Below are positions 1 through 64,000 of a stretch of DNA of 64,000 bases, piece by piece. The position numbers and the translations under genes are program-made. Positions within the stretch are counted from its first letter, which is position 1; every line of letters starts with the position of its first letter. The DNA comes from an uncultured Clostridia bacterium. Its GTDB lineage: Bacteria > Bacillota > Clostridia > Christensenellales > Borkfalkiaceae. A model generated the notes under the pieces. The model searched no databases. It saw only the letters and a list, made by a program, of their open reading frames with translations, and was not told the origin of the DNA. Location: positions 124,001 through 188,000 of the forward strand of contig CAMWME010000001.1 in assembly GCA_947175325.1 (NCBI GenBank), in the 5' to 3' direction.

Positions 1-2119
1 TCCTCTGTTTTTTCTTGTCAAGGGTAATGATTACAGCCTTAACTTGCTGACCCACTTTCAGAACGTCCGACGGGTGTTTAATAAATCTGTCGGTAATTTC
101 CGAAATATGCACGAGTCCGTCTTGGTGTACGCCGATGTCAACGAACGCACCGAAGTCAATAACGTTACGCACGGTGCCCTCTACTATCATCCCGACTTCG
201 AGGTCCTCGATGCTCATAATGTCTTTTCTGAGCTGTCTTTGGGGAAGGCTGTCGCGGATATCTCTGCCGGGTTTAACAAGCTCGGAAATAATATCGTTCA
301 TCGTCGCCTTGTCAAGTCCGCAGTATTCTGCTGCTTTATCTTCGCCGTACTCCTTAACTTTTTGAGGAAGCTCGGCAAGCTTTCTGTCCTTAACGTCCTT
401 ATCGGTGTAACCGAAAAGCGAAAGAAGTTTTTCCGCCTTGTCGTACGACTCGGGGTGAACCGCTGTGTTGTCCATTATGTTTTTGCCGTCGGGAATTCTG
501 AGGAAGCCCGCGCACTGCTCGTATGCCTTTGCGCCGAGCTTAGATACCTTCAAAAGCTGTGAACGCGAAGTGAATTTGCCGTTCTCTTCACGGTAAGTTA
601 CTATGTTTTTAGCAATACCCGCATTAAGCCCAGCAACGTACTTCAAAAGCGAAACGCTTGCCGTGTTAAGGTCAACGCCTACGCTGTTAACGCAATCTTC
701 CAATACGCCGCCGAGAACGCTATCCAGCCTCTTTTTGTCCATATCGTGCTGATATTGACCGACGCCTATGGACTTGGGGTCGATTTTGATAAGCTCTGCA
801 AGCGGGTCTTGAAGTCTTCTCGCAATGGAAATTGCCGAACGACGGGTCAAGTCATAGTCGGGGAATTCTTCCACAGCAAGAGGGCTTGCGGAATAAACGG
901 ACGCGCCCGCCTCGCTTACTACGGCATAAGATACGCCGTCGATTTCTTTAAGAAGGTCTGCAACGAAGATTTCCGTTTCCTTGCTTGCCGTGCCGTTACC
1001 TATTGAAATTATGTTTACCTTGTGCTTTTTGATAAGGTCCTTCATTATGACCTTAGCACCCTCGATATCGTTCTTGGGGGGCACGGGGTAAATAACGCCT
1101 ACGTCAAGCACTTTGCCCGTTTCGTCTACGACTGCAACCTTGCAGCCCGTTCTGTACGCGGGGTCAAGGCCCAAAGTAACTTTACCTTTTACGGGCGGCT
1201 GTAACAACAGAGGGCGAAGGTTTACTTCGAACATCTTTATTGCTTGCTCACTTGCTCTGTCGGTCAAAATTGCGCGCACTTCACGCTCGATTGAGGGCTG
1301 GATAAGTCTATCGTAGCCGTCGTCTGCCGCCTCTTCGATAAGCTTAGCGCAGTCTGCGTTGCCGTTGGGTTTTAAGTATTTTGCCATACATACGCGCTTT
1401 GCGATGTCGGGGTTGAAGTAAATTTTGGCTTTAAGGCACTCTTCCTTTTCGCCGCGGTTAATTGCAAGAATTCTGTGGTTCTTAATTTCGGGGATAATTT
1501 CGGAATAGTCGGCGTACATGGCGTAAGTGCCTTTTTCGTCGTCCTTAACCATTTTAACTTGCATTTCGCCGTGGTTTTCCAAAAGTGAACGAAGCTTCTT
1601 TCTAAGCTCTGCGTTATCGGAAATAATTTCTGCAATTATATCCTTTGCGCCGGCAATAGCGTCCTCAACGGTTGCAACGCCCTTTTCTTCGTTGATATAT
1701 TTCTCTGCTTCTTTATAAGGGTCGCCCTCTTGCGCCAAAATGAACTCGGCAAGGGGCTGCAAGCCCTTTTCAATAGCGACGGAAGCCCTCGTCTTTTTCT
1801 TCTGCTTGTAGGGGCGGTAAATATCTTCAACTTCCGTCATAGTCTGCGCGGCGTCGATAGCGGCTTGAATTTCTTCCGTCATCTTGCCTTGCTCTGTAAT
1901 AGAATTCGCAACTTCTTGCTTGCGCTTTTCAAGGTTCTTCAGATACTCGTATCTGTCGTTCAGCGCACGCAAAACCTGGTCGTCAATAGCGCCCGTCATT
2001 TCCTTTCTGTAACGCGCAATGAAAGGAATGGTGTTGCCCTCGTCCAAAAGCTGCAAAATGTTGCGAACGTGGTCGGGGCGCAAGTTAAATTCTTCTGTCA
2101 ACTGTTGTGAAATTTCCAT
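1..2119 (-). CDS. tex: Tex-family RNA-binding transcription accessory protein, 3' end cut by window
   Basis: Tex proteins bind nucleic acid in the cytoplasm and are linked to transcription and RNA handling. The start ATG is at 2119. The N-terminus carries the family signature IPFIARYRKEMTG at about residues 28-40. The middle has the YqgF-like segment (TLGLDPAYRTGCKVAVVD) and the DLTRRSAISIARRLQDPL region. Helix-hairpin-helix motifs follow, and an S1 domain (GTVRNVIDFGAFVDIGVHQDGL) lies near the window edge. 706 codons are present and the frame runs off base 1 inside the S1 domain, so only the last few dozen residues are missing. The start overlaps the stop of the upstream alkylation-repair gene by one base (TAATG), which indicates translational coupling. 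Confidence 0.95.
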   Translation of the reverse strand, partial: MEISQQLTEEFNLRPDHVRNILQLLDEGNTIPFIARYRKEMTGAIDDQVLRALNDRYEYLKNLEKRKQEVANSITEQGKMTEEIQAAIDAAQTMTEVEDIYRPYKQKKKTRASVAIEKGLQPLAEFILAQEGDPYKEAEKYINEEKGVATVEDAIAGAKDIIAEIISDNAELRKKLRSLLENHGEMQVKMVKDDEKGTYAMYADYSEIIPEIKNHRILAINRGEKEECLKAKIYFNPDIAKRVCMAKYLKPNGNADCAKLIEEAADDGYDRLIQPSIEREVRAILTDRASEQAIKMFEVNLRPLLLQPPVKGKVTLGLDPAYRTGCKVAVVDETGKVLDVGVIYPVPPKNDIEGAKVIMKDLIKKHKVNIISIGNGTASKETEIFVADLLKEIDGVSYAVVSEAGASVYSASPLAVEEFPDYDLTRRSAISIARRLQDPLAELIKIDPKSIGVGQYQHDMDKKRLDSVLGGVLEDCVNSVGVDLNTASVSLLKYVAGLNAGIAKNIVTYREENGKFTSRSQLLKVSKLGAKAYEQCAGFLRIPDGKNIMDNTAVHPESYDKAEKLLSLFGYTDKDVKDRKLAELPQKVKEYGEDKAAEYCGLDKATMNDIISELVKPGRDIRDSLPQRQLRKDIMSIEDLEVGMIVEGTVRNVIDFGAFVDIGVHQDGLVHISEITDRFIKHPSDVLKVGQQVKAVIITLDKKKQR

Positions 2120-2832
2120 TATATTTTTAACCCTTTTAAATATGTTTTTTGTTCGGCGGTGAGCCTATAACTCTCACACGCCTTTTGAATTGCCTTGTTG
2201 TGTGTCTTTATATCAACTTCCATTCCTTTGTTGTAGGCTTCGGAAGTTTGAATCAAAAATTTAACCGTTTCGTCGTAAAATTTAATTATAAGTTCCGCAA
2301 GCAACCACGCCGCCGCCATATGTACGTAATAATATTCGTCCGTATCGACTTCTGTAATTATTTGAAGTAAATCATAATAATACTTCTCTTCAACGTAAAA
2401 ATGAAGTAGCGTGGTCAGCACAAACCGTTGATAAAACTCTTTATCTTCTCCTTGATACGTATAGATAAACGGCAAAAATTCGTCTTTGTGCTTTGCAATA
2501 CACTTCGGAGTAAAGCAGTCGCAAGTCGCCCAGTTATCAATCAAAGCTACGCATCTGTCAACGTAGTTTGTAAACTCGTCCCACTTTAAGTAAGAAACAG
2601 CAGTCAGTTTTATAAAAGTTACTTCGTAATACTCGTCGGGGAAGCTTAACAGCTCGTCCACGCAATTTATGTATTTCTTCGCAAGCTTGCGAAGCTGCGG
2701 GACGCGAACGCCCAAAACGTGTATGCTATCGTTCTTTAAAAGCCGTTTATGAAACGCCGCATATTCGGGCTCTGCATACGATTTAATTTCTTCCAAAAAC
2801 TCGGGATAGGGTATCAAGCCATTCCTCTTCAA
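2119..2832 (-). CDS. DNA alkylation repair protein (AlkD-like, HEAT-repeat glycosylase)
   Basis: AlkD-family enzymes remove N3/N7-alkylated purines using a HEAT-like helical solenoid. The protein is all-helical and shows family landmarks: EPEYAAFHKRLL, a VLGVRVPQLRKLAKK stretch, and DNWATCDCFTPK with the conserved W and D of the substrate pocket. The length of about 235 aa is typical. The open frame begins with TTG at 2832, 50 bases inside the upstream glycosylase gene. A second TTG at 2817 is preceded by AGAGGAA at good distance and gives an N-terminus (IPYPEFLEEIKSYAEPEY) that fits the family better, so the true start is uncertain. It forms a repair pair with its neighbour and is coupled to tex. 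Confidence 0.88.
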   Translation of the reverse strand: MKRNGLIPYPEFLEEIKSYAEPEYAAFHKRLLKNDSIHVLGVRVPQLRKLAKKYINCVDELLSFPDEYYEVTFIKLTAVSYLKWDEFTNYVDRCVALIDNWATCDCFTPKCIAKHKDEFLPFIYTYQGEDKEFYQRFVLTTLLHFYVEEKYYYDLLQIITEVDTDEYYYVHMAAAWLLAELIIKFYDETVKFLIQTSEAYNKGMEVDIKTHNKAIQKACESYRLTAEQKTYLKGLKI

Positions 2833-3268
2833 TAAATCTCGTATTTGCGGGGCTTGTGGACGGCAAACGCACGAACGGCACGTCCACGTCGCCGAAATTC
2901 TGCGTAAATATTTCCGCCGCCTTACTGCCGTTTAATATTATATAATTTATTTTCGAGTTTTGCAATAACTTTTTGATATCTGCTACTTTGAAATTTTTTA
3001 TCTTACTGTCTTGCGAGCCTACGATTTCACATTCCGTAACCATATCCCAAAGCGCAATTTTCCGTCTTTTAAGAAAGTCTTTCTTCCCGTCTACACTCAA
3101 AGGCACTTGCTCGCCGAAAAACCCGCAGACGGTCTTCCAAAATCGGTTTTGCTTGTTACCGTAATAGAACTCCACTTGTCGGCTTTTCACAGAAGGGAAG
3201 CTACCGAGTATCAAAAGACGGCTGTTTTCGTCGTAAAACGGCTCAAAGCCGTACTTAATTTCACCCAT
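2783..3268 (-). CDS. DNA-deoxyinosine glycosylase (uracil-DNA glycosylase superfamily)
   Basis: The 161-aa protein has the UDG-superfamily fold signature of the hypoxanthine-DNA glycosylase (family 6) group. The motif LLILGSFPSVKS lies near the N-terminus, then YYGNKQNRFWKTV, ALWDMVTECEIVGSQD, YIILNGSKAAEIF and a C-terminal LPSTSPAN motif that supplies the second active-site loop. It probably excises deaminated adenine (hypoxanthine), and perhaps uracil, from DNA. It overlaps the AlkD-like gene downstream, so two base-excision glycosylases are translated together. Substrate choice cannot be read from sequence alone. Confidence 0.85.
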   Translation of the reverse strand: MGEIKYGFEPFYDENSRLLILGSFPSVKSRQVEFYYGNKQNRFWKTVCGFFGEQVPLSVDGKKDFLKRRKIALWDMVTECEIVGSQDSKIKNFKVADIKKLLQNSKINYIILNGSKAAEIFTQNFGDVDVPFVRLPSTSPANTRFIEEEWLDTLSRVFGRN

Positions 3269-3269
3269 A

Positions 3270-4502
3270 TTAAAGCGGTTTATCGACCGCGCCGACGAGA
3301 GCTATTGCCTTGTGTTTGTCGTCGAAGTTCATATCTACCGCGTCGAGAACTTCATCCAAGGTTACTGCGTTTAACTTGTTTACTCTGTCCTCAAAGTCAT
3401 AGACTTTGCCATTGTACAGCATTTCTTTTCCGAATAAAAGCATCTGCGAGCTCGTGCTTTCTTGCGAGAAAATCGAAGAAGATAAAAGCTGTTCCTTGCC
3501 GCGCACGAACTCTTCCTTTGAAATATTTTTCCTCTTTATATCTGCTATACAGTTATAAATCGCGTCAACCGACTGCTTGTACTTTTCGGCGTTTACGCCC
3601 GCATAGACGGATAGAGCGCCCGTTTCGGCATAAGTTGAAACGTAAGAATATACTGTATAGGCGAGTCCGAGCTCTTCTCTTACCGTCTGGAACAATCGTG
3701 AGGATACTCCCCCGCCCAAAATCACGTTCATAATCTGCGTTGCGTCGTAATGCTTATCGTATCTCTTTACCGAGGGGAAAGCTATTCCTATATGAACTTG
3801 CTCTATATCCTTGTGCTTATAAACCGATTTTCCTTGAAGTTCAACCTTAACGTCACTTCGTTTGCAGCACCTTCTTTCAAGGTTGGAAAAGTATTTTAAA
3901 ACAAGCTCCTCTGCAAGGTTGACATCAATGTTGCCCGCCATTGAAATTACGATGTTATCGGGAACGTAGTGCTTGTCCATATAGTCCTTAACGTCGGCCT
4001 TGGTAAAGCCGGATACGTTCTTTTTCGGACCCAAGATATTTCTGCCGTAGCCTTTGTCGCCGAAATATGCGTTTGCAAGCAAATCGAGGCACAAATCGTC
4101 GGGCGTGTCCTCGTTCATATTTATTTCTTCGATAATTACGCCCTTTTCCTTTGCCATCTCGTCCTCGGGGAAAGTGCTTTCAAGGAAAATATCTGCAAGA
4201 ATTTCAAACGCCTCTGCCGCGTGTCCCGTAGTCGATTTTGCATAATAGCAAGTCATGTCCTTGCCGGTAAACGCATTCATCTGAGCACCTATTCTGTCCA
4301 TTTCGTCGGAAATCTGGAAAGAAGTGCGCTTTTTTGTGCCTTTGAACATCATATGCTCGATAAAATGCGAAATCCCGTCCTCTCTGTCGCTCTCTTGCGA
4401 GGCGCCCGTGTGAACGAGAATTCCCATAGTTACGGACATAAGTCCGTCCATTTTGTTTACTATAAGTTTAAGACCGTTGTCAAGTGTTTTAAAGTGTACC
4501 AT
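3270..4502 (-). CDS. M16-family zinc metalloprotease (YmxG/MlpA-like)
   Basis: Processing-peptidase-type protease of 410 aa. The inverted zinc motif HFIEH is at about residues 46-50 in DGISHFIEHMMFKGT. The downstream acidic ligand region is present (EKGVIIEEINM), as is the C-terminal half with the conserved R/Y pair (GGGVSSRLFQTVREELGLAY). The start ATG has a good GGAGA ribosome site and overlaps the stop of the upstream deacetylase gene (TAATG). In Bacillus the homologous pair ylxY-mlpA is also adjacent, so the order is conserved. The natural substrate is unknown. Confidence 0.93.
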   Translation of the reverse strand: MVHFKTLDNGLKLIVNKMDGLMSVTMGILVHTGASQESDREDGISHFIEHMMFKGTKKRTSFQISDEMDRIGAQMNAFTGKDMTCYYAKSTTGHAAEAFEILADIFLESTFPEDEMAKEKGVIIEEINMNEDTPDDLCLDLLANAYFGDKGYGRNILGPKKNVSGFTKADVKDYMDKHYVPDNIVISMAGNIDVNLAEELVLKYFSNLERRCCKRSDVKVELQGKSVYKHKDIEQVHIGIAFPSVKRYDKHYDATQIMNVILGGGVSSRLFQTVREELGLAYTVYSYVSTYAETGALSVYAGVNAEKYKQSVDAIYNCIADIKRKNISKEEFVRGKEQLLSSSIFSQESTSSQMLLFGKEMLYNGKVYDFEDRVNKLNAVTLDEVLDAVDMNFDDKHKAIALVGAVDKPL

Positions 4503-5206
4503 TATTCTCCTAAAATTTGAGAAACGGTTTCGGTTTTTAACCCGTTTTCTCTTATGTAATTTAATATTCTCGGAAGAGTTTTAACCGTTACGTCCTTAGG
4601 GTGCATAAGGATAAACTCTCCCGCTTTCAATTCGTCGGTTGCGCGTGAATATATCAAGTCTTCGTTACTGTCGCGCCAGTCAATAGTATCCCTTGACCAC
4701 ATTATAACCTTCATATTAAGGTAAGCGCAAGCGGAAAGCGTATTTTCGCAAAAAGCCCCCGAAGGTGGCGCAAAAAGTTCTACCTTTTGCCCGCAAATCA
4801 TTTCAAGAAGCTTCACACTCGGGCGTATTTCTTCCAAATTTGCGTCGTAGGACATTTTTGAATGGTCCTTGTGAAAATACCCGTGACTACCCATTCCGTG
4901 CCCGCGCTTGAAGATTTCGCGCACGCAGTCAACGTTATCGTCTGCCCAGCTTCCGCCGATAAAGAAGGTTGCCTTAGCCTCGTACTCGTCGAGGATATCG
5001 AGAATTTGCAAAACGTTTTCCGCGCTCTCGTACACGTTGATGGTAAGCCCTACCGCACCGCTATCCTCGTTTCCACCGTAATAAAGGTTGGTGTTTTCAT
5101 AGATAACGGCTTGCGCGTTCCCGCTGAAATAACCGATAAGCGACACGCCCGTGATTACCAAAATCAAAGTAAGATTAGTAAGTATCGTAAATAACTTGCC
5201 TTTCAA
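4502..5206 (-). CDS. YlxY-like polysaccharide deacetylase-fold protein, probably with altered active site
   Basis: The N-terminal hydrophobic segment (LTLILVITGVSLIGYF) anchors or exports a NodB-fold domain. The zinc histidine motif region survives as GSHGYFHKDHSKM. The first NodB motif, normally T-F-D-D-G with the catalytic base and a metal Asp, reads LTINVYES here, so the acidic pair is missing. Bacillus YlxY has a similarly degenerate site and also sits beside an M16 protease. The protein may bind rather than hydrolyse peptidoglycan or polysaccharide. The start is TTG at 5206 with GAGGT six bases upstream. Confidence 0.85.
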   Translation of the reverse strand: MKGKLFTILTNLTLILVITGVSLIGYFSGNAQAVIYENTNLYYGGNEDSGAVGLTINVYESAENVLQILDILDEYEAKATFFIGGSWADDNVDCVREIFKRGHGMGSHGYFHKDHSKMSYDANLEEIRPSVKLLEMICGQKVELFAPPSGAFCENTLSACAYLNMKVIMWSRDTIDWRDSNEDLIYSRATDELKAGEFILMHPKDVTVKTLPRILNYIRENGLKTETVSQILGE

Positions 5207-5282
5207 TAGTTTACCTCAAATAAAACGTTTTAATCAATTATATGATATTCCGTTTAAGGTAAGCATATTCGAAGTAACAAGT

Positions 5283-7640
5283 CTATTTTAATTTAATAAA
5301 AGTAACCCCCGTTTCGCCCTCGCCGTATTTGCCGAGGCGGAAGCTTTCCACGTTCTTGTGCCGTTTTAAGTGCTGTGAAATTGCGCTTCTCAATTTGCCA
5401 GTACCGACTCCGTGAATAACCTTTATTTCTTCCAAATTATCCGTTACCGCACGGTCAATGAAGTTATCAACCTCGTAAAGCGCTTCCTCAACCGTCATTC
5501 CCAAAACGTTTATTTCGAGAACGGGCATTGATTTGGGCAATTTTTTTACCACTTTAACGTTCTTCGGTTTAGCCTTTTCTTCACCGATAATTAGTAAATC
5601 TTTTAATTTTAAGTGCATTTTAAGGCTTCCGCACAAGACTTCCGCCTCACCCTTCGCCGCGTTGAAAGAAGCAACTTGACCTCTGCAGTCCATTGGTTTA
5701 ACGAATACGGTTATCCCCGCCTTTATATTCTGCGCCGTTGCGGGTATATAGTCCGTAATCTGCTTTTTATCTTCTTCCTCGTCAAAAGCCTTGTCTTTAA
5801 GCTTGTTTTTAAGGGTGCGGGCGGCTATTAAATCCGCCTCGTTCAGCTCTTCCTTTTTGAAAATTTCTTCGATAGCCGCAAGCATTTCTTCGGCTTGCTC
5901 GGTGCGCTCCGCAATTATTCTTCGGCTCTCCGTGCGCGCGGAACGGTTAATTTTCTCTCTTTCACGGTTAAGCTCGGCAATTTGCGCGTTCACTTTGTCA
6001 AGCTTTTCATGCCATTCAAGTTGCATAGAAGAAATTTCCGCAAGCTTTCTTTCGGCTTCTATCCTACTTTCCTCGGCGCGGCGCACTACGTTTTCAAAGC
6101 TTCTTGCGCCCTCGGATAAATATCCTTCCGCTTGTTCAAGAATTTCCACACTCATTCCAAGCCGCCTCGAAATTGCCAAGGCGTTACTTGCACCGGGCAA
6201 GCCTATTTTTATACTGTACAGAGGCTTTAAAGTGTCGGAATCGAATTCCATACTTGCGTTTTCAATTCCGCCTACGGTGTAAGCAAACTCTTTAAGCGGC
6301 GTATAGTGCGTAGTTACCACGCCCTTTGCACCGCAGTCCAAAAGGTGCTTTACCACTGCTTTTGCAATTGCTTGACCCTCGTCGGGGTTAGTGCCGCCGC
6401 CAAGCTCGTCTATAAGAACGAGGCTGTTTCCTCCCGCGTCTTCGCAAATGTTGATAATATTCGTAATATGCGAAGAAAAAGTTGATAAGCTCTCTTCAAT
6501 ACTTTGGCTGTCGCCTATATCGCAGAATACGTTTTCAAACACCCCGACCGAGCTTCCTTCCGCTGCGGGGATATAAAGCCCGCACGCCGCCATAAGGCAG
6601 AAAAGTCCGCAAGTTTTCAACGTTACGGTTTTACCGCCCGTGTTCGCGCCGCTTAAAAGCAAAAAGTTATAGTCAGCACCTAACTCAATTGATACGGGTA
6701 CCACTTTATCTTTATCAATAAGCGGGTGTCGTCCCTTCACGATATCTATATAGCCGCGGTTGTTCACTTTGGGCTTGGTGCATTTCTTATTATAGCAATA
6801 TTCGGCTTTTGCAAATCTGCTGTCAAGCTCGGCAAGAATTTCAATATCGGTGTTTAATTGACCCGCCATCGCCCCAACGCGCGTTGATAAGGCCTTTAAA
6901 ATCGCCTCTATTTCTTCGCGTTCGTCAATGGTCAGCGCAATAAGCTCGTTGTTCAGTTCAAGAATATATTCGGGCTCAATGAAGAATGTTGCACCCGTTT
7001 TGGAACGGTCGTGTATAAAGCCTTTAACGTGGGTTTTGTGTTCGGCTTTTACTGGAACCACGTATCTATCGTTTCTGATAGTTACAATCCCGTCTTGCAA
7101 AAATTCGGAATATTTGCCCGAAGCGTACTCGGCAAGCTTTTCGCGTATACGAGCGTTAAGACTTTTGATTTTTACTCTTATAGAGTAAAGTCTGTCGCTT
7201 GCCCTATCGCTTAGAGCGTCAACCGATATAATTTTTTCATAGATATCGTCTTCAAGCCCTCTGTCAAAATAAACGTTGCGGGTCAACGACTTGGTAAGCG
7301 GAAGCTCGTCTTCAAGCTTTTCAATGCAGTTATAGGCTACTCTTGCAGAGCGTAGCAGCGCCGCACAGTCCAAAAGTTCTTTACAAGAAAGAGTCGACCC
7401 CTTCTCGGCCCGCGCGAGCACTTCCGACACATCGGGAAACGCTTCAACCTTACCAACGCCGTAGGTATAAAGAAGTTTATCGCACTCCTCGGCAATATCA
7501 AGTCTGCGCCTTACCTCGCTTAAATCCGTTGAAGGCTTACACGCTAAAATAAGCGACTTGCCCTTTTCAAGCGTCGTATACTCCGCAACCGAAGCAAGGA
7601 TTTTATTAAGTTCAAGCTTTTCTAAACTTCTCTCGTCCAT
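5283..7640 (-). CDS. mutS2: MutS2 endonuclease / ribosome-rescue ATPase
   Basis: 785 aa, the usual MutS2 length. The ATPase core has Walker A (LSGANTGGKTVTLKT), a FSSHITNI signature region and Walker B (LVLIDELGGGTNPDEG). A long charged coiled coil covers about residues 510-640, and a C-terminal Smr nuclease domain contains VIHGVGTGKLRSAI. MutS2 lacks the mismatch-recognition domain of MutS. It acts in recombination suppression and, in Bacillus, in sensing collided ribosomes. It starts ATG at 7640, four bases after the U32 gene, within a run of minus-strand genes. Confidence 0.97.
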   Translation of the reverse strand: MDERSLEKLELNKILASVAEYTTLEKGKSLILACKPSTDLSEVRRRLDIAEECDKLLYTYGVGKVEAFPDVSEVLARAEKGSTLSCKELLDCAALLRSARVAYNCIEKLEDELPLTKSLTRNVYFDRGLEDDIYEKIISVDALSDRASDRLYSIRVKIKSLNARIREKLAEYASGKYSEFLQDGIVTIRNDRYVVPVKAEHKTHVKGFIHDRSKTGATFFIEPEYILELNNELIALTIDEREEIEAILKALSTRVGAMAGQLNTDIEILAELDSRFAKAEYCYNKKCTKPKVNNRGYIDIVKGRHPLIDKDKVVPVSIELGADYNFLLLSGANTGGKTVTLKTCGLFCLMAACGLYIPAAEGSSVGVFENVFCDIGDSQSIEESLSTFSSHITNIINICEDAGGNSLVLIDELGGGTNPDEGQAIAKAVVKHLLDCGAKGVVTTHYTPLKEFAYTVGGIENASMEFDSDTLKPLYSIKIGLPGASNALAISRRLGMSVEILEQAEGYLSEGARSFENVVRRAEESRIEAERKLAEISSMQLEWHEKLDKVNAQIAELNREREKINRSARTESRRIIAERTEQAEEMLAAIEEIFKKEELNEADLIAARTLKNKLKDKAFDEEEDKKQITDYIPATAQNIKAGITVFVKPMDCRGQVASFNAAKGEAEVLCGSLKMHLKLKDLLIIGEEKAKPKNVKVVKKLPKSMPVLEINVLGMTVEEALYEVDNFIDRAVTDNLEEIKVIHGVGTGKLRSAISQHLKRHKNVESFRLGKYGEGETGVTFIKLK

Positions 7641-7643
7641 AAA

Positions 7644-9818
7644 TCAAAAAACCGACTGTTCGGAATGTCCGCGTGTGTAATTTTTTAAATAATCGCGTAA
7701 AAGCTTATTGTCCTTACAAACAGCAATAAGCTTGTTGGGCTCTTTTTGCAAAGTACAATCGACAAGTGCGCCCGTATGCGTAGCGGCGGCAACGGGTGCA
7801 CAGTTGTACAATTCAAACCTACAAGCCCCAGTTTTATATCTTCTTATCGGGAATTTTCTACTGTTCTCATCGGTTAAAGTATAATTTTCACGCTTATCAC
7901 AAGTCGCGCACTTTCTTTCAAACGGGCAATAAATCAAATCCATTACCTTAATATCACCTGCAGTCAAATAAAAAGTGTTGTCGGCAGTTATGCCGTCTGC
8001 CTCGGAAAGGGTTAGCTCCTTTGAAAGCGCAATATATTTAGCATTGCAAATTGCAACGTCAACTCTGTTTGAGATATTGAAGCCCGTTCCCGCGAACAGC
8101 GGCAAATTAAGCTCCTTTGCAAGTGCAACCGAGTATAATCCGTCAGAGTAAATTCCGTCGAAGAGTGGCGCAATTTTCTTTACTTCTTCAACTTCCTTGC
8201 CCGTCAAATACGGCGGCAGAAAAAGATACTTTTCGCCGTTGAAATTTGTTGTAAGCGCGGCAATATCAGTGTTAAAATTTGACAGCTTAAGTATGCCTAT
8301 ATCCGCATTCAAATTGCATAAACTTGTGCAAATTGCCGCAATTTTTGTATTTTTACAGCTGATTTTCTGTGAAATTGTGAGGTCAAATGCGTTAGCTTTA
8401 TGAAAATTTTCAGTCAAACTTTCATAAAAATTTTTGTAAGCGTTTCTCCTTAATGCGTTAAGCTCGGATGCGGGCATAAAAACCCTGTCGGTTTCCACTG
8501 CTCCGAAACTTACGTCAAAGAGATATTTATCAATTTTTCTAAACGCATTTTTAATTTCTTCAACCGAAAGCGGACGGTTTTGCGCGCTTTCAAGCGGCTT
8601 ATCACCGCAAAATTTCACACCGTTTATAGAAACTTCCGCGTTGTTGCCGGCAAAAAGTTTAATTGCAACTTTAACCGGTAATTTACGTTCAGTAGATAAA
8701 AGCCTATCGTTAAGCGCAGTATCCGTCGTAACGAACACCTTATCGCCGTTTTTTAAACGGGCTTTGGTTGAGAGTGCAAAGCCGCCTTTTACGTCGCAAA
8801 GAAAGCTTGCACCGCCGACCTCTTCACCGCCCCTTAAAATCTTAAAACCGTCGCCTTGGATGAATTTTTGACGGCTTTGGCAGACAAATTTGCCGTTTTC
8901 CACCTTAATTACGCTTACGAATTCACCGATATGCCCTTGAACCTGAGACGAGATAAACGATTTATCTTGCCCGAAAGCAAGCCCCTTCGTGTAATTGCCG
9001 CGGTTAAAAGTGCGCTTTACATTGCTTAAATCACCCTCGTTTCCAGATTTGTCGAGTAAATTTCTGTAATATTTTACTGCAGCGGAAACGTATTCGGGGC
9101 GCCTCATTCTGCCCTCGATTTTAAAAGAAGCCACACCCGCTTCAATAAGCCTTTCAACGCTTTCCCCAACGCTTAAATCAGATAATGAAAGCCTATATGC
9201 ACTGTCTTCAAACCCTTCACGGTCGATAGAATATTTCTTTCTGCACGGCTGTTTACACTTTCCGCGGTTGCCGCTGTTTCCTCCCGCAAACGACGAAAGA
9301 TAGCACTGCCCCGAAAAACAAGTGCAAAGCGCGCCTTGAACGAAAACTTCGGTTTCTATTATTTTTGCAATTTCAACTATATCGTCAAAAGCAGTTTCAC
9401 GCGCCAAGATTACGCGGTCGAAGCCGTATTCTTTTGCTAGCTTTGCACCGTAAGCGTTGCAAACGCCCGCTTGCGTAGAAAGATGCAAAACTATTTCGGG
9501 GCAGTGTTCCTTTAAAAACTTACCCACGAATATATCCGAAATAATTATTGCGTCAGCACCTTTATTCCAAGCTTTTACAGCGGAAGTAATAAAATCTTCT
9601 AACTCCCCGTTTTTAACGAGAGTATTCATAGCAACGTAGACCTTTACACCGAATGCATGGCAATACTTTGAAATTTCTTCAAAATTTTCATAGTCGAAAT
9701 TCTCCGCAGAACTTCTTGCGGAGTATTCTTTCAACCCTAAATATATTGCGTTTGCACCGGCGTTTACTGCCGCTACTGCGCTGTTTCTATCCCCCGCTGG
9801 GGCTAAAATTTCAGACAT
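7644..9818 (-). CDS. U32-family peptidase / RlhA-like RNA hydroxylation protein
   Basis: 724 aa. It begins with the typical SEILAPAGDRNSAVAAVNAGANAIYLG, contains the U32 signature KIEGRMRRPEYVSAAVKYYR, and has the Cys-rich stretch CTCFSGQCYLSS...GKCKQPC. More cysteines lie near the C-terminus (CPFERKCATC). Proteins of this type include bacterial RlhA and TrhP, which hydroxylate rRNA or tRNA bases with prephenate-linked chemistry and may use an Fe-S cluster on such cysteines. Peptidase activity is an older annotation. It is packed four bases from mutS2 and two bases from the HAD gene, so it is part of one operon. Confidence 0.9.
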   Translation of the reverse strand: MSEILAPAGDRNSAVAAVNAGANAIYLGLKEYSARSSAENFDYENFEEISKYCHAFGVKVYVAMNTLVKNGELEDFITSAVKAWNKGADAIIISDIFVGKFLKEHCPEIVLHLSTQAGVCNAYGAKLAKEYGFDRVILARETAFDDIVEIAKIIETEVFVQGALCTCFSGQCYLSSFAGGNSGNRGKCKQPCRKKYSIDREGFEDSAYRLSLSDLSVGESVERLIEAGVASFKIEGRMRRPEYVSAAVKYYRNLLDKSGNEGDLSNVKRTFNRGNYTKGLAFGQDKSFISSQVQGHIGEFVSVIKVENGKFVCQSRQKFIQGDGFKILRGGEEVGGASFLCDVKGGFALSTKARLKNGDKVFVTTDTALNDRLLSTERKLPVKVAIKLFAGNNAEVSINGVKFCGDKPLESAQNRPLSVEEIKNAFRKIDKYLFDVSFGAVETDRVFMPASELNALRRNAYKNFYESLTENFHKANAFDLTISQKISCKNTKIAAICTSLCNLNADIGILKLSNFNTDIAALTTNFNGEKYLFLPPYLTGKEVEEVKKIAPLFDGIYSDGLYSVALAKELNLPLFAGTGFNISNRVDVAICNAKYIALSKELTLSEADGITADNTFYLTAGDIKVMDLIYCPFERKCATCDKRENYTLTDENSRKFPIRRYKTGACRFELYNCAPVAAATHTGALVDCTLQKEPNKLIAVCKDNKLLRDYLKNYTRGHSEQSVF

Positions 9819-9819
9819 A

Positions 9820-10647
9820 TTACTTTTTAAAACCGAATTTTTCTATTACTTGTGCAATTGCACCCTCGTTATTTGAAACCGAAACGAAGTCAGCCTCGTC
9901 TATTAAAGCTTGTGTTGCGTTACCTACGGCAACGCCTACGCCGGCAACCTTTATCATTGATAAATCGTTCAAATTGTCGCCAACCGCAACCGTTTTTTCA
10001 ATGGGTATTCCGAATTTGTCGGCAAGATACTTTACCGCCGCGCCCTTATTGTCGCCAAGCGGGGAAACTTCGATAAGCACCTTGGCACTGCAAGTTACGT
10101 CGTACTTATCGCCAAGTCTTCTTTGAAGCTCCTTGAAAACTGCCTCTTGCTCGTTATGAGCAATTAAAATTGCAACCTTCTGGCAAAATAGGTCTTTTTT
10201 TAAAACAAATTCTGCAATATCACCGTCAACGTACTGTGCGTCTATACCGACTATTCTTTCATATTTTTGAAGGTACTCGTTGTCCTTAGGAATATCCGTG
10301 TACAAGTCGTCGCCGCTGTAAACGTTCACGGGCTGCCCTAATTCTTTGATATTGCGGCAGATTTCCGCTATGCCGTCACTGCTAATTCCACCGTTTTTAA
10401 TAACGTTCCCACTCTCGATATCCGCAATAACAGTGCCTTGATAAGCAACTACAAGCCCTTTTAAGCCAAGTTCCCTCACACGCGGAAGAATACAGCAAGT
10501 CATTCTGCCCGTGCAAACGGCGAAAATACCGCCGCAAGCAATATAATTTTCTATTGCAGTGCGAACCTCGGGCAAAATTTGTTGATTATCGTCAATAAGC
10601 GTTCCGTCAAAGTCGGAAACTATCAGTCCGTAATTAATCTTTTTCAT
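9820..10647 (-). CDS. Cof-type HAD-IIB family phosphatase
   Basis: 275 aa with the HAD nucleophile motif VSDFDGTLIDD at the N-terminus (the first Asp forms the phospho-enzyme), motif II CTGR, and motif IV GDNLNDLSMI near residue 230. A type IIB cap sits between them. This family dephosphorylates sugar phosphates, pyridoxal phosphate or FMN, and the substrate cannot be assigned here. It overlaps the uvrC stop by four bases (ATGA type), so it is translated with uvrC. Confidence 0.93.
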   Translation of the reverse strand: MKKINYGLIVSDFDGTLIDDNQQILPEVRTAIENYIACGGIFAVCTGRMTCCILPRVRELGLKGLVVAYQGTVIADIESGNVIKNGGISSDGIAEICRNIKELGQPVNVYSGDDLYTDIPKDNEYLQKYERIVGIDAQYVDGDIAEFVLKKDLFCQKVAILIAHNEQEAVFKELQRRLGDKYDVTCSAKVLIEVSPLGDNKGAAVKYLADKFGIPIEKTVAVGDNLNDLSMIKVAGVGVAVGNATQALIDEADFVSVSNNEGAIAQVIEKFGFKK

Positions 10648-12452
10648 AAGTTTTCTTTTAAATAATCGTAAATATTCTGCGCTATCGCCTTGGAAATTCC
10701 GTTAACCTCAGTGAGCTCTTCAACGCTTGCACTCATAATTCTGTCAAGCGTTCCGAACTTTTCCAAAAGCGCCATACGCTTGACTTTGCCAACTCCGTCA
10801 ATTTCCGAAAGCACACTTTGAAGGTTGCGCTTCGAGTGCAGATTTCTGAAATAGGTTATCGCAAAGCGATGCGCCTCGTCGCGAATTCTTTGCAACATTT
10901 TCAACGAATAATCGCGGTGAGGAATTTTCACGCTTTCGTCGGAGTATAAGGTGAAAACCTCTTCCTCGCGCTTGGCAAGGGAAATAAGCTCTATCCCTTC
11001 TACATTCCTACTATCAAAAATTTCTTTTACCGCGGAAAGCTGACCCTTACCACCGTCTATAATTATTAAGTCGGGCTTTGGGAACCTATCTTCCTCGTCA
11101 GAGCCGAGCTTGTCAAGCCTACGAGTCAACACCTCTTGCAACGATGCAAAGTCGTTCGCGCCCTCTACCGTTTTTATTTTAAAGCGGCGGTAGCTGCTTC
11201 TGTCGGCTTCACCGTCGATAAATACTACCATCGAACCGACTTTATCTACCCCGCTGATATTCGAAATATCGTAGCATTCCATTCTACGCGGGTAAGCTTT
11301 AAGGGACAACAGCTCTTGCAAGTGCTTGCAAGCGTTCACTGTCATATCGTCTTTGTGCTTGATTTTGTCAATCGATTTTTCAAGATATTCTTCGGCGTTC
11401 TTCTTCGCCATTTGTAAAAGCCTTGCCTTATCGCCTTGTTTTGCGAGGGTTACTTCAACGCTTTTATCGAACTTTTCTTTGAAATATGTCTGCAAAAGCT
11501 CCTTTTCGCAGAATTCTTCGCAGATGATTTCGGAGGGCACCTCGTGGTGCTGATAGTATTGAACCATAAAGGCAGTCAACGCTTCGCCGTCGGTCAAATG
11601 CGCCTCGTCCAAGGCAAAAGAACTTCCGCCTTGCATTATTCCTTTACGCGTAACTAATATGTTAACTGAGGAATACAGCCCGTTCGTGGCGTACGCGATT
11701 ATATCCGCGTCAACGTAGCGATTCAAAGAGGTTATACGCTTTGCTTCGAGTTTAGAAAGCATTTCAAGCTTTTTCTTGTAATCAAGGGCAAGCTCAAAGT
11801 TCTCGTTCTCAGCGGCGTTAAGCATTTTATTTTGCAATAAGGTTTCCGCATCTTTATAGTTGCCGTCAAGAAAGCTGAGTGCGTTTTTTACCCGCACGGC
11901 GTAATCTTCTTTGCTGATTCTGCCCGCACACGGTGCAAGACACCTACCTATGTGATAGTTTAAGCATTCGCGCTTTTTGCCCGTGGTTGCCGTGTGGCAA
12001 AGGCGCACGTTGAAGGTTAATTGCAGAATTTCAAGGATATCCTTACAGCTTATGCCGCCCATAAACGGCCCGAAGTATTTGCCTCCGTCCTTCTTTATTT
12101 TGCGGGTTATGGAAAAGTTAGGGAAGTCTTCCCGCATATTAACTTTTACGTACGGGTAAGTTTTATCGTCCTTTAAAAGAATATTGTACTTGGGCTTGTA
12201 CTTCTTTATAAGGTTGTTTTCAAGCGCAAGCGCGTCAATTTCAGATTCGGTTATGATATAGTTGAAATCACGGATATTTTCAACCATTTTCATAACTTTT
12301 TCGGGCTTTTCGGAACTGTGGAAATATTGGCGCACTCTGTTTTTAAGCACGCGCGCCTTGCCGACGTAGATAATATTCTTATACTCGTCAAGCATAATAT
12401 AAACGCCCGGATTATCCGGAAGCAGTTTTAATTTTTCCTTAATAACGTCCAT
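10644..12452 (-). CDS. uvrC: Excinuclease ABC subunit C
   Basis: UvrC makes both incisions in nucleotide-excision repair with UvrAB. 602 aa, full length. The GIY-YIG nuclease domain (GVYIMLDEYKNIIYVGKA) is at residues 16-33, a Cys-containing linker follows (CLNYHIGRCLAPCAGRI), and a UVR motif is near residue 205. The RNase H-like nuclease domain contains ECYDISNISG and IIDGGKGQLSAV. C-terminal helix-hairpin-helix repeats are present (EIDGVGKVKRMALLEKFGTL). It is first in a run with the HAD, U32 and mutS2 genes and has its own promoter just upstream. Confidence 0.98.
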   Translation of the reverse strand: MDVIKEKLKLLPDNPGVYIMLDEYKNIIYVGKARVLKNRVRQYFHSSEKPEKVMKMVENIRDFNYIITESEIDALALENNLIKKYKPKYNILLKDDKTYPYVKVNMREDFPNFSITRKIKKDGGKYFGPFMGGISCKDILEILQLTFNVRLCHTATTGKKRECLNYHIGRCLAPCAGRISKEDYAVRVKNALSFLDGNYKDAETLLQNKMLNAAENENFELALDYKKKLEMLSKLEAKRITSLNRYVDADIIAYATNGLYSSVNILVTRKGIMQGGSSFALDEAHLTDGEALTAFMVQYYQHHEVPSEIICEEFCEKELLQTYFKEKFDKSVEVTLAKQGDKARLLQMAKKNAEEYLEKSIDKIKHKDDMTVNACKHLQELLSLKAYPRRMECYDISNISGVDKVGSMVVFIDGEADRSSYRRFKIKTVEGANDFASLQEVLTRRLDKLGSDEEDRFPKPDLIIIDGGKGQLSAVKEIFDSRNVEGIELISLAKREEEVFTLYSDESVKIPHRDYSLKMLQRIRDEAHRFAITYFRNLHSKRNLQSVLSEIDGVGKVKRMALLEKFGTLDRIMSASVEELTEVNGISKAIAQNIYDYLKENL

Positions 12453-12467
12453 AATACCCTACTTTAA

Positions 12468-12496
12468 AGTATAACATATCTATTGCCCGTTTGCAA
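12468..12496 (-). promoter_or_regulatory. SigA-type promoter for uvrC
   Basis: On the minus strand TTGCAA (12491-12496) and TATACT (12468-12473) are separated by 17 bp. The predicted start point lies about 10 nt before the uvrC ATG, leaving a very short leader that contains AGGG. Confidence 0.7.
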
Positions 12497-12521
12497 GATT
12501 TATAAATATCTTTAAGCGCAA

Positions 12522-12552
12522 AAAAAGTCTTGCCACTTGGGCAAGACTTTTT
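12522..12552 (-). terminator. Intrinsic terminator after the pectate-lyase gene
   Basis: Perfect 13-bp stem around GTCTTGCC/GGCAAGAC with a 5-nt loop. On the minus strand it is followed by a run of seven T. It lies 11 bases after the stop of the pectate-lyase gene. Confidence 0.9.
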
Positions 12553-12562
12553 AATTTGATTT

Positions 12563-15055
12563 TTAATGACGCACACCGGCACAAGCCTCTATTTCAGTGG
12601 GAATACTGCTCAAGTCAGTAATAAGGTCCGTTACCTTAGAACACTTATTTGTCGCGTCATAATAGAACTTAGTACTGTCTATATCGAAATTCTTGGTCTT
12701 GCAGAACGTGCAATTATTTGAAACCGTTGCAGTTCTATCGTCTACGAACTTTATGTACCGAGAATCCGCCTTAGATTTATCCGACGGCATTTCAGATTTA
12801 GGCATCTTATCGTAATTATATCCCTTGCCACTCATTTGACAGTTATATACCTTTGCTACTGCATAAGTACCCGTTTGAGACTCATCGTAACTTTGAATTT
12901 CAATCATAGTATTGTTACTGCCGTCAAAATAACAATACTCAACAAATGCATACGCATTCGCACGTAGCGAAAGGCTTGTTGACGAATTATGATAATAGTT
13001 ATTGTACATATGCATATTCGCTTGTCTTGCAAGGGGTAATCTCTGCGAACAGCTATTATAGTAATTGTGGTGGAACGTGATGTTTGCAGACATATGACCG
13101 CTACCGCCGCCTATAAGACCCGTCTTATGCGTTCCGTTATATCTGTTGTAAGCTATCGTTACGTAGGACACACCCTTAAAGTCCGTTGCGCCGTCGCCGT
13201 CGTGCTTATCTTGCTCTTTACAAACGTCCCAATAGTTTTTACCGATATTGAAAGTATTATGGTGCATCCATATACGCATAGTTTCAAAACTGTCAACTTC
13301 AGTCTTACTTGTACTGCCTTCAAAGCTGCAAGCGTCTTCCGTATAGTCGCTGAAAGTGAGATTTCGGATTTCAATAGACTTACATTTTTTCCAAGTCATA
13401 CCCCATTGGAAAAGCCCCGCGTCTGTGCCGATACCCTCAATAGTAACGTTTTGCGCGTTTGATATTTGACAATCGTTCCAGCAAGAGTCAAATTCGGTTT
13501 TACTGCTATCGTATTTCAATTGTCCTTCAAGGTTATCAAGCCTTGAATACGTAGAGGCATCGTATTTGAAGCCCATACCTTCAAGTTCACCTTGCGTATA
13601 ATTCTTTTTGGACAAGGTTATATTTTTTAATTTGGTAGTTTGCTTTATTACTTCGTCGGGCGAAAGCGAACTACCCGTCTTTGTATAATTAATTTCTTGC
13701 CACGTTGCCGCCTCGATTCTACCGATAATACGGATAATATACGACTTTGAAGTATCCTTACTCAAGTTTTGTAAAATTTTTACTAAACCGGTATACTTTG
13801 TACCTTTTATAGTCGCAGTTACAGTATTTTTGGTGCTATTAGTAACATAAATAATCTCAGCATTGCTTTTCTTTGTACCGTCGTTGTTGTAGCCGCCAAC
13901 GCCGTTTGCATATACCTTATCGCCTTTACTTGAATCAAAGTGTGCGTAACCCGAACGATCGTATTCTTTTACGCTTACGTTCGTCGTTTTAGCTTGACTG
14001 CCGGCAGTTACTTGTAAGGTATATTCACCCTTTTTAATACCGACTACGTCAGCACGTACTTTCCCCGTTGAATTGTTAACACGGACAAGTTGGCTGTCAA
14101 TAGGTGTATAACTGCCGCTGTCTTTAAGTTTATAAGCAACGCTGTACGAACTTACGCCTGTAACTTGGTTGAACTCAACGTATGCGCCCTCTTCATACCC
14201 GCTGCTTGCAAGAATAGACAATGTATCAGCAGAAACTTTCGTCCAACTTGCCCAGAATTCTTGCGCGCCGGTTGCATTTTTTGAAATGTGAGTTACGGGA
14301 TCACCGTTAAACTGAGCGTTATTATACCAACCGTTAAAAGAGTAACCCGTTTTTTCAATTTCGGGCAACTTCGTTTCTACGCCTTCGGTATACTGTTTAA
14401 GTTCGGTTTTAAGCGTGCCGCCATCAAGATTTAATGTTACCTTTGACTTTGTAGGGGACGGTGCGGGCGTATCTCCGCTTTTCCATTCACCGTAGAAATC
14501 TTTATTGCCGTGAGTTCCAACCTCGATTTTTGTTACCGCGCCGCCGCTTAAATCAGCCGCCGTGTACCAACCGTTAAAGGTGCTGCCGCTCTTTTCGGGC
14601 GTGGGCAAAGTCGTTTCAGTGCCGTAAGTATAAGAGATTAATGAACTTTTGTAAGAAGAATCGTTTTTAATAGTGAAAGTTAATTGATAAGTTTCGGGCG
14701 TCCACTTTGCGTAATAAGTTTTATTGCCCGTTGCCGTTGACGGAATTTCGGTAGCCACCTTGGTCTTTTCGGAGTCTTTATACCAACCGTCAAAGGTATA
14801 ATAATCTTTTGACGGCGTGGGCAACTTAGTTGTGGTTCCGGCAGTGTAAGAAGTCAACACGTCGTGCTCCCACAAATTACCGCCGTCAAGTTCAAGCGTA
14901 ACGGAATAAGAGGTACCGCTACCGCCACCGTTGCCGCCTTCTTCGCCACTATTACCGAAGAAGCTGTCAAGCACGTCGCAAGCCGTTAACGTCATCAAAG
15001 TTAACGCCATTAATAAAGCAATAATAATTTTTGCAAATGATTTTACTGTTTTCAC
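12563..15055 (-). CDS. Secreted lipoprotein: InlB-type repeats plus pectate lyase (PL1) domain
   Basis: Extracellular polysaccharide lyase anchored as a lipoprotein. I place the start at the GTG at 15055 (GGAG seven bases upstream), giving a signal peptide ending in the lipobox LTAC. A Ser/Gly-rich linker follows, then three Listeria-Bacteroides (InlB B-type) repeats of about 70 residues, each ending in a FDGWY/FNGWY...W pattern, and an Fn3-like segment. The C-terminal half is a right-handed beta-helix with PL1 landmarks: MRIWMHHNTF, DGDGATDFKGVSYVTIAYNRY and the catalytic RLPLAR. Monocistronic with its own promoter and terminator. The frame stays open 14 codons upstream of the chosen start. 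Confidence 0.88.
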   Translation of the reverse strand: MKTVKSFAKIIIALLMALTLMTLTACDVLDSFFGNSGEEGGNGGGSGTSYSVTLELDGGNLWEHDVLTSYTAGTTTKLPTPSKDYYTFDGWYKDSEKTKVATEIPSTATGNKTYYAKWTPETYQLTFTIKNDSSYKSSLISYTYGTETTLPTPEKSGSTFNGWYTAADLSGGAVTKIEVGTHGNKDFYGEWKSGDTPAPSPTKSKVTLNLDGGTLKTELKQYTEGVETKLPEIEKTGYSFNGWYNNAQFNGDPVTHISKNATGAQEFWASWTKVSADTLSILASSGYEEGAYVEFNQVTGVSSYSVAYKLKDSGSYTPIDSQLVRVNNSTGKVRADVVGIKKGEYTLQVTAGSQAKTTNVSVKEYDRSGYAHFDSSKGDKVYANGVGGYNNDGTKKSNAEIIYVTNSTKNTVTATIKGTKYTGLVKILQNLSKDTSKSYIIRIIGRIEAATWQEINYTKTGSSLSPDEVIKQTTKLKNITLSKKNYTQGELEGMGFKYDASTYSRLDNLEGQLKYDSSKTEFDSCWNDCQISNAQNVTIEGIGTDAGLFQWGMTWKKCKSIEIRNLTFSDYTEDACSFEGSTSKTEVDSFETMRIWMHHNTFNIGKNYWDVCKEQDKHDGDGATDFKGVSYVTIAYNRYNGTHKTGLIGGGSGHMSANITFHHNYYNSCSQRLPLARQANMHMYNNYYHNSSTSLSLRANAYAFVEYCYFDGSNNTMIEIQSYDESQTGTYAVAKVYNCQMSGKGYNYDKMPKSEMPSDKSKADSRYIKFVDDRTATVSNNCTFCKTKNFDIDSTKFYYDATNKCSKVTDLITDLSSIPTEIEACAGVRH

Positions 15056-15084
15056 GTCATTTCTCCAAAAACTTCGCTTATTAT

Positions 15085-15113
15085 ATTCTATCACCAAAAC
15101 CGAAAATTTTCAA
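15085..15113 (-). promoter_or_regulatory. SigA-type promoter for the pectate-lyase gene
   Basis: TTGAAA (15108-15113) and TAGAAT (15085-15090) on the minus strand with a 17-bp spacer. The leader is about 25 nt and contains TTTGGAG before the GTG start. Confidence 0.65.
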
Positions 15114-15154
15114 CAATTTAAGATAATTTTTTACAATTAAATATTTATATACTT

Positions 15155-15183
15155 AAAAAGCGGCTTAAATATTGCCGCTTTTT
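15155..15183 (-). terminator. Intrinsic terminator after the ArsR-family gene
   Basis: AAAAGCGGC and GCCGCTTTT arms around a 9-nt loop. On the minus strand the hairpin ends in a run of T. It starts 15 bases after the stop of the regulator gene. Confidence 0.85.
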
Positions 15184-15197
15184 CCGTTTTATTCAGT

Positions 15198-15536
15198 TTA
15201 ACAACCCAAAAACTCAACGCCTTTAAGCATAACGTCGTTCACAGTGTCGTTCACGAGGCTGTAAAAAATAATTTTGCCGGAACGCTCGCTTTTGACTATC
15301 CCTAAATTTTTAAGTAACCTTAGCTGGTGAGAAACCGTGGTTTGGTTAATTTCAAGCACGCGCGACAAATCGGTAACGCACATTTCCGAAATAGCCAAAG
15401 CCGACAACATTCTCACCCGCGTAGGGTCGGCAAAAATTGAAAAGAAACAAACTATACTGTCAAGAACGTCGCCCTCCGGCACGTATTCTTTAACCAAATC
15501 TTTTGTGCGCCTATCCAATAACATCGTGTCTTGCAT
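15198..15536 (-). CDS. ArsR/SmtB-family metal-responsive repressor
   Basis: 112-aa winged-helix regulator. ADPTRVRMLSAL and the recognition helix region DLSRVLEINQTTVSHQLRLLKNLGIV are typical of the family, followed by the beta wing (KSERSGKIIFYSL). The alpha-3 metal box, ELCVCDL in CadC, reads EMCVTDL here and keeps a single Cys. The metal may therefore be bound by this Cys with others (C29, the C-terminal Cys) or by an alpha-5 site. It has its own promoter and a perfect AGGAGG ribosome site. It lies downstream of the copper ATPase gene on the same strand and is the obvious candidate to control it and itself. The metal specificity is inferred. Confidence 0.9.
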   Translation of the reverse strand: MQDTMLLDRRTKDLVKEYVPEGDVLDSIVCFFSIFADPTRVRMLSALAISEMCVTDLSRVLEINQTTVSHQLRLLKNLGIVKSERSGKIIFYSLVNDTVNDVMLKGVEFLGC

Positions 15537-15555
15537 AACGCGACCTCCTATAAAA

Positions 15556-15585
15556 ATTATACCGCCGCGTATGCATAAGTGTCAA
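15556..15585 (-). promoter_or_regulatory. SigA-type promoter for the ArsR-family gene
   Basis: TTGACA (15580-15585) and TATAAT (15556-15561), both perfect, with an 18-bp spacer that contains the dyad TATGCATA. A perfect AGGAGG stands eight bases before the ATG. The dyad between the boxes could be the autoregulatory operator. Confidence 0.8.
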
Positions 15586-15627
15586 AATATTATAATGACG
15601 GATAGTGTCACAAAAGTGCTTAGTTTG

Positions 15628-18078
15628 TCATTTATTTTCGATTGATAAAACTTTATATCCCGCATCGGTTACAAGCGCGGTAATTTCCTCGTTATCAACC
15701 TCTTCGCGGCTGCGGATAACTGCAATTTTCTTCTTCAACTTGACGTCTACCGAAACGACGTTTTTTGCGGTTGAAAGCTTATCTTCTACCCTTTTTGCAC
15801 AATGTTCGCAGCACATTCCCTCAATGTTGACGATTTTTTTCATAAATTTATCTTCCTTTTTGAATTTTTTATTTTTATATAACAACAGCCTTAAAGCGTT
15901 GCACACTACGAAAAGTGAGCTTAAACTCATACAAGCTGCCGCAATCATAGGATTGAAAACGAAACCGAGCGCTGAGAACGCACCCGCCGCAACGGGTATA
16001 ATTATCACGTTGTAGAAAAACGCCCAGAAAAGATTTTCTTTAACGTTACGCACGGTTGCATGGCTTAAATCGAAGACGGTGTCGAGCGTTCTCAAATCCT
16101 CGCTTACGAGGACGATGTCCGCAGAATCTATTGCAACGTCCGTTCCGTTGCCCATAGCAATGCCTACGTCGGCTTGTTTTAGTGCGGGTGAATCGTTTAT
16201 ACCGTCCCCTACCATAGCAACGCAACCGCCGACGGTTTGAACGTTTTCAACGGCTTTAAGCTTATCTTCGGGCAGAACTTCGGCAACGAATTCCTCTATA
16301 CCGACGCTTGAAGCTACCGCTTGCGCGGTATTCTGCTCGTCGCCCGTAAGCATAGCAACGCGCATATTCCTTGCCTTTAACAGTGAAATAGCGTCTACGC
16401 TTCCCTCTTTTACCGTATCGGCTAATGCAATTAAAGCAAGCACAGACTTTTCGTCCGCAAGGAAGATTACCGTGTTCCCGCTTTTAGAAAGCGCGTCAGC
16501 CTTGTCGGAAACTTCTTTTGAAATCTTGACCTTTTCAAGCAGTTTTTTATTGCCTAAAAGGTACTTTTTACCGCCGTAAACTGCCGTTGCGCCCTTGCCC
16601 GTAAGATAATTGAAGTTTTCAACTTCAAACGAGTCAACTGCATACTCGACAACGCACTTTGCAAGCGGGTGGTTAGAGTTCTTCTCTATCCCACACGCAA
16701 GCTTCAAAGCAAAACCGCGCTTGCAATTAAAGGTTATAACCTCGGTTACGCGCGGCTTACCTTCGGTAATGGTTGCAGTTTTGTCTAATAGTACGGCGTT
16801 TATATTGCAAGTTTTTTGCAAGCTTTCCGCATCTTTATACAGAATACCGAGAGAAGCACCCTTGCCCGTTGCCGTCATTATCGCGACGGGCGTTGCCAAC
16901 CCCAAAGCGCACGGGCACGATACGACGAGTACGCTTATAGCGTAAGTTACGCAGTGTTCGGCAACGAAGCCGCCGTCGACAAGTATCCAAATTAGGAAAG
17001 TAACGAGTGCAACCACAACAACCGCGGGGACGAAAATGCCCGCAATTTTATCGGCAATTTTCTGTATGGGGGCTTTGCTTGCGCCCGCCTCTTTGACCAT
17101 TTTTATTATTTTGGAAAGGGTGGTTTCCTCTCCTACGCGTTCTGCACGCATCTTTATTACGCCGCTTTTAACAAGCGCCGCCGAGGTAACGCCTTCACCT
17201 TCAACAACTTCAACTGGCAAGCTTTCACCCGTAATCGCGCACTTGTCTACGAACGCGCTTCCGTTTATAACGGTACCGTCAACGGGAATATACTCGCCTT
17301 GCTTTACGATGAGGATATCGCCCGCTTTCACTTCCTTGACGGAAATTGTCTTTTGTTCGCCGTCAACTTCGACGGTTACCGTATCGGGGGCAAGCTTTAA
17401 AAGCTTTTCTATCTCGCTACCCGTCTTTTTCTTCGATTTTTCTTCAAGCCATTTGCCGACCGTAACCAAAGCCAAAATCATTGCGGCGGACTCAAAGTGC
17501 AAATTCATAGCGTTTTGCATTGCGTCTTTGCCCAAGAAAATGAATACGGTGAGAACGACCGAATAAATAAACGACACTCCCGAGCCGAGCGTAACCAAGG
17601 TGTCCATATTGGGCACTTTTTTGAACACTGCAACCACGCCGTTTTTGAAAAACGCATAGTTAACGCCGATTATCGCGGCTGAAAGTATAGCTTGATACAG
17701 TGCAAACCAACAAGAGTTACCCTCGTGCGGGTCAATAAAGAACGGTATCGGCGCGCCCCACATATGCCCCATCGAAACGTACATTAAGGGCACGAGCAGA
17801 CAGACGGAAATAATAAAGCGGATAAACAGCTTTTTATCTTGGCTTTTTTCCTTGGTTACGGGCTCTTCGCCCTCGTTATATATACCGTAGCCGAGTGATT
17901 TAACGGTGGAAAAAATATTATCTTCGGATAATACGGCGTCGTCAAAGTCCACCTTCATGGATTTACCCATGAGGCTGACTTCACAAAGCGTAACGCCTTT
18001 TAAGTTTTTAACCGCCCTCTCTATGCCCGACGAACAAGCCGAGCAAGTCATTCCGGTTATAACGTATCTTTTTATCAT
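15628..18078 (-). CDS. copA: Copper-translocating P1B-type ATPase with fused C-terminal CopZ-like domain
   Basis: Membrane Cu+ exporter, 816 aa. The N-terminal metal-binding domain has GMTCSAC (Cys 12 and 15). Then come the transmembrane bundle, TGES (actuator), SCPCALGLATP (Cu-binding CPC), the phosphorylation loop, SNHPLAKC (HP locus), TGDEQNT and GDGINDSPALKQADVGIAMG. The phosphorylation motif reads DKTATIT instead of the near-invariant DKTGTIT (codon GCA at the Gly position). From Met746 a second HMA domain follows (NIEGMCCEHC), looking like a whole CopZ chaperone fused in frame. An internal ribosome site precedes that Met. It has its own promoter inside a perfect inverted repeat. The ArsR-like gene is downstream. 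Confidence 0.95.
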   Translation of the reverse strand: MIKRYVITGMTCSACSSGIERAVKNLKGVTLCEVSLMGKSMKVDFDDAVLSEDNIFSTVKSLGYGIYNEGEEPVTKEKSQDKKLFIRFIISVCLLVPLMYVSMGHMWGAPIPFFIDPHEGNSCWFALYQAILSAAIIGVNYAFFKNGVVAVFKKVPNMDTLVTLGSGVSFIYSVVLTVFIFLGKDAMQNAMNLHFESAAMILALVTVGKWLEEKSKKKTGSEIEKLLKLAPDTVTVEVDGEQKTISVKEVKAGDILIVKQGEYIPVDGTVINGSAFVDKCAITGESLPVEVVEGEGVTSAALVKSGVIKMRAERVGEETTLSKIIKMVKEAGASKAPIQKIADKIAGIFVPAVVVVALVTFLIWILVDGGFVAEHCVTYAISVLVVSCPCALGLATPVAIMTATGKGASLGILYKDAESLQKTCNINAVLLDKTATITEGKPRVTEVITFNCKRGFALKLACGIEKNSNHPLAKCVVEYAVDSFEVENFNYLTGKGATAVYGGKKYLLGNKKLLEKVKISKEVSDKADALSKSGNTVIFLADEKSVLALIALADTVKEGSVDAISLLKARNMRVAMLTGDEQNTAQAVASSVGIEEFVAEVLPEDKLKAVENVQTVGGCVAMVGDGINDSPALKQADVGIAMGNGTDVAIDSADIVLVSEDLRTLDTVFDLSHATVRNVKENLFWAFFYNVIIIPVAAGAFSALGFVFNPMIAAACMSLSSLFVVCNALRLLLYKNKKFKKEDKFMKKIVNIEGMCCEHCAKRVEDKLSTAKNVVSVDVKLKKKIAVIRSREEVDNEEITALVTDAGYKVLSIENK
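15844..15858 (-). promoter_or_regulatory. Internal ribosome binding site that could release a free CopZ-like chaperone
   Basis: Inside copA, AAGGAAG (15852-15858) stands eight bases before an in-frame ATG at 15843. That ATG is the natural first residue of the C-terminal HMA domain (MKKIVNIEGM). Initiation here would give a 71-aa CopZ-like protein ending at 15628. This may be a relic of a copA-copZ gene fusion, or it may still be used. Confidence 0.5.
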
Positions 18079-18129
18079 ACTACTTTAAATAAATTTTTAA
18101 CGGTTTTATAGATATTTAACCTTAATATA

Positions 18130-18171
18130 ATTATAAAGCCTAATTCCTATAATGTCAATAGGAATTAGGCT
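18130..18171 (-). promoter_or_regulatory. copA promoter embedded in a perfect 14-bp inverted repeat
   Basis: Perfect consensus TTGACA (18153-18158) and TATAAT (18130-18135) with a 17-bp spacer on the minus strand. The arms AGCCTAATTCCTAT (18137-18150) and its complement (18158-18171), with a 7-nt loop, cover the spacer and part of the -35 box. It is 23 bases after the asparaginase stop, so as RNA it can also serve as a weak terminator for that gene. As DNA it looks like an operator. Confidence 0.75.
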
Positions 18172-18193
18172 CTTTCACTCTAAAACAGAGGTT

Positions 18194-19216
18194 TTAATAC
18201 AATTTTTCAAAGAAATTGTTCTTTTTGAGCTCGTCTTCGATACTTTTACCCGAACCGAGCGCCAAAAGAACTTTGGTCGTTGCCATTTCGAAGCTTATGT
18301 CGTAAGCCGTAGTGCATACGTCCGTAAGCCCAACCGCACTGCCGTAAGTTCTTGCGCGGCTGTCAACGGGCGCAATAACGACCTCAATGCCAAGGTTTTT
18401 ACAATAATTTAAGAAATTTTTGAAGTTAGCCTCTTTGCCCTCGGTACACACCGTGCCGCTATGATACAGCTGAACCATTACCGCCTTAGGCTTTACTTCC
18501 GTGAAGCGGTAAAAGTCGAAATTCAAAAGCGAATGCGCTTGAATCGTAACCATATCCATACACAGCTTTTGAGCCGTGCAAGGCTTCCTTTTCTCTCTTA
18601 ATTGCTCGAAAGTGGGGTTAAGTTCATTTATATTATAAATGAAAGTCCCGTTTACCACTTCGCCGAAATGCAAGTTAAGTATGCTGTTGTAATCTCCGCT
18701 TATTTGCGTTGCGGCGATAAGTCTGCTTGCAAGGTGAATTTTGCAGTTTTCGCCGTGATTTTCAAAGCTGACGAAAACTCCGCCGAAGTCAACGCTCTTA
18801 ATAAAGGTAACGGCGTTAGCAAAATTTTCAACGCCCCTACTCCGCTCGTCGTCTAACGGATACAACGCAGAAACGAACACGACGGGTATTTCAATATCGC
18901 AGAAAATTTGGCTGAAAAGATTTGCCGTAAAGCACAGCGTATCCGTGCCGTGCGTGATAATTATGCCGTCGTAGTCGTCCTTATTCACGCCGCGCACGCA
19001 GTCCGCCATTTTTTCAAGGTCGGAAGGCTGCACGTTCTCACTTAATATATTCAAAGGGCGAAGCTCGTCGAATTCTACGGTTTCATCGTAGCGGGCATTG
19101 TAAAGCTCCAATAAGAAGCTTTTATCCTCGTTTCTCAAATCGACTTTATCGCCGAGCGAGCGCGAACCTATCGTACCGCCCGTAAAGATAACGCAAATTT
19201 TATTCTTCATAGGCAA
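18194..19216 (-). CDS. L-asparaginase (type I-like)
   Basis: 340 aa, hydrolyses asparagine to aspartate and ammonia. The first catalytic Thr is in VIFTGGTIGS at the N-terminus, and the second catalytic motif is IIITHGTDTLCFTA near residue 92. There is no signal peptide, so it is cytoplasmic. It lies four bases downstream of asnS on the same strand, so an asparagine-consuming enzyme and the asparaginyl-tRNA synthetase are co-expressed. Confidence 0.92.
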   Translation of the reverse strand: MPMKNKICVIFTGGTIGSRSLGDKVDLRNEDKSFLLELYNARYDETVEFDELRPLNILSENVQPSDLEKMADCVRGVNKDDYDGIIITHGTDTLCFTANLFSQIFCDIEIPVVFVSALYPLDDERSRGVENFANAVTFIKSVDFGGVFVSFENHGENCKIHLASRLIAATQISGDYNSILNLHFGEVVNGTFIYNINELNPTFEQLREKRKPCTAQKLCMDMVTIQAHSLLNFDFYRFTEVKPKAVMVQLYHSGTVCTEGKEANFKNFLNYCKNLGIEVVIAPVDSRARTYGSAVGLTDVCTTAYDISFEMATTKVLLALGSGKSIEDELKKNNFFEKLY

Positions 19217-19220
19217 CAGA

Positions 19221-20594
19221 TTAAAGACTTCCTACCGTTCTGGGGAACAACAGCGTGTCACGGATATTCTGAACGCCGGTGATATACATTAAAATACGCT
19301 CTAAGCCCAAGCCGAAACCGCTGTGAGGCACGCTGCCGAATTTACGGGTATCAATATACTCAGTGTAAGCTTCAAGGCTCATATTGCGCTTAATCATAGC
19401 GTCTTTAAGTTTCGTTAAGTCTGCCTCCCTTTCGCTGCAACCGATAATTTCACCTACGCCGGGTACGAGAAGGTCGGTGGCCGCAACGGTTTTGCCGTCG
19501 GGATTTTGCTTCATATAGAAGGACTTAATATCCGCCGGATAATCAGTTACGAAAACAGGCTTTTTGAAATGCTCGTCAGTAAGGTATTTTTCGTGCTCGG
19601 TCTGCAAGTCGCAGCCCCATTCTACGGGGAACTTAAATTCCTTACCCGATTTTTTAAGAATTTCGATAGCGTCGGTATACTTAACCTTCGCAAAATCGCT
19701 GTTAATAACGCTATGAAGCTTATCTATAAGTCCCTTTTCCGCCCTTTCGTTAAAGAATGCAAGCTCGTCGGGGCAGTTGTCGATAACTTCTTTAATTATA
19801 AATTTGATAAAATCTTCGGCAATTTCGATTATATCGTGAAGGTCGGCAAAGCAAACTTCGGGTTCGATATGCCAAAACTCTGCGGCGTGTCTAGGCGTGT
19901 TGCTGTGTTCTGCACGGAAAGTAGGTCCGAAGGTGTAAATTTTACCAAGACCCATAGCGGCAATTTCGCCCTCTAACTGACCGGAAACGGTCAAGCTTGA
20001 TTTCGTACCGAAGAAATCGCCCGCATAGTATTCCGCTTCGGTTTTGCAATCCGTTTTCCACGGTTGTGTGGTTACGCGGAACATTTCACCCGCGCCCTCG
20101 CAGTCACTGCCCGTTAGAATGGGCGTGTGCATATACTTATAGCCGTGCGAATGGAAATACTTGTGAATTGCAAAAGAAAGCTCGTTTCTGACGGCAAAAA
20201 CCGCCTCGAAGAACCTTGTGCGAGGTCTTAAATGAGGAATAGTGCGTAAGTATTCGAGCGTGTGGAACTTCTTTTGCAAGGGATAATCTGCGGGGCATTC
20301 GCCAAGAACTTCCAAATCGGTTACCGCAATTTCGAAGCCGTTTCGTTCCGAAGGAACGAAGTCGCCCGTAACCTTCAAAGCCGTGCCTACGGGTACGACT
20401 GCGTTGGGGATATTTTTGGCGTTTTCCTTATCGATAACGAGCTGAACGTTTCTAAGGCAAGTGCCGTCGTTAAGCTCAATAAAAGAAATACTTTTTGAAT
20501 CGCGTGCCGTTCTTACCCAGCCGCAGACCGTAACGCTTACGCCACTGAACTTCACAGAATGTTCAAACAATTCTTTAATATCGGTATGCTTCAT
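19221..20594 (-). CDS. asnS: Asparaginyl-tRNA synthetase
   Basis: Class II synthetase of 457 aa charging tRNA-Asn. An N-terminal OB-fold anticodon-binding domain (VTVCGWVRTARDSKSISFIELNDG) is followed by the class II core: motif 2 around FRAEHSNTPRHAAEFWHIEPE and motif 3 GFGLGLERILMYITG near the C-terminus. SDCEGAGEMF is typical of AsnRS rather than AspRS. A GGAGG site precedes the ATG. No separate promoter is visible between it and the rpmF terminator, so transcription probably depends on read-through. Confidence 0.96.
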   Translation of the reverse strand: MKHTDIKELFEHSVKFSGVSVTVCGWVRTARDSKSISFIELNDGTCLRNVQLVIDKENAKNIPNAVVPVGTALKVTGDFVPSERNGFEIAVTDLEVLGECPADYPLQKKFHTLEYLRTIPHLRPRTRFFEAVFAVRNELSFAIHKYFHSHGYKYMHTPILTGSDCEGAGEMFRVTTQPWKTDCKTEAEYYAGDFFGTKSSLTVSGQLEGEIAAMGLGKIYTFGPTFRAEHSNTPRHAAEFWHIEPEVCFADLHDIIEIAEDFIKFIIKEVIDNCPDELAFFNERAEKGLIDKLHSVINSDFAKVKYTDAIEILKKSGKEFKFPVEWGCDLQTEHEKYLTDEHFKKPVFVTDYPADIKSFYMKQNPDGKTVAATDLLVPGVGEIIGCSEREADLTKLKDAMIKRNMSLEAYTEYIDTRKFGSVPHSGFGLGLERILMYITGVQNIRDTLLFPRTVGSL

Positions 20595-20621
20595 TTAAGC
20601 CTCCACAGAATTTAAAAAAAT

Positions 20622-20643
20622 ACGGACTGCCGAAGCAGTCCGT
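20622..20643 (-). terminator. Intrinsic terminator after rpmF
   Basis: Nine-bp stem ACGGACTGC/GCAGTCCGT closing a UUCG tetraloop on the minus-strand RNA, then ATTTTTTT. It lies six bases after the rpmF stop and before asnS. Confidence 0.92.
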
Positions 20644-20648
20644 AAGGT

Positions 20649-20840
20649 TTAATTAGCTTTTTTTTCGTCCTTGGACACCACTTCAACCTTGTCGTAGTAA
20701 CCACAATTACCGCAAACTTTGTGAGCCTCTTTCAAGGAGTGACAATGAGGGCACTCAACAAGTGTAGGCGCTGTTGCCTTGTAGTTTGCAAATCTTTTAT
20801 TGGTTCTGCTTTTAGACTGTTTTCCCTTGGGTACTGCCAT
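20649..20840 (-). CDS. rpmF: 50S ribosomal protein L32
   Basis: 63 aa with the universal L32 start MAVPKGKQSKSRTNKR and a zinc-ribbon (CPHCHSLKEAHKVCGNCGYY) with all four cysteines, the Zn-binding form. It follows the DUF177 gene, the conserved bacterial order yceD-rpmF. The lysine-rich acidic tail is normal for Gram-positive L32. Confidence 0.98.
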   Translation of the reverse strand: MAVPKGKQSKSRTNKRFANYKATAPTLVECPHCHSLKEAHKVCGNCGYYDKVEVVSKDEKKAN

Positions 20841-20864
20841 TTTAATACACCTCTTTTTTCTTTT

Positions 20865-21263
20865 TTAGGTAACGTCAATACCCTTGCAGTCCTCTTTACA
20901 AAGTAAAACGTGGGGCTGGCTCATAAGTATTGCATCGTCAACGGCGGTTTTCAAGTTAATCTTGTTACCGTCGTAATAATAATTTTCATCGTCTTTTTCG
21001 GGTACGAAAAGCACTTCGGTTAAATAACTTACCTCTTTCTTTGCTTCGTTTAAGCAGTACGAACACTGCCCCGCAAGCAAATACTTCACGGTTAATTTTA
21101 TTTCAACGCAGTCGTCATCGAAGATTTCGTACTCACCCTCAACCTTTACTTCCCCTATTTTGCAAAGCGGAACGAGGCATAAATTCTCGGGCGGAACGTA
21201 ATCGAAACTGAAACTTCCCGCGTATTTTCCGTGGGCGATAAGCCTTTTAACTTCTAATTCCAT
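20865..21263 (-). CDS. DUF177/YceD-family protein
   Basis: About 132 aa from the ATG at 21263. YceD proteins precede rpmF in most bacteria and are linked to large-subunit rRNA processing. CSYCLNEAKKEV in the middle and the C-terminal CKEDCKGIDVT (compare CxxxCxGLC) carry the expected Cys pairs. An upstream in-frame TTG at 21281 lies directly beside the -10 box and cannot be transcribed, so it is rejected as start. The mRNA leader would be only about 12-15 nt and has no clear ribosome site. Confidence 0.9.
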   Translation of the reverse strand: MELEVKRLIAHGKYAGSFSFDYVPPENLCLVPLCKIGEVKVEGEYEIFDDDCVEIKLTVKYLLAGQCSYCLNEAKKEVSYLTEVLFVPEKDDENYYYDGNKINLKTAVDDAILMSQPHVLLCKEDCKGIDVT

Positions 21264-21281
21264 ACCAAAGTTGACTACCAA

Positions 21282-21310
21282 ATTATATTATAAGGGCAAT
21301 TTTTTGTCAA
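21282..21310 (-). promoter_or_regulatory. Consensus SigA promoter for DUF177-rpmF
   Basis: Perfect TTGACA (21305-21310) and TATAAT (21282-21287), spacer 17 bp, minus strand. The surrounding arms TAAGGGCAA (21291-21299) and TTGCCCTTA (21318-21326) form an inverted repeat that spans the -35 box and may act as the ackA terminator. Confidence 0.88.
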
Positions 21311-21339
21311 CAAGAATTTGCCCTTATGCACAATAATTT

Positions 21340-22536
21340 TTATAAAAGTTCCGCAGTTTCCCTTGCGATAACCAATTCTTCGTTGGTGGGGATAACGAGA
21401 ACTTTAACTTTTGAAGATTTTGCCGATATATCGTGGATAGTACCGTCGTTTTTAGCCTTATTAGCCTTTGCGCTGAACTTAACGCCGAGGAATTCAAGGC
21501 CTTTGCATACGTCTTCCCTTACGGTAGGCGTATTTTCGCCGACGCCCGCAGTGAATACGATGCAGTTAAGTCCGCCCATAGCCGCCGCATAAGCACCGAC
21601 GTATTTCTTTACTTGATAAGCGAACATATCAAGGGCAAGCACGCACCTTGCGTTGCCTTTCTTTGCGCCCGAAATCAAATCTCTGAAATCGCTTGAAACG
21701 CCCGAAATACCGGCAACGCCGCTCTTTTTGTTGAGGTAATTCAAAATTTCTTCGTGGCTCATACCCTTCTTTCTTGCAAGGAATTCAACCGCCGACGCGT
21801 CGATATCGCCCGAACGCGTGCCCATAAGAACGCCGGCAAGGGGCGTGAAGCCCATAGAAGTATCGATGCACTTACCGCCGTCGACAGCCGAAATCGAAGA
21901 GCCGTTGCCGAGGTGGCAAGTTACGATTTTAAGCTCTTCGGGCTTTTTGCCGAGATATTTTGCCGCTTCGCCGGCAACGAACTTGTGGCTCGTGCCGTGC
22001 GCGCCGTACTTTCTTACGCCGAACTCTTTATAGTCGTTGTAATCTATGCCGTAAAGGTAAGCCTTTTCGGGCATGGTCTGATGGAACGAGCTGTCAAATA
22101 CGAGCGCCATAGGGGTCTTGGGCATAACCTTCATGCAAGCGCGAAGTCCCATAGCCGCTGCGGGGTTGTGCAAAGGAGCGAGCTCGAAAGTCTTTTCTTC
22201 CAAAGTTTTCAAAACTTCGGGAGTAACAAGCGTGGTCTTTTTGAAGTATTCGCCGCTTGCAACTACTCTGTGGCCGACTGCGTCGATTTCGTCCATAGAC
22301 TTAATTACGCCGATATCGTCGTCGCGGAGAGCTTCCAGAACGAGCTGGATAGCAACTTCGTGGCTGGGCATAGCTTCTTTATAAATTCTCTCTATACCGT
22401 TGCCCTTAGCCTTTAAAACCGAGCCTCTTATACCTATTCTTTCACAGTTACCTTTTGCGATAACCTTTTCGGTTTCCATATCGATAAGCTGATATTTGAG
22501 TGAAGAGCTTCCTGCGTTAACTACTAAAATTTTCAT
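21340..22536 (-). CDS. ackA: Acetate kinase
   Basis: 398 aa, converts acetyl phosphate and ADP to acetate and ATP, the main substrate-level ATP step in acetogenic fermentation. Signatures: VVNAGSSSLKYQLID at the N-terminus, VFDSSFHQTMP near residue 148, HLGNGSSISAV near 208, and GFTPLAGVLMGTRSGDID. It lies 20 bases downstream of pta in the usual operon order. Confidence 0.98.
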   Translation of the reverse strand: MKILVVNAGSSSLKYQLIDMETEKVIAKGNCERIGIRGSVLKAKGNGIERIYKEAMPSHEVAIQLVLEALRDDDIGVIKSMDEIDAVGHRVVASGEYFKKTTLVTPEVLKTLEEKTFELAPLHNPAAAMGLRACMKVMPKTPMALVFDSSFHQTMPEKAYLYGIDYNDYKEFGVRKYGAHGTSHKFVAGEAAKYLGKKPEELKIVTCHLGNGSSISAVDGGKCIDTSMGFTPLAGVLMGTRSGDIDASAVEFLARKKGMSHEEILNYLNKKSGVAGISGVSSDFRDLISGAKKGNARCVLALDMFAYQVKKYVGAYAAAMGGLNCIVFTAGVGENTPTVREDVCKGLEFLGVKFSAKANKAKNDGTIHDISAKSSKVKVLVIPTNEELVIARETAELL

Positions 22537-22555
22537 ATCGTTTAATCCCCTTTAA

Positions 22556-23623
22556 TTATTCTGCTTGTAATGCCGTAACCGCAACGGTCGCAACTATATC
22601 TTCCACGTTGCAGCCGCGCGACAAATCGTTCAAAGGCTTTGCAAAGCCTTGGCACACGGGTCCGATAGCCATATATCCGCCGAAGCGCTGTGCAATTTTG
22701 TAACCGATATTGCCCGCGTTGATGTTGGGGAATACGAATACGTTTGCATGACCGGCAACTTTGGAATCTGGCGCTTTAAGCGAGCCGACTTCGGGCGCAA
22801 CCGCCGCGTCGAACTGGAATTCGCCGTCCAAAGCAAGGTCGGGTGCCGCCTCTTTTGCAAGCTCGGTTGCCTTCTGTACCTTAGGCACGGACTGAGTAAA
22901 TTTATCGTCGTTACCGCTACCCTTCGTCGAGAACGAAAGCATAGCAACCTTGGGTTCGATACCCGCAATATCCTTTGCAGTTTTTGCGGAGGTTATTGCA
23001 ATATCCGCAAGCTGCTCTGCGGTAGGCTCGATATTAATCGCGCAATCCGCGAACACGGCAACACCGTCGGGGTTATAAGGATTATTTTTATCGGGAGCAA
23101 TCATAATGAAACAGCTTGACACGGTTTTGATGCCGGGAGCGGTTTTAACTACTTGCAAGCCGGGGCGAAGCGTGTTTGCCGTTGAATGGCACGCGCCCGA
23201 AACGTAACCGTCTACGTCGCCGGCTTTAAGCATAAGCGCGCCGAACATAGTTCTGTCCTTGGCTTGTTCTGCCGCTTGTTCTTCCGTCATACCCTTAGCT
23301 TTTCTTGCTTCGTATAAAATCTTAGCGTATTCTGCGGTTTTTTCGGAAGTTAAAGGGTCAACGAGCGTAATACCCGTAAGGTCAACGTCGGGTGCAACCT
23401 TCTTGCATTCTTCCTCGTTGCCGATAAGAACTATCTTCGCAATACCTTCTTTGGTTATTTGCGCGGCGGCTTCAACCACACGCTTGTCCTCGCCTTCGCA
23501 TAAAACTATAGTTTTATTGCGGGCAGCGGCTTTTTCCTTGATTTCTCTCAAAAGTGAAGGCGTGCCGTTAATTGCGTCGGCTACTTCTTTTCCCGCTTTC
23601 TTGATTTTGTCAAGTAATGACAT
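22556..23623 (-). CDS. pta: Phosphate acetyltransferase
   Basis: 355 aa. It transfers the acetyl group from acetyl-CoA to phosphate, feeding AckA. It begins with an extra lysine-rich helix (MSLLDKIKKAGKEVADAI), then the PTA domain with VLCEGEDKRVVEAAAQI, YVSGACHSTANTLRPGLQ, FADCAINIEPTAEQLADIAI and VFPNINAGNIGYKIAQRFGG. It has an AAGGAGAAATTGAA ribosome site and its own promoter, shared back-to-back with tmcAL. Confidence 0.98.
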   Translation of the reverse strand: MSLLDKIKKAGKEVADAINGTPSLLREIKEKAAARNKTIVLCEGEDKRVVEAAAQITKEGIAKIVLIGNEEECKKVAPDVDLTGITLVDPLTSEKTAEYAKILYEARKAKGMTEEQAAEQAKDRTMFGALMLKAGDVDGYVSGACHSTANTLRPGLQVVKTAPGIKTVSSCFIMIAPDKNNPYNPDGVAVFADCAINIEPTAEQLADIAITSAKTAKDIAGIEPKVAMLSFSTKGSGNDDKFTQSVPKVQKATELAKEAAPDLALDGEFQFDAAVAPEVGSLKAPDSKVAGHANVFVFPNINAGNIGYKIAQRFGGYMAIGPVCQGFAKPLNDLSRGCNVEDIVATVAVTALQAE

Positions 23624-23693
23624 TTCAATTTCTCCTTAAATTACTTTATTTTTAACCCAAATAGTTATATAATGGGCTTGTTACAACGTTACC

Positions 23694-23722
23694 ATTATAT
23701 ACCAACTTTTTTTGAATGTAAA
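23694..23722 (-). promoter_or_regulatory. SigA-type promoter for pta-ackA
   Basis: TTTACA (23717-23722) and TATAAT (23694-23699), spacer 17 bp, minus strand. It lies within the leader of the divergent tmcAL gene. A second TATAAT on the plus strand (23668-23673), with a weak -35, may drive tmcAL, so the two transcripts would overlap at their 5' ends. Confidence 0.75.
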
Positions 23723-23730
23723 GATTTAGA

Positions 23731-24888
23731 ATGAAAATTTGTGGAATTATTTGCGAATTTAACCCCTTTCATAACGGGCACGAATATCTTTTGAAAGAAG
23801 CGCGTAAGCTCTCGGGTTGCGACGCTATCGTTTGCATAATGAGCGGTAGTTTCACTCAGCGCGGCGATATTTGCGTTGTCGAAAAGCATTTAAGGGCTAA
23901 ACACGCCGTTTTAGGCGGTGCGGACTGCGTTATCGAGCTGCCCGCGTCGTTCTCGGTTGCCCCCGCAGAAATATTTGCAAGCGGGGCAGTTAAAATCCTT
24001 TCTTCCATTCCCGAGCTTGACACGATTGCTTTCGGCTGTGAAAGCGGCAACCGAGCCGACTTTTTGCATGCGGCGGAAATTCTTAATAACGAAAATGAAG
24101 ATTTTAGGGCGGCGTTACGCACTAAGCTTGACCAAGGTGAAAGCTATATCAAAAGCTATGCTTTTGCGTTTGAGAGTATTGGCGGCAACGCAGAGCTTTT
24201 GTCTAAGCCCAACAACATTCTTGGCATCGAGTACGCAAAAGCCGTTTTGCGGATGAAAAAAGACATAAACCTTTTGCCTATTCGCCGCTTAGGTGCGGAT
24301 TATAATGACGGCGAATTAAAGCAAAATTTTTCTTCCGCAAGCGCGATACGCAAGAACTTATCTTCGCCTTTGATTAAAGACAACGTTCCACTCTTCGTTT
24401 TGAACGATTTATCCGACTTCACTGCAGAACGAGAACGATACGAGGATTGTTTAAGGCTGATACTTTCACGCACTTCCGCCGAAGATTTGACCAAAGTTTA
24501 CGGCTGTAACGACGGGTTTGAAAACGCCTTGAAAGCCTTACAGACTTTGCCTTTTAACGAAATTATAAGCGAGGCAACTTCCAAACGGTTCACCGCCTCA
24601 CGCATAAAGAGAATTCTGTGTGCAAACTTTTTAAATCTTTATCAAGCGGATTGTGAAAAGTTTTTATCTTCGGACTTGTATCTGTCCCCCTTGGCGGTCA
24701 AAAAAGAAAGCGCGGACGAAATACTTTCCGCACTTGCAAAATCACCCTATCCCGTTTTGACTTGCGGCAGCGACGAGCTAAAGCTTTGCAAAACTGCGGC
24801 ACGGTGCAAAAAACAAGACGACTTTGCGTACTTGCAATGGCAACAGATTACGGGCAAGACTCCCTTTAATAAATTGTTCATAATATAA
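23731..24888 (+). CDS. tmcAL: tRNA(Met) cytidine acetate ligase (TmcAL, YlbM family)
   Basis: 385 aa. TmcAL activates acetate with ATP and makes N4-acetylcytidine at the wobble position of elongator tRNA-Met. The nucleotidyltransferase HIGH-like motif appears as CEFNPFHNGHEYLL at the N-terminus. MSGSFTQRGD, CVIELPASFSVAPAEIFASGAV and the C-terminal ITGKTPFNKL are family marks. Its position head-to-head with pta-ackA places an acetate-using tRNA enzyme next to the acetate producers, a recurring gene neighbourhood in Clostridia. Confidence 0.95.
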   Translation: MKICGIICEFNPFHNGHEYLLKEARKLSGCDAIVCIMSGSFTQRGDICVVEKHLRAKHAVLGGADCVIELPASFSVAPAEIFASGAVKILSSIPELDTIAFGCESGNRADFLHAAEILNNENEDFRAALRTKLDQGESYIKSYAFAFESIGGNAELLSKPNNILGIEYAKAVLRMKKDINLLPIRRLGADYNDGELKQNFSSASAIRKNLSSPLIKDNVPLFVLNDLSDFTAERERYEDCLRLILSRTSAEDLTKVYGCNDGFENALKALQTLPFNEIISEATSKRFTASRIKRILCANFLNLYQADCEKFLSSDLYLSPLAVKKESADEILSALAKSPYPVLTCGSDELKLCKTAARCKKQDDFAYLQWQQITGKTPFNKLFII

Positions 24889-24919
24889 AAGCGGTGCGGG
24901 ACAAATCCCGCACCGCTTT
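24888..24919. terminator. Bidirectional terminator between tmcAL and the coiled-coil gene
   Basis: A perfect 14-bp stem, AAAGCGGTGCGGGA with its complement, around loop CAAA. It separates the converging tmcAL (+) and coiled-coil (-) genes. T-rich sequence follows on both strands. Confidence 0.85.
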
Positions 24920-24925
24920 AAGCTT

Positions 24926-27538
24926 TTAATCTTTAAGCGATTCAATAATTCCGTTATAATTTTTCTCCATAGCTTCGCTACGGTGCAAAAGCATAATCAA
25001 GAGCCAATAACCGAACAGAACTACGGCAACAATGATATCGAATACCATCATAATGTAGAAAATCATATCGGAAGACAGCGTACAGTTTTTTGCATAAGTA
25101 AACAGTGAGCTACTGTCCGTATTCAAGTCTTTCGTTATACTGTCGAAATCGTTGAATAAATCGTTTACTTTACTTACGGCGCCGTCCAAACTGGATAAGT
25201 CGTTATCAGTCAAGCCACTGCACTCTGTATAGCTATTGAAATCAGCGCCTTTTATAAACTCGTCACAAGTATCTACTGACGCAAAGTAATTTTTAAAATT
25301 ATCTACATAACCGGGCAAATCGTAGTCGCCCAAAACTGCGTTCACCGTAGAAGTATCTGCCACTAAATAGTTTAAGTGCATTTTACCGTCGTCAAGGAAA
25401 TACAGCGGTTTTTCGTCCTTAACGTGATTACCCGACAACTCGGTGATATATACGTACGAGCCGTTTAAAATGGACGAGGTTTCAACCGCTACCCTTTGGT
25501 ATACGGCAATATACTTGCTTAATCTGTTAAGATAAGCGTTTGCTTCACCCTTTGCCAAGGCGATATTATTGACCGCTTCAATAAGCAAGAATTTGTAAGA
25601 AGATTTTTCAACTTCCAAATTTATTTCTTCACTGTCCAAAGCGACTTTATTTTCATCGCTTGAGTCAGCATTATAAATTTTTAACGCTTTATTATAGTTA
25701 TCCCAAGCAAGCTTGTAATCGCCGTACACTTGCTCGTAAGCGGCTTGTGCGTCCGCAATTAAAGCGTATTTGACTTTAAACTCTGACAATGCAGTATCAA
25801 GTTTTGCACTTAACGAGTTGTACTCCAAGGCGTCGAAATTTGCAAGGTCGGCTTCAAGAACGTTAAGAGAGTATCCGTAACTTATAAACTCGGTCAATGC
25901 AGAAACGGTAGTATCGAATGCCGATAAATTTTTTTCCAAAAATCTGTCAATAACGATTGCGGCGTCTTCTTTGCTTTCGGTAAGCGTTAAGTAGGATTCA
26001 ACCGTGGTTTCGTAGTTCGTAATTATTTTATCAAACAAGTCCGACGACTTAAAACCGCCGTTACCGTTTACCAAATTTACTATTTCGTCAACAGTCGATA
26101 ATACGTTGTTTTGCGATGCGGTCAAAGCGATTTGAACGGAATCTAATTGTTCTTTCGCCAAATTTAAACTGTTCTCCGCGTCGGTTAAAGGCTTTATCGC
26201 CTCTTTATCCTTTTTCAATTCGTTGTATTTTTCCGTCAACGAAGTCTTGTCTGTTGCCGCGGTTTTTTCATATACGATTTCCGCAATGGCAAGCTTTGCT
26301 TTTAATACTTTTTCACTATCGTTTTCTGCAATAGCATCATTAAGCTCGTCCAAAAGCAGTTGATAAGCAGCTTTTGTATCGTTTAAACTCTTTTCCGCGA
26401 TGGCAACGGCTTCGTCCGCTTTCAGTATCAAGTCGGGAATTGCTGCCTTTGCAGCGTTTAGCACTTTTTCAGCATTATCCAACGCCGCTTTGGTTTCTTT
26501 TATTTCGTTGTCAATTAAGTCTTGCACTTCTTTTTTAGTGATAACTAACGCGGTTTGTGCATCTTTTAACGCTTGCTCATACGAAGAAACGTCGTAAGTA
26601 CCAACGTCAATTGCTTCGTCGTATTCTTGCTGTGCAATAATCAAAGTCGCTTGTGCGCTTTTAACCGAGTCATTATCTTCTGCTTTTTTATTTAAAGCTT
26701 CCGAATAATTTGCTGATGCATCTTCGTACTCGCTTAAAGCGTTTGCATATGCCGCCTTGTTTGCATCTAACTCGGTTTTTTGCTCCTCGGTGTAGTCCTT
26801 TATCAAGGCGTTATAGCTTGCAACTGCGGCATCGTATTTTTTCTGTTCTTCGGCATAAACGATTTCGGGTATACCGTCGAACGCCCCTCTATCCTCTGAA
26901 AAAGCAATAAGCATACTTTTCAATTCAGCTAAAGTAGCTTCATATTTAGCTTTGGCGGTAGCATATTTGGTTTTTGCCGCATTTAAAGCGTTTTCCGCAG
27001 TTAATTTTGCGCTGTACTTTTCTTGAAAAGCTTTGGTATTATCTTGATATTCGGAATACTGTTTCAATAAGCTTTCAAGCTTATCTTGAACGTCCTTAGT
27101 GTTGCCGTACGCAGAATTATCCAACTTATTCAAAATCAATTGAACGCCGTCCGCATCGTTATCGTACGCAGACCGAATTCCGGTTAAAATCGACTCGTTG
27201 ACGGTTGAAGTAAGCCCGTCATTAGCTGTGGAAGAAAAATTCTTAAAATCGGTACCGACTTTTCCGGCAAGACTACCGTTATCTTGGTATGTGGGTACGG
27301 CAAACGAATAAGCCAATAAGTTAAAAACAATGAAAAGCCAGCCAAGAAAAGTTGCCACCCAACCTATAAAACCTTTGGGCTTTCCAAACGGGTGCAGAGC
27401 TTCCATATTAAGTGAATTAACCTTTTCAAACTTTTCGTTATTACTTGAAACGAGTGCTTTTTTCAAATCCGCCCTTTTATTCTTAGCAACTTTTTTTTCA
27501 AGCTTGTTATAAAGTATATCAACGTTCTCGTTTGTCAT
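24926..27538 (-). CDS. Large membrane-anchored coiled-coil protein, function unknown
   Basis: 870 aa, not recognised as a named family. A charged cytoplasmic N-terminus of about 55 residues leads to a transmembrane segment (FIGWVATFLGWLFIVFNLLAYSF). A very long Ala/Lys/Glu-rich, heptad-like region (about residues 90-800) would be extracytoplasmic. A second transmembrane segment lies near the C-terminus (IMMVFDIIVAVVLFGYWLLIML), with a short tail. The two-helix topology with a long exterior coiled coil recalls Pip/YhgE-type and chemoreceptor-like scaffolds, but no signalling domain is present. It has its own consensus promoter and a possible operator shared with the divergent XRE regulator. 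Confidence 0.8.
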   Translation of the reverse strand: MTNENVDILYNKLEKKVAKNKRADLKKALVSSNNEKFEKVNSLNMEALHPFGKPKGFIGWVATFLGWLFIVFNLLAYSFAVPTYQDNGSLAGKVGTDFKNFSSTANDGLTSTVNESILTGIRSAYDNDADGVQLILNKLDNSAYGNTKDVQDKLESLLKQYSEYQDNTKAFQEKYSAKLTAENALNAAKTKYATAKAKYEATLAELKSMLIAFSEDRGAFDGIPEIVYAEEQKKYDAAVASYNALIKDYTEEQKTELDANKAAYANALSEYEDASANYSEALNKKAEDNDSVKSAQATLIIAQQEYDEAIDVGTYDVSSYEQALKDAQTALVITKKEVQDLIDNEIKETKAALDNAEKVLNAAKAAIPDLILKADEAVAIAEKSLNDTKAAYQLLLDELNDAIAENDSEKVLKAKLAIAEIVYEKTAATDKTSLTEKYNELKKDKEAIKPLTDAENSLNLAKEQLDSVQIALTASQNNVLSTVDEIVNLVNGNGGFKSSDLFDKIITNYETTVESYLTLTESKEDAAIVIDRFLEKNLSAFDTTVSALTEFISYGYSLNVLEADLANFDALEYNSLSAKLDTALSEFKVKYALIADAQAAYEQVYGDYKLAWDNYNKALKIYNADSSDENKVALDSEEINLEVEKSSYKFLLIEAVNNIALAKGEANAYLNRLSKYIAVYQRVAVETSSILNGSYVYITELSGNHVKDEKPLYFLDDGKMHLNYLVADTSTVNAVLGDYDLPGYVDNFKNYFASVDTCDEFIKGADFNSYTECSGLTDNDLSSLDGAVSKVNDLFNDFDSITKDLNTDSSSLFTYAKNCTLSSDMIFYIMMVFDIIVAVVLFGYWLLIMLLHRSEAMEKNYNGIIESLKD

Positions 27539-27567
27539 TCGTTTGTTCCCCCGAACAATTTTGATTA

Positions 27568-27579
27568 GATTACTTAATC
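27568..27579. promoter_or_regulatory. Possible operator (GATTA-CT-TAATC dyad)
   Basis: A 12-bp dyad centred just downstream of the expected start point of the coiled-coil gene and about 100 bp upstream of the XRE gene. A related GATTAAT lies at about 27628. Position and symmetry suit the product of the divergent XRE gene. This is inference from position only. Confidence 0.4.
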
Positions 27580-27588
27580 ACTATCGAC

Positions 27589-27618
27589 ATTATACGACTA
27601 AATTATCTAATATGTCAA
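27589..27618 (-). promoter_or_regulatory. SigA-type promoter for the coiled-coil gene
   Basis: Perfect TTGACA (27613-27618) and TATAAT (27589-27594), spacer 18 bp, minus strand. The leader is about 44 nt. Confidence 0.8.
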
Positions 27619-27678
27619 CCCCTTTGATTAATTTTTTTAATATATTTTCCTTATAAAGACAATAATAACGGTGTGAAT

Positions 27679-27990
27679 ATGATTAAGTTATTTGAACTTA
27701 GAACTGAAAAATCCCTCTCTCAAAGAGAGCTTGCGAAGATTATGAACGTTAGCCAAGGAACGTATAATAACTGGGAAAACGAAAACACACAACCTTCCAT
27801 TGAGCAGCTTATTGCGCTTGCCGATTTTTTTGAGGTTTCGGTCGATTATCTTATCGGCAGAACGGACGATATGGGCAATGCTGTTTCCCTACCTAACCGC
27901 TCGCTTGATTACGCCGGCAAGCTCATAAATTCCGTCGATACGGAAACGCAAGAGGCGATTATAACTATTCTTAAAAAACTGCAAAAATAA
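27679..27990 (+). CDS. XRE/Cro-CI family transcriptional regulator
   Basis: About 103 aa. The helix-turn-helix is clear: LSQRELAKIMNVSQGTYNNWENENTQPSIEQL at about residues 14-45, followed by LADFFEVSVDYLIGRTD, typical of this family. The C-terminal 40 residues carry a small helical region probably used for dimerisation. I prefer the ATG at 27679, though a GTG two codons earlier is in frame. It is divergent from the coiled-coil gene, which it may control, and is followed at once by a terminator. Confidence 0.92.
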   Translation: MIKLFELRTEKSLSQRELAKIMNVSQGTYNNWENENTQPSIEQLIALADFFEVSVDYLIGRTDDMGNAVSLPNRSLDYAGKLINSVDTETQEAIITILKKLQK

Positions 27991-28010
27991 AACCCGCTTA
28001 AAAGCGGGTT
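27991..28010. terminator. Bidirectional terminator between XRE gene and rluB
   Basis: AACCCGC/GCGGGTT stem with TTAAAA loop, then TTTTTTT on the plus strand and TTTTATTTTT on the minus strand. It ends both converging transcripts. Confidence 0.9.
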
Positions 28011-28013
28011 TTT

Positions 28014-28712
28014 TTATAATGAATTTAGATATGCAACTTCTTGCGGGGATAACTTTCTGTATGCCCCCCTATCAAGTCCCCTTAAAGTAATTTCGCCTAT
28101 CTTTATGCGCTTTAAAAGGGTTACTTCTTTACCGATTACGGCAAACATTTTTCTGATTTCTCTGTTCTTGCCCTCAGTCAAGGTTATATGAATTTTAGTG
28201 TAGGCCTTGTTCGTTTCCACGATATGCGCCTTGCACTTTTTCGTCATATAGCCGTCGATTTCAACGCCGCTTCTTATCGGGTTTAAATCCGCTTCGGTCA
28301 GCACGCCCTCTATCTTTACAAGATAGGTTTTGGGAACTTCGTTCGAAGGGTGCGTCAATTTTTGTGCAAGCTCGCCATCCGTGGTCATAATTAAAAGCCC
28401 TTCGCTGTCGTAATCGAGCCTACCAACGGGGTAAATTCTGCCCACGCCTTGGGGCATCAAGTCCATGACGGTTTTTCTGCCCTTTTCGTCCGAAACGGAG
28501 CATATATAACCCTTGGGTTTATTCAGAATATAGTATTCGTTCTTTTTTAAAACGACTTTATTGCCATTTACGGATACTTCGTCGTCAAGCCCGACTTCAA
28601 GTCCCAAAAACGCAGTTTTACCGTTTACGGCAACTTTGCCTTCGGAAATAAGTTTATCGCACTCACGCCGTGAAGCTACGCCCGCCGCGGCAAGAAATTT
28701 ATTAATTCGCAT
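28014..28712 (-). CDS. rluB: RsuA/RluB-family 23S/16S rRNA pseudouridine synthase
   Basis: 232 aa. An N-terminal S4 RNA-binding domain (RINKFLAAAGVASRRECDKLI) is followed by the synthase domain with the catalytic Asp in GRLDYDSEGLLIMTTDG and a C-terminal KNREIRKMF motif. It isomerises a specific uridine in rRNA. It sits next to scpAB and dac genes, as in many Firmicutes. RluB versus RsuA target cannot be fixed from sequence alone. Confidence 0.93.
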   Translation of the reverse strand: MRINKFLAAAGVASRRECDKLISEGKVAVNGKTAFLGLEVGLDDEVSVNGNKVVLKKNEYYILNKPKGYICSVSDEKGRKTVMDLMPQGVGRIYPVGRLDYDSEGLLIMTTDGELAQKLTHPSNEVPKTYLVKIEGVLTEADLNPIRSGVEIDGYMTKKCKAHIVETNKAYTKIHITLTEGKNREIRKMFAVIGKEVTLLKRIKIGEITLRGLDRGAYRKLSPQEVAYLNSL

Positions 28713-28714
28713 AG

Positions 28715-29722
28715 CTATATACTATACAAATTTTCACTAAAAATCAAGCCGTTTTCATCGCAAATTTCAAGCCTTGCCACCAAATCGCCTTTTTTGATTT
28801 TGGTATTTTCGGTCAAAGGAATAACTTTAAAGTCAAGGTTTTCACTGTTTCTTACGACTATTTTGCAAGGTTTTGACAGTGAACACAGTATCGTACCCGA
28901 AGAATAAACTGCGCTTTCACTTAAATTGAGCAGTTTGTAATTATTGAAGGAGTTGTCTAAAAGCGCCTTGCTCCTCTCGTACATATCGGGGCAGTTTAAA
29001 ACCACCGTTACTACGTCCATTCCGTCCCTTTCAGCAGAAGATACGAGGCAACGCCCCGCCTTTACGGTATAGCCCGTTTTGACGCCGTTTGCGCCCTCGT
29101 AGGAATAAAGCATTTTATTTTTGTTTGCGTAGGTGCGGAATTTGCCTTTGTAGTTGCGCGTAGAAACTACTGCTTTGAAAGTGTCGTTACGCATAGCGTA
29201 GCACGCAATTTTGCATAGGTCTCGGGCGGTCGTGTAGTGTTCGTTGTCCGGCAAACCGCTGGGGTTTTTGAACTGAGTATGTTCCGCACCGATTTTCTTT
29301 GCGCGGGCGTTCATGACCTCGACGAACTTTTCCACACTGCCGCTGTGGTGAATGGCAAGCGCCGTCGCACTGTCGTTACCCGAACGGAGCATTAAACCGT
29401 ACAATAAATCCCTTATATCAATTTGCTCGTCCTTTTTAAGGTAGATGCTGGAGCCCTCCACGCCAACAGCCTTGTCGGGCACGGTGATGACCTCGTCAAG
29501 GTTGCAGTCCTCGACGATAATCAGCGCCGTCATAATCTTCGTGGTGCTCGCCATGGGAAGCCTTGCGTCGGCGTTGCCCTCTTTAAGCACCGTTTCGGTC
29601 GTAAGCTCCATGGCGATTTCCGCCACCGCGTTTGCCTCTGCATTGAGCGGCTTTACGGCAAAAAACGCACCGAAGGTAATACAAACCGTTAAAAAAGTTA
29701 ATAGTAAATATTTTTTACGCAT
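28715..29722 (-). CDS. D-alanyl-D-alanine carboxypeptidase (DacF/DacB-like, S11)
   Basis: 335-aa exported penicillin-binding protein that trims the terminal D-Ala of peptidoglycan stem peptides. Signal peptide (YLLLTFLTVCITFGAFFAV), then the three catalytic motifs: SxxK as ASTTKIMTAL, SxN as RSGNDSATAL and KTG as GVKTGYTVKAG. A C-terminal all-beta domain follows. It overlaps the GerW/YtfJ gene by eight bases in a sporulation-associated cluster, so it may act in cortex or forespore peptidoglycan. A second S11 enzyme is encoded at 34372-35532. Confidence 0.94.
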   Translation of the reverse strand: MRKKYLLLTFLTVCITFGAFFAVKPLNAEANAVAEIAMELTTETVLKEGNADARLPMASTTKIMTALIIVEDCNLDEVITVPDKAVGVEGSSIYLKKDEQIDIRDLLYGLMLRSGNDSATALAIHHSGSVEKFVEVMNARAKKIGAEHTQFKNPSGLPDNEHYTTARDLCKIACYAMRNDTFKAVVSTRNYKGKFRTYANKNKMLYSYEGANGVKTGYTVKAGRCLVSSAERDGMDVVTVVLNCPDMYERSKALLDNSFNNYKLLNLSESAVYSSGTILCSLSKPCKIVVRNSENLDFKVIPLTENTKIKKGDLVARLEICDENGLIFSENLYSI

Positions 29723-30089
29723 TGTCTGTCAGTTTATGAATTAACTCTCCCGTTTTATCAATAAGCGTATCAATGGCGTCATCCTCCATTTTCATAAGGC
29801 GGCAACCCGTTCCGTCGTCAACTAAAAACCCTTTGGGTTTTACGGTTATAACGGTACCGTTTCCGCCCGCAAGCTGAAAGCCGTCGGCTTCCTTAAATGT
29901 TTTAACGTCACCGTACTCTCCGCCGCCGCTTAAATTAACGACGGTAACCGACGAAAGAGGAATAACTTCCGTGCCGCTTACGGTTACGATGGACTTACCG
30001 ACTACGGTGTCTGCCCCCGCTACCTTTTCAATTGAAAGTGCGGGCGCGTCAAATTCTTTATCTCTGCTTCTTTTAATTTTTGAGTTCAT
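29715..30089 (-). CDS. ytfJ: GerW/YtfJ-family sporulation protein
   Basis: 124 aa. The YtfJ/GerW core is visible: TVVGKSIVTVSGTEVIPLSSVTVV, then GGGEYGD and the hydrophobic KPKGFLVDDG. In Bacillus GerW is made in the forespore and is needed for certain germination responses. The gene lies directly after ytfI (DUF2953), its constant neighbour, and before a DD-carboxypeptidase. It has a short charged N-terminus and no signal peptide. Confidence 0.88.
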   Translation of the reverse strand: MNSKIKRSRDKEFDAPALSIEKVAGADTVVGKSIVTVSGTEVIPLSSVTVVNLSGGGEYGDVKTFKEADGFQLAGGNGTVITVKPKGFLVDDGTGCRLMKMEDDAIDTLIDKTGELIHKLTDNA

Positions 30090-30597
30090 TGATTTTCTCC
30101 ATAATAATAATTAAAAATATTTTTGCAACGACCATTAAATTGATAACGGTTATCGCTTTGGCGTAATATCTGATGTCCGAATGTTCGGCGTTTAAAACGA
30201 CGTAGTTTCTGAGTTTGCCGTAATTGCCGTTCATCTGTAAAAACTTATAAATCGCGGTGGTAAGCCCGCTCTGCAAAAGAAGGATGTACGCGTTAGCGTC
30301 CTTCTGCATTCCGTAGTCGCCAAGCTGAACTATTTTATAGATGCAAAGCTGATTAAAGATTTTATAAAAATTCAGCTTGAATTTGGACGGGTCTATCTTC
30401 TTCTTTTTTCCGTTTATCTGCATCTCTCGCGGGTTGTTTTCAACGGTGTTAGCGTTAAAAAAGCTTATGCCGTACACACCCGCGTTTACGCTTGCGTATT
30501 TCGTGGTGGTGTTTATATAAAAATAGTTAAACACGTGTATGGGAAACACCGCCAGAAGAAATCCGACAGCCGAAAGCCAAACTAATACGTCTGTCAT
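30073..30597 (-). CDS. ytfI: DUF2953 protein (YtfI-like), membrane-associated
   Basis: About 174 aa from the ATG at 30597. An upstream in-frame TTG at 30633 lies inside the scpB terminator and is rejected. It has an N-terminal hydrophobic helix (VLVWLSAVGFLLAVFPIHVFNYFYI), a basic middle and a C-terminal hydrophobic segment (TVINLMVVAKIFLIIIM), with the conserved YYAKAITVINLMV region near the end. DUF2953 proteins are found with YtfJ in spore formers and their role is unknown. It overlaps ytfJ by 17 bases. Confidence 0.8.
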   Translation of the reverse strand: MTDVLVWLSAVGFLLAVFPIHVFNYFYINTTTKYASVNAGVYGISFFNANTVENNPREMQINGKKKKIDPSKFKLNFYKIFNQLCIYKIVQLGDYGMQKDANAYILLLQSGLTTAIYKFLQMNGNYGKLRNYVVLNAEHSDIRYYAKAITVINLMVVAKIFLIIIMEKINELKN

Positions 30598-30633
30598 ACC
30601 GTTATTATTTGTAACTACAATTAAAATATACAA

Positions 30634-30658
30634 AAAAGGACGGGCAACCCGTCCTTTT
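30634..30658 (-). terminator. Intrinsic terminator after scpB
   Basis: Eleven-bp stem AAAAGGACGGG with complement, loop of three, then TTTTTTG on the minus strand. It starts 18 bases after the scpB stop. Confidence 0.88.
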
Positions 30659-30675
30659 AATTTGCATTTATTTTA

Positions 30676-31383
30676 TCAGTTAATTTTTATTACGTCGTCG
30701 TCCTCGTCGAAATCGGGAAGCTCGTATCCGTTTTCGTCAACCACGGGCTTCTTTTCTTCAACCTTTTCAGCGGGCTTAGGTGCTTCTTCACCCTCTTCAA
30801 CGTAAACGTCCTTTTTGTAAAGGTAGTTCGCGTCTTCCTCGTCCTCAACGATATTGCTGTTAAGCTCGGCAATCTGCTCCATAAGCTCTTCGTAATCGGG
30901 CAATTCATCAATGGAATTAAGCTTAAACCTCTTTAAGAAGTTATCCGTCGTTGCGTACATTATCGGCTTACCAACGGCGTCCTTTCTGCCGCAAGGAACT
31001 ATCATTTCAAGCTCTAACAAAGTATGTATTGCGTAGTCGCAGCTTACTTGTCTTATTTCTTCAAGCTCGGGCTTGGTTACGGGCTGTTTGTATGCTATAA
31101 GCGCGGCGCATTCCAAAATAGTTTTGGTAAATTCTTTTTCCTTTATGGGGATAAGAACTTCCGAAATCTGCTGTTTGTATTTGGGGCTTGAAGCAAACTG
31201 CAGCTTGCCGTTGAAAGTAAGAAGCTGTATTCCGCTGTCCTCGTTGTATTTTTCTTTAAGCTCGTCAACGCACTTGTTGACGTCTTTAACGCTGCAACCC
31301 AACTTTTCAACTATATACTTGACTTGCACTGCCTCGCCCGAAGCAAAAACTATCGCCTCAATTATATTCGTCAAATTGCTCAT
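30676..31383 (-). CDS. scpB: Segregation and condensation protein B
   Basis: 235 aa kleisin-interacting protein of the Smc-ScpAB condensin. Two winged-helix domains: EAIVFASGEAVQVKYIVEKLG at the N-terminus and ALIAYKQPVTKPELEEIRQVSCDYAI in the middle. The last 60 residues are a strongly acidic, low-complexity tail longer than usual. It overlaps scpA by 26 bases. Confidence 0.96.
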   Translation of the reverse strand: MSNLTNIIEAIVFASGEAVQVKYIVEKLGCSVKDVNKCVDELKEKYNEDSGIQLLTFNGKLQFASSPKYKQQISEVLIPIKEKEFTKTILECAALIAYKQPVTKPELEEIRQVSCDYAIHTLLELEMIVPCGRKDAVGKPIMYATTDNFLKRFKLNSIDELPDYEELMEQIAELNSNIVEDEEDANYLYKKDVYVEEGEEAPKPAEKVEEKKPVVDENGYELPDFDEDDDVIKIN

Positions 31384-32170
31384 CTGTTACCTCTTTCATA
31401 TCCCAGTCGGGATTAAGTAAAATCGTAATCGGCCCGAAGGTGAATTCTTGCCGAACGTTTATAAATTGGTGTTTCAACATTTCCAAAAGCGCTTGGAATG
31501 TCGTAACCACTTCGTTTTTGGAGAAGGTTTTAAAAAGCTGTTCGAAAAGCACTTCCTTTTTCTCAACGAGGGTATCGCGGATGAAGGCAACCTTTTCCTC
31601 GACGGTATGCACGTCTTTAGGAATTTCCTTTATATTGTCCTTTTCGCGCTGCAAGCTCTCGTTTTTGAGCATCATCTTTGCAAACGCTTCCAAAAGCGCG
31701 CTGACGGTGAAATCCTTATAGACGACCCTTACAGTATTTAAGGACTTGTCGGGCTCTTTGTACATATAGCCTACCGTTTCCAAATCCTTCAGTTTGGGTG
31801 TTTCTTGCTTTATAAGCTCGTACTCGCGCTGTTTAAGCTGCTCGATTAAGGCGCGCTTGTCCTCGTCTTCGTCACCCCATTCTTCGCCCGCAACCTCAAC
31901 GACGGGAAGCATACTTTTGGATTTTATGTAAATTATCTGCGCCGCAATGGCAAGATATTCGCTCTCTTTATCGACGTCGCGGTGAGGCTGGGACTTCATA
32001 AATTCAATGTAGTCCAAAAACTGCTCCGTTACCTTGGACACGAAAATGTCCTCGATATTTATCTGCGCTATGTTTATAAGGTGCAGAAGTAAATCGAGGG
32101 GACCTTCAAAGTCGTCCAAGACGGTATTGTAATCAACGACGGATTCAAAATTTTCTACGTTAAATGCCAT
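31358..32170 (-). CDS. scpA: Segregation and condensation protein A (kleisin)
   Basis: 270 aa. Begins with the ScpA signature FEGPLDLLLHLINIAQINIEDIFVSKVTEQFLDYI... preceded by a 20-residue leader, and contains YLAIAAQIIYIKSKSMLP. The C-terminal winged-helix part (VTTFQALLEMLKHQFINVRQ) contacts the Smc head. It is the bridging subunit of bacterial condensin and lies in an operon with scpB and the M50 protease. Confidence 0.96.
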   Translation of the reverse strand: MAFNVENFESVVDYNTVLDDFEGPLDLLLHLINIAQINIEDIFVSKVTEQFLDYIEFMKSQPHRDVDKESEYLAIAAQIIYIKSKSMLPVVEVAGEEWGDEDEDKRALIEQLKQREYELIKQETPKLKDLETVGYMYKEPDKSLNTVRVVYKDFTVSALLEAFAKMMLKNESLQREKDNIKEIPKDVHTVEEKVAFIRDTLVEKKEVLFEQLFKTFSKNEVVTTFQALLEMLKHQFINVRQEFTFGPITILLNPDWDMKEVTDEQFDEYN

Positions 32171-32183
32171 AATTAAAACCCAT

Positions 32184-32921
32184 TTATATAAACGGTATCG
32201 GGAACCCGAATATCCAATTCCAAAATGCGGATATAGGGAAACCTAATATATTCTGTGCAAACCAGCCAACCCAACCCAAAATATCGAAATAACTTACGTA
32301 CGGCAAGTCGGTATATCTGATAATAATATCACATAGGAAGCTTTCCACCACGAGAACTATCAGAATATACATTCCGTAATTTCTTAAAAATCTGCGTACG
32401 GGATTCACTTCACGGGTAAACGCCTCAACCACTCTGAACCCGTCCAACGGATACAGCGGCAACAAGTTGAACACCACTATACCAAGCCCGTAAGCGTAAA
32501 TAAACAAAAGCGCGTAATAAAGAATTTTTACCAGTACGTCAAGCCACTGATTGGCGTAAAAGAAGTCGTAATTTGCAATATAAAGGTAATTTAAAACCAA
32601 CAAAGACAGCGGATACGCAATAAACGCTATTATATAGTTAGTAACTACGCCCGCAATTGCCGTGCAGAAAAGTCCTTTTCTGTAATGGTGAAAATTGCTC
32701 GGATAAATCGGTACGGGTTTTGCCCAACCGAAGCCCACTACCGCACACATTATAAATCCCGTAGGGTCAAGGTGCTTTATGGGGTTTAAAGTCATTCTGC
32801 CTTGCATCTTCGCCGTTGGGTCGCCGCATTTATAGGCAACGAGGGCGTGAGCAAATTCGTGTGGAGCAAATATAAAAATGACTGCAATAAGCCCCGCAAC
32901 AATTTCAATTAAATAACTCAT
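32184..32921 (-). CDS. Site-2-type M50 membrane metalloprotease
   Basis: 245-aa polytopic membrane protein. The zinc motif HEFAHALVAYKCGDP is at residues 21-35, and the third ligand motif appears as NLLPLYPLDGFRV near residue 153. About five to six hydrophobic helices. The group is close to the short YwhC/SpoIVFB-like rhomboid-sized M50 proteases without a PDZ domain. The gene between lysA and scpA is a frequent arrangement in Clostridia. Substrate unknown. Confidence 0.92.
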   Translation of the reverse strand: MSYLIEIVAGLIAVIFIFAPHEFAHALVAYKCGDPTAKMQGRMTLNPIKHLDPTGFIMCAVVGFGWAKPVPIYPSNFHHYRKGLFCTAIAGVVTNYIIAFIAYPLSLLVLNYLYIANYDFFYANQWLDVLVKILYYALLFIYAYGLGIVVFNLLPLYPLDGFRVVEAFTREVNPVRRFLRNYGMYILIVLVVESFLCDIIIRYTDLPYVSYFDILGWVGWFAQNILGFPISAFWNWIFGFPIPFI

Positions 32922-34246
32922 TTTTTAAATCTTTCGGGCAGCACATCGTTTCTTACTATATCCTCGTAAGTCTGAGGCTTTACTATGTATTCCGCCTTTC
33001 CGTCTTTAACGAGAACCGCCGCGGGAATGAAGTTTCTGTTATAGTTGCTCGCCATTGAATAATTGTACGCGCCCGTGGTTAAAACTGCAAGAATATTGCC
33101 CGTTTTCGCCTCTGGTAACGGCACGTCTACCGCGATAATATCGCCGCTTTCACAGCATTTACCCGCTATCGTAACCCTTTCCGTATTCTTCTCGTTTGCT
33201 CTATCGGCAAGTAAAACGGTGTATTTTGACTGATACAGCGCGTATCTGGGGTTATCGAACATACCGCCGTCTATCGCAACGTACTTCTTTATGCCGGGGA
33301 TATCTTTAATCGCACCGACGGTGTAAAGCGTTACACCCGCCTCGCCTACTATCGAACGCCCGGGCTCGATTAAAAGATAGGGATTATTTAATTTGTGCTC
33401 TTTCGCCTTTGACTTTACGGCGTCAATTAAAGCCTTTAAATATTCGGCGTAATCGCTTAGCTTAAGCTTGGGGTCTTCGTCCGTGTACCAAACGCCGAAG
33501 CCTCCGCCTATATTCAGCTCGGTAGCCTCATAGCCTAAGGAATTTTTCATTTTAGCGATAAAGTCCATTACCTTTTCCGCCGCCAAAACGAAAGACTGCT
33601 TTTCGAATATCTGCGAACCGATATGGCAGTGATAACCCTTTAAAACGAGGTTTTTCTTGGATAAGATATGCTTGGTTATCTCTTCCGCCGCGCCGTCGTT
33701 TATCGAAAAACCGAACTTACTGTCCGTGCGCGCCGTCTGAACGAAGGCGTGCGTGTGCGCTTCAACGCCGGGGTTAGTACGGATTAAAACGTTTTGCTTT
33801 ATACCGCGTTTTGCCGCAAGCCCGTCCAAAATATCGGCTTCGGAATAGCTGTCTACAACGATATTGCCGATACCGTTGTCTACGGCAAATTCAAGCTCAC
33901 TTAAAAGCTTGTTGTTGCCGTGCATATAAATTTTATCTGCGGGGAAGCCCGCCGAAAGCGCGGTATAAAACTCACCGCCCGACACCACGTCAACTCCTAC
34001 GCTCTCTTCGTTTGCAATAGCGTAAATTGCTTTGCACGAAAACGCTTTGGATGCGTAAAGCACGAGTCCGTTGCCGTCGTATTCTTCGTCAATGGTCTTT
34101 TTGTAGACGCGCATCATATTGCGGATATGCGCTTCGTCGAAAACGTAAAGGGGCGTACCGAACTTCTTTGCCAAATCAACAGCGTCCGCACCGCCTATTT
34201 CGAGATGGCCCAAACCGTTGATTTTCAAAGTTTCGCGTTCGTTCAT
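32918..34246 (-). CDS. lysA: Diaminopimelate decarboxylase
   Basis: 442-aa PLP enzyme that makes L-lysine from meso-diaminopimelate. The PLP lysine lies in LYASKAFSCKAIY (about residue 66), followed by HCHIGSQIF, NIGGGFGVWY, EPGRSIVGEAG and CESGDIIAVD with the catalytic Cys. Full length. It has a GGAGG ribosome site and its own promoter, and it overlaps the M50 gene by four bases. Confidence 0.97.
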   Translation of the reverse strand: MNERETLKINGLGHLEIGGADAVDLAKKFGTPLYVFDEAHIRNMMRVYKKTIDEEYDGNGLVLYASKAFSCKAIYAIANEESVGVDVVSGGEFYTALSAGFPADKIYMHGNNKLLSELEFAVDNGIGNIVVDSYSEADILDGLAAKRGIKQNVLIRTNPGVEAHTHAFVQTARTDSKFGFSINDGAAEEITKHILSKKNLVLKGYHCHIGSQIFEKQSFVLAAEKVMDFIAKMKNSLGYEATELNIGGGFGVWYTDEDPKLKLSDYAEYLKALIDAVKSKAKEHKLNNPYLLIEPGRSIVGEAGVTLYTVGAIKDIPGIKKYVAIDGGMFDNPRYALYQSKYTVLLADRANEKNTERVTIAGKCCESGDIIAVDVPLPEAKTGNILAVLTTGAYNYSMASNYNRNFIPAAVLVKDGKAEYIVKPQTYEDIVRNDVLPERFKK

Positions 34247-34264
34247 AATATGCCTCCACTTTCA

Positions 34265-34293
34265 ATTTTACCATCAGTGGCAAAAATAGTCAA
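34265..34293 (-). promoter_or_regulatory. SigA-type promoter for lysA-M50-scpAB
   Basis: TTGACT (34288-34293) and TAAAAT (34265-34270) on the minus strand with a 17-bp spacer. The start point falls about 10-12 nt before the GGAGG-bearing leader of lysA. Confidence 0.7.
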
Positions 34294-34330
34294 ATAAATT
34301 ATAAAAATTTATTTCTTAAAGCACAAAATA

Positions 34331-34355
34331 AGGCGCACGGTTTAACCGTACGCCT
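34331..34355 (-). terminator. Intrinsic terminator after the second dac gene
   Basis: AGGCG-ACGGT stem with one mismatch, then TTATTTTG on the minus strand. It lies 16 bases after the stop of the carboxypeptidase gene. Confidence 0.75.
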
Positions 34356-34371
34356 CTAAATATGGTTTTGT

Positions 34372-35532
34372 TTATAAATTCCAATCGTCAGCTATCTGCA
34401 CGAAATAATCGCCGAAGCTTGCCCTTTCAACCGCCTCTGCTGCAACTACGTTGACCGTATCCGCAAGAACGCCGTCCTTGTAAACTTCTATCTTACCAAC
34501 GACGGTATCGAGCGCAACCGGCGCTTTGACGTCGTACGCGATAACGTTATGCGTGATTTCGGGCGACTTATCCAGCGCCGAGAAGATATAACTGTTTCTT
34601 TCGGGTCTTACGGCAAAGCTGTCCTTCTTGCCGCCCTTTACGGCGAACTCGTCGTTCAAAGTAACGTCCTTATCCAAAACGACCTTATTTTTGAAGTTTG
34701 CAAAGCCGTAATCGAACATTTTCATAGTAGAGCTGAATCTGTCGTCACTGGACGATGCACCAAGCACTACGCTTACAAGCCTTAAATCGTTCTTCTTAGC
34801 CGTAGACGCAAGGCAGAAACCCGCCTCGTTCGTAAAGCCAGTCTTGCCACCGTCGCAGAAAGAATACTTTCTTATAAGCTTATTCGTGTTCGTCATTGAG
34901 GTCGTTCTGTTGTCGGGATGAACGAAATCTTCAAGCCAAATTTTGCTGTAACGGAAATAATCTTCGTTCTTGATAAGATTTGAGAACATAGCCGCAACGT
35001 CCTTCGCGCAAGAGTACTGAGTTTCTCTGGGAAGCCCCGTGCAGTTTGCAAAAAGCGTATCGGCACAACCAAGCTCGGTAGCCTTGGCGTTCATTCTTGC
35101 AACGAACTCCTCCTCACCGCCCGCAACCGTTTCCGAAAGTGCTACGCAGCTGTCGTTTGCCGAGCATACGATTATACTCTTTATAAGGTTGTCCACGGTG
35201 TATTCGCAACCCTTATCCAAAAAGACTTGCGAACCGCCCATGCCCGCCGCGTTCTCGCTGACGGTTACGACGTCGTTCAAATTCAGTTCGCCCGCCCTTA
35301 TCGCGTCGAAAACGAGGGTCAAGGTCATAACCTTGCATACGCTTGCTATGGGTGTACGCAAGGTTTCGTTTTCTTTATAAAGGCACTCGCCCGAGCCGTA
35401 ATCCATAAGGTACGCCGATTTGCAGTTGGAAACGAGCGAAGTTTTTGCGTTATTTTCCAAAGTGAAACCCGTAGTTACGCCCGTGGACGCAAGCATACAA
35501 GTTGATAAAATTAATGAACATAACTTTTTCAT
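34372..35532 (-). CDS. D-alanyl-D-alanine carboxypeptidase (S11, DacF/DacB-like)
   Basis: About 386 aa from the ATG at 35532, giving the signal peptide KKLCSLILSTCMLASTGVTTG. Motifs: SxxK as PIASVCKVMTL, SxN as CSANDSCVAL and KTG as GGKTGFTNEAG, followed by a C-terminal beta domain. The gene lies just after the SpoIIM-like gene, as dacF does in several Clostridia, so a sporulation role is likely. It is not closely similar to the other S11 gene in this window at 28715. Confidence 0.93.
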   Translation of the reverse strand: MKKLCSLILSTCMLASTGVTTGFTLENNAKTSLVSNCKSAYLMDYGSGECLYKENETLRTPIASVCKVMTLTLVFDAIRAGELNLNDVVTVSENAAGMGGSQVFLDKGCEYTVDNLIKSIIVCSANDSCVALSETVAGGEEEFVARMNAKATELGCADTLFANCTGLPRETQYSCAKDVAAMFSNLIKNEDYFRYSKIWLEDFVHPDNRTTSMTNTNKLIRKYSFCDGGKTGFTNEAGFCLASTAKKNDLRLVSVVLGASSSDDRFSSTMKMFDYGFANFKNKVVLDKDVTLNDEFAVKGGKKDSFAVRPERNSYIFSALDKSPEITHNVIAYDVKAPVALDTVVGKIEVYKDGVLADTVNVVAAEAVERASFGDYFVQIADDWNL

Positions 35533-35560
35533 AACCGTAGTATGCGGCAAATTGAAAAAG

Positions 35561-36103
35561 TTATACTATGATTATTACCACTCTGAAAACCACGTTTATT
35601 AAAAGCATTAAAATTATACCGTCAATAAGCGCAAGTACGAGCGGCACGAAGAAGGCGTACTTCGCATCGAAGTTTTTACAGATTTCGGTTATAATACAGC
35701 ATATCGCGAAGGACAAAACCGTTGCGGGCACGAAAACGAATACCGCAACTATTATCCCGCCTACCGAGCCGACGCATATAAGGATTACCGTATATATGCC
35801 GAAAAACAGTCCTTTCAAATACAAAAATATTAACGTTACGTATTTGAATTTGGTTAAATAGCAGATTAAAAAGAATACGTAAAAATAGAGAACGTCCGCA
35901 AGAAAATGCGTAAAAAACAGCGGCGTGTTTTTAAAGTTGAAAACGTTGTACACGTAATCATTTGCGAAATTGATAAAGTATACGTTCGTCGTAACGGGTT
36001 TATACAATACGATACCGCACACTATTGAGCATAAAAGCGTTATAATAAACGCCAAAACGTACCTTTTATCACATTTTTTTACGGAAAACGACAAATTCCT
36101 CAT
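35561..36103 (-). CDS. spoIIM: SpoIIM-like sporulation membrane protein
   Basis: About 180 aa with five or six transmembrane helices. After a basic N-terminus, the segment YLKGLFFGIYTVILICVGSVGGIIVAVFVFVPATVLSF matches the SpoIIM/DUF95 pattern of a G-rich helix pair. SpoIIM forms the DMP septal peptidoglycan machine with SpoIID and SpoIIP during engulfment. Its place between spoIVB and a dac gene supports this. The start ATG at 36103 lies in the 3' arm of a perfect 14-bp hairpin and no good ribosome site is visible; an in-frame TTG at 36109 is the alternative. Confidence 0.65.
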   Translation of the reverse strand: MRNLSFSVKKCDKRYVLAFIITLLCSIVCGIVLYKPVTTNVYFINFANDYVYNVFNFKNTPLFFTHFLADVLYFYVFFLICYLTKFKYVTLIFLYLKGLFFGIYTVILICVGSVGGIIVAVFVFVPATVLSFAICCIITEICKNFDAKYAFFVPLVLALIDGIILMLLINVVFRVVIIIV

Positions 36104-36124
36104 ATACAATTATATGAGGAATTT
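36093..36124 (-). repeat. Perfect 14-bp inverted repeat over the spoIIM-like start codon
   Basis: AAATTCCTCATATA (36093-36106) and its complement (36111-36124) around loop CAAT. On the minus-strand RNA it begins five bases after the stop of the displaced spoIVB tail and covers the ATG of the next gene. It may be the ancestral spoIVB terminator and could mask the start codon. Confidence 0.75.
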
Positions 36125-36128
36125 CCGC

Positions 36129-36200
36129 TTAATATGAACTCATCATTTTATCTATTCCGATTCCGTAGCCGCGCGTGGGGTCGTTTATGAATACGTGGGT
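36129..36200 (-). pseudogene. Displaced original 3' end of spoIVB
   Basis: Read on the minus strand the 72 bases encode THVFINDPTRGYGI, then GIDKMMSSY and a stop. This is the same peptide end as intact SpoIVB (THVFINDPTRGYGI, AIDKMLDSY) but with several synonymous and a few conservative changes. It has no start codon. It is the old end of the chromosomal spoIVB gene, separated by insertion of the 9.5-kb island. Confidence 0.85.
36175..36200 (-). repeat. Left attachment-like direct repeat (attL)
   Basis: 26 bases (beginning gtggggtcgtt on the plus strand) that recur exactly at 45668-45693. Similarity continues, imperfectly, only on the spoIVB-tail side. The sequence diverges abruptly after base 36200. 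Confidence 0.85.
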
Positions 36201-36285
36201 AAATGTCAATCAGTTATAAGGATGTATTTTTTCATAATTCGTGTTTTTTAACAAAAATGTAAATTTTTATGACAAAATTCTTATA

Positions 36286-36561
36286 CTATATTTTCATAGT
36301 ATAAAAGCTCTCCAAAATATTTTGAAGCGTTGGCCCCTTTTTTGAAAAGCCTACTTTCACAGGAGTATCTCCAACTTTAAAAAGATAAGGATTACCTATT
36401 TGAACCATAAAAGATAAAATGCGTTCAAGAACCAGTAAATTTGGATCAATATGTACATCAGTTATATCTTTTAGTTCTTCTAATTTTGCATCATTAATAT
36501 TAATTGATTTATAATATTCTAATCTTTGTTTTAAATTTTCTATTTCTTCTTTTGTATTCAT
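36286..36561 (-). CDS. DUF6870-like small protein
   Basis: 91 aa, starts ATG after a strong AAAGGAG ribosome site. The N-terminal half is charged and helical, then DITDVHIDPNLLVLERILSFMVQIGNPYLFKVGDTPVKVGF, which fits the DUF6870 pattern (ERI..F..QIGNPY.F..G...VK..F). That family occurs mainly on integrative and conjugative elements of Clostridia and has no known function. It is the first gene inside the left end of the island. The assignment is from memory of the pattern. Confidence 0.65.
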   Translation of the reverse strand: MNTKEEIENLKQRLEYYKSININDAKLEELKDITDVHIDPNLLVLERILSFMVQIGNPYLFKVGDTPVKVGFSKKGPTLQNILESFYTMKI

Positions 36562-36742
36562 TTTATTCTCCTTTGAAATTAATTTTTTAATACTGAAGTT
36601 TAGGGGAAAAGAATCTAATTCTTACCTGGCAGTAGATGGAATATTAACCTCATTTTATAAAATATTTTTACGCTAAATGTGGATTATTGCTATCGCCTTT
36701 TTAAATTATAAACCTAATTATTTCTAATTAAAAATATGGCAT

Positions 36743-36779
36743 AAAAAAAGAGATAGCGAAAAATTGCTATCCCTTTTTT
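36743..36779 (-). terminator. Intrinsic terminator in the island
   Basis: GAGATAGC/GCTATCCC stem extended by A/T pairs, with one mismatch, loop of eight, and TTTTTTTA on the minus strand. It follows the remnant ORF ending at 36778. From 36562 to 36742 I see no gene. Confidence 0.8.
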
Positions 36780-37027
36780 AGTTAAATTTCTTTTCGATTT
36801 TATTAATCCAAGACGTATCAGCTTGCTCAAGTTTATAATAATTCAATAAAATTCGTACTTGGTACATCTTCCCATTTACTCGAGATAGTTGCTAAATTGG
36901 CTTTCATATTAGAATAATTTGAAAAATTAACTTGCTTCATAATTGTTTCCCGCTGATTCGCTTTTGCCTGATATTCCTCTACTCCAGTCAACTTTTTTAT
37001 AAGCTGCGAATTTTTTGCTTTATAAAT
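36778..37027 (-). pseudogene. Frameshifted C-terminal gene remnant
   Basis: On the minus strand one frame reads about 60 codons of coding-like sequence (LIKKLTGVEEYQAKANQRE, then MKQVNFSNYSNMKANLATI) and stops. The next frame continues directly with LNYYKLEQADTSWINKIEKK and a stop at 36778, followed by a terminator. A single frameshift near 36850 would join them. An in-frame stop precedes the segment and no start is present. I do not recognise the family. Confidence 0.45.
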
Positions 37028-37130
37028 TTAATTCGTACGTATATTCAAACTATATCTATTCTCTTTTCACAGGCAATTGAACAACATGTGTTTTATCTTT
37101 TCTGGTTATAAATACATTTCTATCGAGTTT

Positions 37131-39494
37131 TCAATGAGGTTTGATTTCAACAACAGCATCTTCAAAAGTTTGAATTTGATATCTCACCGCAATTCTGAGT
37201 ACTGCATATTTTTGTGATATAAGTTGCTCTATTTCTTCACGAGAAAGGAAAGTGCCTTCAAATACATACTGACCATCAGCACGCTTATATCTTTCTACTT
37301 CTTCGCTAAGCTCTTCTACTGTTAAATCTCTAACACTAAACTCCGTAAATTCAAGGTTAAAAGCAAATCCACCATCTTTAACTAAAATATATCCATACAA
37401 AATACGACTTTCGAATCTATTAGCTTTTGAGCATAATTTTTCAAACTGTTGCTTTATCGAATCACTTTTCATGAAATATCTTATGCGCTCTACGGATTTA
37501 TTAATAAATACAAAATCTTCATGTAATACTGAAACCATATCTTTATCAAAGTCATCACTTCGGCTTATTGGTTTAGCTGATACACTTGATTTAAGTTCGT
37601 GGAATAAAGACTTTATTATTGTATTCCCCATCACCTCTTCATAATTTGTAGCTCTGCTCGCTTTTTCGATCAAAATAGCCATAGCTTTCGGAGATGATGT
37701 GATTTCAATGCTAGAGTCAAATCCCCATTCGTCTTGGACAGCATCAAGTATCACTTTCTTATATCCATCCGCTATCTTCTCATTTTCTTTACTAACAGCT
37801 TGAACACTCTCAATAAATAAGTCTGCTTTTCTTAATCCATTAATAAAATTGAATAAGTTATTTGATCGTTCTTCAAAAGCAAGGAAATATTGGAAAGGTT
37901 CTTTGCCTAAGCCATAAAACTCTAATATAGATTTCATCTTATCTAAAACAATAAATTTTTTATTCTCGTCAAAACACTTCTCTCCTATATCTTTAAGATA
38001 AAATTTACAGTGTTCATCTAAACATAAAGTTGAATAATCAAAATCATGTACTTGATAAGAATTGAGCACATGAATTAAATACCATCGTAACGCATATCCT
38101 CGATCCAATTGGACCCATTGAGCTTCAAAATATCTTGGAACATCCCAACTCTTTTCACTTATAGAAAAGTATTTCATAAATTTTTCAAAATTTATCTTAA
38201 AGTCATGTGAAAAATGTGTATATAGATTTTTCCAAGAATATATTTTTGTATGATTTACAATATCAGAGTAATCCAAGTATTGGCTTATTGCCGCTTTCAA
38301 TTCTGTTGAAGCATTTTCTGAATCATTGCAAAGGAAATAGAACTGCATACTAACTAATGCGAATACAATAGATTCATAATTATCGTGACCTAGATCATAA
38401 TAACTAATAGAAAATCTTTCTTGTAGAGCTTTTACAAAACAAAAGTCGCCATCTCGGACCGATAGCGTAACCATAGAAAGTACAGTTGATATTATAAACT
38501 GTACTTTTTCTTTTTCGAACTTATCCTCTGAAAAATTATTATATTTTAAAAAGAATAAACTATCCGCTATTAACGATGTAGCCCTGTCATTATATTCGGG
38601 TAACTCTTTTAATCTAAAAAGAACACGCGTAATATAATGTTCATAGCTTAAAAAATACTCTCCAAGAATACCTGAAAGATCTAAATTGAAACTTATTAAC
38701 TCTTCAACATTATCAAATAGACTGCCAGCGCAACTTATTCGAGATTGCTTCGACTCTATCTGTTGTAATTCAAACGCCACATCGCTTTGTATTTCCAACA
38801 GTTTGAGAATTAAAAACTTATTAAATGTTCTATTCTTTGATTTAAGCAACTCGTATGTATCTTTAAGAGTTTTATGATTAGTTATCAGATATTTCAAGAC
38901 TGCTTTTAAGTCTTTCGGCAAATCTTGCGGAGATTTCCATTCTCTCCATAAACGATTCCTTACAGTTTTTATCAAAAATCTTTCGCTTTTTATCATTAAC
39001 GGTATTTCACACCAAGCGACATAGATACAAAACAAAATTGCAACAATCGCTACTCCAATAGAAGCTATGACCAAATTTGCGATATAAAATGCTACATTTA
39101 AGGCGGATAATAGTATAGCTAAAATTATAAATATAACAATTGTATACCGTAATCCCACTCTCAAATTATTGAATTCTTTTACGGAAACTCCCCAGCATTC
39201 TTCTTTTAGTAAGGTTATAGCAATACCTATGGTTGAAGCTATAAATGATACAATAGCAGTAATAATCTGACATAAAACACCAATTGCATTTGTGTCCCAT
39301 TTTATACAATCATACTTTGTATCACAAATCGACAACGAAATAGCCACAGTAATTATTGCAACAAATAGAATATTTAGCAAAATAAACCAAATGTTATCAT
39401 AATTGGTTCGTATAAACCACTTGAATGTTTCGCATCTATTTTTAGTTTGGTCTTGCTTTTCTTGCTTTAATAACTTTTCTTTTGCATTCTTCAT
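37131..39494 (-). CDS. 787-aa membrane protein with large cytoplasmic helical domain, unknown
   Basis: Not recognised. A Lys-rich N-terminus of about 30 residues is followed by four transmembrane helices: WFILLNILFVAIITVAISLSI, IITAIVSFIASTIGIAITLL, then a pair around residues 117-165. About 600 residues of mainly helical, soluble sequence follow, without Walker, nuclease or HExxH motifs that I can see. The architecture, a membrane anchor with a large cytoplasmic effector or scaffold part, resembles proteins of mobile defence islands, but that is only analogy. No promoter close to the start is convincing. A TATAAT lies about 70 bases upstream, at about 39570. Confidence 0.75.
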   Translation of the reverse strand: MKNAKEKLLKQEKQDQTKNRCETFKWFIRTNYDNIWFILLNILFVAIITVAISLSICDTKYDCIKWDTNAIGVLCQIITAIVSFIASTIGIAITLLKEECWGVSVKEFNNLRVGLRYTIVIFIILAILLSALNVAFYIANLVIASIGVAIVAILFCIYVAWCEIPLMIKSERFLIKTVRNRLWREWKSPQDLPKDLKAVLKYLITNHKTLKDTYELLKSKNRTFNKFLILKLLEIQSDVAFELQQIESKQSRISCAGSLFDNVEELISFNLDLSGILGEYFLSYEHYITRVLFRLKELPEYNDRATSLIADSLFFLKYNNFSEDKFEKEKVQFIISTVLSMVTLSVRDGDFCFVKALQERFSISYYDLGHDNYESIVFALVSMQFYFLCNDSENASTELKAAISQYLDYSDIVNHTKIYSWKNLYTHFSHDFKINFEKFMKYFSISEKSWDVPRYFEAQWVQLDRGYALRWYLIHVLNSYQVHDFDYSTLCLDEHCKFYLKDIGEKCFDENKKFIVLDKMKSILEFYGLGKEPFQYFLAFEERSNNLFNFINGLRKADLFIESVQAVSKENEKIADGYKKVILDAVQDEWGFDSSIEITSSPKAMAILIEKASRATNYEEVMGNTIIKSLFHELKSSVSAKPISRSDDFDKDMVSVLHEDFVFINKSVERIRYFMKSDSIKQQFEKLCSKANRFESRILYGYILVKDGGFAFNLEFTEFSVRDLTVEELSEEVERYKRADGQYVFEGTFLSREEIEQLISQKYAVLRIAVRYQIQTFEDAVVEIKPH

Positions 39495-39727
39495 CTTAAT
39501 ATGATTACCTTACAACAACATTTACAACATGCTGCCATACAAAATTTCTTACATTTTAATTTGTGCTTTTATTATATCACATGTCAATAAGAAGCACAAG
39601 ATAAACACCAAAATATAAAAATATTTTTAGAATAAAATGTTGCTCTATACTTGTTTGTAAAGTCTCATATTCTCGCTGTACAAGTCGAATGTAACAAGTA
39701 AATAGCTTTATTAAAATTACAATAAAA

Positions 39728-39753
39728 AAGCAAGCCATATTTCGTGCTTGCTT
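39728..39753 (-). terminator. Intrinsic terminator after the PHP gene
   Basis: AAGCAAGC/GCTTGCTT arms around a 10-nt loop, followed by TTTTTTATT on the minus strand. It marks the end of the five-gene island operon. The rest of 39495-39797 shows no gene. Confidence 0.85.
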
Positions 39754-39797
39754 CGTAGCTAAAATAAAATATTTAGCTTGACATATTTTTTGATGCT

Positions 39798-40694
39798 TTA
39801 CGCTTGGTTCCACTTGAAGACATTAATAATAGAAGAATCAATATCCTTTACATCACTATGTGCATAAATCAACGAACTCTGCCACGGATCTTCTAGACAG
39901 TTATGTTCACTATGAAAGTCTGTTGCAATAGATTCAAGCAGATTATTATTCAGAGCAAAATTATGTAGCACTTCAACTTGATGTGAATCAAATCCAAGAT
40001 AGTAGGTTTCAATTCCGTCCAGTCCATAACCAACTAATATTGACAAAAGACTCGCAACTTGTTCTGCTGTTAAAACAACTTTATAACCTTTTCTAATGAT
40101 AAAGGGATGCGCCCAAATTGCTTTCCCACCACAGCGATGAATAGCTTCTATACCCTCACGTATCGAGAATCTATTATTTGCGTATGGTGCATACGCAGGA
40201 GAATCCAATAATAACTTGAACACCTCCGAAGTGGAATGAAAGTACCCCTGTCTAACCAATTCTTTTGCTATTAGAGTACGGCGCAGAATCAATCCATCAC
40301 TGTTTATAATGTTTATTAATTCCATTCGTCGATATTCACCACTCTTGAGAAAATTGAACAACTCAAACAATTTTTTAGATTGTTCAATTCGGTTCTTATC
40401 CAATAGTTGCTTCATTAAGCTAGAATTAATCCCTAAACCAACAATGTGCATTGTATATGAGTCAGAAAAATCCAACTCTCCTTGAAAATTACAAGTTAAC
40501 TCTATTCCAGGAATATACTTTAGTCCTTTCTCAATAGCCAAGTTAAGTGCTATTGAATTCGCTAATACTTCATCGTGGTCAGTAATAGAAAAATAGGTTA
40601 TTCCTTGAGCTTGGAGAGTGCTAACAATTTGAGCTACCGAATACTCACCATCGCTAAAGTTAGAATGAATATGTAAATTAATGTCCGTCTTCAT
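39798..40694 (-). CDS. PHP-domain phosphoesterase
   Basis: 298 aa. All PHP metal-binding motifs are present: NLHIHSNFSDGEYS at the N-terminus, SITDHDEVLA, GIELTC near residue 63, KAIWAHPF near 190 and SIATDFHSEHN near 255. It resembles the YciV/RNase AM group, which hydrolyses 3',5'-nucleoside bisphosphates or short RNA 5' ends, or histidinol-phosphate-type substrates. The island operon context suggests removal of a phosphate or nucleotide group from a small product. The substrate is unknown. Confidence 0.88.
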   Translation of the reverse strand: MKTDINLHIHSNFSDGEYSVAQIVSTLQAQGITYFSITDHDEVLANSIALNLAIEKGLKYIPGIELTCNFQGELDFSDSYTMHIVGLGINSSLMKQLLDKNRIEQSKKLFELFNFLKSGEYRRMELINIINSDGLILRRTLIAKELVRQGYFHSTSEVFKLLLDSPAYAPYANNRFSIREGIEAIHRCGGKAIWAHPFIIRKGYKVVLTAEQVASLLSILVGYGLDGIETYYLGFDSHQVEVLHNFALNNNLLESIATDFHSEHNCLEDPWQSSLIYAHSDVKDIDSSIINVFKWNQA

Positions 40695-40724
40695 ATACTC
40701 AAACTACGGTTGACCTGACTGTAA

Positions 40725-42851
40725 TTATTTTTTCTTTTTTTCCTTCTTGTTTTTTTTCTTTTCTGCCTTTGGTTTTCTTGCGCATTTATTTTTAATCCCC
40801 ATAAAAATTCTATAAAAGATATTCCGCTTGTCTTTGTTGGTCGTTTTTATACCAACAAACGAAACTGCAACAACCAAAAGTGCACCAAAGGAAAGAATAC
40901 TTTGAAATAATCCTTGTCCAAGCATGTAGTTTCTAGCCGCTTCCCAATAAGAATCCACATTTAGATTCTTGGGTAAATATAGTATAAACCCTATAAACAA
41001 CCATAACAGTCCTAATGAAAGAATAATTAGTGCTGCCCAAATAGTAATATGGAATCTAGTTCTATCTTCAATAGCTTTCTGTTCTTCAAGTTCTCCATTT
41101 AATTTTTTATTTGTTTCTTCCAGCTCTTCAATCTTAGATTTCCTTTCCTGGGAAGTTTTATATTGCTCATAACTATAGTCTCTTGAGGCCGCAACACTCT
41201 TAAGTAAAGCTTGCGTTAATTTTTTTTCACTTTCATCCTCAAAACATGAACAAATTAAATTAAACTTCCCTATGTATTTTTCTGCAATAGACATTCCTTC
41301 TATCTTTAACAAGGCACGTAATACTATTGCGGTCGTAAGCACATCACTTTCCCAAGATGCATTATTAAGACGTCTTGCGCTAACAAATCGCTCGAAAATA
41401 TTAATGACATCCTCTGCGGTCAATGCCTCTCCATTGTATAGCACCTCCATCGCGCACTCATACAATGAAGTGGAATCGTAGTCGACAGATTTGCTGCCTT
41501 TCTTTAACGCAAAAGAATGTTGATCGGATACATTCGTTTTATCAAAGTGTAAACCAAGCTCAAAACAATCACTTATAATGTGAGCGGCTTCCGTAGCATT
41601 ATCTACTCCATCAAACGAAAATGGAGCATTGGAATTTTTATTAATATTATGCTTTTGCAAATAGTCGAATATTTTCTTTTTTATATAACTGTTTGGTGTT
41701 TTCCCGATATGCGAATACAGCAACGCAACTTCTTTCGTAGTATCAAGGGTATCCCATTTCTCAGCTTTATCATCCAGCCTACTTTCAATCCAAACGAGAC
41801 CCAAATCCACCCATTTTTTAATGATTGACTTTTCTGCAATAAGTACAGTGGAATTTGTTTCATCTCCTGGAATAACAAAAGAAAGAGCTGTACGAATAGG
41901 TAATACTCGTTCTTCCTCTTTAAGACACCCATTTAAAACCCGCTTATCACAAACCAAATTATACTTTGCACGTTCTTCAATACGATTATAATCTGTCTGG
42001 GGATCAATAATATCACGAGAAGTATAATGGACATTTACCTTCTTTAATAGCGACTCAATTTCGCAATTGCATGAATTCGAAGACGAATAAAAAACACATT
42101 TGGATGAATCTTTACATTTTAGTAAATTAATAGCAGGTCGGCCACGACAAATATACGATATCATATTTTCCAACAAAGGTAACTGTTCCTGCAAATCAAC
42201 TGGCAAGGTAGTAATGACTATTCTTTTTGTGTCGCTTCCCGAACAGATACAAATGGGATCCGATTCACCATCTATTGTGTAGCGAATAGGCCCAGAAAAA
42301 TATGCCATTTGATAATCCTTAATAAATCCAGGAGCAATGGCTTCTCTAAAAGGATTTTTTAATGCTTGATTTACAAATGTTTCCTTTATTATGTTGTTGG
42401 GATATTGAAGTAAGATACTATCGGAATTAAATTCCACCTCACCGATGGTTTGTTTACTTAATTCGATTGGAGATACCGAATACAAGCCCTTTTCAGCGCA
42501 TGCATCAAATATACTTGGGTCAATAATGTCTAAAATTTGATTGTTTGTCAGCAATCCATACTGCATTAAAATTAGGACACCATGTCCAGCTTTTATAAAT
42601 TCGGAGATATCTGATTTATGGTTTTCTAATTCATTTTTTACATCCAAATCATTACTCGTATTAGAGCAGATAACAAGCGAATCAAACTTCCCTAATTTTA
42701 AGAACGCAAAGCACTCGTCAAAGGTTTCCTGAGTAAAAATAACAAAATCATATATGTCTGATTGACGAAATTGTCTTACATAATTTTTTAGGTTGGAATA
42801 AGGGTAAGCAATCATCTTACCAGAAGTCATTAATACAGCAACTTTATACAT
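40725..42851 (-). CDS. GATase-like / alpha-toroid-like membrane protein, unknown
   Basis: 708 aa. Residues 1-235 look like a class I glutamine-amidotransferase-like (ThuA-like) fold: FDSLVICSN, FIKAGHGVLILMQYGLL, RIVITTLPVDLQEQLPLLENM. No Cys-His-Glu triad is evident, so it is probably a binding domain. Residues about 360-560 have helical repeats such as NASWESDVLTTAIVLRALLKIEG that recall terpene-cyclase or alpha2-macroglobulin alpha/alpha toroids. A coiled coil (about 565-600), two transmembrane helices and a Lys-rich cytoplasmic tail follow. It overlaps the ligase gene by eight bases, so it belongs to that operon. Confidence 0.72.
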   Translation of the reverse strand: MYKVAVLMTSGKMIAYPYSNLKNYVRQFRQSDIYDFVIFTQETFDECFAFLKLGKFDSLVICSNTSNDLDVKNELENHKSDISEFIKAGHGVLILMQYGLLTNNQILDIIDPSIFDACAEKGLYSVSPIELSKQTIGEVEFNSDSILLQYPNNIIKETFVNQALKNPFREAIAPGFIKDYQMAYFSGPIRYTIDGESDPICICSGSDTKRIVITTLPVDLQEQLPLLENMISYICRGRPAINLLKCKDSSKCVFYSSSNSCNCEIESLLKKVNVHYTSRDIIDPQTDYNRIEERAKYNLVCDKRVLNGCLKEEERVLPIRTALSFVIPGDETNSTVLIAEKSIIKKWVDLGLVWIESRLDDKAEKWDTLDTTKEVALLYSHIGKTPNSYIKKKIFDYLQKHNINKNSNAPFSFDGVDNATEAAHIISDCFELGLHFDKTNVSDQHSFALKKGSKSVDYDSTSLYECAMEVLYNGEALTAEDVINIFERFVSARRLNNASWESDVLTTAIVLRALLKIEGMSIAEKYIGKFNLICSCFEDESEKKLTQALLKSVAASRDYSYEQYKTSQERKSKIEELEETNKKLNGELEEQKAIEDRTRFHITIWAALIILSLGLLWLFIGFILYLPKNLNVDSYWEAARNYMLGQGLFQSILSFGALLVVAVSFVGIKTTNKDKRNIFYRIFMGIKNKCARKPKAEKKKNKKEKKKK

Positions 42852-44241
42852 GACTACCTCCTATAAAAAATTCTTTTACCTTTGCAATATTTATTTTTCC
42901 GCTACCATTTTTCGGAATCATATCGTATGTAATGTGCATAGTTTTAGGAATTAGCTGATTTTTAACAAGATGCTTTTGACAAAAATTTTTCAATTCAAAC
43001 TCGGTGGGCAATGATTTTTCAGGAGAGATTGTAATCCACGCAACTACCCTTTCTCCTCGAAAATCATCAGTTATTCCAATTACTATGCATTCTTCCACAT
43101 CACTATGTCTACACAAAACCTCTTCGATGGTGGCAGGATATATATTTTCACCTGCGCATTTTATCATGTTAGAAACACGCCCCCAAATATGGAAATTCCC
43201 TTCTTCATCTGAGCTTACAAGATCTCCGGTGCTATAATAATCGTTAAACTCAACTATCTGTCCATTGTTAAACAATGCACTAACAACCCCTTCACCTTTA
43301 AGGAACATTTGTCCAGTCGAATCAATAATGGCATCATATCCTTTAACAATTTTGCCTATCGAATCATGCTCGTTTATAGAGGAATTGATTGTAGTAAGAC
43401 AAATACCTGACCCTTCGGCACTTCCCCACGATCTTATAATCGATGCATTAGGAAATATCCCCTGAATTGTTTCCTCAGCCTTTATGGATAATAGCCCTCC
43501 CGCACACTCAATGATAAGCTTTTTGGGTTTATTAATTGCATATAGGCTTTCTTTTATAGCAAGCAACTGACTAGGCACACATTCTATGTGATTTACGTTC
43601 TTCTCTTCGATTAATCTCGCTACTATCTCTGCTTCTGAATTTTCAACTAATACTGCCGTACCTCCGCAAAACAATGCCCGCATAAATGACTCGCAAATAT
43701 GCATACTCGCAGAAAACAACGACATATAGATTAAAGTTTCGTCATGACGATATTCTTCGCATACATATTTTGCGTTGGCATACATATTCTGCCATGATGC
43801 TATCGCGTATTTTTTCGTACCCGTTGAGCCTGAAGTTGCGTTAAGATGCTTTCCTCTAAAGCAATCCATTAATTCTGCAGGAACATCCCCTTTTCTAATT
43901 AGCCTATAACAAGCGTTTCTTAAAAGGAATTTCATTTCGTTTGGGTTTTTCTCCGTTGGAACAACATAAACTGTGTGCGGAGGCAAATTAGTTTCTTCGC
44001 CATTAATAGGGCAACACGCTATACCGGAATTCACTAAAGCTAAAAAGATAATTATTGAATTGATATTTTTCTCTGCAACAAAGCATACAACATCATCTTC
44101 GTTCAATCCAATTTTACATAGCTCATCAGACAGTTCGAAAATGTCCGATACAAGAGTCGCATAATTAATATCGGAATCTCTATCAATTAGAGCGATTCCA
44201 TCAAAATTACTGATTCTTTTAAGAAACTCTTTTGTGGTCAT
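42844..44241 (-). CDS. AMP-dependent acyl/aminoacyl ligase (adenylation enzyme)
   Basis: 465-aa ANL-superfamily enzyme. Phosphate-binding loop TSGSTGTKKYAIAS near residue 137, A5 motif SWGSAEGSG near 285, A7 YSTGDL, hinge and A8 IWGRVSNMIKCAGENIYPATIEE, and A10 PKNGSGKINIAK with the catalytic Lys. It activates a carboxylic acid with ATP and should load it on the acyl carrier protein encoded directly upstream (overlap of four bases). The specificity code is unread. It is shorter than fatty-acyl ligases and comparable with DltA-type or BCL-type stand-alone domains. Confidence 0.92.
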   Translation of the reverse strand: MTTKEFLKRISNFDGIALIDRDSDINYATLVSDIFELSDELCKIGLNEDDVVCFVAEKNINSIIIFLALVNSGIACCPINGEETNLPPHTVYVVPTEKNPNEMKFLLRNACYRLIRKGDVPAELMDCFRGKHLNATSGSTGTKKYAIASWQNMYANAKYVCEEYRHDETLIYMSLFSASMHICESFMRALFCGGTAVLVENSEAEIVARLIEEKNVNHIECVPSQLLAIKESLYAINKPKKLIIECAGGLLSIKAEETIQGIFPNASIIRSWGSAEGSGICLTTINSSINEHDSIGKIVKGYDAIIDSTGQMFLKGEGVVSALFNNGQIVEFNDYYSTGDLVSSDEEGNFHIWGRVSNMIKCAGENIYPATIEEVLCRHSDVEECIVIGITDDFRGERVVAWITISPEKSLPTEFELKNFCQKHLVKNQLIPKTMHITYDMIPKNGSGKINIAKVKEFFIGGSHV

Positions 44242-44480
44242 TTCAATTTCCCATGAACAATCTCTACTATTGCATCTACATGCAATAAGTCTTGTAATTC
44301 TTTCTCATTAAAAACGATATCAAACACATCTTCTATGCTTACTTTTATGGATAAAATATCCAGAGAATCTGCATATAAATCTTTTTGCAGATGAGCATTA
44401 GAAGCAATTGAACTAATATCACACCCCAACTGACGCACAATGATTTTTTTAATCTTATTTTCTACTTCTGCTATTGTCAT
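44238..44480 (-). CDS. Acyl/peptidyl carrier protein
   Basis: 80 aa. The phosphopantetheine-attachment motif is DLYADSLDIL with Ser at about residue 39, in a four-helix carrier fold (IVRQLGCDI...IEDVFDIVFNEKELQDLLHVDAIVEIV). It is not the housekeeping fatty-acid ACP, which has the motif DSLDTVEL, but a dedicated carrier. It overlaps the ligase and acyltransferase genes by four bases on each side, so the three proteins are made in fixed ratio. Confidence 0.93.
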   Translation of the reverse strand: MTIAEVENKIKKIIVRQLGCDISSIASNAHLQKDLYADSLDILSIKVSIEDVFDIVFNEKELQDLLHVDAIVEIVHGKLK

Positions 44481-45118
44481 TTGCCCTCCTTCGGTTTCCT
44501 AATATAGCAAATTTGTGCTGGATTACCAATAACCACTGCACCGTCCGGTATATTTTTCCTAATAACAGAACCAGCACCAATTGTTACATCATTACCTATT
44601 TTTACACCGTCCAAAATCAAAATGTTTGCCGCTCCCCATACATTCTCACCAATGGTTATACCTTTGTTTGACTCGGGCTGCAACCTGAATGGCTTTGATC
44701 TATCATTTTCGTCAAATGTATGATTTGAGGCGACAATAAACGACAATCCAGCGATTCCTGAATTGCGTCCAATTTTTATTCCGCCTTGTCCATAAATTAC
44801 ACAATTGGGGCCTATACGCACATTCTCGCCTATATAGATGCTCCCACCATAAGAATGTATCTTGGTTCCTTCTCGTATGCGACTATTTTTACCTAAATGG
44901 ACTCCGCATTCACCATTGGAGCTCCCATCAATTAAAACTCCTTTGCATATAGAAACACCATCTTCGATGATGATTTTATCAGGATGTTCAAACACAACAT
45001 CACTATCAATATCAGTGTTTTTGCCAAACGATAAAAAAGCTCCTTTAATGAAAAACATTCTAAATTTGCTATTAAAGGAGTGCAATTTTTTACCTAAACG
45101 AAAGAAAAGTTTTCCCAT
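44477..45118 (-). CDS. Left-handed beta-helix (hexapeptide) acyltransferase
   Basis: 213 aa. About eight to ten hexapeptide coils (IGENVRIGPNCVIYGQGGIKIGRN, IGENVWGAANILILDGVKIGND), the catalytic His loop SNHTFDE as in maltose/galactoside O-acetyltransferases, and the usual end GAGSVIRKNIPDGAVVIGNPA. With the carrier and ligase it could transfer an activated acyl group to a sugar, lipid or peptide. The ATG is six bases after the amidohydrolase remnant, with no good ribosome site of its own, which suggests it was once translationally coupled to that gene. Confidence 0.92.
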   Translation of the reverse strand: MGKLFFRLGKKLHSFNSKFRMFFIKGAFLSFGKNTDIDSDVVFEHPDKIIIEDGVSICKGVLIDGSSNGECGVHLGKNSRIREGTKIHSYGGSIYIGENVRIGPNCVIYGQGGIKIGRNSGIAGLSFIVASNHTFDENDRSKPFRLQPESNKGITIGENVWGAANILILDGVKIGNDVTIGAGSVIRKNIPDGAVVIGNPAQICYIRKPKEGK

Positions 45119-45123
45119 TATTT

Positions 45124-45285
45124 TTATTGTTTGATTTTTCCTTCAACGATTGTATAGCCAATATACAAATCGCTATCCAGCACAGCTATTATATCCGCAT
45201 CATTATCTTTACGAATACATTCCTTTTGAGGATAGAGATTCAATTCTTGAGTAGGATTTTTCGTTATCCTATCAATTAGCTTTTC
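45124..45285 (-). pseudogene. C-terminal remnant of an amidohydrolase (isoaspartyl dipeptidase-like)
   Basis: 54 codons open on the minus strand just before the acyltransferase gene: KLIDRITKNPTQELNL, then IRKDNDADIIAVLDSDL and YTIVEGKIKQ, stop. This is the typical end of amidohydrolases (NPA..L.....I..G.DADIIVLD..L....T...GK), and closest in feel to IadA-type beta-aspartyl peptidases. A stop codon lies in frame just upstream and no start exists, so the rest of the gene is lost. Confidence 0.6.
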
Positions 45286-45290
45286 TTATT

Positions 45291-45319
45291 ATTATAGCAT
45301 ATTTATATTTAAAACGCAA
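45291..45319 (-). promoter_or_regulatory. Possible promoter of the island operon
   Basis: TATAAT (45291-45296) with TTGCGT (45314-45319) at 17 bp on the minus strand, immediately upstream of the amidohydrolase remnant and the acyltransferase gene. Confidence 0.45.
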
Positions 45320-45542
45320 TGAATTAAAAAATAAAATTTAATACTTATCTCTTATTGGAGCGGTAACATTGAAATTTGTTAAATTACGACATGATTCCAG
45401 TATTTAATTTATCAAACTACACAAATTTTAATGGTAAAAACGGGTTTTACGTAATTTGTCGTTTTATGCACAAAACTTGTACAAAATTTCTACAAAATTA
45501 GACAGAAAATGCAGGCGCATTTTCCATTAAATGATAGAAAAG

Positions 45543-45586
45543 AAAAACGGTCGTATCAAGCAAAATCGCTTAATTTGACCGTTTTT
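45543..45586. terminator. Terminator after spoIVB (island-supplied)
   Basis: Outer stem AAAAACGGTC/GACCGTTTTT with an inner AAGC/GCTT pair. T-runs follow on both strands. It lies 36 bases after the spoIVB stop on the minus strand, within the island. Confidence 0.8.
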
Positions 45587-45621
45587 TTATATATAATATT
45601 GTATAATTTTGTCTATTTTAT

Positions 45622-46638
45622 TCAATAAGAGTCGAGCATTTTGTCTATTGCAATTCCATATCCGCGTGTGGGGTCGTTTATGAATACGTGGGTTACCGCG
45701 CCGATAAGCTTTCCGTTCTGTACGATAGGGCTTCCGCTCATTCCTTGAACTATTCCGCCCGTCTTTTCAATTAGGCGCTTATCTTCTACTTTTATTACGA
45801 AGTTTCGGTTGTCTTTATTGTTCTTATCAACCTTAACTATTGAAATTTTGTAGGTTTCAGCCTCTTTGCCGTACACTGTCGAATAGATATACGCCGTGCC
45901 TATACTTACTTCGTCAAGCGACGCTTTGCTAACCTTTATAAGGTTAGAGCAATTAAAGTTTTCGGCAAGTTTACCGTAAACTCCGCACGGGCAGTTTACT
46001 TCCGCTTGACCTATAACCGAGCTTTCAAACGCACCGCGAAGCTCGCCCGGGGTTCCTCTTACACCCTTTTTAACGTCGTAAATGAGGCTGTTATAAACCG
46101 TACCGCCGTTTATTTGAAGCACTCGGTTAGTGCCGTCGGTTATCGGGTGACCGAGAGAGGCAAATTTATTATTAGTTTTATCTATATAGGTTACGGTACC
46201 TACGCCGTTTATGCTGTCTTTAACAAGTACGCCGATGCGCTTGCCGCCAGAAGCCAAATCTTTAACGGGGGTTACTGGCAAGGTCAGCCTTTCACTGCCG
46301 CGGAGGACTTCCACTTCGTACTTTTTATATTCTCTTGCGATAATCGCGTTTATATCAGAGGTTTTGTTTACTTCCTCGCCGTTTATCTTGTCGATAACGT
46401 CGCCCGCTTGAATTCCCGCATCGCGTGCCGGAGCACATGTGCCTCTTTCAGTCAGAACTTCGCAAATGCCAACGATTTCAACTTTGGTAGTGCTTAACAC
46501 GAACCCCGCGGGGAAACCGCCAAGATACAGTCCGTCCCCCGTTTCGGCAGAAGCAGCAAACGGCGCAAAGACGAACGCGCACAAGATAACCGCAACAAAC
46601 AATACCAATGCTTTAAATGATTTCTTTCTGTAAAACAT
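45622..46638 (-). CDS. spoIVB: SpoIVB serine peptidase (S55)
   Basis: 338 aa. Made in the forespore and secreted to the intermembrane space, where it cleaves SpoIVFA and starts sigma-K activation. Signal or anchor helix (ALVLFVAVILCAFVFAPFAASA), PDZ domain (ARDAGIQAGDVIDKINGEEV) and S55 peptidase domain with the catalytic Ser in GGIVQGMSGSPIVQNGKLIGAVTHV. The last 23 codons are supplied by the inserted island and the displaced original codons lie at 36129-36200. The reading frame is intact. spo0A, which usually follows, is absent here. Confidence 0.95.
   Translation of the reverse strand: MFYRKKSFKALVLFVAVILCAFVFAPFAASAETGDGLYLGGFPAGFVLSTTKVEIVGICEVLTERGTCAPARDAGIQAGDVIDKINGEEVNKTSDINAIIAREYKKYEVEVLRGSERLTLPVTPVKDLASGGKRIGVLVKDSINGVGTVTYIDKTNNKFASLGHPITDGTNRVLQINGGTVYNSLIYDVKKGVRGTPGELRGAFESSVIGQAEVNCPCGVYGKLAENFNCSNLIKVSKASLDEVSIGTAYIYSTVYGKEAETYKISIVKVDKNNKDNRNFVIKVEDKRLIEKTGGIVQGMSGSPIVQNGKLIGAVTHVFINDPTRGYGIAIDKMLDSY
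45668..45693 (-). repeat. Right attachment-like direct repeat (attR)
   Basis: Exact copy of 36175-36200 within the spoIVB frame. Crossover anywhere in these 26 bases keeps SpoIVB intact. Confidence 0.85.
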
Positions 46639-46683
46639 AACGGTATTATCTTGTGCAACAAAGTTTAAACTATACTAAAAAAA

Positions 46684-46701
46684 GCGGCATCAAATTGCCG
46701 C
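46684..46701 (-). terminator. Terminator between recN and spoIVB
   Basis: GCGGCA/TGCCGC stem with a six-base loop directly after the recN stop, then TTTTTTTAG on the minus strand. It uncouples spoIVB from recN, as expected for a forespore-specific gene. A GTATA at 46671-46675 could belong to a sigma-F/G type promoter for spoIVB, but the -10 is unconvincing. Confidence 0.8.
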
Positions 46702-46705
46702 CTTT

Positions 46706-48385
46706 TTATTTTTTGATTTGCTTAATAAGTTCTATTGCGTGTTGCCGTGCCGCCGCCGACTGCACACTACCGGTAAGCCTTACGATTTCGTCGATTTTGC
46801 TGTTTTCGTCAAGGCGTTTGACCTTCGTAAGGGTTTTTCCGCCCTCTTCAACCTTATAGATAAGGAACTGTGCGTCGCTTGCCGCACACACTTGAGGCAA
46901 GTGAGAAACCGCCAAGATTTGGGTGCTTTTTGAAATTTTAACAAACTTTTCCGCAACCGTCGTAGCGGTAAAGCCGCTTATGCCCGCGTCAATTTCATCG
47001 AATATGTAAGTCGAGATACCGTTAATATCTTTAAGCTGAGTCTTTACGGCAAGCATAAATCTTGACATTTCACCGCCACTTATTACCTTGCTTAAAGGTT
47101 TTAAAGGTTCGCCCTTGTTCGCCGAGAAGTTGAAACAAATACTGTCCGAACCGTTATGCGAGTTCAAATTTGCACTTTCTTCGTCGTATTCGGCAAATTC
47201 AACCTCAAACTTCGCGTCGGGGATATTCAAGGTTTTCAGTTCGCCGACCACTTCTTTACAAAACTTTTCGGCTCCGTCTTTTCTTAAAGCGGTTAGTTTT
47301 TTACATAGCGCAAAGATTTTTCCGTCAACGGCTTTTATTTCCGCCGTGTATTTTTCAACGGCGTTTGCACTGTCGCTTAAAATATCGGCTTTTGCGCGTG
47401 CCTTTTCGCAAAAATCGAGAATTTCCTTCTCATCCGCGCCGTACTTCTTCTTTAACGCCTTGATAAGCGTAAATCTTTCGTCAATTTCTTCAGCCTCGCG
47501 CCCGTCGAAGTTCAACTCGTCGGCAAGGTCGGAAACGGTTTCGGAAATATCCTCGACCTCTACGCTAAGGCTTTCAAGCCGCTCGCCCATCTGCGCGTAA
47601 GCTTCGCTTAAAGCGGAAATTCCGTTAATATAGTGCTTTGCGGTTGATATTCCGTCCGCACAGCCGCCCTCGTCACTGAGAACGGAGCGCACTGCGGAAA
47701 GTGAGGTTAAAATCTTTTCTGTGTTTGCAATAATATTCTGGCGGGTTTTAAGTTCTTCGAACTCGCCCTCTTTAAGGTTTGCACTCTCGATTTCGTTAAT
47801 CTGATAATTAAGAAGGTCTAATTGTCGTTCTCTTTCGCTTTCGTCGCCGCCGAGTTCGGCAATTTTAACTTTAAGCCCTTTCTTTTCGGCAATTAAAGCT
47901 GCCAAATCTTCCTTGATTTTTTGCGCCTTATCGCCGAGAAGCCCGTCGATTACCTTTAACTGGTTGTCCTCACTCAGCAAGAAAAAGTGCTCGCTTTGCC
48001 CGTGAACGTCCACGAGGTGTTGCGTTACGCTTTTAAGCATTGACGCGGTAACGGTGTTGCCGTTAATCTTAATTGCGCCCTTGCCTTCCGCAGTAAGCTT
48101 ACGGGTTATAACTATCTCTCCTTCGCTTTCGATATCGAGTTCTTTAAGCTTCTTTAAAGCCTCGGAACTTTCTTCAACGAAAAATTCGGCTCGCACAGAC
48201 ATCTCTTGCTCGCCGTATCTTATCATGGTTTTATCGGCTTTGGAACCGAGAACGAAGTTTATCGAATCAAGTATGACCGATTTGCCCGAACCCGTTTCGC
48301 CCGATAAAATATTAAGTTTTTCGTCAAACTCTATATCCGCTTCTTGTATAAGCGCGATATTTTTGACGCACAACCTTTGCAACAT
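46706..48385 (-). CDS. recN: DNA repair protein RecN
   Basis: 559-aa SMC-like ATPase of double-strand-break repair. Walker A GETGSGKSVILDSINFVLG at residues 30-48, central coiled coil, the ABC signature in SKVISGGEMSRFMLA and Walker B YIFDEIDAGISG. The C-terminal SHLPQVCAASDAQFLI completes the head. It overlaps the argR stop by one base, the conserved argR-recN pair of Firmicutes. Confidence 0.97.
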   Translation of the reverse strand: MLQRLCVKNIALIQEADIEFDEKLNILSGETGSGKSVILDSINFVLGSKADKTMIRYGEQEMSVRAEFFVEESSEALKKLKELDIESEGEIVITRKLTAEGKGAIKINGNTVTASMLKSVTQHLVDVHGQSEHFFLLSEDNQLKVIDGLLGDKAQKIKEDLAALIAEKKGLKVKIAELGGDESERERQLDLLNYQINEIESANLKEGEFEELKTRQNIIANTEKILTSLSAVRSVLSDEGGCADGISTAKHYINGISALSEAYAQMGERLESLSVEVEDISETVSDLADELNFDGREAEEIDERFTLIKALKKKYGADEKEILDFCEKARAKADILSDSANAVEKYTAEIKAVDGKIFALCKKLTALRKDGAEKFCKEVVGELKTLNIPDAKFEVEFAEYDEESANLNSHNGSDSICFNFSANKGEPLKPLSKVISGGEMSRFMLAVKTQLKDINGISTYIFDEIDAGISGFTATTVAEKFVKISKSTQILAVSHLPQVCAASDAQFLIYKVEEGGKTLTKVKRLDENSKIDEIVRLTGSVQSAAARQHAIELIKQIKK

Positions 48386-48837
48386 CAGCTTAAATATTCT
48401 TTCAGCATTTCCACTACGGCTTGAGTGCGCTCGTTACTGTCAACGACGATTAAAAGCGTATCGTCGCCCGCGATACTGCCGATTATCGCGTCGATGTTAA
48501 GGCTGTCGACGAAAACCCCGACGGTTGAGCCGTTGCCGCGCATAGTTTTAACGAGGATGAGGTTGTTAGCCGCCCTTATGCCGAGAACGCAACCTTTAAA
48601 AAGGTTGGTCATTCTGTTCGTTACGCTGTCAACGTAGCTGTCAAAGCTTGCGTACTTATACTTTTTCTGTATGCCCGCAACCTTGTAAAGCTTTAAATCC
48701 TTAACGTCGCGGGAAATGGTTGCTTGCGTAACGTTGAAGTTAGCCTTGTTCAGCTCCTCGCAAAGCTCTTCTTGCGTATCTATTTCTTTGGTTGCAATAA
48801 TTTCCAGAATTTTTTGTTGTCTTAAACTTCTTTGCAT
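48385..48837 (-). CDS. argR: Arginine repressor
   Basis: 150 aa. N-terminal winged helix with EDLCEELNKANFNVTQATISRDVKDL-type recognition (visible as NVTQATISRDVKDLKLYKV) and a C-terminal arginine-binding, hexamer-forming domain with the GSIAGDDTLLIVV motif. It represses arginine biosynthesis and activates catabolism when arginine is high. No arg genes are in the window. Its position before recN is a conserved Gram-positive order. Confidence 0.96.
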   Translation of the reverse strand: MQRSLRQQKILEIIATKEIDTQEELCEELNKANFNVTQATISRDVKDLKLYKVAGIQKKYKYASFDSYVDSVTNRMTNLFKGCVLGIRAANNLILVKTMRGNGSTVGVFVDSLNIDAIIGSIAGDDTLLIVVDSNERTQAVVEMLKEYLS

Positions 48838-48839
48838 AA

Positions 48840-49646
48840 TTATTTACTCCAAATATTTAACTTAATAAGTAATTTACTGAAAAAATTCTTGTCGTCGGAA
48901 GTTATAAAATCGGCTTTATATTCCGACTTTGAAACGATAACCTTTTCCCCGTCCTTGACTTCGCCCACCGTTCTGCCGTCCACGATAAGCCCGAGCGGCG
49001 CACCCGCGTTTACGGGGCTTATGCTCAACAACGAACCGTCACCGAACACTACGGGCCGTGAATGCAACGAGTGCGGACATATCGGCGTTAAAATAAACGC
49101 GCCGATATCGGGTGTAAGAACCGAACCGCCCGCAGCAAGTGAATACGCCGTAGAGCCCGTCGGGGTGCTTACGATTATCCCGTCCGAAGAAAAGTTGTCA
49201 ACCGTCGTGCCGTCTATTTCCGCATGTAGGCTTACGGTATTGCAGAAATTCGTACCGCTCGTACTGCGTTGAATAACCAAATCGTTCAATGCGAGAAACT
49301 CTTTCCCCGCCGCTTCGATTTTAAGCATGCTGCGGCTTTGAACTTTATACTTACCGCCCTTAACAAGCTCTATCGCTTCGTCAAGCTTGTCTGGTTCGAA
49401 CTCGGCAAGAAAGCCTATATGTCCGTAGTTTATACCTATTATTTTTATACCGCGGGTTGCACACTCTGCGGCAACGTTCAAAATAGTCCCGTCACCGCCC
49501 AAAACGAACAAAACTTCAAGCCCGTCAAGGTCGGCAGAGGACTTTACCACCGAGCAAAGCTCCGGTGAAAAAGCCGAAGAAATTTGGTTGATATACTTCT
49601 TGTTATCGGAAAAATATTTTTCGTTTAAATATATTCCAACTTTCAT
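48840..49646 (-). CDS. nadK: NAD kinase
   Basis: 268 aa, phosphorylates NAD to NADP. GGDGTIL motif near residue 53, the substrate motif ALNDLVIQRS near 118, TPTGSTAYSLAAGG near 158 and PICPHSLHSRPVV near 187 are all intact. The ATG is only nine bases from the end of a clear -10 box, so the message is predicted to be nearly leaderless. It is first in the nadK-argR-recN operon. Confidence 0.96.
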   Translation of the reverse strand: MKVGIYLNEKYFSDNKKYINQISSAFSPELCSVVKSSADLDGLEVLFVLGGDGTILNVAAECATRGIKIIGINYGHIGFLAEFEPDKLDEAIELVKGGKYKVQSRSMLKIEAAGKEFLALNDLVIQRSTSGTNFCNTVSLHAEIDGTTVDNFSSDGIIVSTPTGSTAYSLAAGGSVLTPDIGAFILTPICPHSLHSRPVVFGDGSLLSISPVNAGAPLGLIVDGRTVGEVKDGEKVIVSKSEYKADFITSDDKNFFSKLLIKLNIWSK

Positions 49647-49655
49647 ACGAAATGT

Positions 49656-49684
49656 ATTATATACCTATTTATGCAAAAATGCAA
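49656..49684 (-). promoter_or_regulatory. SigA-type promoter giving a nearly leaderless nadK transcript
   Basis: TTGCAT (49679-49684) and TATAAT (49656-49661) with a 17-bp spacer, minus strand. The nadK ATG begins at 49646, so the expected 5' UTR is 2-4 nt. Confidence 0.75.
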
Positions 49685-49767
49685 CAGAAATTAATGTATA
49701 TTTTTTAAAATTATACAGAAAAGTGTATTTTATTCCAAATTATACACAGTCATTGTAAAGTTATAAA

Positions 49768-49797
49768 AAAACCGCCGTTTTACAAAACGACGGTTTT
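49768..49797 (-). terminator. Intrinsic terminator overlapping the end of tlyA
   Basis: AAAACCG-CG stem with one G-U wobble, then TTTTTTT on the minus strand. The hairpin includes the last codons and the stop codon (49780-49782) of tlyA. Confidence 0.85.
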
Positions 49798-50535
49798 AAT
49801 AAGTTTTTCTTTTTCTTCGGCTTTTGCGCCCTTTTTCAAAAGGATTAAGTATTCCAAATTTTTGCCCTTAATTATAGGCGCATTCGTTAGTTTTTGCGGT
49901 GCCAACCCGACGGATAGCGAAAAATCGTAAATTTTTGAAATTATCTTTGCGTGCATCGACTTGTCCCGCACGATTCCGTTCTTGCCTACGCTTTTGCTTT
50001 CGCACTCGAATTGCGGTTTAATAAGTGCCAACGCGCACTTACCTTCACCAAGAACTTCCGCAACCGCACCGAGGATATAAGTCAAAGAAATAAAGCTTAC
50101 GTCTATCGTAACGCCGTCAAGTTCCTCCTCAAACAGCCCCGAGTGCAAGTTTCTTGCATTGAAGTTATCAATGACCACTACGTTATTATTTAACAAGCTT
50201 TTGTCAAGCTGACTTTCACCGACGTCAATACAGTAAACTTTTTTTGCGCCGTTTTTTAAAAGACAGTCGCAAAAGCCGCCCGTACTTGCGCCTATATCCG
50301 CAAATATTTTGCCTTCAGTGCTGAAAGAGAAATCTTTTAAAGCCTTTTGAAGTTTAAAGCCGCCCGCAGAAACGAAGTTTTCTTCAAGCTGCTCAACCTC
50401 TATTTCGTCGCCGTCCTTTACATCGTAAGAGCGGGCAACGGCTTTACCGTTGACTTTAACCAGTCCCTTTTCAACGGCATTTGCCGCCTTGGTGCGAGAA
50501 CCGAGTTTTTCCGAAAGATATTTATCTATTCTCAT
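49780..50535 (-). CDS. tlyA: TlyA-family rRNA 2'-O-methyltransferase (hemolysin A family)
   Basis: 251 aa. N-terminal S4 RNA-binding domain (RIDKYLSEKLGSRTKAANAVEKGLV), then a FtsJ-like SAM methyltransferase domain with FADIGASTGGFCDCLLKNGAKKVYCIDVG and VTIDVSFISLTYI. Homologues methylate ribose of cytidine in 16S and/or 23S rRNA. It overlaps dxs by 14 bases and ends the isoprenoid operon with a terminator over its stop codon. Confidence 0.94.
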   Translation of the reverse strand: MRIDKYLSEKLGSRTKAANAVEKGLVKVNGKAVARSYDVKDGDEIEVEQLEENFVSAGGFKLQKALKDFSFSTEGKIFADIGASTGGFCDCLLKNGAKKVYCIDVGESQLDKSLLNNNVVVIDNFNARNLHSGLFEEELDGVTIDVSFISLTYILGAVAEVLGEGKCALALIKPQFECESKSVGKNGIVRDKSMHAKIISKIYDFSLSVGLAPQKLTNAPIIKGKNLEYLILLKKGAKAEEKEKLIKTVVL

Positions 50536-52258
50536 TTGATTTTATATAATCAGCAATATCCTTGCCGTTTACGCCGCGCTCGCTCATAAGCTCGGCAACG
50601 CTACCTTGCGGAATAAATTCGTCCGCATAAGCAAAGTTTTTAATAACCTTTTCTTTACCGCTAAAATAACCGTTAACAAGCGAGCCGAAACCGCCCGTAA
50701 GCATATTGTCTTCAACGGTCAAAATAATTTTTTCTTTAAGCCCGTCAAGCATCTCGGTATCCAACGGCTTGACGAAACGTGCGTTAACAACGGTTATTTC
50801 TATCCCGTCTTTTTTAAGCTGTTCCGCCGCGACGAAGGCTTGCGTAATCGCCCTTTCACCGCACGCAAGAATTGCATACTTCCCGTCACCCTTAATAAGT
50901 CTTTCCCACTTGCTTTTCTCGATTTTTTGGCAAGCGCCGAAAATCTTTTTGCCATCTCTAGGATAACGGATAGCAAGCGGTGCATTAAAGCCTTCGCTGA
51001 ACTCTATCATTTTTTCAAACTCGTTCAAGTCCTTGGGAACGGCTATCGTAAGGTTGGGAATTAAGCTTAAAAACGACAAATCGAACACGCCTTGATGCGT
51101 TTCGCCGTCCGCGCCCGAAATACCGGCACGGTCAACGCATAAAGTTACTGGTAAATTCTGCTCGCAAATATCCAATACGATTTCGTCGAAAGAACGCTGT
51201 AAAAAGGTTGAATATACTGCGTAATAAGGTTTGAGCCCCGCCGATGCCATTGACGCGCAGAGTATGGTTGCGTGTTCCTCGCAAATACCCACGTCCACCG
51301 AACGGTTAGGGTATTTTTCAAAAAATTCCGAAAGCCCAAGGCTCGAAGTCATCGCCGCCGTTACGGCAACTATTTTATTATTCTTTTCGGCAAGCCTCGT
51401 AAGCGTGTTACCCAAAACTTGCGAATATTCCGTACTAACCGAAGAAGGATTGCCCTTTGAAATGCCGTGCGTTGCCTCGGGGTCGTCCTCACAGAAGGCG
51501 TAACCCTTGCCCTTCTTTGTAATGATATGTAAAATAACCGACTCGGTCTTAATTCTTTCTTTGACTTCGGTCAGTTTGTTTATCATAACTTCCAAATCGT
51601 TGCCGTCGTAAACGCCGTCGTAACCGAACCCGAACCGTTCGAAGATTTTGGCGTGGCGGTCAACCTTGGACTTATGCGTGATATCTTCCGATAAGATTTC
51701 AAGGTACTCGTGCATACTGCCTACGGTAGGCGCGATAGACATCCCGTTATCGTTAAGAATAAGCAACACGTTGGTATTTAACAGTCGAAGACTATTAAAC
51801 GCCTCATAAATAAGTCCGTTATTGAAAGAGCCGTCCCCTATCACCGCAATTACGTTGAAGTTTTCGCCTTTAATATCGCGGGCCTTTGCAATACCCAAAG
51901 CCGCGGAAACCGAAGTTCCCGCGTGCCCCGTATCGTAGCAGTCGTACGGGCTTTCTTCGCGCTTGGGGAAGCCCGAAATGCCGTTCTTCTGCCTTATCGT
52001 ATTAAATTTATCGTATCTTCCCGTAAGAAGCTTATGCGTGTAGCATTGATGCCCCACGTCGAAAACGAGCTTATCCTCGGGAAAATCGAAGACGTAATGA
52101 AGGGCAACCGTCAGCTCGACCATACCGAGGTTGGAAGAAAGATGCCCGCCGTTTTTTAAAACGGTTTGGGTGATAACCTCCCTCGCCTCCTCGCAAAGAG
52201 CTATAAGCTCTTTCAAGGTCATTTTTTTAAGTTTTGCCCTTGTTATGTTTTCAAGCAT
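50522..52258 (-). CDS. dxs: 1-deoxy-D-xylulose-5-phosphate synthase
   Basis: 578-aa thiamine-diphosphate enzyme, first step of the MEP isoprenoid pathway. ThDP/metal motif GDGSFNNGLIYEAFN near residue 140 (often GDGALTGGMAYEA, so altered in the second half), HITKKGKGYAFCE, and the transketolase-like pyrimidine domain with DRAGISGADGETHQGVFDLSF. The length is about 40 residues below the usual 620. It is co-located with ispA and OLE RNA/oapA, and its start overlaps the oapA stop by one base. Confidence 0.95.
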   Translation of the reverse strand: MLENITRAKLKKMTLKELIALCEEAREVITQTVLKNGGHLSSNLGMVELTVALHYVFDFPEDKLVFDVGHQCYTHKLLTGRYDKFNTIRQKNGISGFPKREESPYDCYDTGHAGTSVSAALGIAKARDIKGENFNVIAVIGDGSFNNGLIYEAFNSLRLLNTNVLLILNDNGMSIAPTVGSMHEYLEILSEDITHKSKVDRHAKIFERFGFGYDGVYDGNDLEVMINKLTEVKERIKTESVILHIITKKGKGYAFCEDDPEATHGISKGNPSSVSTEYSQVLGNTLTRLAEKNNKIVAVTAAMTSSLGLSEFFEKYPNRSVDVGICEEHATILCASMASAGLKPYYAVYSTFLQRSFDEIVLDICEQNLPVTLCVDRAGISGADGETHQGVFDLSFLSLIPNLTIAVPKDLNEFEKMIEFSEGFNAPLAIRYPRDGKKIFGACQKIEKSKWERLIKGDGKYAILACGERAITQAFVAAEQLKKDGIEITVVNARFVKPLDTEMLDGLKEKIILTVEDNMLTGGFGSLVNGYFSGKEKVIKNFAYADEFIPQGSVAELMSERGVNGKDIADYIKSNENR

Positions 52259-52947
52259 TACTTTTCCTTTTTGAAGAAGGTAGTAAATTTGGCAAAGCCG
52301 AATACTATCTGCTTGTTGTATTTAACGGCAACGTGTTTAAAAAGTGCCTTGCCGCCTACCGTAAGCGCACCGATTGCCGCACTTATGCCGATGGAAGCTA
52401 TAAGCTCCCACGTGGTGCCCGTAACCGCGATATCAATAACCAAAGCTGCGCCCGCGGCACCGCTGACGATACCGCAAATATCGCCTATGACGTCTGCGAA
52501 TATACTTGAAAGTTTAGTTGCGTTGCGGCAAAAAGTAACCGCGCGTTTTGCGCCCTTAATCTTGTTTGACGCCATAGCGTGAAAGGCTTCGGGGCTAATC
52601 GAAATTATCGCGTTTGCAAGCACGTCGCAGCCGATATTTAGTACTAAAAGTACTAATAAAACTATTATGCAGACGTATGCGGGACTGCCTTTAACGGAAA
52701 TTTCAGTTAAAAAGCTGAATAATACCGTCAAAGCAAACGATAAGAAAAATACGCTTATACCCCAGATAAGCCACGCGTTTTTGTGCTTTTTCTTCTGCTT
52801 CGCCTTCTTTTTTTTGCGGGCGGTTTTCGTTTCCTCTGCAAGCTGTTCGGCGGGGTTTTCCGCTTGCTCTTGCAAGTTTTCGGTCCCCTCGGACGGAGGC
52901 TCGCTCGTTGGCTGTGAGGTTAAATTTTGTTGTTCGTCGTTATCCAT
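52258..52947 (-). CDS. oapA: OLE RNA-associated membrane protein OapA
   Basis: 229 aa. An acidic, Gln-rich N-terminal tail (about 40 residues) is followed by a Lys/Arg block (RKKKKAKQKKKHKN) and four transmembrane helices at about 58-80, 91-118, 149-177 and 180-205. The third contains ADVIGDIC, a DxxxD motif (Asp152 and Asp156) characteristic of OapA, which binds OLE RNA and holds it at the membrane. The decisive support is position: directly 3' of a structured RNA of about 590 nt, between ispA and dxs, as in Bacillus halodurans. A database match would settle it. Confidence 0.82.
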   Translation of the reverse strand: MDNDEQQNLTSQPTSEPPSEGTENLQEQAENPAEQLAEETKTARKKKKAKQKKKHKNAWLIWGISVFFLSFALTVLFSFLTEISVKGSPAYVCIIVLLVLLVLNIGCDVLANAIISISPEAFHAMASNKIKGAKRAVTFCRNATKLSSIFADVIGDICGIVSGAAGAALVIDIAVTGTTWELIASIGISAAIGALTVGGKALFKHVAVKYNKQIVFGFAKFTTFFKKEK

Positions 52948-52965
52948 ATAACCTTTTAAAAAGAA

Positions 52966-52988
52966 ATACGCACTTTTAAAGCGCGTAT
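52966..52988 (-). terminator. Terminator-like hairpin at the 3' end of OLE RNA
   Basis: ATACGCGCTTT/AAAGTGCGTAT (RNA sense) with G-U pairing, followed by TTCTTTTT just before the oapA ribosome site. It probably defines the OLE RNA 3' end, with partial read-through into oapA. Confidence 0.65.
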
Positions 52989-53553
52989 ATAAAACAATAT
53001 AGTGGTTTATATTAAATAAACTTTGCGGCTTAGGTTCGGTAGGATTTCCCCCGCACTCACTCTCCGTCGCCGAGAAAGCAGTTTCCTTTTAAGAGAACGG
53101 ATACTTGCGTATGACCGAATTACCACTTAGTCCACACCTTAATCTCTAATATAAAGACAGTCTAGAAGCTTTCCTTGACAATTATCACTGAGCTAATCCT
53201 CTTTTGCAAAAAACAATTTCAAACAGCAATAGGCGAATTTCGTTCGGCCGAAACAAGCATCGCCGTGGGTCTGTTATCCGCTGTCTTCACTCAAGGCAGG
53301 CTACTCTGTACCAAGCTTTCGCCTGATAGCAGGTTTAATCCGTAAAGCGTTATGCTTTACGGCCTCCACGGTAAATGGGTTGGGCTACGGTATGCCGTTA
53401 CCTAGCTCCCATAAACCTTTACTCCCAGCATTCACCCACTTTTGGCAAAGCAAGCAAACACCAGAAACTTCATCGATATGCCCTTTAACGGTATTTTACC
53501 CCCGTCTTCGTTTCAGTGAGAATTGACTAGAATACTGCACCACTATATCGGTT
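52966..53553 (-). ncRNA. ole: OLE RNA (ornate, large, extremophilic RNA)
   Basis: About 590 nt with no credible ORF in either strand, flanked by ispA (upstream) and a four-TM OapA-like gene plus dxs (downstream). It has a strong own promoter and a terminator-like 3' hairpin. The sequence is GC-richer than typical spacer here and full of local pairings: GGTAACGGCATACC, CCGTAAAGC...GCTTTACGG (about 53340-53365), TTTCGGCCGAA, CCGTTCTCTTAAAAGGAAACTG. Size, context and partner gene match OLE RNA, which forms a membrane ribonucleoprotein with OapA. It was identified by context, not by alignment. Confidence 0.8.
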
Positions 53554-53559
53554 TCTATT

Positions 53560-53588
53560 AGTATATTACATTTTAATAAAAAAGTCAA
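53560..53588 (-). promoter_or_regulatory. SigA-type promoter for OLE RNA-oapA-dxs-tlyA
   Basis: TTGACT (53583-53588) and TATACT (53560-53565) with a 17-bp spacer, minus strand. It starts the RNA near 53553, only a few bases after the ispA stop. Confidence 0.82.
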
Positions 53589-53595
53589 TACTTTT

Positions 53596-54471
53596 TCATT
53601 TCTTTCGGGTTCTTACGAAGTTGACGAGGCTCATAAGAAACTCCCTATCGCCGTCAATTCCTTCTAAAATTGCACAGCAGCGTGCCGCGAGCACGTCCGC
53701 ACGGAGCTTTGCTCCGTCAAGTCCGTATAACGCCACCGAAGTGTATTTGCCTTCTTCCTTATCCTTGCCTATGCTTTTGCCTAAGGTGGAAAATTCCCCT
53801 TCAACGTCCAAGATATCGTCGGTTATTTGGAACAGTGCGCCAAGGTCTTTACCGAAAGATTTAAGCTCGGAATAGCATCTTCCCCCGCTTAAAATTGCCG
53901 GCACCACCACGGGTGCGGTTAAAAGCTTACCCGTCTTGTTTTCGTAAATGAAGTTCAAAGTAGGCTCGTTGAAGCTTTTATCGTTCTCATGCAAAAGGTC
54001 GGCAGACTGCCCAGCTATCATACCGTAGATACCGGCACAGTCACAGATAAACTCCGCCGCAGAGATGTATTCAGCGCCTTTTTTACATTCTTTTAAAAGA
54101 ATTGAATACGAAGTATTCAAAAGTCCGTCGCCCGCAAGCACTGCGTTGCCCGTACCGAACACTTTGTGGTTTGAAGGTTTACCGCGACGGAAGTCGTCGT
54201 CGTCCATTTCGGGCAAATCGTCGTGAATTAGCGAATAGGTATGAATAAGCTCTATCGCAAGCGCGCTGTTTAAAACTTTGCGCCTTTCAAGCCCCAGCAA
54301 GTCCGCAGTTGCAAGACATAAAACGGGGCGGATTCTCTTTCCGCCCAGCTCTAAGCTGTATCTTAAACTGTCCCTCAAAACGTCGGGGCGGCAGTAGATA
54401 CCGTTACAAAAATCTTTTAAAACAGCGTTAAATTCGTTAAGATACGCACCGTATTTATCGTTAAAGTTCAA
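53596..54471 (-). CDS. ispA: Polyprenyl (farnesyl/geranylgeranyl) diphosphate synthase
   Basis: 291 aa. First Asp-rich motif in LIHDDLPEMDDDDFRRGKPSNHK near residue 83, second in QITDDILDVEGEFSTLGKS near 220, with GGKRIRP near the N-terminus. It condenses IPP with allylic diphosphates. Product length cannot be fixed. It lies between folD and OLE RNA. The usual xseA-xseB pair between folD and ispA is missing here. Confidence 0.94.
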   Translation of the reverse strand: MNFNDKYGAYLNEFNAVLKDFCNGIYCRPDVLRDSLRYSLELGGKRIRPVLCLATADLLGLERRKVLNSALAIELIHTYSLIHDDLPEMDDDDFRRGKPSNHKVFGTGNAVLAGDGLLNTSYSILLKECKKGAEYISAAEFICDCAGIYGMIAGQSADLLHENDKSFNEPTLNFIYENKTGKLLTAPVVVPAILSGGRCYSELKSFGKDLGALFQITDDILDVEGEFSTLGKSIGKDKEEGKYTSVALYGLDGAKLRADVLAARCCAILEGIDGDREFLMSLVNFVRTRKK

Positions 54472-54472
54472 T

Positions 54473-55315
54473 TTATCTCCTTGATGCCGCTTGCAAAGTA
54501 TTGTACATAAGCATCGTAATCGTCATGGGCCCCACTCCGCCGGGAACGGGCGTGATATACGCGCACTTGTCTTTTACGGCTTCAAAATCCACGTCGCCGC
54601 AAAGCTTGCCGTTTTCGTCGCGGTTCATTCCCACGTCAATTACGGTTGCGCCTTCCTTTACCATATCGGCGGTAATAAATTTGGCTTTGCCTATAGCCGA
54701 AACTAAAATATCGGCGCGAAGGCACTCCTCTTTAAGATTTGCCGTTTTACTGTGACAAACCGTAACGGTTGCGTCGGCGTTAAGCAAAAGCATTGCCATA
54801 GGTTTTCCAACTATGTTGGAACGCCCCACAATAACGGCTTTTTTACCGCGTGTTTCAACGCCGTAGCGCTCAAGCATCTTCATCACACCGTTTGGTGTAC
54901 AAGCCACCAAACAGTCTTTGCCCATGCACAGCTTGCCCGTATTTTCCTCCGAAAAACCGTCAACGTCCTTTTCCGTGGGAACAAGCTTTAAAATTCTATC
55001 TGCATCCAAATGCTTCGGAAGAGGCAACTGAACCAAAATTCCGTCGATATTTTTATCGTCTGCAAGGCGTTTGACAAGTTCTACAACGCACTCCTCAGTA
55101 CTGTCTGCGGGAAGATATTCTGCGTATGATTTTATGCCTACCTCTTCGCACGCCTTTATTTTATTGCGTACGTACACTTGCGAGGCGGGGTTTTCCCCAA
55201 CCAAAACGACGGCAAGCCCAATATCTCTTTGGCGTTCGAGTTTGAATTTTTCAACGCCGCTTTTTATTTCTACGCGCATCTCTTGCGCGAGCTTTTTTCC
55301 GTCGATTAAAATCAT
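54473..55315 (-). CDS. folD: Methylenetetrahydrofolate dehydrogenase / cyclohydrolase
   Basis: 280-aa bifunctional folate enzyme. VGENPASQVYVRNKIKACEEVGI carries the catalytic Lys and Tyr. GILVQLPLPKHLD, KAVIVGRSNIVGKPMAMLLLNADATVTVCHSKT (NADP site) and TPVPGGVGPMT are all present. It overlaps the nusB stop by four bases, in the conserved nusB-folD pair. Confidence 0.97.
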   Translation of the reverse strand: MILIDGKKLAQEMRVEIKSGVEKFKLERQRDIGLAVVLVGENPASQVYVRNKIKACEEVGIKSYAEYLPADSTEECVVELVKRLADDKNIDGILVQLPLPKHLDADRILKLVPTEKDVDGFSEENTGKLCMGKDCLVACTPNGVMKMLERYGVETRGKKAVIVGRSNIVGKPMAMLLLNADATVTVCHSKTANLKEECLRADILVSAIGKAKFITADMVKEGATVIDVGMNRDENGKLCGDVDFEAVKDKCAYITPVPGGVGPMTITMLMYNTLQAASRR

Positions 55316-55701
55316 CCTTTTTGAACCTCTGACAGAATACCGCTTATAAACGAAGCACTCTTTTCCGAAGAATATTTAGAAGCGATATTCGCCGCTTCGT
55401 TTATGGAAACGGCGTGCGGAATATCGGAAATATGTAAAATTTCAGCCAAAGCAACGTATAAAATGCTTTTATCTGCGGGAAATAAGCGGCTTTCGGGGAA
55501 GGCGAGCGAACGGTTATCTATAATTTTCGCAAATTCTTCCTCGTGCTCGGCAACAAGCGACAACACGCCGTCGCAGTAAGCTATATCGTCCTTCGTCAGA
55601 TTTTCTTTCTTGTATAGCGCGCTTTTCAGCCCCTTATCCACTTCGCCGAAGCGCGAAGCAAAAACGATTTGAAAAGCCACTTCTCTTGCCTTAGTTCTCA
55701 T
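55312..55701 (-). CDS. nusB: Transcription antitermination protein NusB
   Basis: 129 aa, helical. The N-terminus REVAFQIVFASRFGE and the C-terminal FPADKSILYVALAEILHISDIPHAVSINEAANIASKYSSEKSASFISGIL match NusB, which with NusE binds boxA RNA during rRNA transcription. It is coupled to folD. Confidence 0.93.
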   Translation of the reverse strand: MRTKAREVAFQIVFASRFGEVDKGLKSALYKKENLTKDDIAYCDGVLSLVAEHEEEFAKIIDNRSLAFPESRLFPADKSILYVALAEILHISDIPHAVSINEAANIASKYSSEKSASFISGILSEVQKG

Positions 55702-55733
55702 AACAACCCTTTTATATATTTATAAACGCAAAT

Positions 55734-55759
55734 AATCCCTTAAATTTCTTTAAGGGATT
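55734..55759 (-). terminator. Weak terminator-like hairpin between asp23 and nusB
   Basis: Perfect 11-bp AATCCCTTAAA stem with loop of four, 15 bases after the Asp23-family stop. The following minus-strand sequence has only ATTTG, so termination is probably partial. Confidence 0.5.
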
Positions 55760-55774
55760 AAATGATTTTTGAAA

Positions 55775-56110
55775 TTAAATTGCCGAAACGTCAGTAAAAT
55801 TCACGTCTTGAATATGCACGTCGATTTTAGCGACCTTGTATTTGGTCATTGATTCGACGTTATGTTTTATAGACTGCTGAATTTTGAACGCAAGCGACGA
55901 TACGTTGCAGTCGCTGTTCACCTTTACGCTGATATCCGCCACTATACCTTGCTTTTCGAAGTTAAGTTTAACGCCCTTGTTCTTTGCGTTAAGAAGGGAA
56001 ACGCCTTCAACTTCGTTAATGGCAAGCGCAACTATTCCGCTGACGATGTTCGGATTATAGGTTATTTTGCCCTTCTGCGTCGTAGTAGGGTCGTGCCTCA
56101 TATGCGCCAT
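55775..56110 (-). CDS. yqhY: Asp23/Gls24-family envelope stress protein (YqhY-like)
   Basis: 111 aa. GKITYNPNIVSGIVALAINEVEGVSLL followed by DISVKVNSDCNVSSLAFKIQQSIKHNVESMTKYKVAKIDVHIQDV is the Asp23 pattern. YqhY homologues sit upstream of nusB near acetyl-CoA carboxylase genes in Bacillus and influence lipid synthesis. Here the accBC genes normally between spoIIIAH and yqhY are absent. Confidence 0.93.
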   Translation of the reverse strand: MAHMRHDPTTTQKGKITYNPNIVSGIVALAINEVEGVSLLNAKNKGVKLNFEKQGIVADISVKVNSDCNVSSLAFKIQQSIKHNVESMTKYKVAKIDVHIQDVNFTDVSAI

Positions 56111-56180
56111 AAGTTTTCTCCTTTTAAGTTAGTATAACACTAATTTAAAAATTTTGCAACTAACTTGACGGAAAATAAAC

Positions 56181-56672
56181 TTACACTTGCGAATAAACGG
56201 GCAAAATTATTACGCTACCGGGGTCAGAGCCTACTTCTTCTACGAGCATAGTGTAGATTGTAAGCGCGGTGTTATAGTCAAGCTCGTTCGCGTTGATGAA
56301 AACGTTGACGTTATCAGAGTTCATTCCGATAGAAACAACTGCGTCGGAGAAACCGCGGGATTTGATAAGGGTTTCAAGCAAAAGCTCGTTTTCCATCATT
56401 TCAACTATTTTCATTTTAAGAGCAACGGCTTCGTCGTGCTTTTCGGTACCTTCTTCGTAGGTCGCGATAACTGCGTCAAGCTGCAAAAGTTCTTCGCTTC
56501 TGGTGGTCGTTCTTTCTGCACGGAAGGTCGTGAAGTAGTTCGACGTAGCCATCGTGGGCGTCGTATCAGTCGACGCGAACACGTTGGTTGCGAGAAGTAC
56601 GTTCAAAACCGCGGTAACCGCAAGCAAGAACACGAGTGAGGACATGATGATAATCTTTTTCTTTTTTGACAT
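56181..56672 (-). CDS. spoIIIAH: Stage III sporulation protein AH
   Basis: 163 aa. One N-terminal membrane helix (IIMSSLVFLLAVTAVLNVLLAT) then a ring-forming EscJ-like domain (LLLETLIKSRGFSDAVVSIGMNSDNVNVFI). The mother-cell protein pairs with forespore SpoIIQ to form the feeding-tube channel. Last gene of the spoIIIA operon, with the usual spacing after spoIIIAG. The first start residues MSKKKK are preceded by AAGGAGAAATATATT. Confidence 0.93.
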   Translation of the reverse strand: MSKKKKIIIMSSLVFLLAVTAVLNVLLATNVFASTDTTPTMATSNYFTTFRAERTTTRSEELLQLDAVIATYEEGTEKHDEAVALKMKIVEMMENELLLETLIKSRGFSDAVVSIGMNSDNVNVFINANELDYNTALTIYTMLVEEVGSDPGSVIILPVYSQV

Positions 56673-56685
56673 AATATATTTCTCC

Positions 56686-57048
56686 TTAATTATTCATTGA
56701 ATATATTGCTATTAAATTTTTATCTATATTTAACGCTGTGGAAACGGCGTTTAATATATTATTTCGGGTCATTATATTGTTTGCGCCCTCACACACTATA
56801 ACCACGCCGAGAACGCCCTTTTCTCCTTCTGTTATCATAACGTCGGTTGCACCGACGCCGTCTATCGAGCTGAGTATCCCCGTAAGTTTAACTTCCGTTG
56901 CGCTTTTGTCTGCCACCGAAGCGGTGGCTGCGGTAGATTTATCCGCCGCTTTGTTAATGAAGTATATCGTGCCCACGAGAACGATTATAAGGATAACTAC
57001 GATAATTATCTTTTTATTATCATTCACAAAATTAAGAACTTTTCGCAT
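56686..57048 (-). CDS. spoIIIAG: Stage III sporulation protein AG
   Basis: 120 aa, shorter than Bacillus SpoIIIAG (about 230 aa). One membrane helix (KIIIVVILIIVLVGTIYFI) and a compact ring-building domain (ATEVKLTGILSSIDGVGATDVMITEGE...GVVIVCEGANN). SpoIIIAG makes a large channel ring in the intermembrane space. The insert that forms the vertical beta barrel in Bacillus appears missing. It overlaps spoIIIAF by 17 bases. Confidence 0.9.
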   Translation of the reverse strand: MRKVLNFVNDNKKIIIVVILIIVLVGTIYFINKAADKSTAATASVADKSATEVKLTGILSSIDGVGATDVMITEGEKGVLGVVIVCEGANNIMTRNNILNAVSTALNIDKNLIAIYSMNN

Positions 57049-57472
57049 ATACTGTTATATTTATATAACCAAGCCCGTCCAAATATGCGTAAATTTCTTC
57101 AATTAATTTACTATTATTTTGATTGAGTTCAACCCCTACTTCCGTCGGCTTGAATTCACCCTCTATATATTCCACTTTAATTGAGCAGTCAGTGTCAACC
57201 TCAAACTCTTTTTGAAGAAGAATTTCAAGCTGTTCGCTTTGGTGGTCGGAATACACTCCGCAAACGTATTCGTAATCGAAGAAGTCGTCAGTCCAAGCCT
57301 CGGTCGTTTCCTTAATATTAAATAGTCCGGTTATAGGTTGAATTAGTACGAATATACAGATAAGCCGCATAACGAAGGTTACGCTTTTGTGCAGCTTGCC
57401 TTCGGGGATAAGCAAGGATACGATAACCGACAGAAATATAACGCCCGCGGCGGTAAGTAAATAAACTTTCAT
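57032..57472 (-). CDS. spoIIIAF: Stage III sporulation protein AF
   Basis: 146 aa. Two N-terminal membrane helices (AAGVIFLSVIVSLLIPEGK, VTFVMRLICIFVLIQPI, the latter including the family motif) and a small soluble alpha/beta domain with VGVELNQNN. Part of the SpoIIIA channel base. It overlaps spoIIIAE and spoIIIAG. Confidence 0.9.
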   Translation of the reverse strand: MKVYLLTAAGVIFLSVIVSLLIPEGKLHKSVTFVMRLICIFVLIQPITGLFNIKETTEAWTDDFFDYEYVCGVYSDHQSEQLEILLQKEFEVDTDCSIKVEYIEGEFKPTEVGVELNQNNSKLIEEIYAYLDGLGYINITVYAKSS

Positions 57473-58728
57473 ATAAAACTGTTTGCCGAATTAATTATCA
57501 GCATAATTACGAGCGCGTACATAAACGCCACGGTTAGGAGCCCCGCAATGAAATACTCGATATCTTTTGATAGGTCGGATAACAGTCCGTACAAAGTATT
57601 TTCCCCTATCGGCTGAACTATCGCGCCCACAAGCTTTAAGATAATTGAAAACGCAATCAACGTAATTACTGGTTGAATAATTTCAAACAGCAACAGAATA
57701 ATTCCGCAAACACCCACCGAGCTTTTTATTAATAGCCCCGCCGAGGATAACATATCGAACCCGCTTGAAAGAAAGTTGCCCACAAGCGGTACGGAATTCG
57801 ATACGACGTACTTCGTTGCCTTGAAAATTATGCCGTCAAATAACGACGAAGCCGAGCTTTGCGCCGTTATGAAGATGCTGAAAACCGTTACGGTAATACC
57901 GATAACCCACTTCATAAGGCTTTTCAAAAGCGCAGTTACGCCCGAAAAAGACATTTGCGGGTTGAAGCGCGACATAAAATTCAGCACCACTACACCCACT
58001 GTTGCGGGAAAAATGAAGCAGCTTACTATTTCTACCGCCCCGCCCGACAAAAACACGGCAGACGGCTGATAAATTGCCGCAGAGCTTGTCCCGCCGGTAA
58101 GCACGGTCAATGTCGCTAAAATGGGCGTTATGATTTCTATCTGCTTCTTCACTGCGTTTATGCAGTCGGTACAGCTTCCGACTATCCCGATAAGCATGGA
58201 AGAAAGAATTAGAATTATCAGTGAATAACAAGCAAGGTGGACAATCTTTGCCGAAGACTTCCCTAATATGCTCCCTTCTGCGGCGCTTACTACTGCGGAC
58301 AAAAGCGCCACAGCCGTAACCGTTGCAAATGCCGGAATAAGGTTTATAACGTCCTTGAAAATTATCGAGAATATTTCGTTTAAAAACCCGCTGTATTCCG
58401 TGCTTAGATTGCCGTTTATAAGGTACTCTACAATCTCTCTTGCAGTTCCGCCGAAGTTAAAAAGGTAGCTGTCGCTGTTTTGGTCAAGATATGCTTGCAA
58501 CTCGGACAAGTCAAGGTCGTTTAATAAGTTTGCAATGTTCTCGGCAAGTTCTTCTCTCCCATCCTCTGCAAGCGCCGAAATACCCGCGCACCCAAGCAAT
58601 ATTACGGTTATAAGAAGGAAAAAGATTATAAAAATCTTTTTTAGGCAAGATTTATGAGCGACACGATTATTTTGTACGTGTTTGAAAGGATAGGTATAGC
58701 CACCACAAATAAAACTATTTTTCCGCAT
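57469..58728 (-). CDS. spoIIIAE: Stage III sporulation protein AE
   Basis: 419 aa as read from the ATG at 58728. A signal-like segment (IFIIFFLLITVILLGCAGISALA) leads to a soluble part and six or more membrane helices with VLTGGTSSAAIYQPSAVFLSGGAVEIV, typical of SpoIIIAE. The 5' end overlaps spoIIIAD by 88 bases. No ATG, GTG or TTG follows in frame until far inside, so the extended N-terminus (about 28 extra residues) may be real or a non-standard start may be used. Confidence 0.92.
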   Translation of the reverse strand: MRKNSFICGGYTYPFKHVQNNRVAHKSCLKKIFIIFFLLITVILLGCAGISALAEDGREELAENIANLLNDLDLSELQAYLDQNSDSYLFNFGGTAREIVEYLINGNLSTEYSGFLNEIFSIIFKDVINLIPAFATVTAVALLSAVVSAAEGSILGKSSAKIVHLACYSLIILILSSMLIGIVGSCTDCINAVKKQIEIITPILATLTVLTGGTSSAAIYQPSAVFLSGGAVEIVSCFIFPATVGVVVLNFMSRFNPQMSFSGVTALLKSLMKWVIGITVTVFSIFITAQSSASSLFDGIIFKATKYVVSNSVPLVGNFLSSGFDMLSSAGLLIKSSVGVCGIILLLFEIIQPVITLIAFSIILKLVGAIVQPIGENTLYGLLSDLSKDIEYFIAGLLTVAFMYALVIMLIINSANSFI

Positions 58729-59033
58729 AATATAAGCTTGTCCGCCACCCCCTCAAAACCCAACTCTTTGACGGAGCTTGCCGTTAGTTCTATCAAAAAA
58801 CTTATGCCCACTATCTTGAATATGGTACGGATAACCTCGTTATCTATACCCGTGCTTTGGGTAAAAGATTTTAAAAACTCTATACTTTCCGTGAGATAAT
58901 CGAAAGCATAGAGAAAAATTATTATCCCGCCCGCAGTCAAACACAGCGGAACAAGTTCGGATTTATGCTGTTTTAAAATAAATGCGCTGACCGCCGTTAT
59001 TACGGCTATACAGCAAAGACGGAAAACGTACAT
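58641..59033 (-). CDS. spoIIIAD: Stage III sporulation protein AD
   Basis: 130 aa with four membrane helices. AGGIIIFLYAFDYLTESIEFLKSF, VIRTIFKIVGISFLIELTASSVKELGFEGVADKLILCGKIV are hallmark stretches. Membrane component of the mother-cell channel. The start overlaps the spoIIIAC stop by one base. Confidence 0.94.
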   Translation of the reverse strand: MYVFRLCCIAVITAVSAFILKQHKSELVPLCLTAGGIIIFLYAFDYLTESIEFLKSFTQSTGIDNEVIRTIFKIVGISFLIELTASSVKELGFEGVADKLILCGKIVLFVVAIPILSNTYKIIVSLINLA

Positions 59034-59230
59034 CAGAACATATCAAAAAGCTGTCTAATTTGCGAAAATAGGTCGGAAATCATAGTTATTACGACGGTTA
59101 AAACGATAATTAAGCCCACTAAGCTTACTATCGTTGCTATATCGTCGCGGTCCGACTTTTTCAGAACTTGACAAATTATTGTGATTATTATGCCGATGGC
59201 GGCAATTTTGAAAATTATACTTATATCCAT
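59033..59230 (-). CDS. spoIIIAC: Stage III sporulation protein AC
   Basis: 65 aa, two membrane helices: DISIIFKIAAIGIIITIICQVLKKSDRDDIATIVSLVGLIIVL. Length and sequence are typical of SpoIIIAC. Coupled to spoIIIAD. Confidence 0.95.
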   Translation of the reverse strand: MDISIIFKIAAIGIIITIICQVLKKSDRDDIATIVSLVGLIIVLTVVITMISDLFSQIRQLFDMF

Positions 59231-59266
59231 AAACGTTCTAATTGCTTTTCCACTTAACCATAACCT

Positions 59267-59692
59267 TTATGCCATCAGCACGGCCATAAGAACGCCCAGC
59301 ATAAAGAAAATTTTAACGTACAGCGAACTGTATTTTTTATAATTTAATTGGCTTTCGTCCCTATACTTTGCAAGCATCTCTTTTCGACCGTTTAGGTAAT
59401 CTATCTGCGACATCGCGTCGCTTTTACCTAAATTTACGAAATAATCGGAAACGACTTCGCCGTCCTTCCCGTCAAGCACCTTTTCACCGTTTAGCGCCAT
59501 AGGTACGTATTTAAAGCCTTGCGCCACCTCGTAAAGCGGGCTTTTATTGAATTTTAAGTTCATAATCAGTTGCTCGTTGAACTCGCAAAGCTCGGAAAAG
59601 ACTTGCGCCTTTTTCTTTTTATTCGCCGAAAGAAACACGCCCAGCGTCGTCATCAGCGCAACTATCACAATAAGAATTAAAATTTTTATCAT
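59267..59692 (-). CDS. spoIIIAB: Stage III sporulation protein AB
   Basis: 141 aa, shorter than Bacillus SpoIIIAB (about 170). N-terminal membrane helix (ILILIVIVALMTTLGVFLSA), a GspF-like helical middle (SELCEFNEQLIMNLKFNKSPLYEVAQ) and a C-terminal hydrophobic helix. Thought to act with the ATPase SpoIIIAA. The start lies 74 bases inside spoIIIAA. Confidence 0.88.
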   Translation of the reverse strand: MIKILILIVIVALMTTLGVFLSANKKKKAQVFSELCEFNEQLIMNLKFNKSPLYEVAQGFKYVPMALNGEKVLDGKDGEVVSDYFVNLGKSDAMSQIDYLNGRKEMLAKYRDESQLNYKKYSSLYVKIFFMLGVLMAVLMA

Positions 59693-60515
59693 AAATTTTG
59701 GGTCTTGCGCCTAAACTTTTCAACTCCACGAAGTATTCAAACGGCATTTTTTTCAATTTTTCTCTATCGGCTATATGTGAAGATGCAATCACTGTTATAG
59801 AACAATCGGCAGCATACTGCACGGCTTTTATATCCTCGTCTCCGTAAAGCTCGTCCGTGATAATAACGTCGGGCTTCATTGCCCTTATTGCACTTGCTAT
59901 TGCACCGAGCTTCGAATAACAGCGAACCACGTCTACCGTTCCCAAATCGAACCCTTCGCCATAGTTATCCAAAGCAGCAATTTCACCCCTCTCGTCAAAG
60001 ACGAGAACGTTTTTTGCTTGACTTAATTTGCGGGCAATATCGCGTAGCATCGTCGTCTTACCTAAACCGGGCTTAGAAAATATTAAAGTACTTTTTAATT
60101 CCTTTAAAAACACGGTTTTGAAAAGGTAATTCGCACAGTCTTTTATATCGTGAGGTATGCGGATATTTAAAGAAGTAACGTTCTTTATCGTGTTTACGGC
60201 ACCTTTTTCGGTAACGTACTCACCGGCTATACCTATTCGCACGCCGTGTTCAACAGTAATAAACCCGTTTTTCATCTGCTCGGTAAAGCTGTAAACGCAT
60301 CCACCAGTCGCCGCATTAAGAACGGGCGTAATTTCCGCAAGCCTTATACTTTCGTTTGCGTTTGAAACAATGCCCATTCTGCCCAAAAAAGCGTACTCGC
60401 CGTCATACTCAACTATTACGGGTTGTCCCCGTCTTAAACGGATTTCCGAAAGTCTGTTATAGTTAAGGTGACTTACGGCAACTCCCACTTCGTCGGGCAA
60501 AAAGGACAAACTCAT
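59619..60515 (-). CDS. spoIIIAA: Stage III sporulation protein AA (secretion-type ATPase)
   Basis: 298 aa. RecA-like ATPase with Walker A FSKPGLGKTTMLRDIARKL near residue 146 and Walker B region VIITDELYGDEDIKAVQYA, related to type II/IV secretion ATPases. It powers the SpoIIIA-SpoIIQ apparatus. Its last 24 codons read through the region encoding the SpoIIIAB membrane helix in another frame, so the C-terminus (CDSCADDDAGRV) looks like run-on rather than conserved sequence. Confidence 0.94.
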   Translation of the reverse strand: MSLSFLPDEVGVAVSHLNYNRLSEIRLRRGQPVIVEYDGEYAFLGRMGIVSNANESIRLAEITPVLNAATGGCVYSFTEQMKNGFITVEHGVRIGIAGEYVTEKGAVNTIKNVTSLNIRIPHDIKDCANYLFKTVFLKELKSTLIFSKPGLGKTTMLRDIARKLSQAKNVLVFDERGEIAALDNYGEGFDLGTVDVVRCYSKLGAIASAIRAMKPDVIITDELYGDEDIKAVQYAADCSITVIASSHIADREKLKKMPFEYFVELKSLGARPKIYDKNFNSYCDSCADDDAGRVSFGE

Positions 60516-60544
60516 AGTTTAATCTATTTATCGCGGCATAAAAA

Positions 60545-60568
60545 AAGAACCTGCCCCAGCAAGTTCTT
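60545..60568 (-). terminator. Second terminator downstream of the small RNA
   Basis: AAGAACTTGC/GCAGGTTCTT (RNA sense, with a G-U pair), loop of four, then TTTTTTTATG on the minus strand. It protects spoIIIAA from read-through of the small RNA and tRNA units. Confidence 0.8.
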
Positions 60569-60581
60569 AATTTCTAAATAT

Positions 60582-60649
60582 AAAAAAAGAGTTGCAGTAT
60601 CGCCCTTACGGCTTAGTGTCTTGTCAAAACAAGCTTAAAGCAACTCTAT
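60582..60649 (-). ncRNA. Probable small structured RNA (about 68 nt), unidentified
   Basis: Own SigA promoter upstream and own T-run at the end. The RNA folds into a three-way junction: closing stem AGAGUUGC (60640-60647) with GCAACUCU (60588-60595), an internal hairpin CUUGU-UUUG-ACAAG and a second hairpin GCC-GUAAG-GGC, followed by UUUUUUU. No ORF or ribosome site. It lies between tRNA-Leu and spoIIIAA. I cannot name it. An Rfam covariance search, including gut-clostridial motifs, would show whether it is known. Confidence 0.7.
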
Positions 60650-60655
60650 GTAAAT

Positions 60656-60684
60656 AGTATATGTAACTTTATAATTAAAGTCAA
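60656..60684 (-). promoter_or_regulatory. SigA-type promoter of the small RNA
   Basis: TTGACT (60679-60684) and TATACT (60656-60661), 17-bp spacer, minus strand. It has the same two boxes as the OLE RNA promoter. Confidence 0.8.
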
Positions 60685-60687
60685 ATA

Positions 60688-60716
60688 AAAACAGCAGAGA
60701 AATTTCTCTGCTGTTT
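60688..60716 (-). terminator. Intrinsic terminator after tRNA-Leu
   Basis: AAACAGCAGAGAAA and complement, a near-perfect palindrome, with TTTTTATTTG on the minus strand. It begins three bases after the tRNA CCA end. Confidence 0.9.
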
Positions 60717-60718
60717 TT

Positions 60719-60803
60719 TGGTGCACTCGACAGGAGTTGAACCTGCATGGGGTTAACCACAAGATCCTTAGTCTTGCGCGTCTGCCAATTCCGCCACGAG
60801 TGC
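60719..60803 (-). tRNA. tRNA-Leu(AAG)
   Basis: 85 nt with encoded CCA. Acceptor GCACTCG/CGAGTGC, D-arm GGCGGAATTGGCAGACGC, anticodon arm CAAGA-CTAAGGA-TCTTG, a long class II variable arm (TGGTTAACCCCA) and T-arm GCAGG-TTCAACT-CCTGT. The 7-nt anticodon loop places AAG at 34-36. A34 would need deamination to inosine by TadA. Own promoter and terminator. Confidence 0.93.
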
Positions 60804-60822
60804 TTAATTAAAAGCAAGGTAA

Positions 60823-60851
60823 ATTCTATAATATTTTAAATGCATTGTCAA
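60823..60851 (-). promoter_or_regulatory. SigA-type promoter for tRNA-Leu
   Basis: TTGACA (60846-60851) and TAGAAT (60823-60828), 17-bp spacer, minus strand, about 13 nt before the mature 5' end. Confidence 0.8.
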
Positions 60852-60879
60852 GCCAAATTTAAAGCTAAACAAAAATTTT

Positions 60880-61473
60880 TTATAAATACTTTGATTTTAT
60901 TACTTTAAGAATTTCGACTGTTTTTTGCTCCAAATCGTCAAATTTGCCGTCATTATGTATGACATAGTACTTCGCAAAGTCGTTATTTTCATAGTTTAAC
61001 TGCGATTTTATGCGTAAAACGACGCTTTCTCTGTCGATTTTATCTCTTGACGATACAGCTTCAATTCTTTCGTTTATATCGCGCAAAACCACGATTACAC
61101 CGTCAAAATATTCCTCTAAACTGCTTTCAAATAATAACGGAACTTCCGTAAAGGATATTTTTAATCCTTCACTTCTTTTAAAAACTTCTTCCATTATTGC
61201 GGGATGAGTAATTGCGTTTAACCTTTCAAGCGCTGCCTTATCGTTAAAGACTTTTTCAGAGAGCTTAATTCTGTCAAGCGTTCCGTCCGGTTTAACCACT
61301 CCGTCAAACTCACGCGAAAGATTATTTAAAAATTCTTTATCTTGTAAAAGTTCTTCGTAAATTGCATCACAAGAGAAAACGGCATAATTTTGCCGTCTGA
61401 TAATTTCAGCAACGGTTGACTTGCCGCTACCTATTCCTCCCGTTATTGCAAATTTAAAATTATTTTGCGTCAT
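60880..61473 (-). CDS. coaE: Dephospho-CoA kinase
   Basis: About 197 aa from the ATG at 61473 (the frame is open nine codons further up, but those are not conserved). P-loop FAITGGIGSGKSTVAEII near the N-terminus, FSCDAIYEELL and LNAITHPAIMEEVF are CoaE motifs, and FTEVPLLFESSLEEYFDGVIVV follows. Last step of coenzyme A synthesis. It overlaps the polA stop by 14 bases, a common polA-coaE pairing. Confidence 0.95.
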   Translation of the reverse strand: MTQNNFKFAITGGIGSGKSTVAEIIRRQNYAVFSCDAIYEELLQDKEFLNNLSREFDGVVKPDGTLDRIKLSEKVFNDKAALERLNAITHPAIMEEVFKRSEGLKISFTEVPLLFESSLEEYFDGVIVVLRDINERIEAVSSRDKIDRESVVLRIKSQLNYENNDFAKYYVIHNDGKFDDLEQKTVEILKVIKSKYL

Positions 61474-64000
61474 ACCAATTCTTTCCCGTATGCACGTCAA
61501 CCGTCATGGGAACCTTTAAGCTTACTGCGTTTTCCATTTTTTCTTTCAAAATTGCAGACGCGCGCTCAGCCTCTTCCTCGGGCGCTTCCAAAACAAGCTC
61601 GTCGTGAACTTGTAAAATAAGCTTAGTCTTTAACCCTTCCTCTTTCAGCGCTTTAGCTACGTTGACCATAGCAATTTTGATTATGTCCGCACTTGAACCT
61701 TGCAAGGGCATATTCATGGCAGCGCGCTCACCAAACTGTCGCAAATTGTAATTTGCCGAATTAATTTCGGGGATTACCCTCTTTCTGCCCGTCAAAGTGC
61801 AAATATAGCCGTGTTTTTTTGCAAATTCTACGTTTGCATTCATATAGTCCTTAACCGAACTGTAAGTTGCAAAGTACTTTTCAATATATTCTTTTGCGGT
61901 TGCATTTGAAACGTTCAAATTACGCGCAAGCCCGAAATCGCTTATGCCGTAGATTATTCCAAAGTTTACAGCCTTAGCCGCCCTACGCATCTTGGGCGTA
62001 ACATCATCGAACGGCACGCCGAAAACTTGTGAAGCCGTCGTGCTGTGAATATCCTTGCCCTCGTTATACGCTTCTATCAGCTCTTTACAGCCCGAAAAGT
62101 GCGCCAAAAGCCTTAACTCAATCTGAGAATAGTCCGCATCGATAAATACGTTTCCTTCCCTTGCAACAAAAATTTTCCTCAGTTCTTTCCCTTCGTCGTC
62201 TCTTATGGGAATATTCTGCAAGTTTGGATTCGAACTTGAAAGCCTTCCGGTGGTCGTAACGGTCTGATGGAAAGTCGTGTGAATAAGTTTGTCCTTGCCA
62301 ATAAGCGGTTTGAAGCCCTCCAAATAGGTTGAAGTAATTTTCTGATAGAAACGGTACTTCAAAATATCCGCAATAACGGGGTGTTTATCAACTAATTTTT
62401 CCAAAACGTCGGCACTTGTCGAATACTTCGTATCGTTCTTTTTCTTCTTAACTTCGGTAATGCCAAGGTTATTATAAAGCACGTCGCCGAGCTGCATCGG
62501 GGAATTTAGGTTAAATTCTTTATCGCAAGCCTTAAAAATCTTCCACTTATACTCTTCGGCACGGTCGCGGAATTGCTTCGCTAGCTCGTTCATATCGTTC
62601 AAGCTTACTTTAACACCGCTTATTTCCATATCGTAAAGAACGCCAACGAGTGGCTTTTCTATTTCCTCATAAAGCTTTTGCATATTTTCGGCTTTCAGCC
62701 TTTCACTTACAGTTTTGAAAATTTCAGCCACTGCAAACGCCGAAAACGCATAGTCGTAAGAATAATAACCGCACAAATCTTTTAAAGGTAACGCCGACGT
62801 CTCGTGGTCGCAAAGATAGTTAGCAAGCAACAAATCGTCAAATTTACATTTAAATTCGATGCCGAAATCGCGCAAAACGTGCATCAAGCGTTTGCAGTCG
62901 TAGGTTATTATCTTGTTTTTCGAACGCGAAAAAATTTCGCTTAAAACGCTATCGAAATCTTCCCCGTTGATATTATCTACGGCAAAAAGGTCGGCAGAAA
63001 TAACGAGAGAGTACTCTTTACCGCCAACGTAAATTTCTGCGCTTCCTTCGCTTAAAATTACTGAAAACTCTGTATTTTTCTCTAAAACGGGGCGAATTTC
63101 TTCAAAAGATTTGCAAATTACTTTTTCGGGATAAGTAATCTCGGCAGACAGCCCGCCCGCAGATTCGTCGAAAATATTCAAAGAAAGCAGACTTCTGAAC
63201 TCGAACTCAGCAAACATTTTCTTAACTTCAACGTTATACTTTTTCGGCATAACGCAGTCCGAAAGCTGAATATCAAGCTCACAATTTCTGTCAATGGTCG
63301 CAAGCTTATAGGAAAGATAAGCAAGCTCCTTATTGGAAGAAATTTTAGTTAAAACGGAACCTTTCAGCTCGTCCAAATGTTCGTAAATGCCGTCAAGCGT
63401 GCCGAACCTTTCCAAAAGCCCCAACGCAGTCTTTTCACCTATACCGGGCACGCCGGGAATATTATCCGAGCTGTCGCCCATAAGTGCCTTCAAATCAATG
63501 ACTTGTGCGGGATTTATGCCGATTTCCGCCTTAAAATTGTTCTTATTCAGCTTTAAAAGGTCAGTAACGCCGCGCTTCGTGAAGTGCACGTCCGTTTTAT
63601 CGTCAACCAACTGGTAGCTGTCCCTATCGCCCGTATAAACGTAGCTGTGAACGTTAAACTTCTTTGAAAGCGTGCCCAAAATATCGTCAGCTTCAATGCC
63701 CTCTTTTTGACAAATCGCTATATTCATAGCCTTTAAAAGCTTCTTTAAGGGCTCCACTTGCACCGCCAAATCGTCGGGCATTTGCTTTCTAGTCACCTTG
63801 TAACCGTCATACATTTTGTGGCGGAACGTGGGCGCCTTCATATCAAAAGCTACAACGAGATATTCCGGCTTTATATCAGTCTGAATTTTGAAAAGAAGTT
63901 TAATAAACCCGAATATTGCGTTCGTGGGTATCCCGCTTGAAGTTGTAAAGACGGGTGTTGCGTAGAACGCTCTATTTAACAGGCTGTTTCCGTCGATTAA
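61460..64000 (-). CDS. polA: DNA polymerase I, 5' end cut by window
   Basis: 847 codons present, open to the window edge where LIDGNSLLNRAFYATPVF is the usual beginning of the family, so only a few residues are missing. 5'-nuclease domain (KEGIEADDILGTL, GDSSDNIPGVPGIGEKTA), a middle 3'-exonuclease-like domain, and the polymerase with motif A DYSQIELRLLAHFSG, motif B RRAAKAVNFGIIYG and motif C LQVHDEL. In the middle domain the DxE metal motif is replaced (FSVILSEGS), so proofreading is probably lost, as in Bacillus and Thermus Pol I. Confidence 0.97.
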   Translation of the reverse strand, partial: LIDGNSLLNRAFYATPVFTTSSGIPTNAIFGFIKLLFKIQTDIKPEYLVVAFDMKAPTFRHKMYDGYKVTRKQMPDDLAVQVEPLKKLLKAMNIAICQKEGIEADDILGTLSKKFNVHSYVYTGDRDSYQLVDDKTDVHFTKRGVTDLLKLNKNNFKAEIGINPAQVIDLKALMGDSSDNIPGVPGIGEKTALGLLERFGTLDGIYEHLDELKGSVLTKISSNKELAYLSYKLATIDRNCELDIQLSDCVMPKKYNVEVKKMFAEFEFRSLLSLNIFDESAGGLSAEITYPEKVICKSFEEIRPVLEKNTEFSVILSEGSAEIYVGGKEYSLVISADLFAVDNINGEDFDSVLSEIFSRSKNKIITYDCKRLMHVLRDFGIEFKCKFDDLLLANYLCDHETSALPLKDLCGYYSYDYAFSAFAVAEIFKTVSERLKAENMQKLYEEIEKPLVGVLYDMEISGVKVSLNDMNELAKQFRDRAEEYKWKIFKACDKEFNLNSPMQLGDVLYNNLGITEVKKKKNDTKYSTSADVLEKLVDKHPVIADILKYRFYQKITSTYLEGFKPLIGKDKLIHTTFHQTVTTTGRLSSSNPNLQNIPIRDDEGKELRKIFVAREGNVFIDADYSQIELRLLAHFSGCKELIEAYNEGKDIHSTTASQVFGVPFDDVTPKMRRAAKAVNFGIIYGISDFGLARNLNVSNATAKEYIEKYFATYSSVKDYMNANVEFAKKHGYICTLTGRKRVIPEINSANYNLRQFGERAAMNMPLQGSSADIIKIAMVNVAKALKEEGLKTKLILQVHDELVLEAPEEEAERASAILKEKMENAVSLKVPMTVDVHTGKNWYDAK

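What the first reader, a model, noticed from the sequence alone, without database searches (positions are those of the whole stretch)
36175..45693. Island integrated in the last codons of spoIVB, with the gene tail swapped for an island copy
The sequence shows a 26-bp exact repeat at both ends, an orphan spoIVB tail at the left (THVFINDPTRGYGI, GIDKMMSSY, stop) and an intact spoIVB at the right whose tail differs mostly at synonymous positions. Between them lies 9.5 kb of visibly AT-richer DNA. Elements that restore the target ORF this way are known for tRNA and some protein genes. Intervening elements are also known to interrupt sporulation genes such as sigK or spoVFB. Use of the spoIVB 3' end as an attachment site, with no recombinase inside, is unusual. 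Because spoIVB stays intact, this need not be a developmental switch, but excision would exchange the last codons and terminator.
Basis: partly seen in the sequence, partly recalled or inferred. Interest (0 to 1): 0.85.

Follow-up and report, generated by a model that had tools for sequence, protein, structure and literature searches.

The report
Recombinase-less island carrying spoIVB's tail
A 9.5-kb foreign DNA island sits at one exact spot near the end of a sporulation gene in a gut bacterium, replaces the piece of the gene it cuts off with its own copy, and appears to be a stripped-down relative of larger mobile elements that keep hitting the same spot in related species.

Summary
A 26-bp exact repeat (36175-36200, 45668-45693) bounds 9.5 kb of AT-rich DNA (GC 0.33 against 0.43-0.44). 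spoIVB keeps an intact tail supplied by the island; the displaced native tail lies at the far end. The near relative G009 has the empty site, and joining the flanks at the inferred core gives the same arrangement. Of 93 genus genomes searched, nine carry insertions at this spot, needing nine changes on a spoIVB tree. Six have truncated spoIVB; in the three where the side beside the displaced tail is assembled, it carries serine recombinases. Three (window, G229, G439) keep spoIVB whole, and no recombinase was found in their assembled sequence. The island's right end and DUF6870 gene match the recombinase elements; its left end is spoIVB's last 23 codons, a terminator and about 190 further bases, shared with G229 and G439. 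I read it as a derivative of a large-serine-recombinase element that lost its recombinases, was inserted site-specifically and is probably moved in trans (inferred), like ccr-less SCC elements at rlmH. A developmental switch is unlikely. In passing: spoVAD is split at one site in 17 of 81 genus genomes with that gene, this one included, by elements with related ends.

The parts
45622..46638 (-). spoIVB, 338 aa, intact; last 23 codons supplied by the island
   Evidence: ORF; Peptidase_S55 6.4e-72 and PDZ; protein 97% identical to G009, element tail only 75% identical in DNA to the native tail of G009
45689..45690 (-). inferred 2-bp crossover core CA, spoIVB side
   Evidence: comparison of element junctions across genomes: the base before CA follows the host on the gene side and the element on the orphan side; the base after CA the reverse (read)
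45354..45693 (-). conserved left end of the island: spoIVB tail, stop, terminator, about 190 further nt
   Evidence: from 45640 on, 286-288 nt match G229 (76%) and G439 (72%); tail included in the alignment
45543..45586 (-). island-borne terminator hairpin after the restored tail
   Evidence: stem predicted by folding; a similar hairpin lies in the G229 and G439 left ends
44477..45118 (-). cargo: hexapeptide (LbH) acyltransferase, 213 aa
   Evidence: Hexapep 8.3e-15; WcaF/WbbJ-like, far below cut-offs
44238..44480 (-). cargo: acyl carrier protein, 80 aa
   Evidence: PP-binding 6.6e-7; ACP models below cut-offs
42844..44241 (-). cargo: AMP-forming acyl ligase, 465 aa
   Evidence: AMP-binding 5.9e-24 and C-terminal domain
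40725..42851 (-). cargo: 708-aa protein of unknown function
   Evidence: no Pfam or NCBIfam hit; found in 1 of 396 order genomes, this one
39798..40694 (-). cargo: PHP-domain phosphoesterase, 298 aa
   Evidence: PHP 1.2e-8; nucleoside-bisphosphate-phosphatase/RNase RNM-like, below cut-offs
37131..39494 (-). cargo: 787-aa protein of unknown function
   Evidence: no Pfam, PADLOC, NCBIfam or PHROGs hit
36286..36561 (-). DUF6870 protein, 91 aa; in elements G013 and G466 its relative lies directly before the recombinase genes
   Evidence: PF21757 2.1e-23; 61% and 60% identical to the proteins of G013 and G466
36198..36280 (-). right (P-type) end of the island, ..TTATAACTGATTGACATTTACC|CA
   Evidence: aligned with G439 for about 80 nt, last ~30 nt with recombinase elements; none of 300 shuffles reached its similarity to any of the six other spoIVB right ends tested
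36196..36197 (-). inferred 2-bp crossover core CA, orphan side
   Evidence: as for 45689-45690
36129..36200 (-). orphan native spoIVB tail (THVFINDPTRGYGIGIDKMMSSY*)
   Evidence: 94% identical to the native tail of G009
36094..36124 (-). native spoIVB terminator-like hairpin
   Evidence: read; a CTCATAT..TATATGAGG hairpin of this kind follows spoIVB in most relatives
35561..36109 (-). native downstream gene, 182-aa membrane protein
   Evidence: follows spoIVB directly in 62 of 70 genus loci

Best explanation
It is a site-specifically inserted, recombinase-less genomic island derived from a family of large-serine-recombinase elements that target one spot near the 3' end of spoIVB. SHOWN: the same spot has been hit nine separate times in the genus by parsimony; the insertion is exact; the right end and the DUF6870 gene are shared with recombinase-carrying elements; the left end carries a copy of spoIVB's last 23 codons plus a terminator and is conserved among tail-carrying islands. 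INFERRED: a serine recombinase supplied in trans by a co-targeting element (none of that type was found in this genome) joined the island's single site (P half, CA core, spoIVB tail as the other half) to the CA core of the chromosomal gene. Insertion therefore hands spoIVB a new tail and terminator and moves the old ones to the far end. Also inferred: carrying the tail spares a forespore gene that a skin-like element could not interrupt without being lost from the spore's genome.
For: Empty site in G009; in-silico joining at the core matches it (75-nt windows 0.83-0.95 upstream, 0.87-0.99 downstream), while the element tail is only 0.75 identical to the native one, so no donor flank is seen. 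Genus survey of 93 genomes: 6 truncated genes, and 8 orphan tails in 7 genomes; 9 changes for 9 insertions on the spoIVB tree, with G229 (tail island) and G035 (truncating class) close sisters. Serine recombinases next to the orphan tail in G013, G466 and G011. Right ends homologous; left ends of the window, G229 and G439 conserved. DUF6870 next to the right end here and before the recombinases in G013 and G466. A 29-aa match to a recombinase C-terminus in G439 island 1 (48%, E=0.001), possibly a vestige. TTGACA stands six bases before the core in 12 of 12 spoIVB right ends typed into the check.
Against: Serine integrases are normally taken to join attP with attB; here the island's site would look like an attR (P half plus gene half), and no such reaction was shown. 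The own-genome hits to the spoIVB-class recombinase are only the 43% identical one in spoVAD and a partial one on C3, so present-day mobility is unsupported. No circle and no reads were available. Only three genus genomes carry tail islands of this class; the G439 tandem spans two contigs and its second island is mostly unassembled. The G229 core is mutated (CG), which suggests decay there. The window's right end is only weakly like the spoVAD right ends (reached by 1 and 17 of 300 shuffles).
Confidence: 0.62

Rival explanations
1. Dead remnant: a complete serine-recombinase element inserted and truncated spoIVB; later its recombinases and left end were deleted and spoIVB was repaired by homologous recombination with foreign DNA carrying a spoIVB tail and terminator. 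The island no longer moves.
For: Recombinase loss is likely: DUF6870 sits next to the right end, where G013 and G466 have recombinase genes in between; possible vestige in G439; no spoIVB-class helper found in this genome.
Against: Three lineages have a tail-plus-terminator left end, conserved in the window, G229_1 and G439_2, and G439 appears to have two in tandem. In this window no foreign tract is seen in spoIVB up to the core.
Confidence: 0.25
2. The island is moved by a tyrosine recombinase supplied in trans, with the 26-bp identity as the core, as for tRNA- and guaA-type islands.
For: Restoring the target gene's 3' end with a direct repeat of some tens of bases is typical of tyrosine-integrase islands (general knowledge).
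Against: Elements at the same spot with the same right end carry serine recombinases; the junction comparison fits a 2-bp core; no tyrosine recombinase was seen in the ORFs scanned (8 of the window, 14 of G229, 5 of G439).
Confidence: 0.06
3. A developmental switch: the island is excised during sporulation and exchanges SpoIVB's last residues and terminator.
For: Related elements split spoVAD with both halves under purifying selection, and the gin element in gerE is excised in sporulation (PMC5595907, passages read).
Against: spoIVB is already intact; both tails encode nearly the same end; no recombinase was found in the island; the nearest relatives G009 and G004 lack the island.
Confidence: 0.03
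4. Assembly artefact joining two strain variants, or a tandem duplication of the gene tail.
For: Contigs of several relatives end within about 70 nt of this junction (G006, L161-L163), and MAGs can be chimeric.
Against: The window lies in a 270-kb contig; conserved island ends recur in independent assemblies, one of them an 824-kb contig.
Confidence: 0.04

Closest known systems
SCC / SCCmec and the Enterococcus cassette chromosome at the 3' end of rlmH, including ccr-less (pseudo-SCC) elements
   Same: Serine-recombinase system; fixed target in the 3' region of a conserved gene; variable cargo; several att sites in one place (ECC passages of PMC6222049 read). Elements without their own recombinase (recalled). 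CcrAB also joins non-canonical site pairs such as attR x attR (passage of PMC5595907).
   Different: No recombinase domain in the eight island ORFs; target is spoIVB, not rlmH; the carried tail is 23 codons plus a terminator; the related G013 element has a 570 + 582 aa pair plus a 107-aa resolvase-domain protein.
gin element in gerE of Bacillus cereus ATCC10987
   Same: Non-phage, low-GC island in a sporulation gene with three serine recombinases (passages of PMC5595907 read); resembles the spoIVB-truncating class.
   Different: gin carries its recombinases and is excised during sporulation to rebuild gerE; in the window's island none was found and its gene is intact.
Streptococcus ICEs with a serine-integrase triplet (insertion in mutT, traG, hsdM)
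   Same: Three serine recombinases in one orientation near the target gene; 2-8 bp direct repeats (passages of PMC4701971 read). Resembles G013.
   Different: They disrupt their targets; none in the passages read targets spoIVB or carries a replacement gene end.
Tn4451/Tn4453 (TnpX)
   Same: The circular junction forms a promoter (title of Lyras and Rood 2000, seen only in the reference list of PMC13023037); the truncating spoIVB elements and the spoVAD elements would also form a TTGACA-17-TATAAT-like joint.
   Different: Tail-carrying islands such as this one keep only the TTGACA half.

Membership tests
Large-serine-recombinase integrative element | Encodes a large serine recombinase | tested here: not met
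   Pfam on eight main ORFs, tblastn with G013's three and the spoVAD recombinase
Large-serine-recombinase integrative element | Ends at a target site used by such recombinases, with a very short core | tested here: met
   Same spot and right end as G013, G006, G466, G011; CA core inferred by comparison
Large-serine-recombinase integrative element | Left end of the P' type (TATAAT-bearing) seen in the truncating class | tested here: not met
   Left end is the spoIVB tail plus terminator instead
SCC-like cassette | Inserted at the 3' end of a conserved gene that stays intact | tested here: met
   spoIVB intact, empty site in relatives
SCC-like cassette | Serine recombinases (ccr) inside, or a helper providing them | tested here: not met
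   none found in the island; own-genome hits lie in spoVAD and on C3 only; no ccr-specific model was run
SCC-like cassette | Tandem composites at one site | tested here: inconclusive
   G439 shows one orphan tail with an element left end and a second with the native tail, on two contigs; single in the window
skin/gin-type developmental intervening element | Interrupts a sporulation gene | tested here: not met
   spoIVB open reading frame complete
skin/gin-type developmental intervening element | Excised during sporulation | not testable with these tools
   needs DNA from sporulating cells
Tyrosine-integrase island at a gene 3' end | Tyrosine integrase gene at one end | tested here: not met
   no such Pfam domain in the eight main ORFs

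The most novel reading that the evidence does not exclude
These islands are a class of cassettes that move with half an attachment site of their own. One half is a serine-recombinase P arm; the other is a copy of the target gene's own 3' end, so the circle carries an attR-like site (P-CA-B') that a helper's recombinases join to the host gene (B-CA-B'). Each insertion rebuilds both the gene and the target site, so cassettes can pile up in tandem. That would break the usual attP x attB rule of serine integrases and give an integron-like cassette array anchored on a sporulation gene.
Probability: 0.35. Interest if true: 0.78.

Novelty: new variant of a known kind. Interest (0 to 1): 0.62.

Why it matters
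It suggests a third way for mobile DNA to live in a sporulation gene: besides interrupting it and being excised in development (skin, gin), or truncating it, an element can bring a replacement gene end. spoIVB acts in the forespore in Bacillus (general knowledge), whose chromosome is inherited, so tail restoration would let DNA occupy such a gene without cost. If the half-site cassettes do move in trans, they test whether multi-recombinase serine systems obey the attP x attB rule. The spoIVB 3' end is also a practical place to look for unknown cargo, some of it defence-like, in gut Clostridia.

Tried and rejected
Viral collection scan with the core-plus-P pattern: 18 stretches; none shows the spoIVB tail in the printed context, and several look like phage promoters. 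Idea that the left end of the truncating class is a degenerate spoIVB tail: in 30 comparisons (5 left ends, one of them from spoVAD, against 6 tails) the best were G466 against G439_1, G229_1 and G439_2 (reached by 1, 4 and 6 of 300 shuffles) and G470 against G439_1 (8 of 300); all others were reached by 17 or more of 300. Left as inconclusive. That left end is clearly like the spoVAD element's left end instead (0 of 300 for G470, G466 and G013; 2 and 5 of 300, by which side was shuffled, for G011). Cargo function: no match for the 708- and 787-aa proteins in Pfam, NCBIfam or PHROGs; a weak PADLOC hit for the 708-aa one (HEC-01B, E=0.003) was not believed; PDB search E 0.15 and worse. Rfam found nothing in 35900-46000. 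G007 has about 6.3 kb of other genes between spoIVB and the membrane gene, beginning with a prfA-like gene (name recalled) after a native-type tail; not this mechanism. G444 shows a similar prfA-like start in the 626 nt before its contig ends; its downstream side therefore does not match the window's. A first script for the tail comparison was off by one base and was redone. In one search the G457 N-part and G000 C-part blast placements were wrong; both junctions were read.

Rows dropped before counts: in the spoVAD dN/dS the G000 C-part was left out because of that bad placement, and pairs whose dS could not be computed or was not between 0 and 3 were skipped (42 of 55, 43 of 55, 32 of 36 and 33 of 55 pairs used). 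The tree left out G458, G431 and the second G010 copy. The nearest-tail list holds 69 tails found by motif, four typed in and the window's orphan included. In one search the distance from the spoVAD crossover to the -10 hexamer was fixed at 8 in the search pattern, and the hexamer was then read there. In one search only 6 of the other spoIVB right ends were compared with the window's. Five of six larger G439 island-1 ORFs and 14 of the larger G229 island ORFs were scanned with Pfam (one protein and part of G229 lie outside or were not scanned).
Full report
OBSERVATION. The window holds spoIVB on the minus strand (46638-45622; Peptidase_S55). Its last 72 nt recur at 36200-36129 with no gene body in front of them. 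The two copies are identical for 26 bp and differ at 13 of 72 nt in all. Between them GC is 0.326, against 0.437 and 0.431 in the flanks. The genes inside are DUF6870, a 787-aa unknown, a PHP phosphoesterase, a 708-aa unknown, an acyl ligase, an acyl carrier protein and a hexapeptide acyltransferase. No recombinase was found.

EMPTY SITE. In the genus sample (93 genomes) I fetched 70 intact spoIVB ends. In 62 of 70 the same 182-aa membrane gene starts 19-144 nt after the stop, as it does after the orphan tail here. The eight without it are this window, G229, G439, G007, G444, G440, a second copy in G010, and G032. Joining the window's flanks at the core gives the G009 arrangement. Per 75-nt window, identity to G009 runs 0.83-0.95 up to the core (0.95 in the last window) and 0.87-0.99 after it (0.95 in the first). 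The island-borne tail is only 0.75 identical. G004 gives the same picture at lower identity; G444 does not match downstream, where it has another gene. The exchange looks exact and shows no donor flank, which speaks for site-specific recombination and against homologous import.

A RECURRENT TARGET. One search found truncated spoIVB in G006, G011, G013, G035, G466 and G470. It found orphan tails in G000 (window), G006, G011, G013, G229, G466 and G439 (two): 8 orphans in 7 genomes. On a 73-row spoIVB tree the nine insertions (three tail-carrying, six truncating) need nine changes, so by parsimony each is separate, and all nine lie in one 27-row group (support 92). G229 (tail-carrying) and G035 (truncating) are close sisters. 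A GTDB-wide exact-pattern scan gave 10 sites. All titles read uncultured Clostridia, Eubacteriales or Clostridiales MAGs. The scan cannot see variants such as G229, whose core is mutated, and may leave out the window's own genome.

TWO CLASSES AT ONE SITE. In the truncating class the side beside the orphan tail is assembled in three genomes, and all three carry serine recombinases there. G013 has a 107-aa resolvase-domain protein, a 570-aa and a 582-aa large serine recombinase, then DUF6870. G466 has two recombinases, then a DUF6870 relative. G011 has two, one with a stop inside. In G006 the contig ends 66 nt before the orphan; in G035 and G470 no orphan was found. The spoIVB-side contigs of G006 and G470 end in the same protein, weakly TrbL-like (below Pfam's cut-off), so these may be ICEs. 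In the tail-carrying class (window, G229, G439) spoIVB stays whole. Left ends share the tail and a terminator hairpin and, in the window, G229_1 and G439_2, about 190 further nt. Cargo differs: an OLD/Gabija-like ATPase-nuclease and an HD protein in G439; AAA+ and helicase proteins, MATE and ABC transporters in G229. The second G439 island is mostly unassembled.

JUNCTIONS. Comparing gene-side and orphan-side junctions, the base before CA varies with the host on the gene side but follows the element on the orphan side, and the base after CA does the reverse (read). This places the crossover at a CA dinucleotide, the short core expected of serine recombinases. The 26-bp repeat is longer only because the carried tail is conserved coding sequence. 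The right ends of both classes are homologous: none of 300 shuffles reached the window's similarity to any of the six other spoIVB right ends tested. TTGACA lies six bases before the core in 12 of 12 right ends, G229 with its mutated core included. In the truncating class the left end holds TATAAT, so the circular joint would read TTGACA-17-TATAAT in 4 of 4 elements with both ends known. The tail-carrying class lacks TATAAT and has the spoIVB tail there instead.

MECHANISM. The shared right end, the shared target, DUF6870 beside the right end with no recombinase between, and a possible recombinase C-terminal vestige in G439 island 1 (29 aa, E=0.001) say that the island descends from recombinase elements and lost the recombinase genes. 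The conserved left end in three lineages and the exact insertion suggest that such islands have spread as units. The inferred step is that a helper's recombinases join P-CA-tail to spoIVB in trans. In the own genome the nearest recombinase (43% identical) sits in spoVAD. CcrAB of SCC elements joins non-canonical pairs such as attR x attR (passage of PMC5595907), so the proposed reaction has a precedent in kind, though not this very pair.

WHY A TAIL. In Bacillus, spoIVB acts in the forespore (general knowledge), whose chromosome becomes the spore. An element cannot rely on excision in the mother cell there; carrying the tail avoids the cost. This is inference.

KNOWN OR NEW. Triplet serine integrases (PMC4701971), a sporulation-gene island with three serine recombinases (gin, PMC5595907) and cassettes at a gene 3' end (ECC, PMC6222049) are known; only passages of these papers were read. 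No paper in the library holds both spoIVB and attB (0 papers). The broader searches listed 15 of 85, 15 of 55 and 12 of 1,354 papers; the listings of 38 and 77 show no occurrence of spoIVB, and those of 39 were judged by title and abstract start only, apart from passages of PMC5595907. For spoVAD, none of the 4 papers of one search contains the word. The library holds open-licence papers only. I therefore call it a new variant of a known kind.

SIDE RESULT. spoVAD is split at model position about 201-206 in this genome (C7:8458-9069 and 22526-22909). Pieces ending or starting at that point occur in 17 of the 81 genus genomes with a spoVAD match (three of the 17 show the C-part only, one the N-part only). 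A serine recombinase lies beside the C-part in this genome, G009, G004, G444, G456, G457 and G463; in G194, G432 and G454 it lies 2-8 kb away. The left end is homologous to that of the truncating spoIVB class; the right end less clearly so. The spacing from TTGACA to the -10 hexamer at the joint is 17 in 10 of 10 elements with both ends; the -35 is TTGACA in 9 (TTGACC in G432), the -10 TATAAT in 7 and TATTAT in 3. Both halves stay under purifying selection: median dN/dS 0.067 (11 N-parts) and 0.062 (9 C-parts), against 0.102 and 0.072 in 11 intact genes, at near-saturated dS. If insertions are recent this selection could predate them: the split needs 9 changes on the spoIVB tree (14 split, 51 intact rows), so it is gained or lost often.

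Noticed in passing
own genome G000 C7:8458-22909 (loci L086, L185, L196); relatives: spoVAD is split at one fixed point by a 13.4-kb insert with a 565-aa serine recombinase beside the C-part; pieces cut at the same point occur in 17 of 81 genus genomes with spoVAD (inserts of 8-27 kb in the five where both parts lie on one contig), with both halves under purifying selection. Looks like a skin-type element in a gene that is forespore-expressed in Bacillus (recalled).
   Followed up: partly
element ends in L032/L033, L034/L035, L083/L091, L036/L094 and L185-L204, L216: Joining right and left ends of the recombinase-class elements at spoIVB and spoVAD gives a TTGACA-17-TATAAT (or TATTAT) promoter-like joint that integration splits; spacing 17 in 4 of 4 and 10 of 10.
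   Followed up: yes
L088 (G048 C17), 11577 onward: In another family a second spoIVB tail of about 40 codons lies 3.4 kb downstream of spoIVB near a contig end, preceded by TTGACA; homology starts near the GLSGSPI codons, i.e. further upstream in the gene. Which copy is native is unclear.
   Followed up: partly
G229 C1:647000-713700 (L084, L085, L131, L132): About 66 kb, much of it ordinary-looking genes, separates spoIVB from the membrane gene that normally follows it; an orphan tail with an element-type end lies 24 kb in.
   Followed up: partly
L042 (G007) and L095 (G444): spoIVB with native-type tail is followed by a prfA-like gene (name recalled) instead of the membrane gene, in two distant members of the genus.
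   Followed up: no
left ends of the truncating elements (L033, L035, L038, L092, L094): Past the TATAAT lies a GGAG(G)-containing stretch followed by a short hairpin and T-run, read by eye; the circle promoter would make a short terminated transcript.
   Followed up: no
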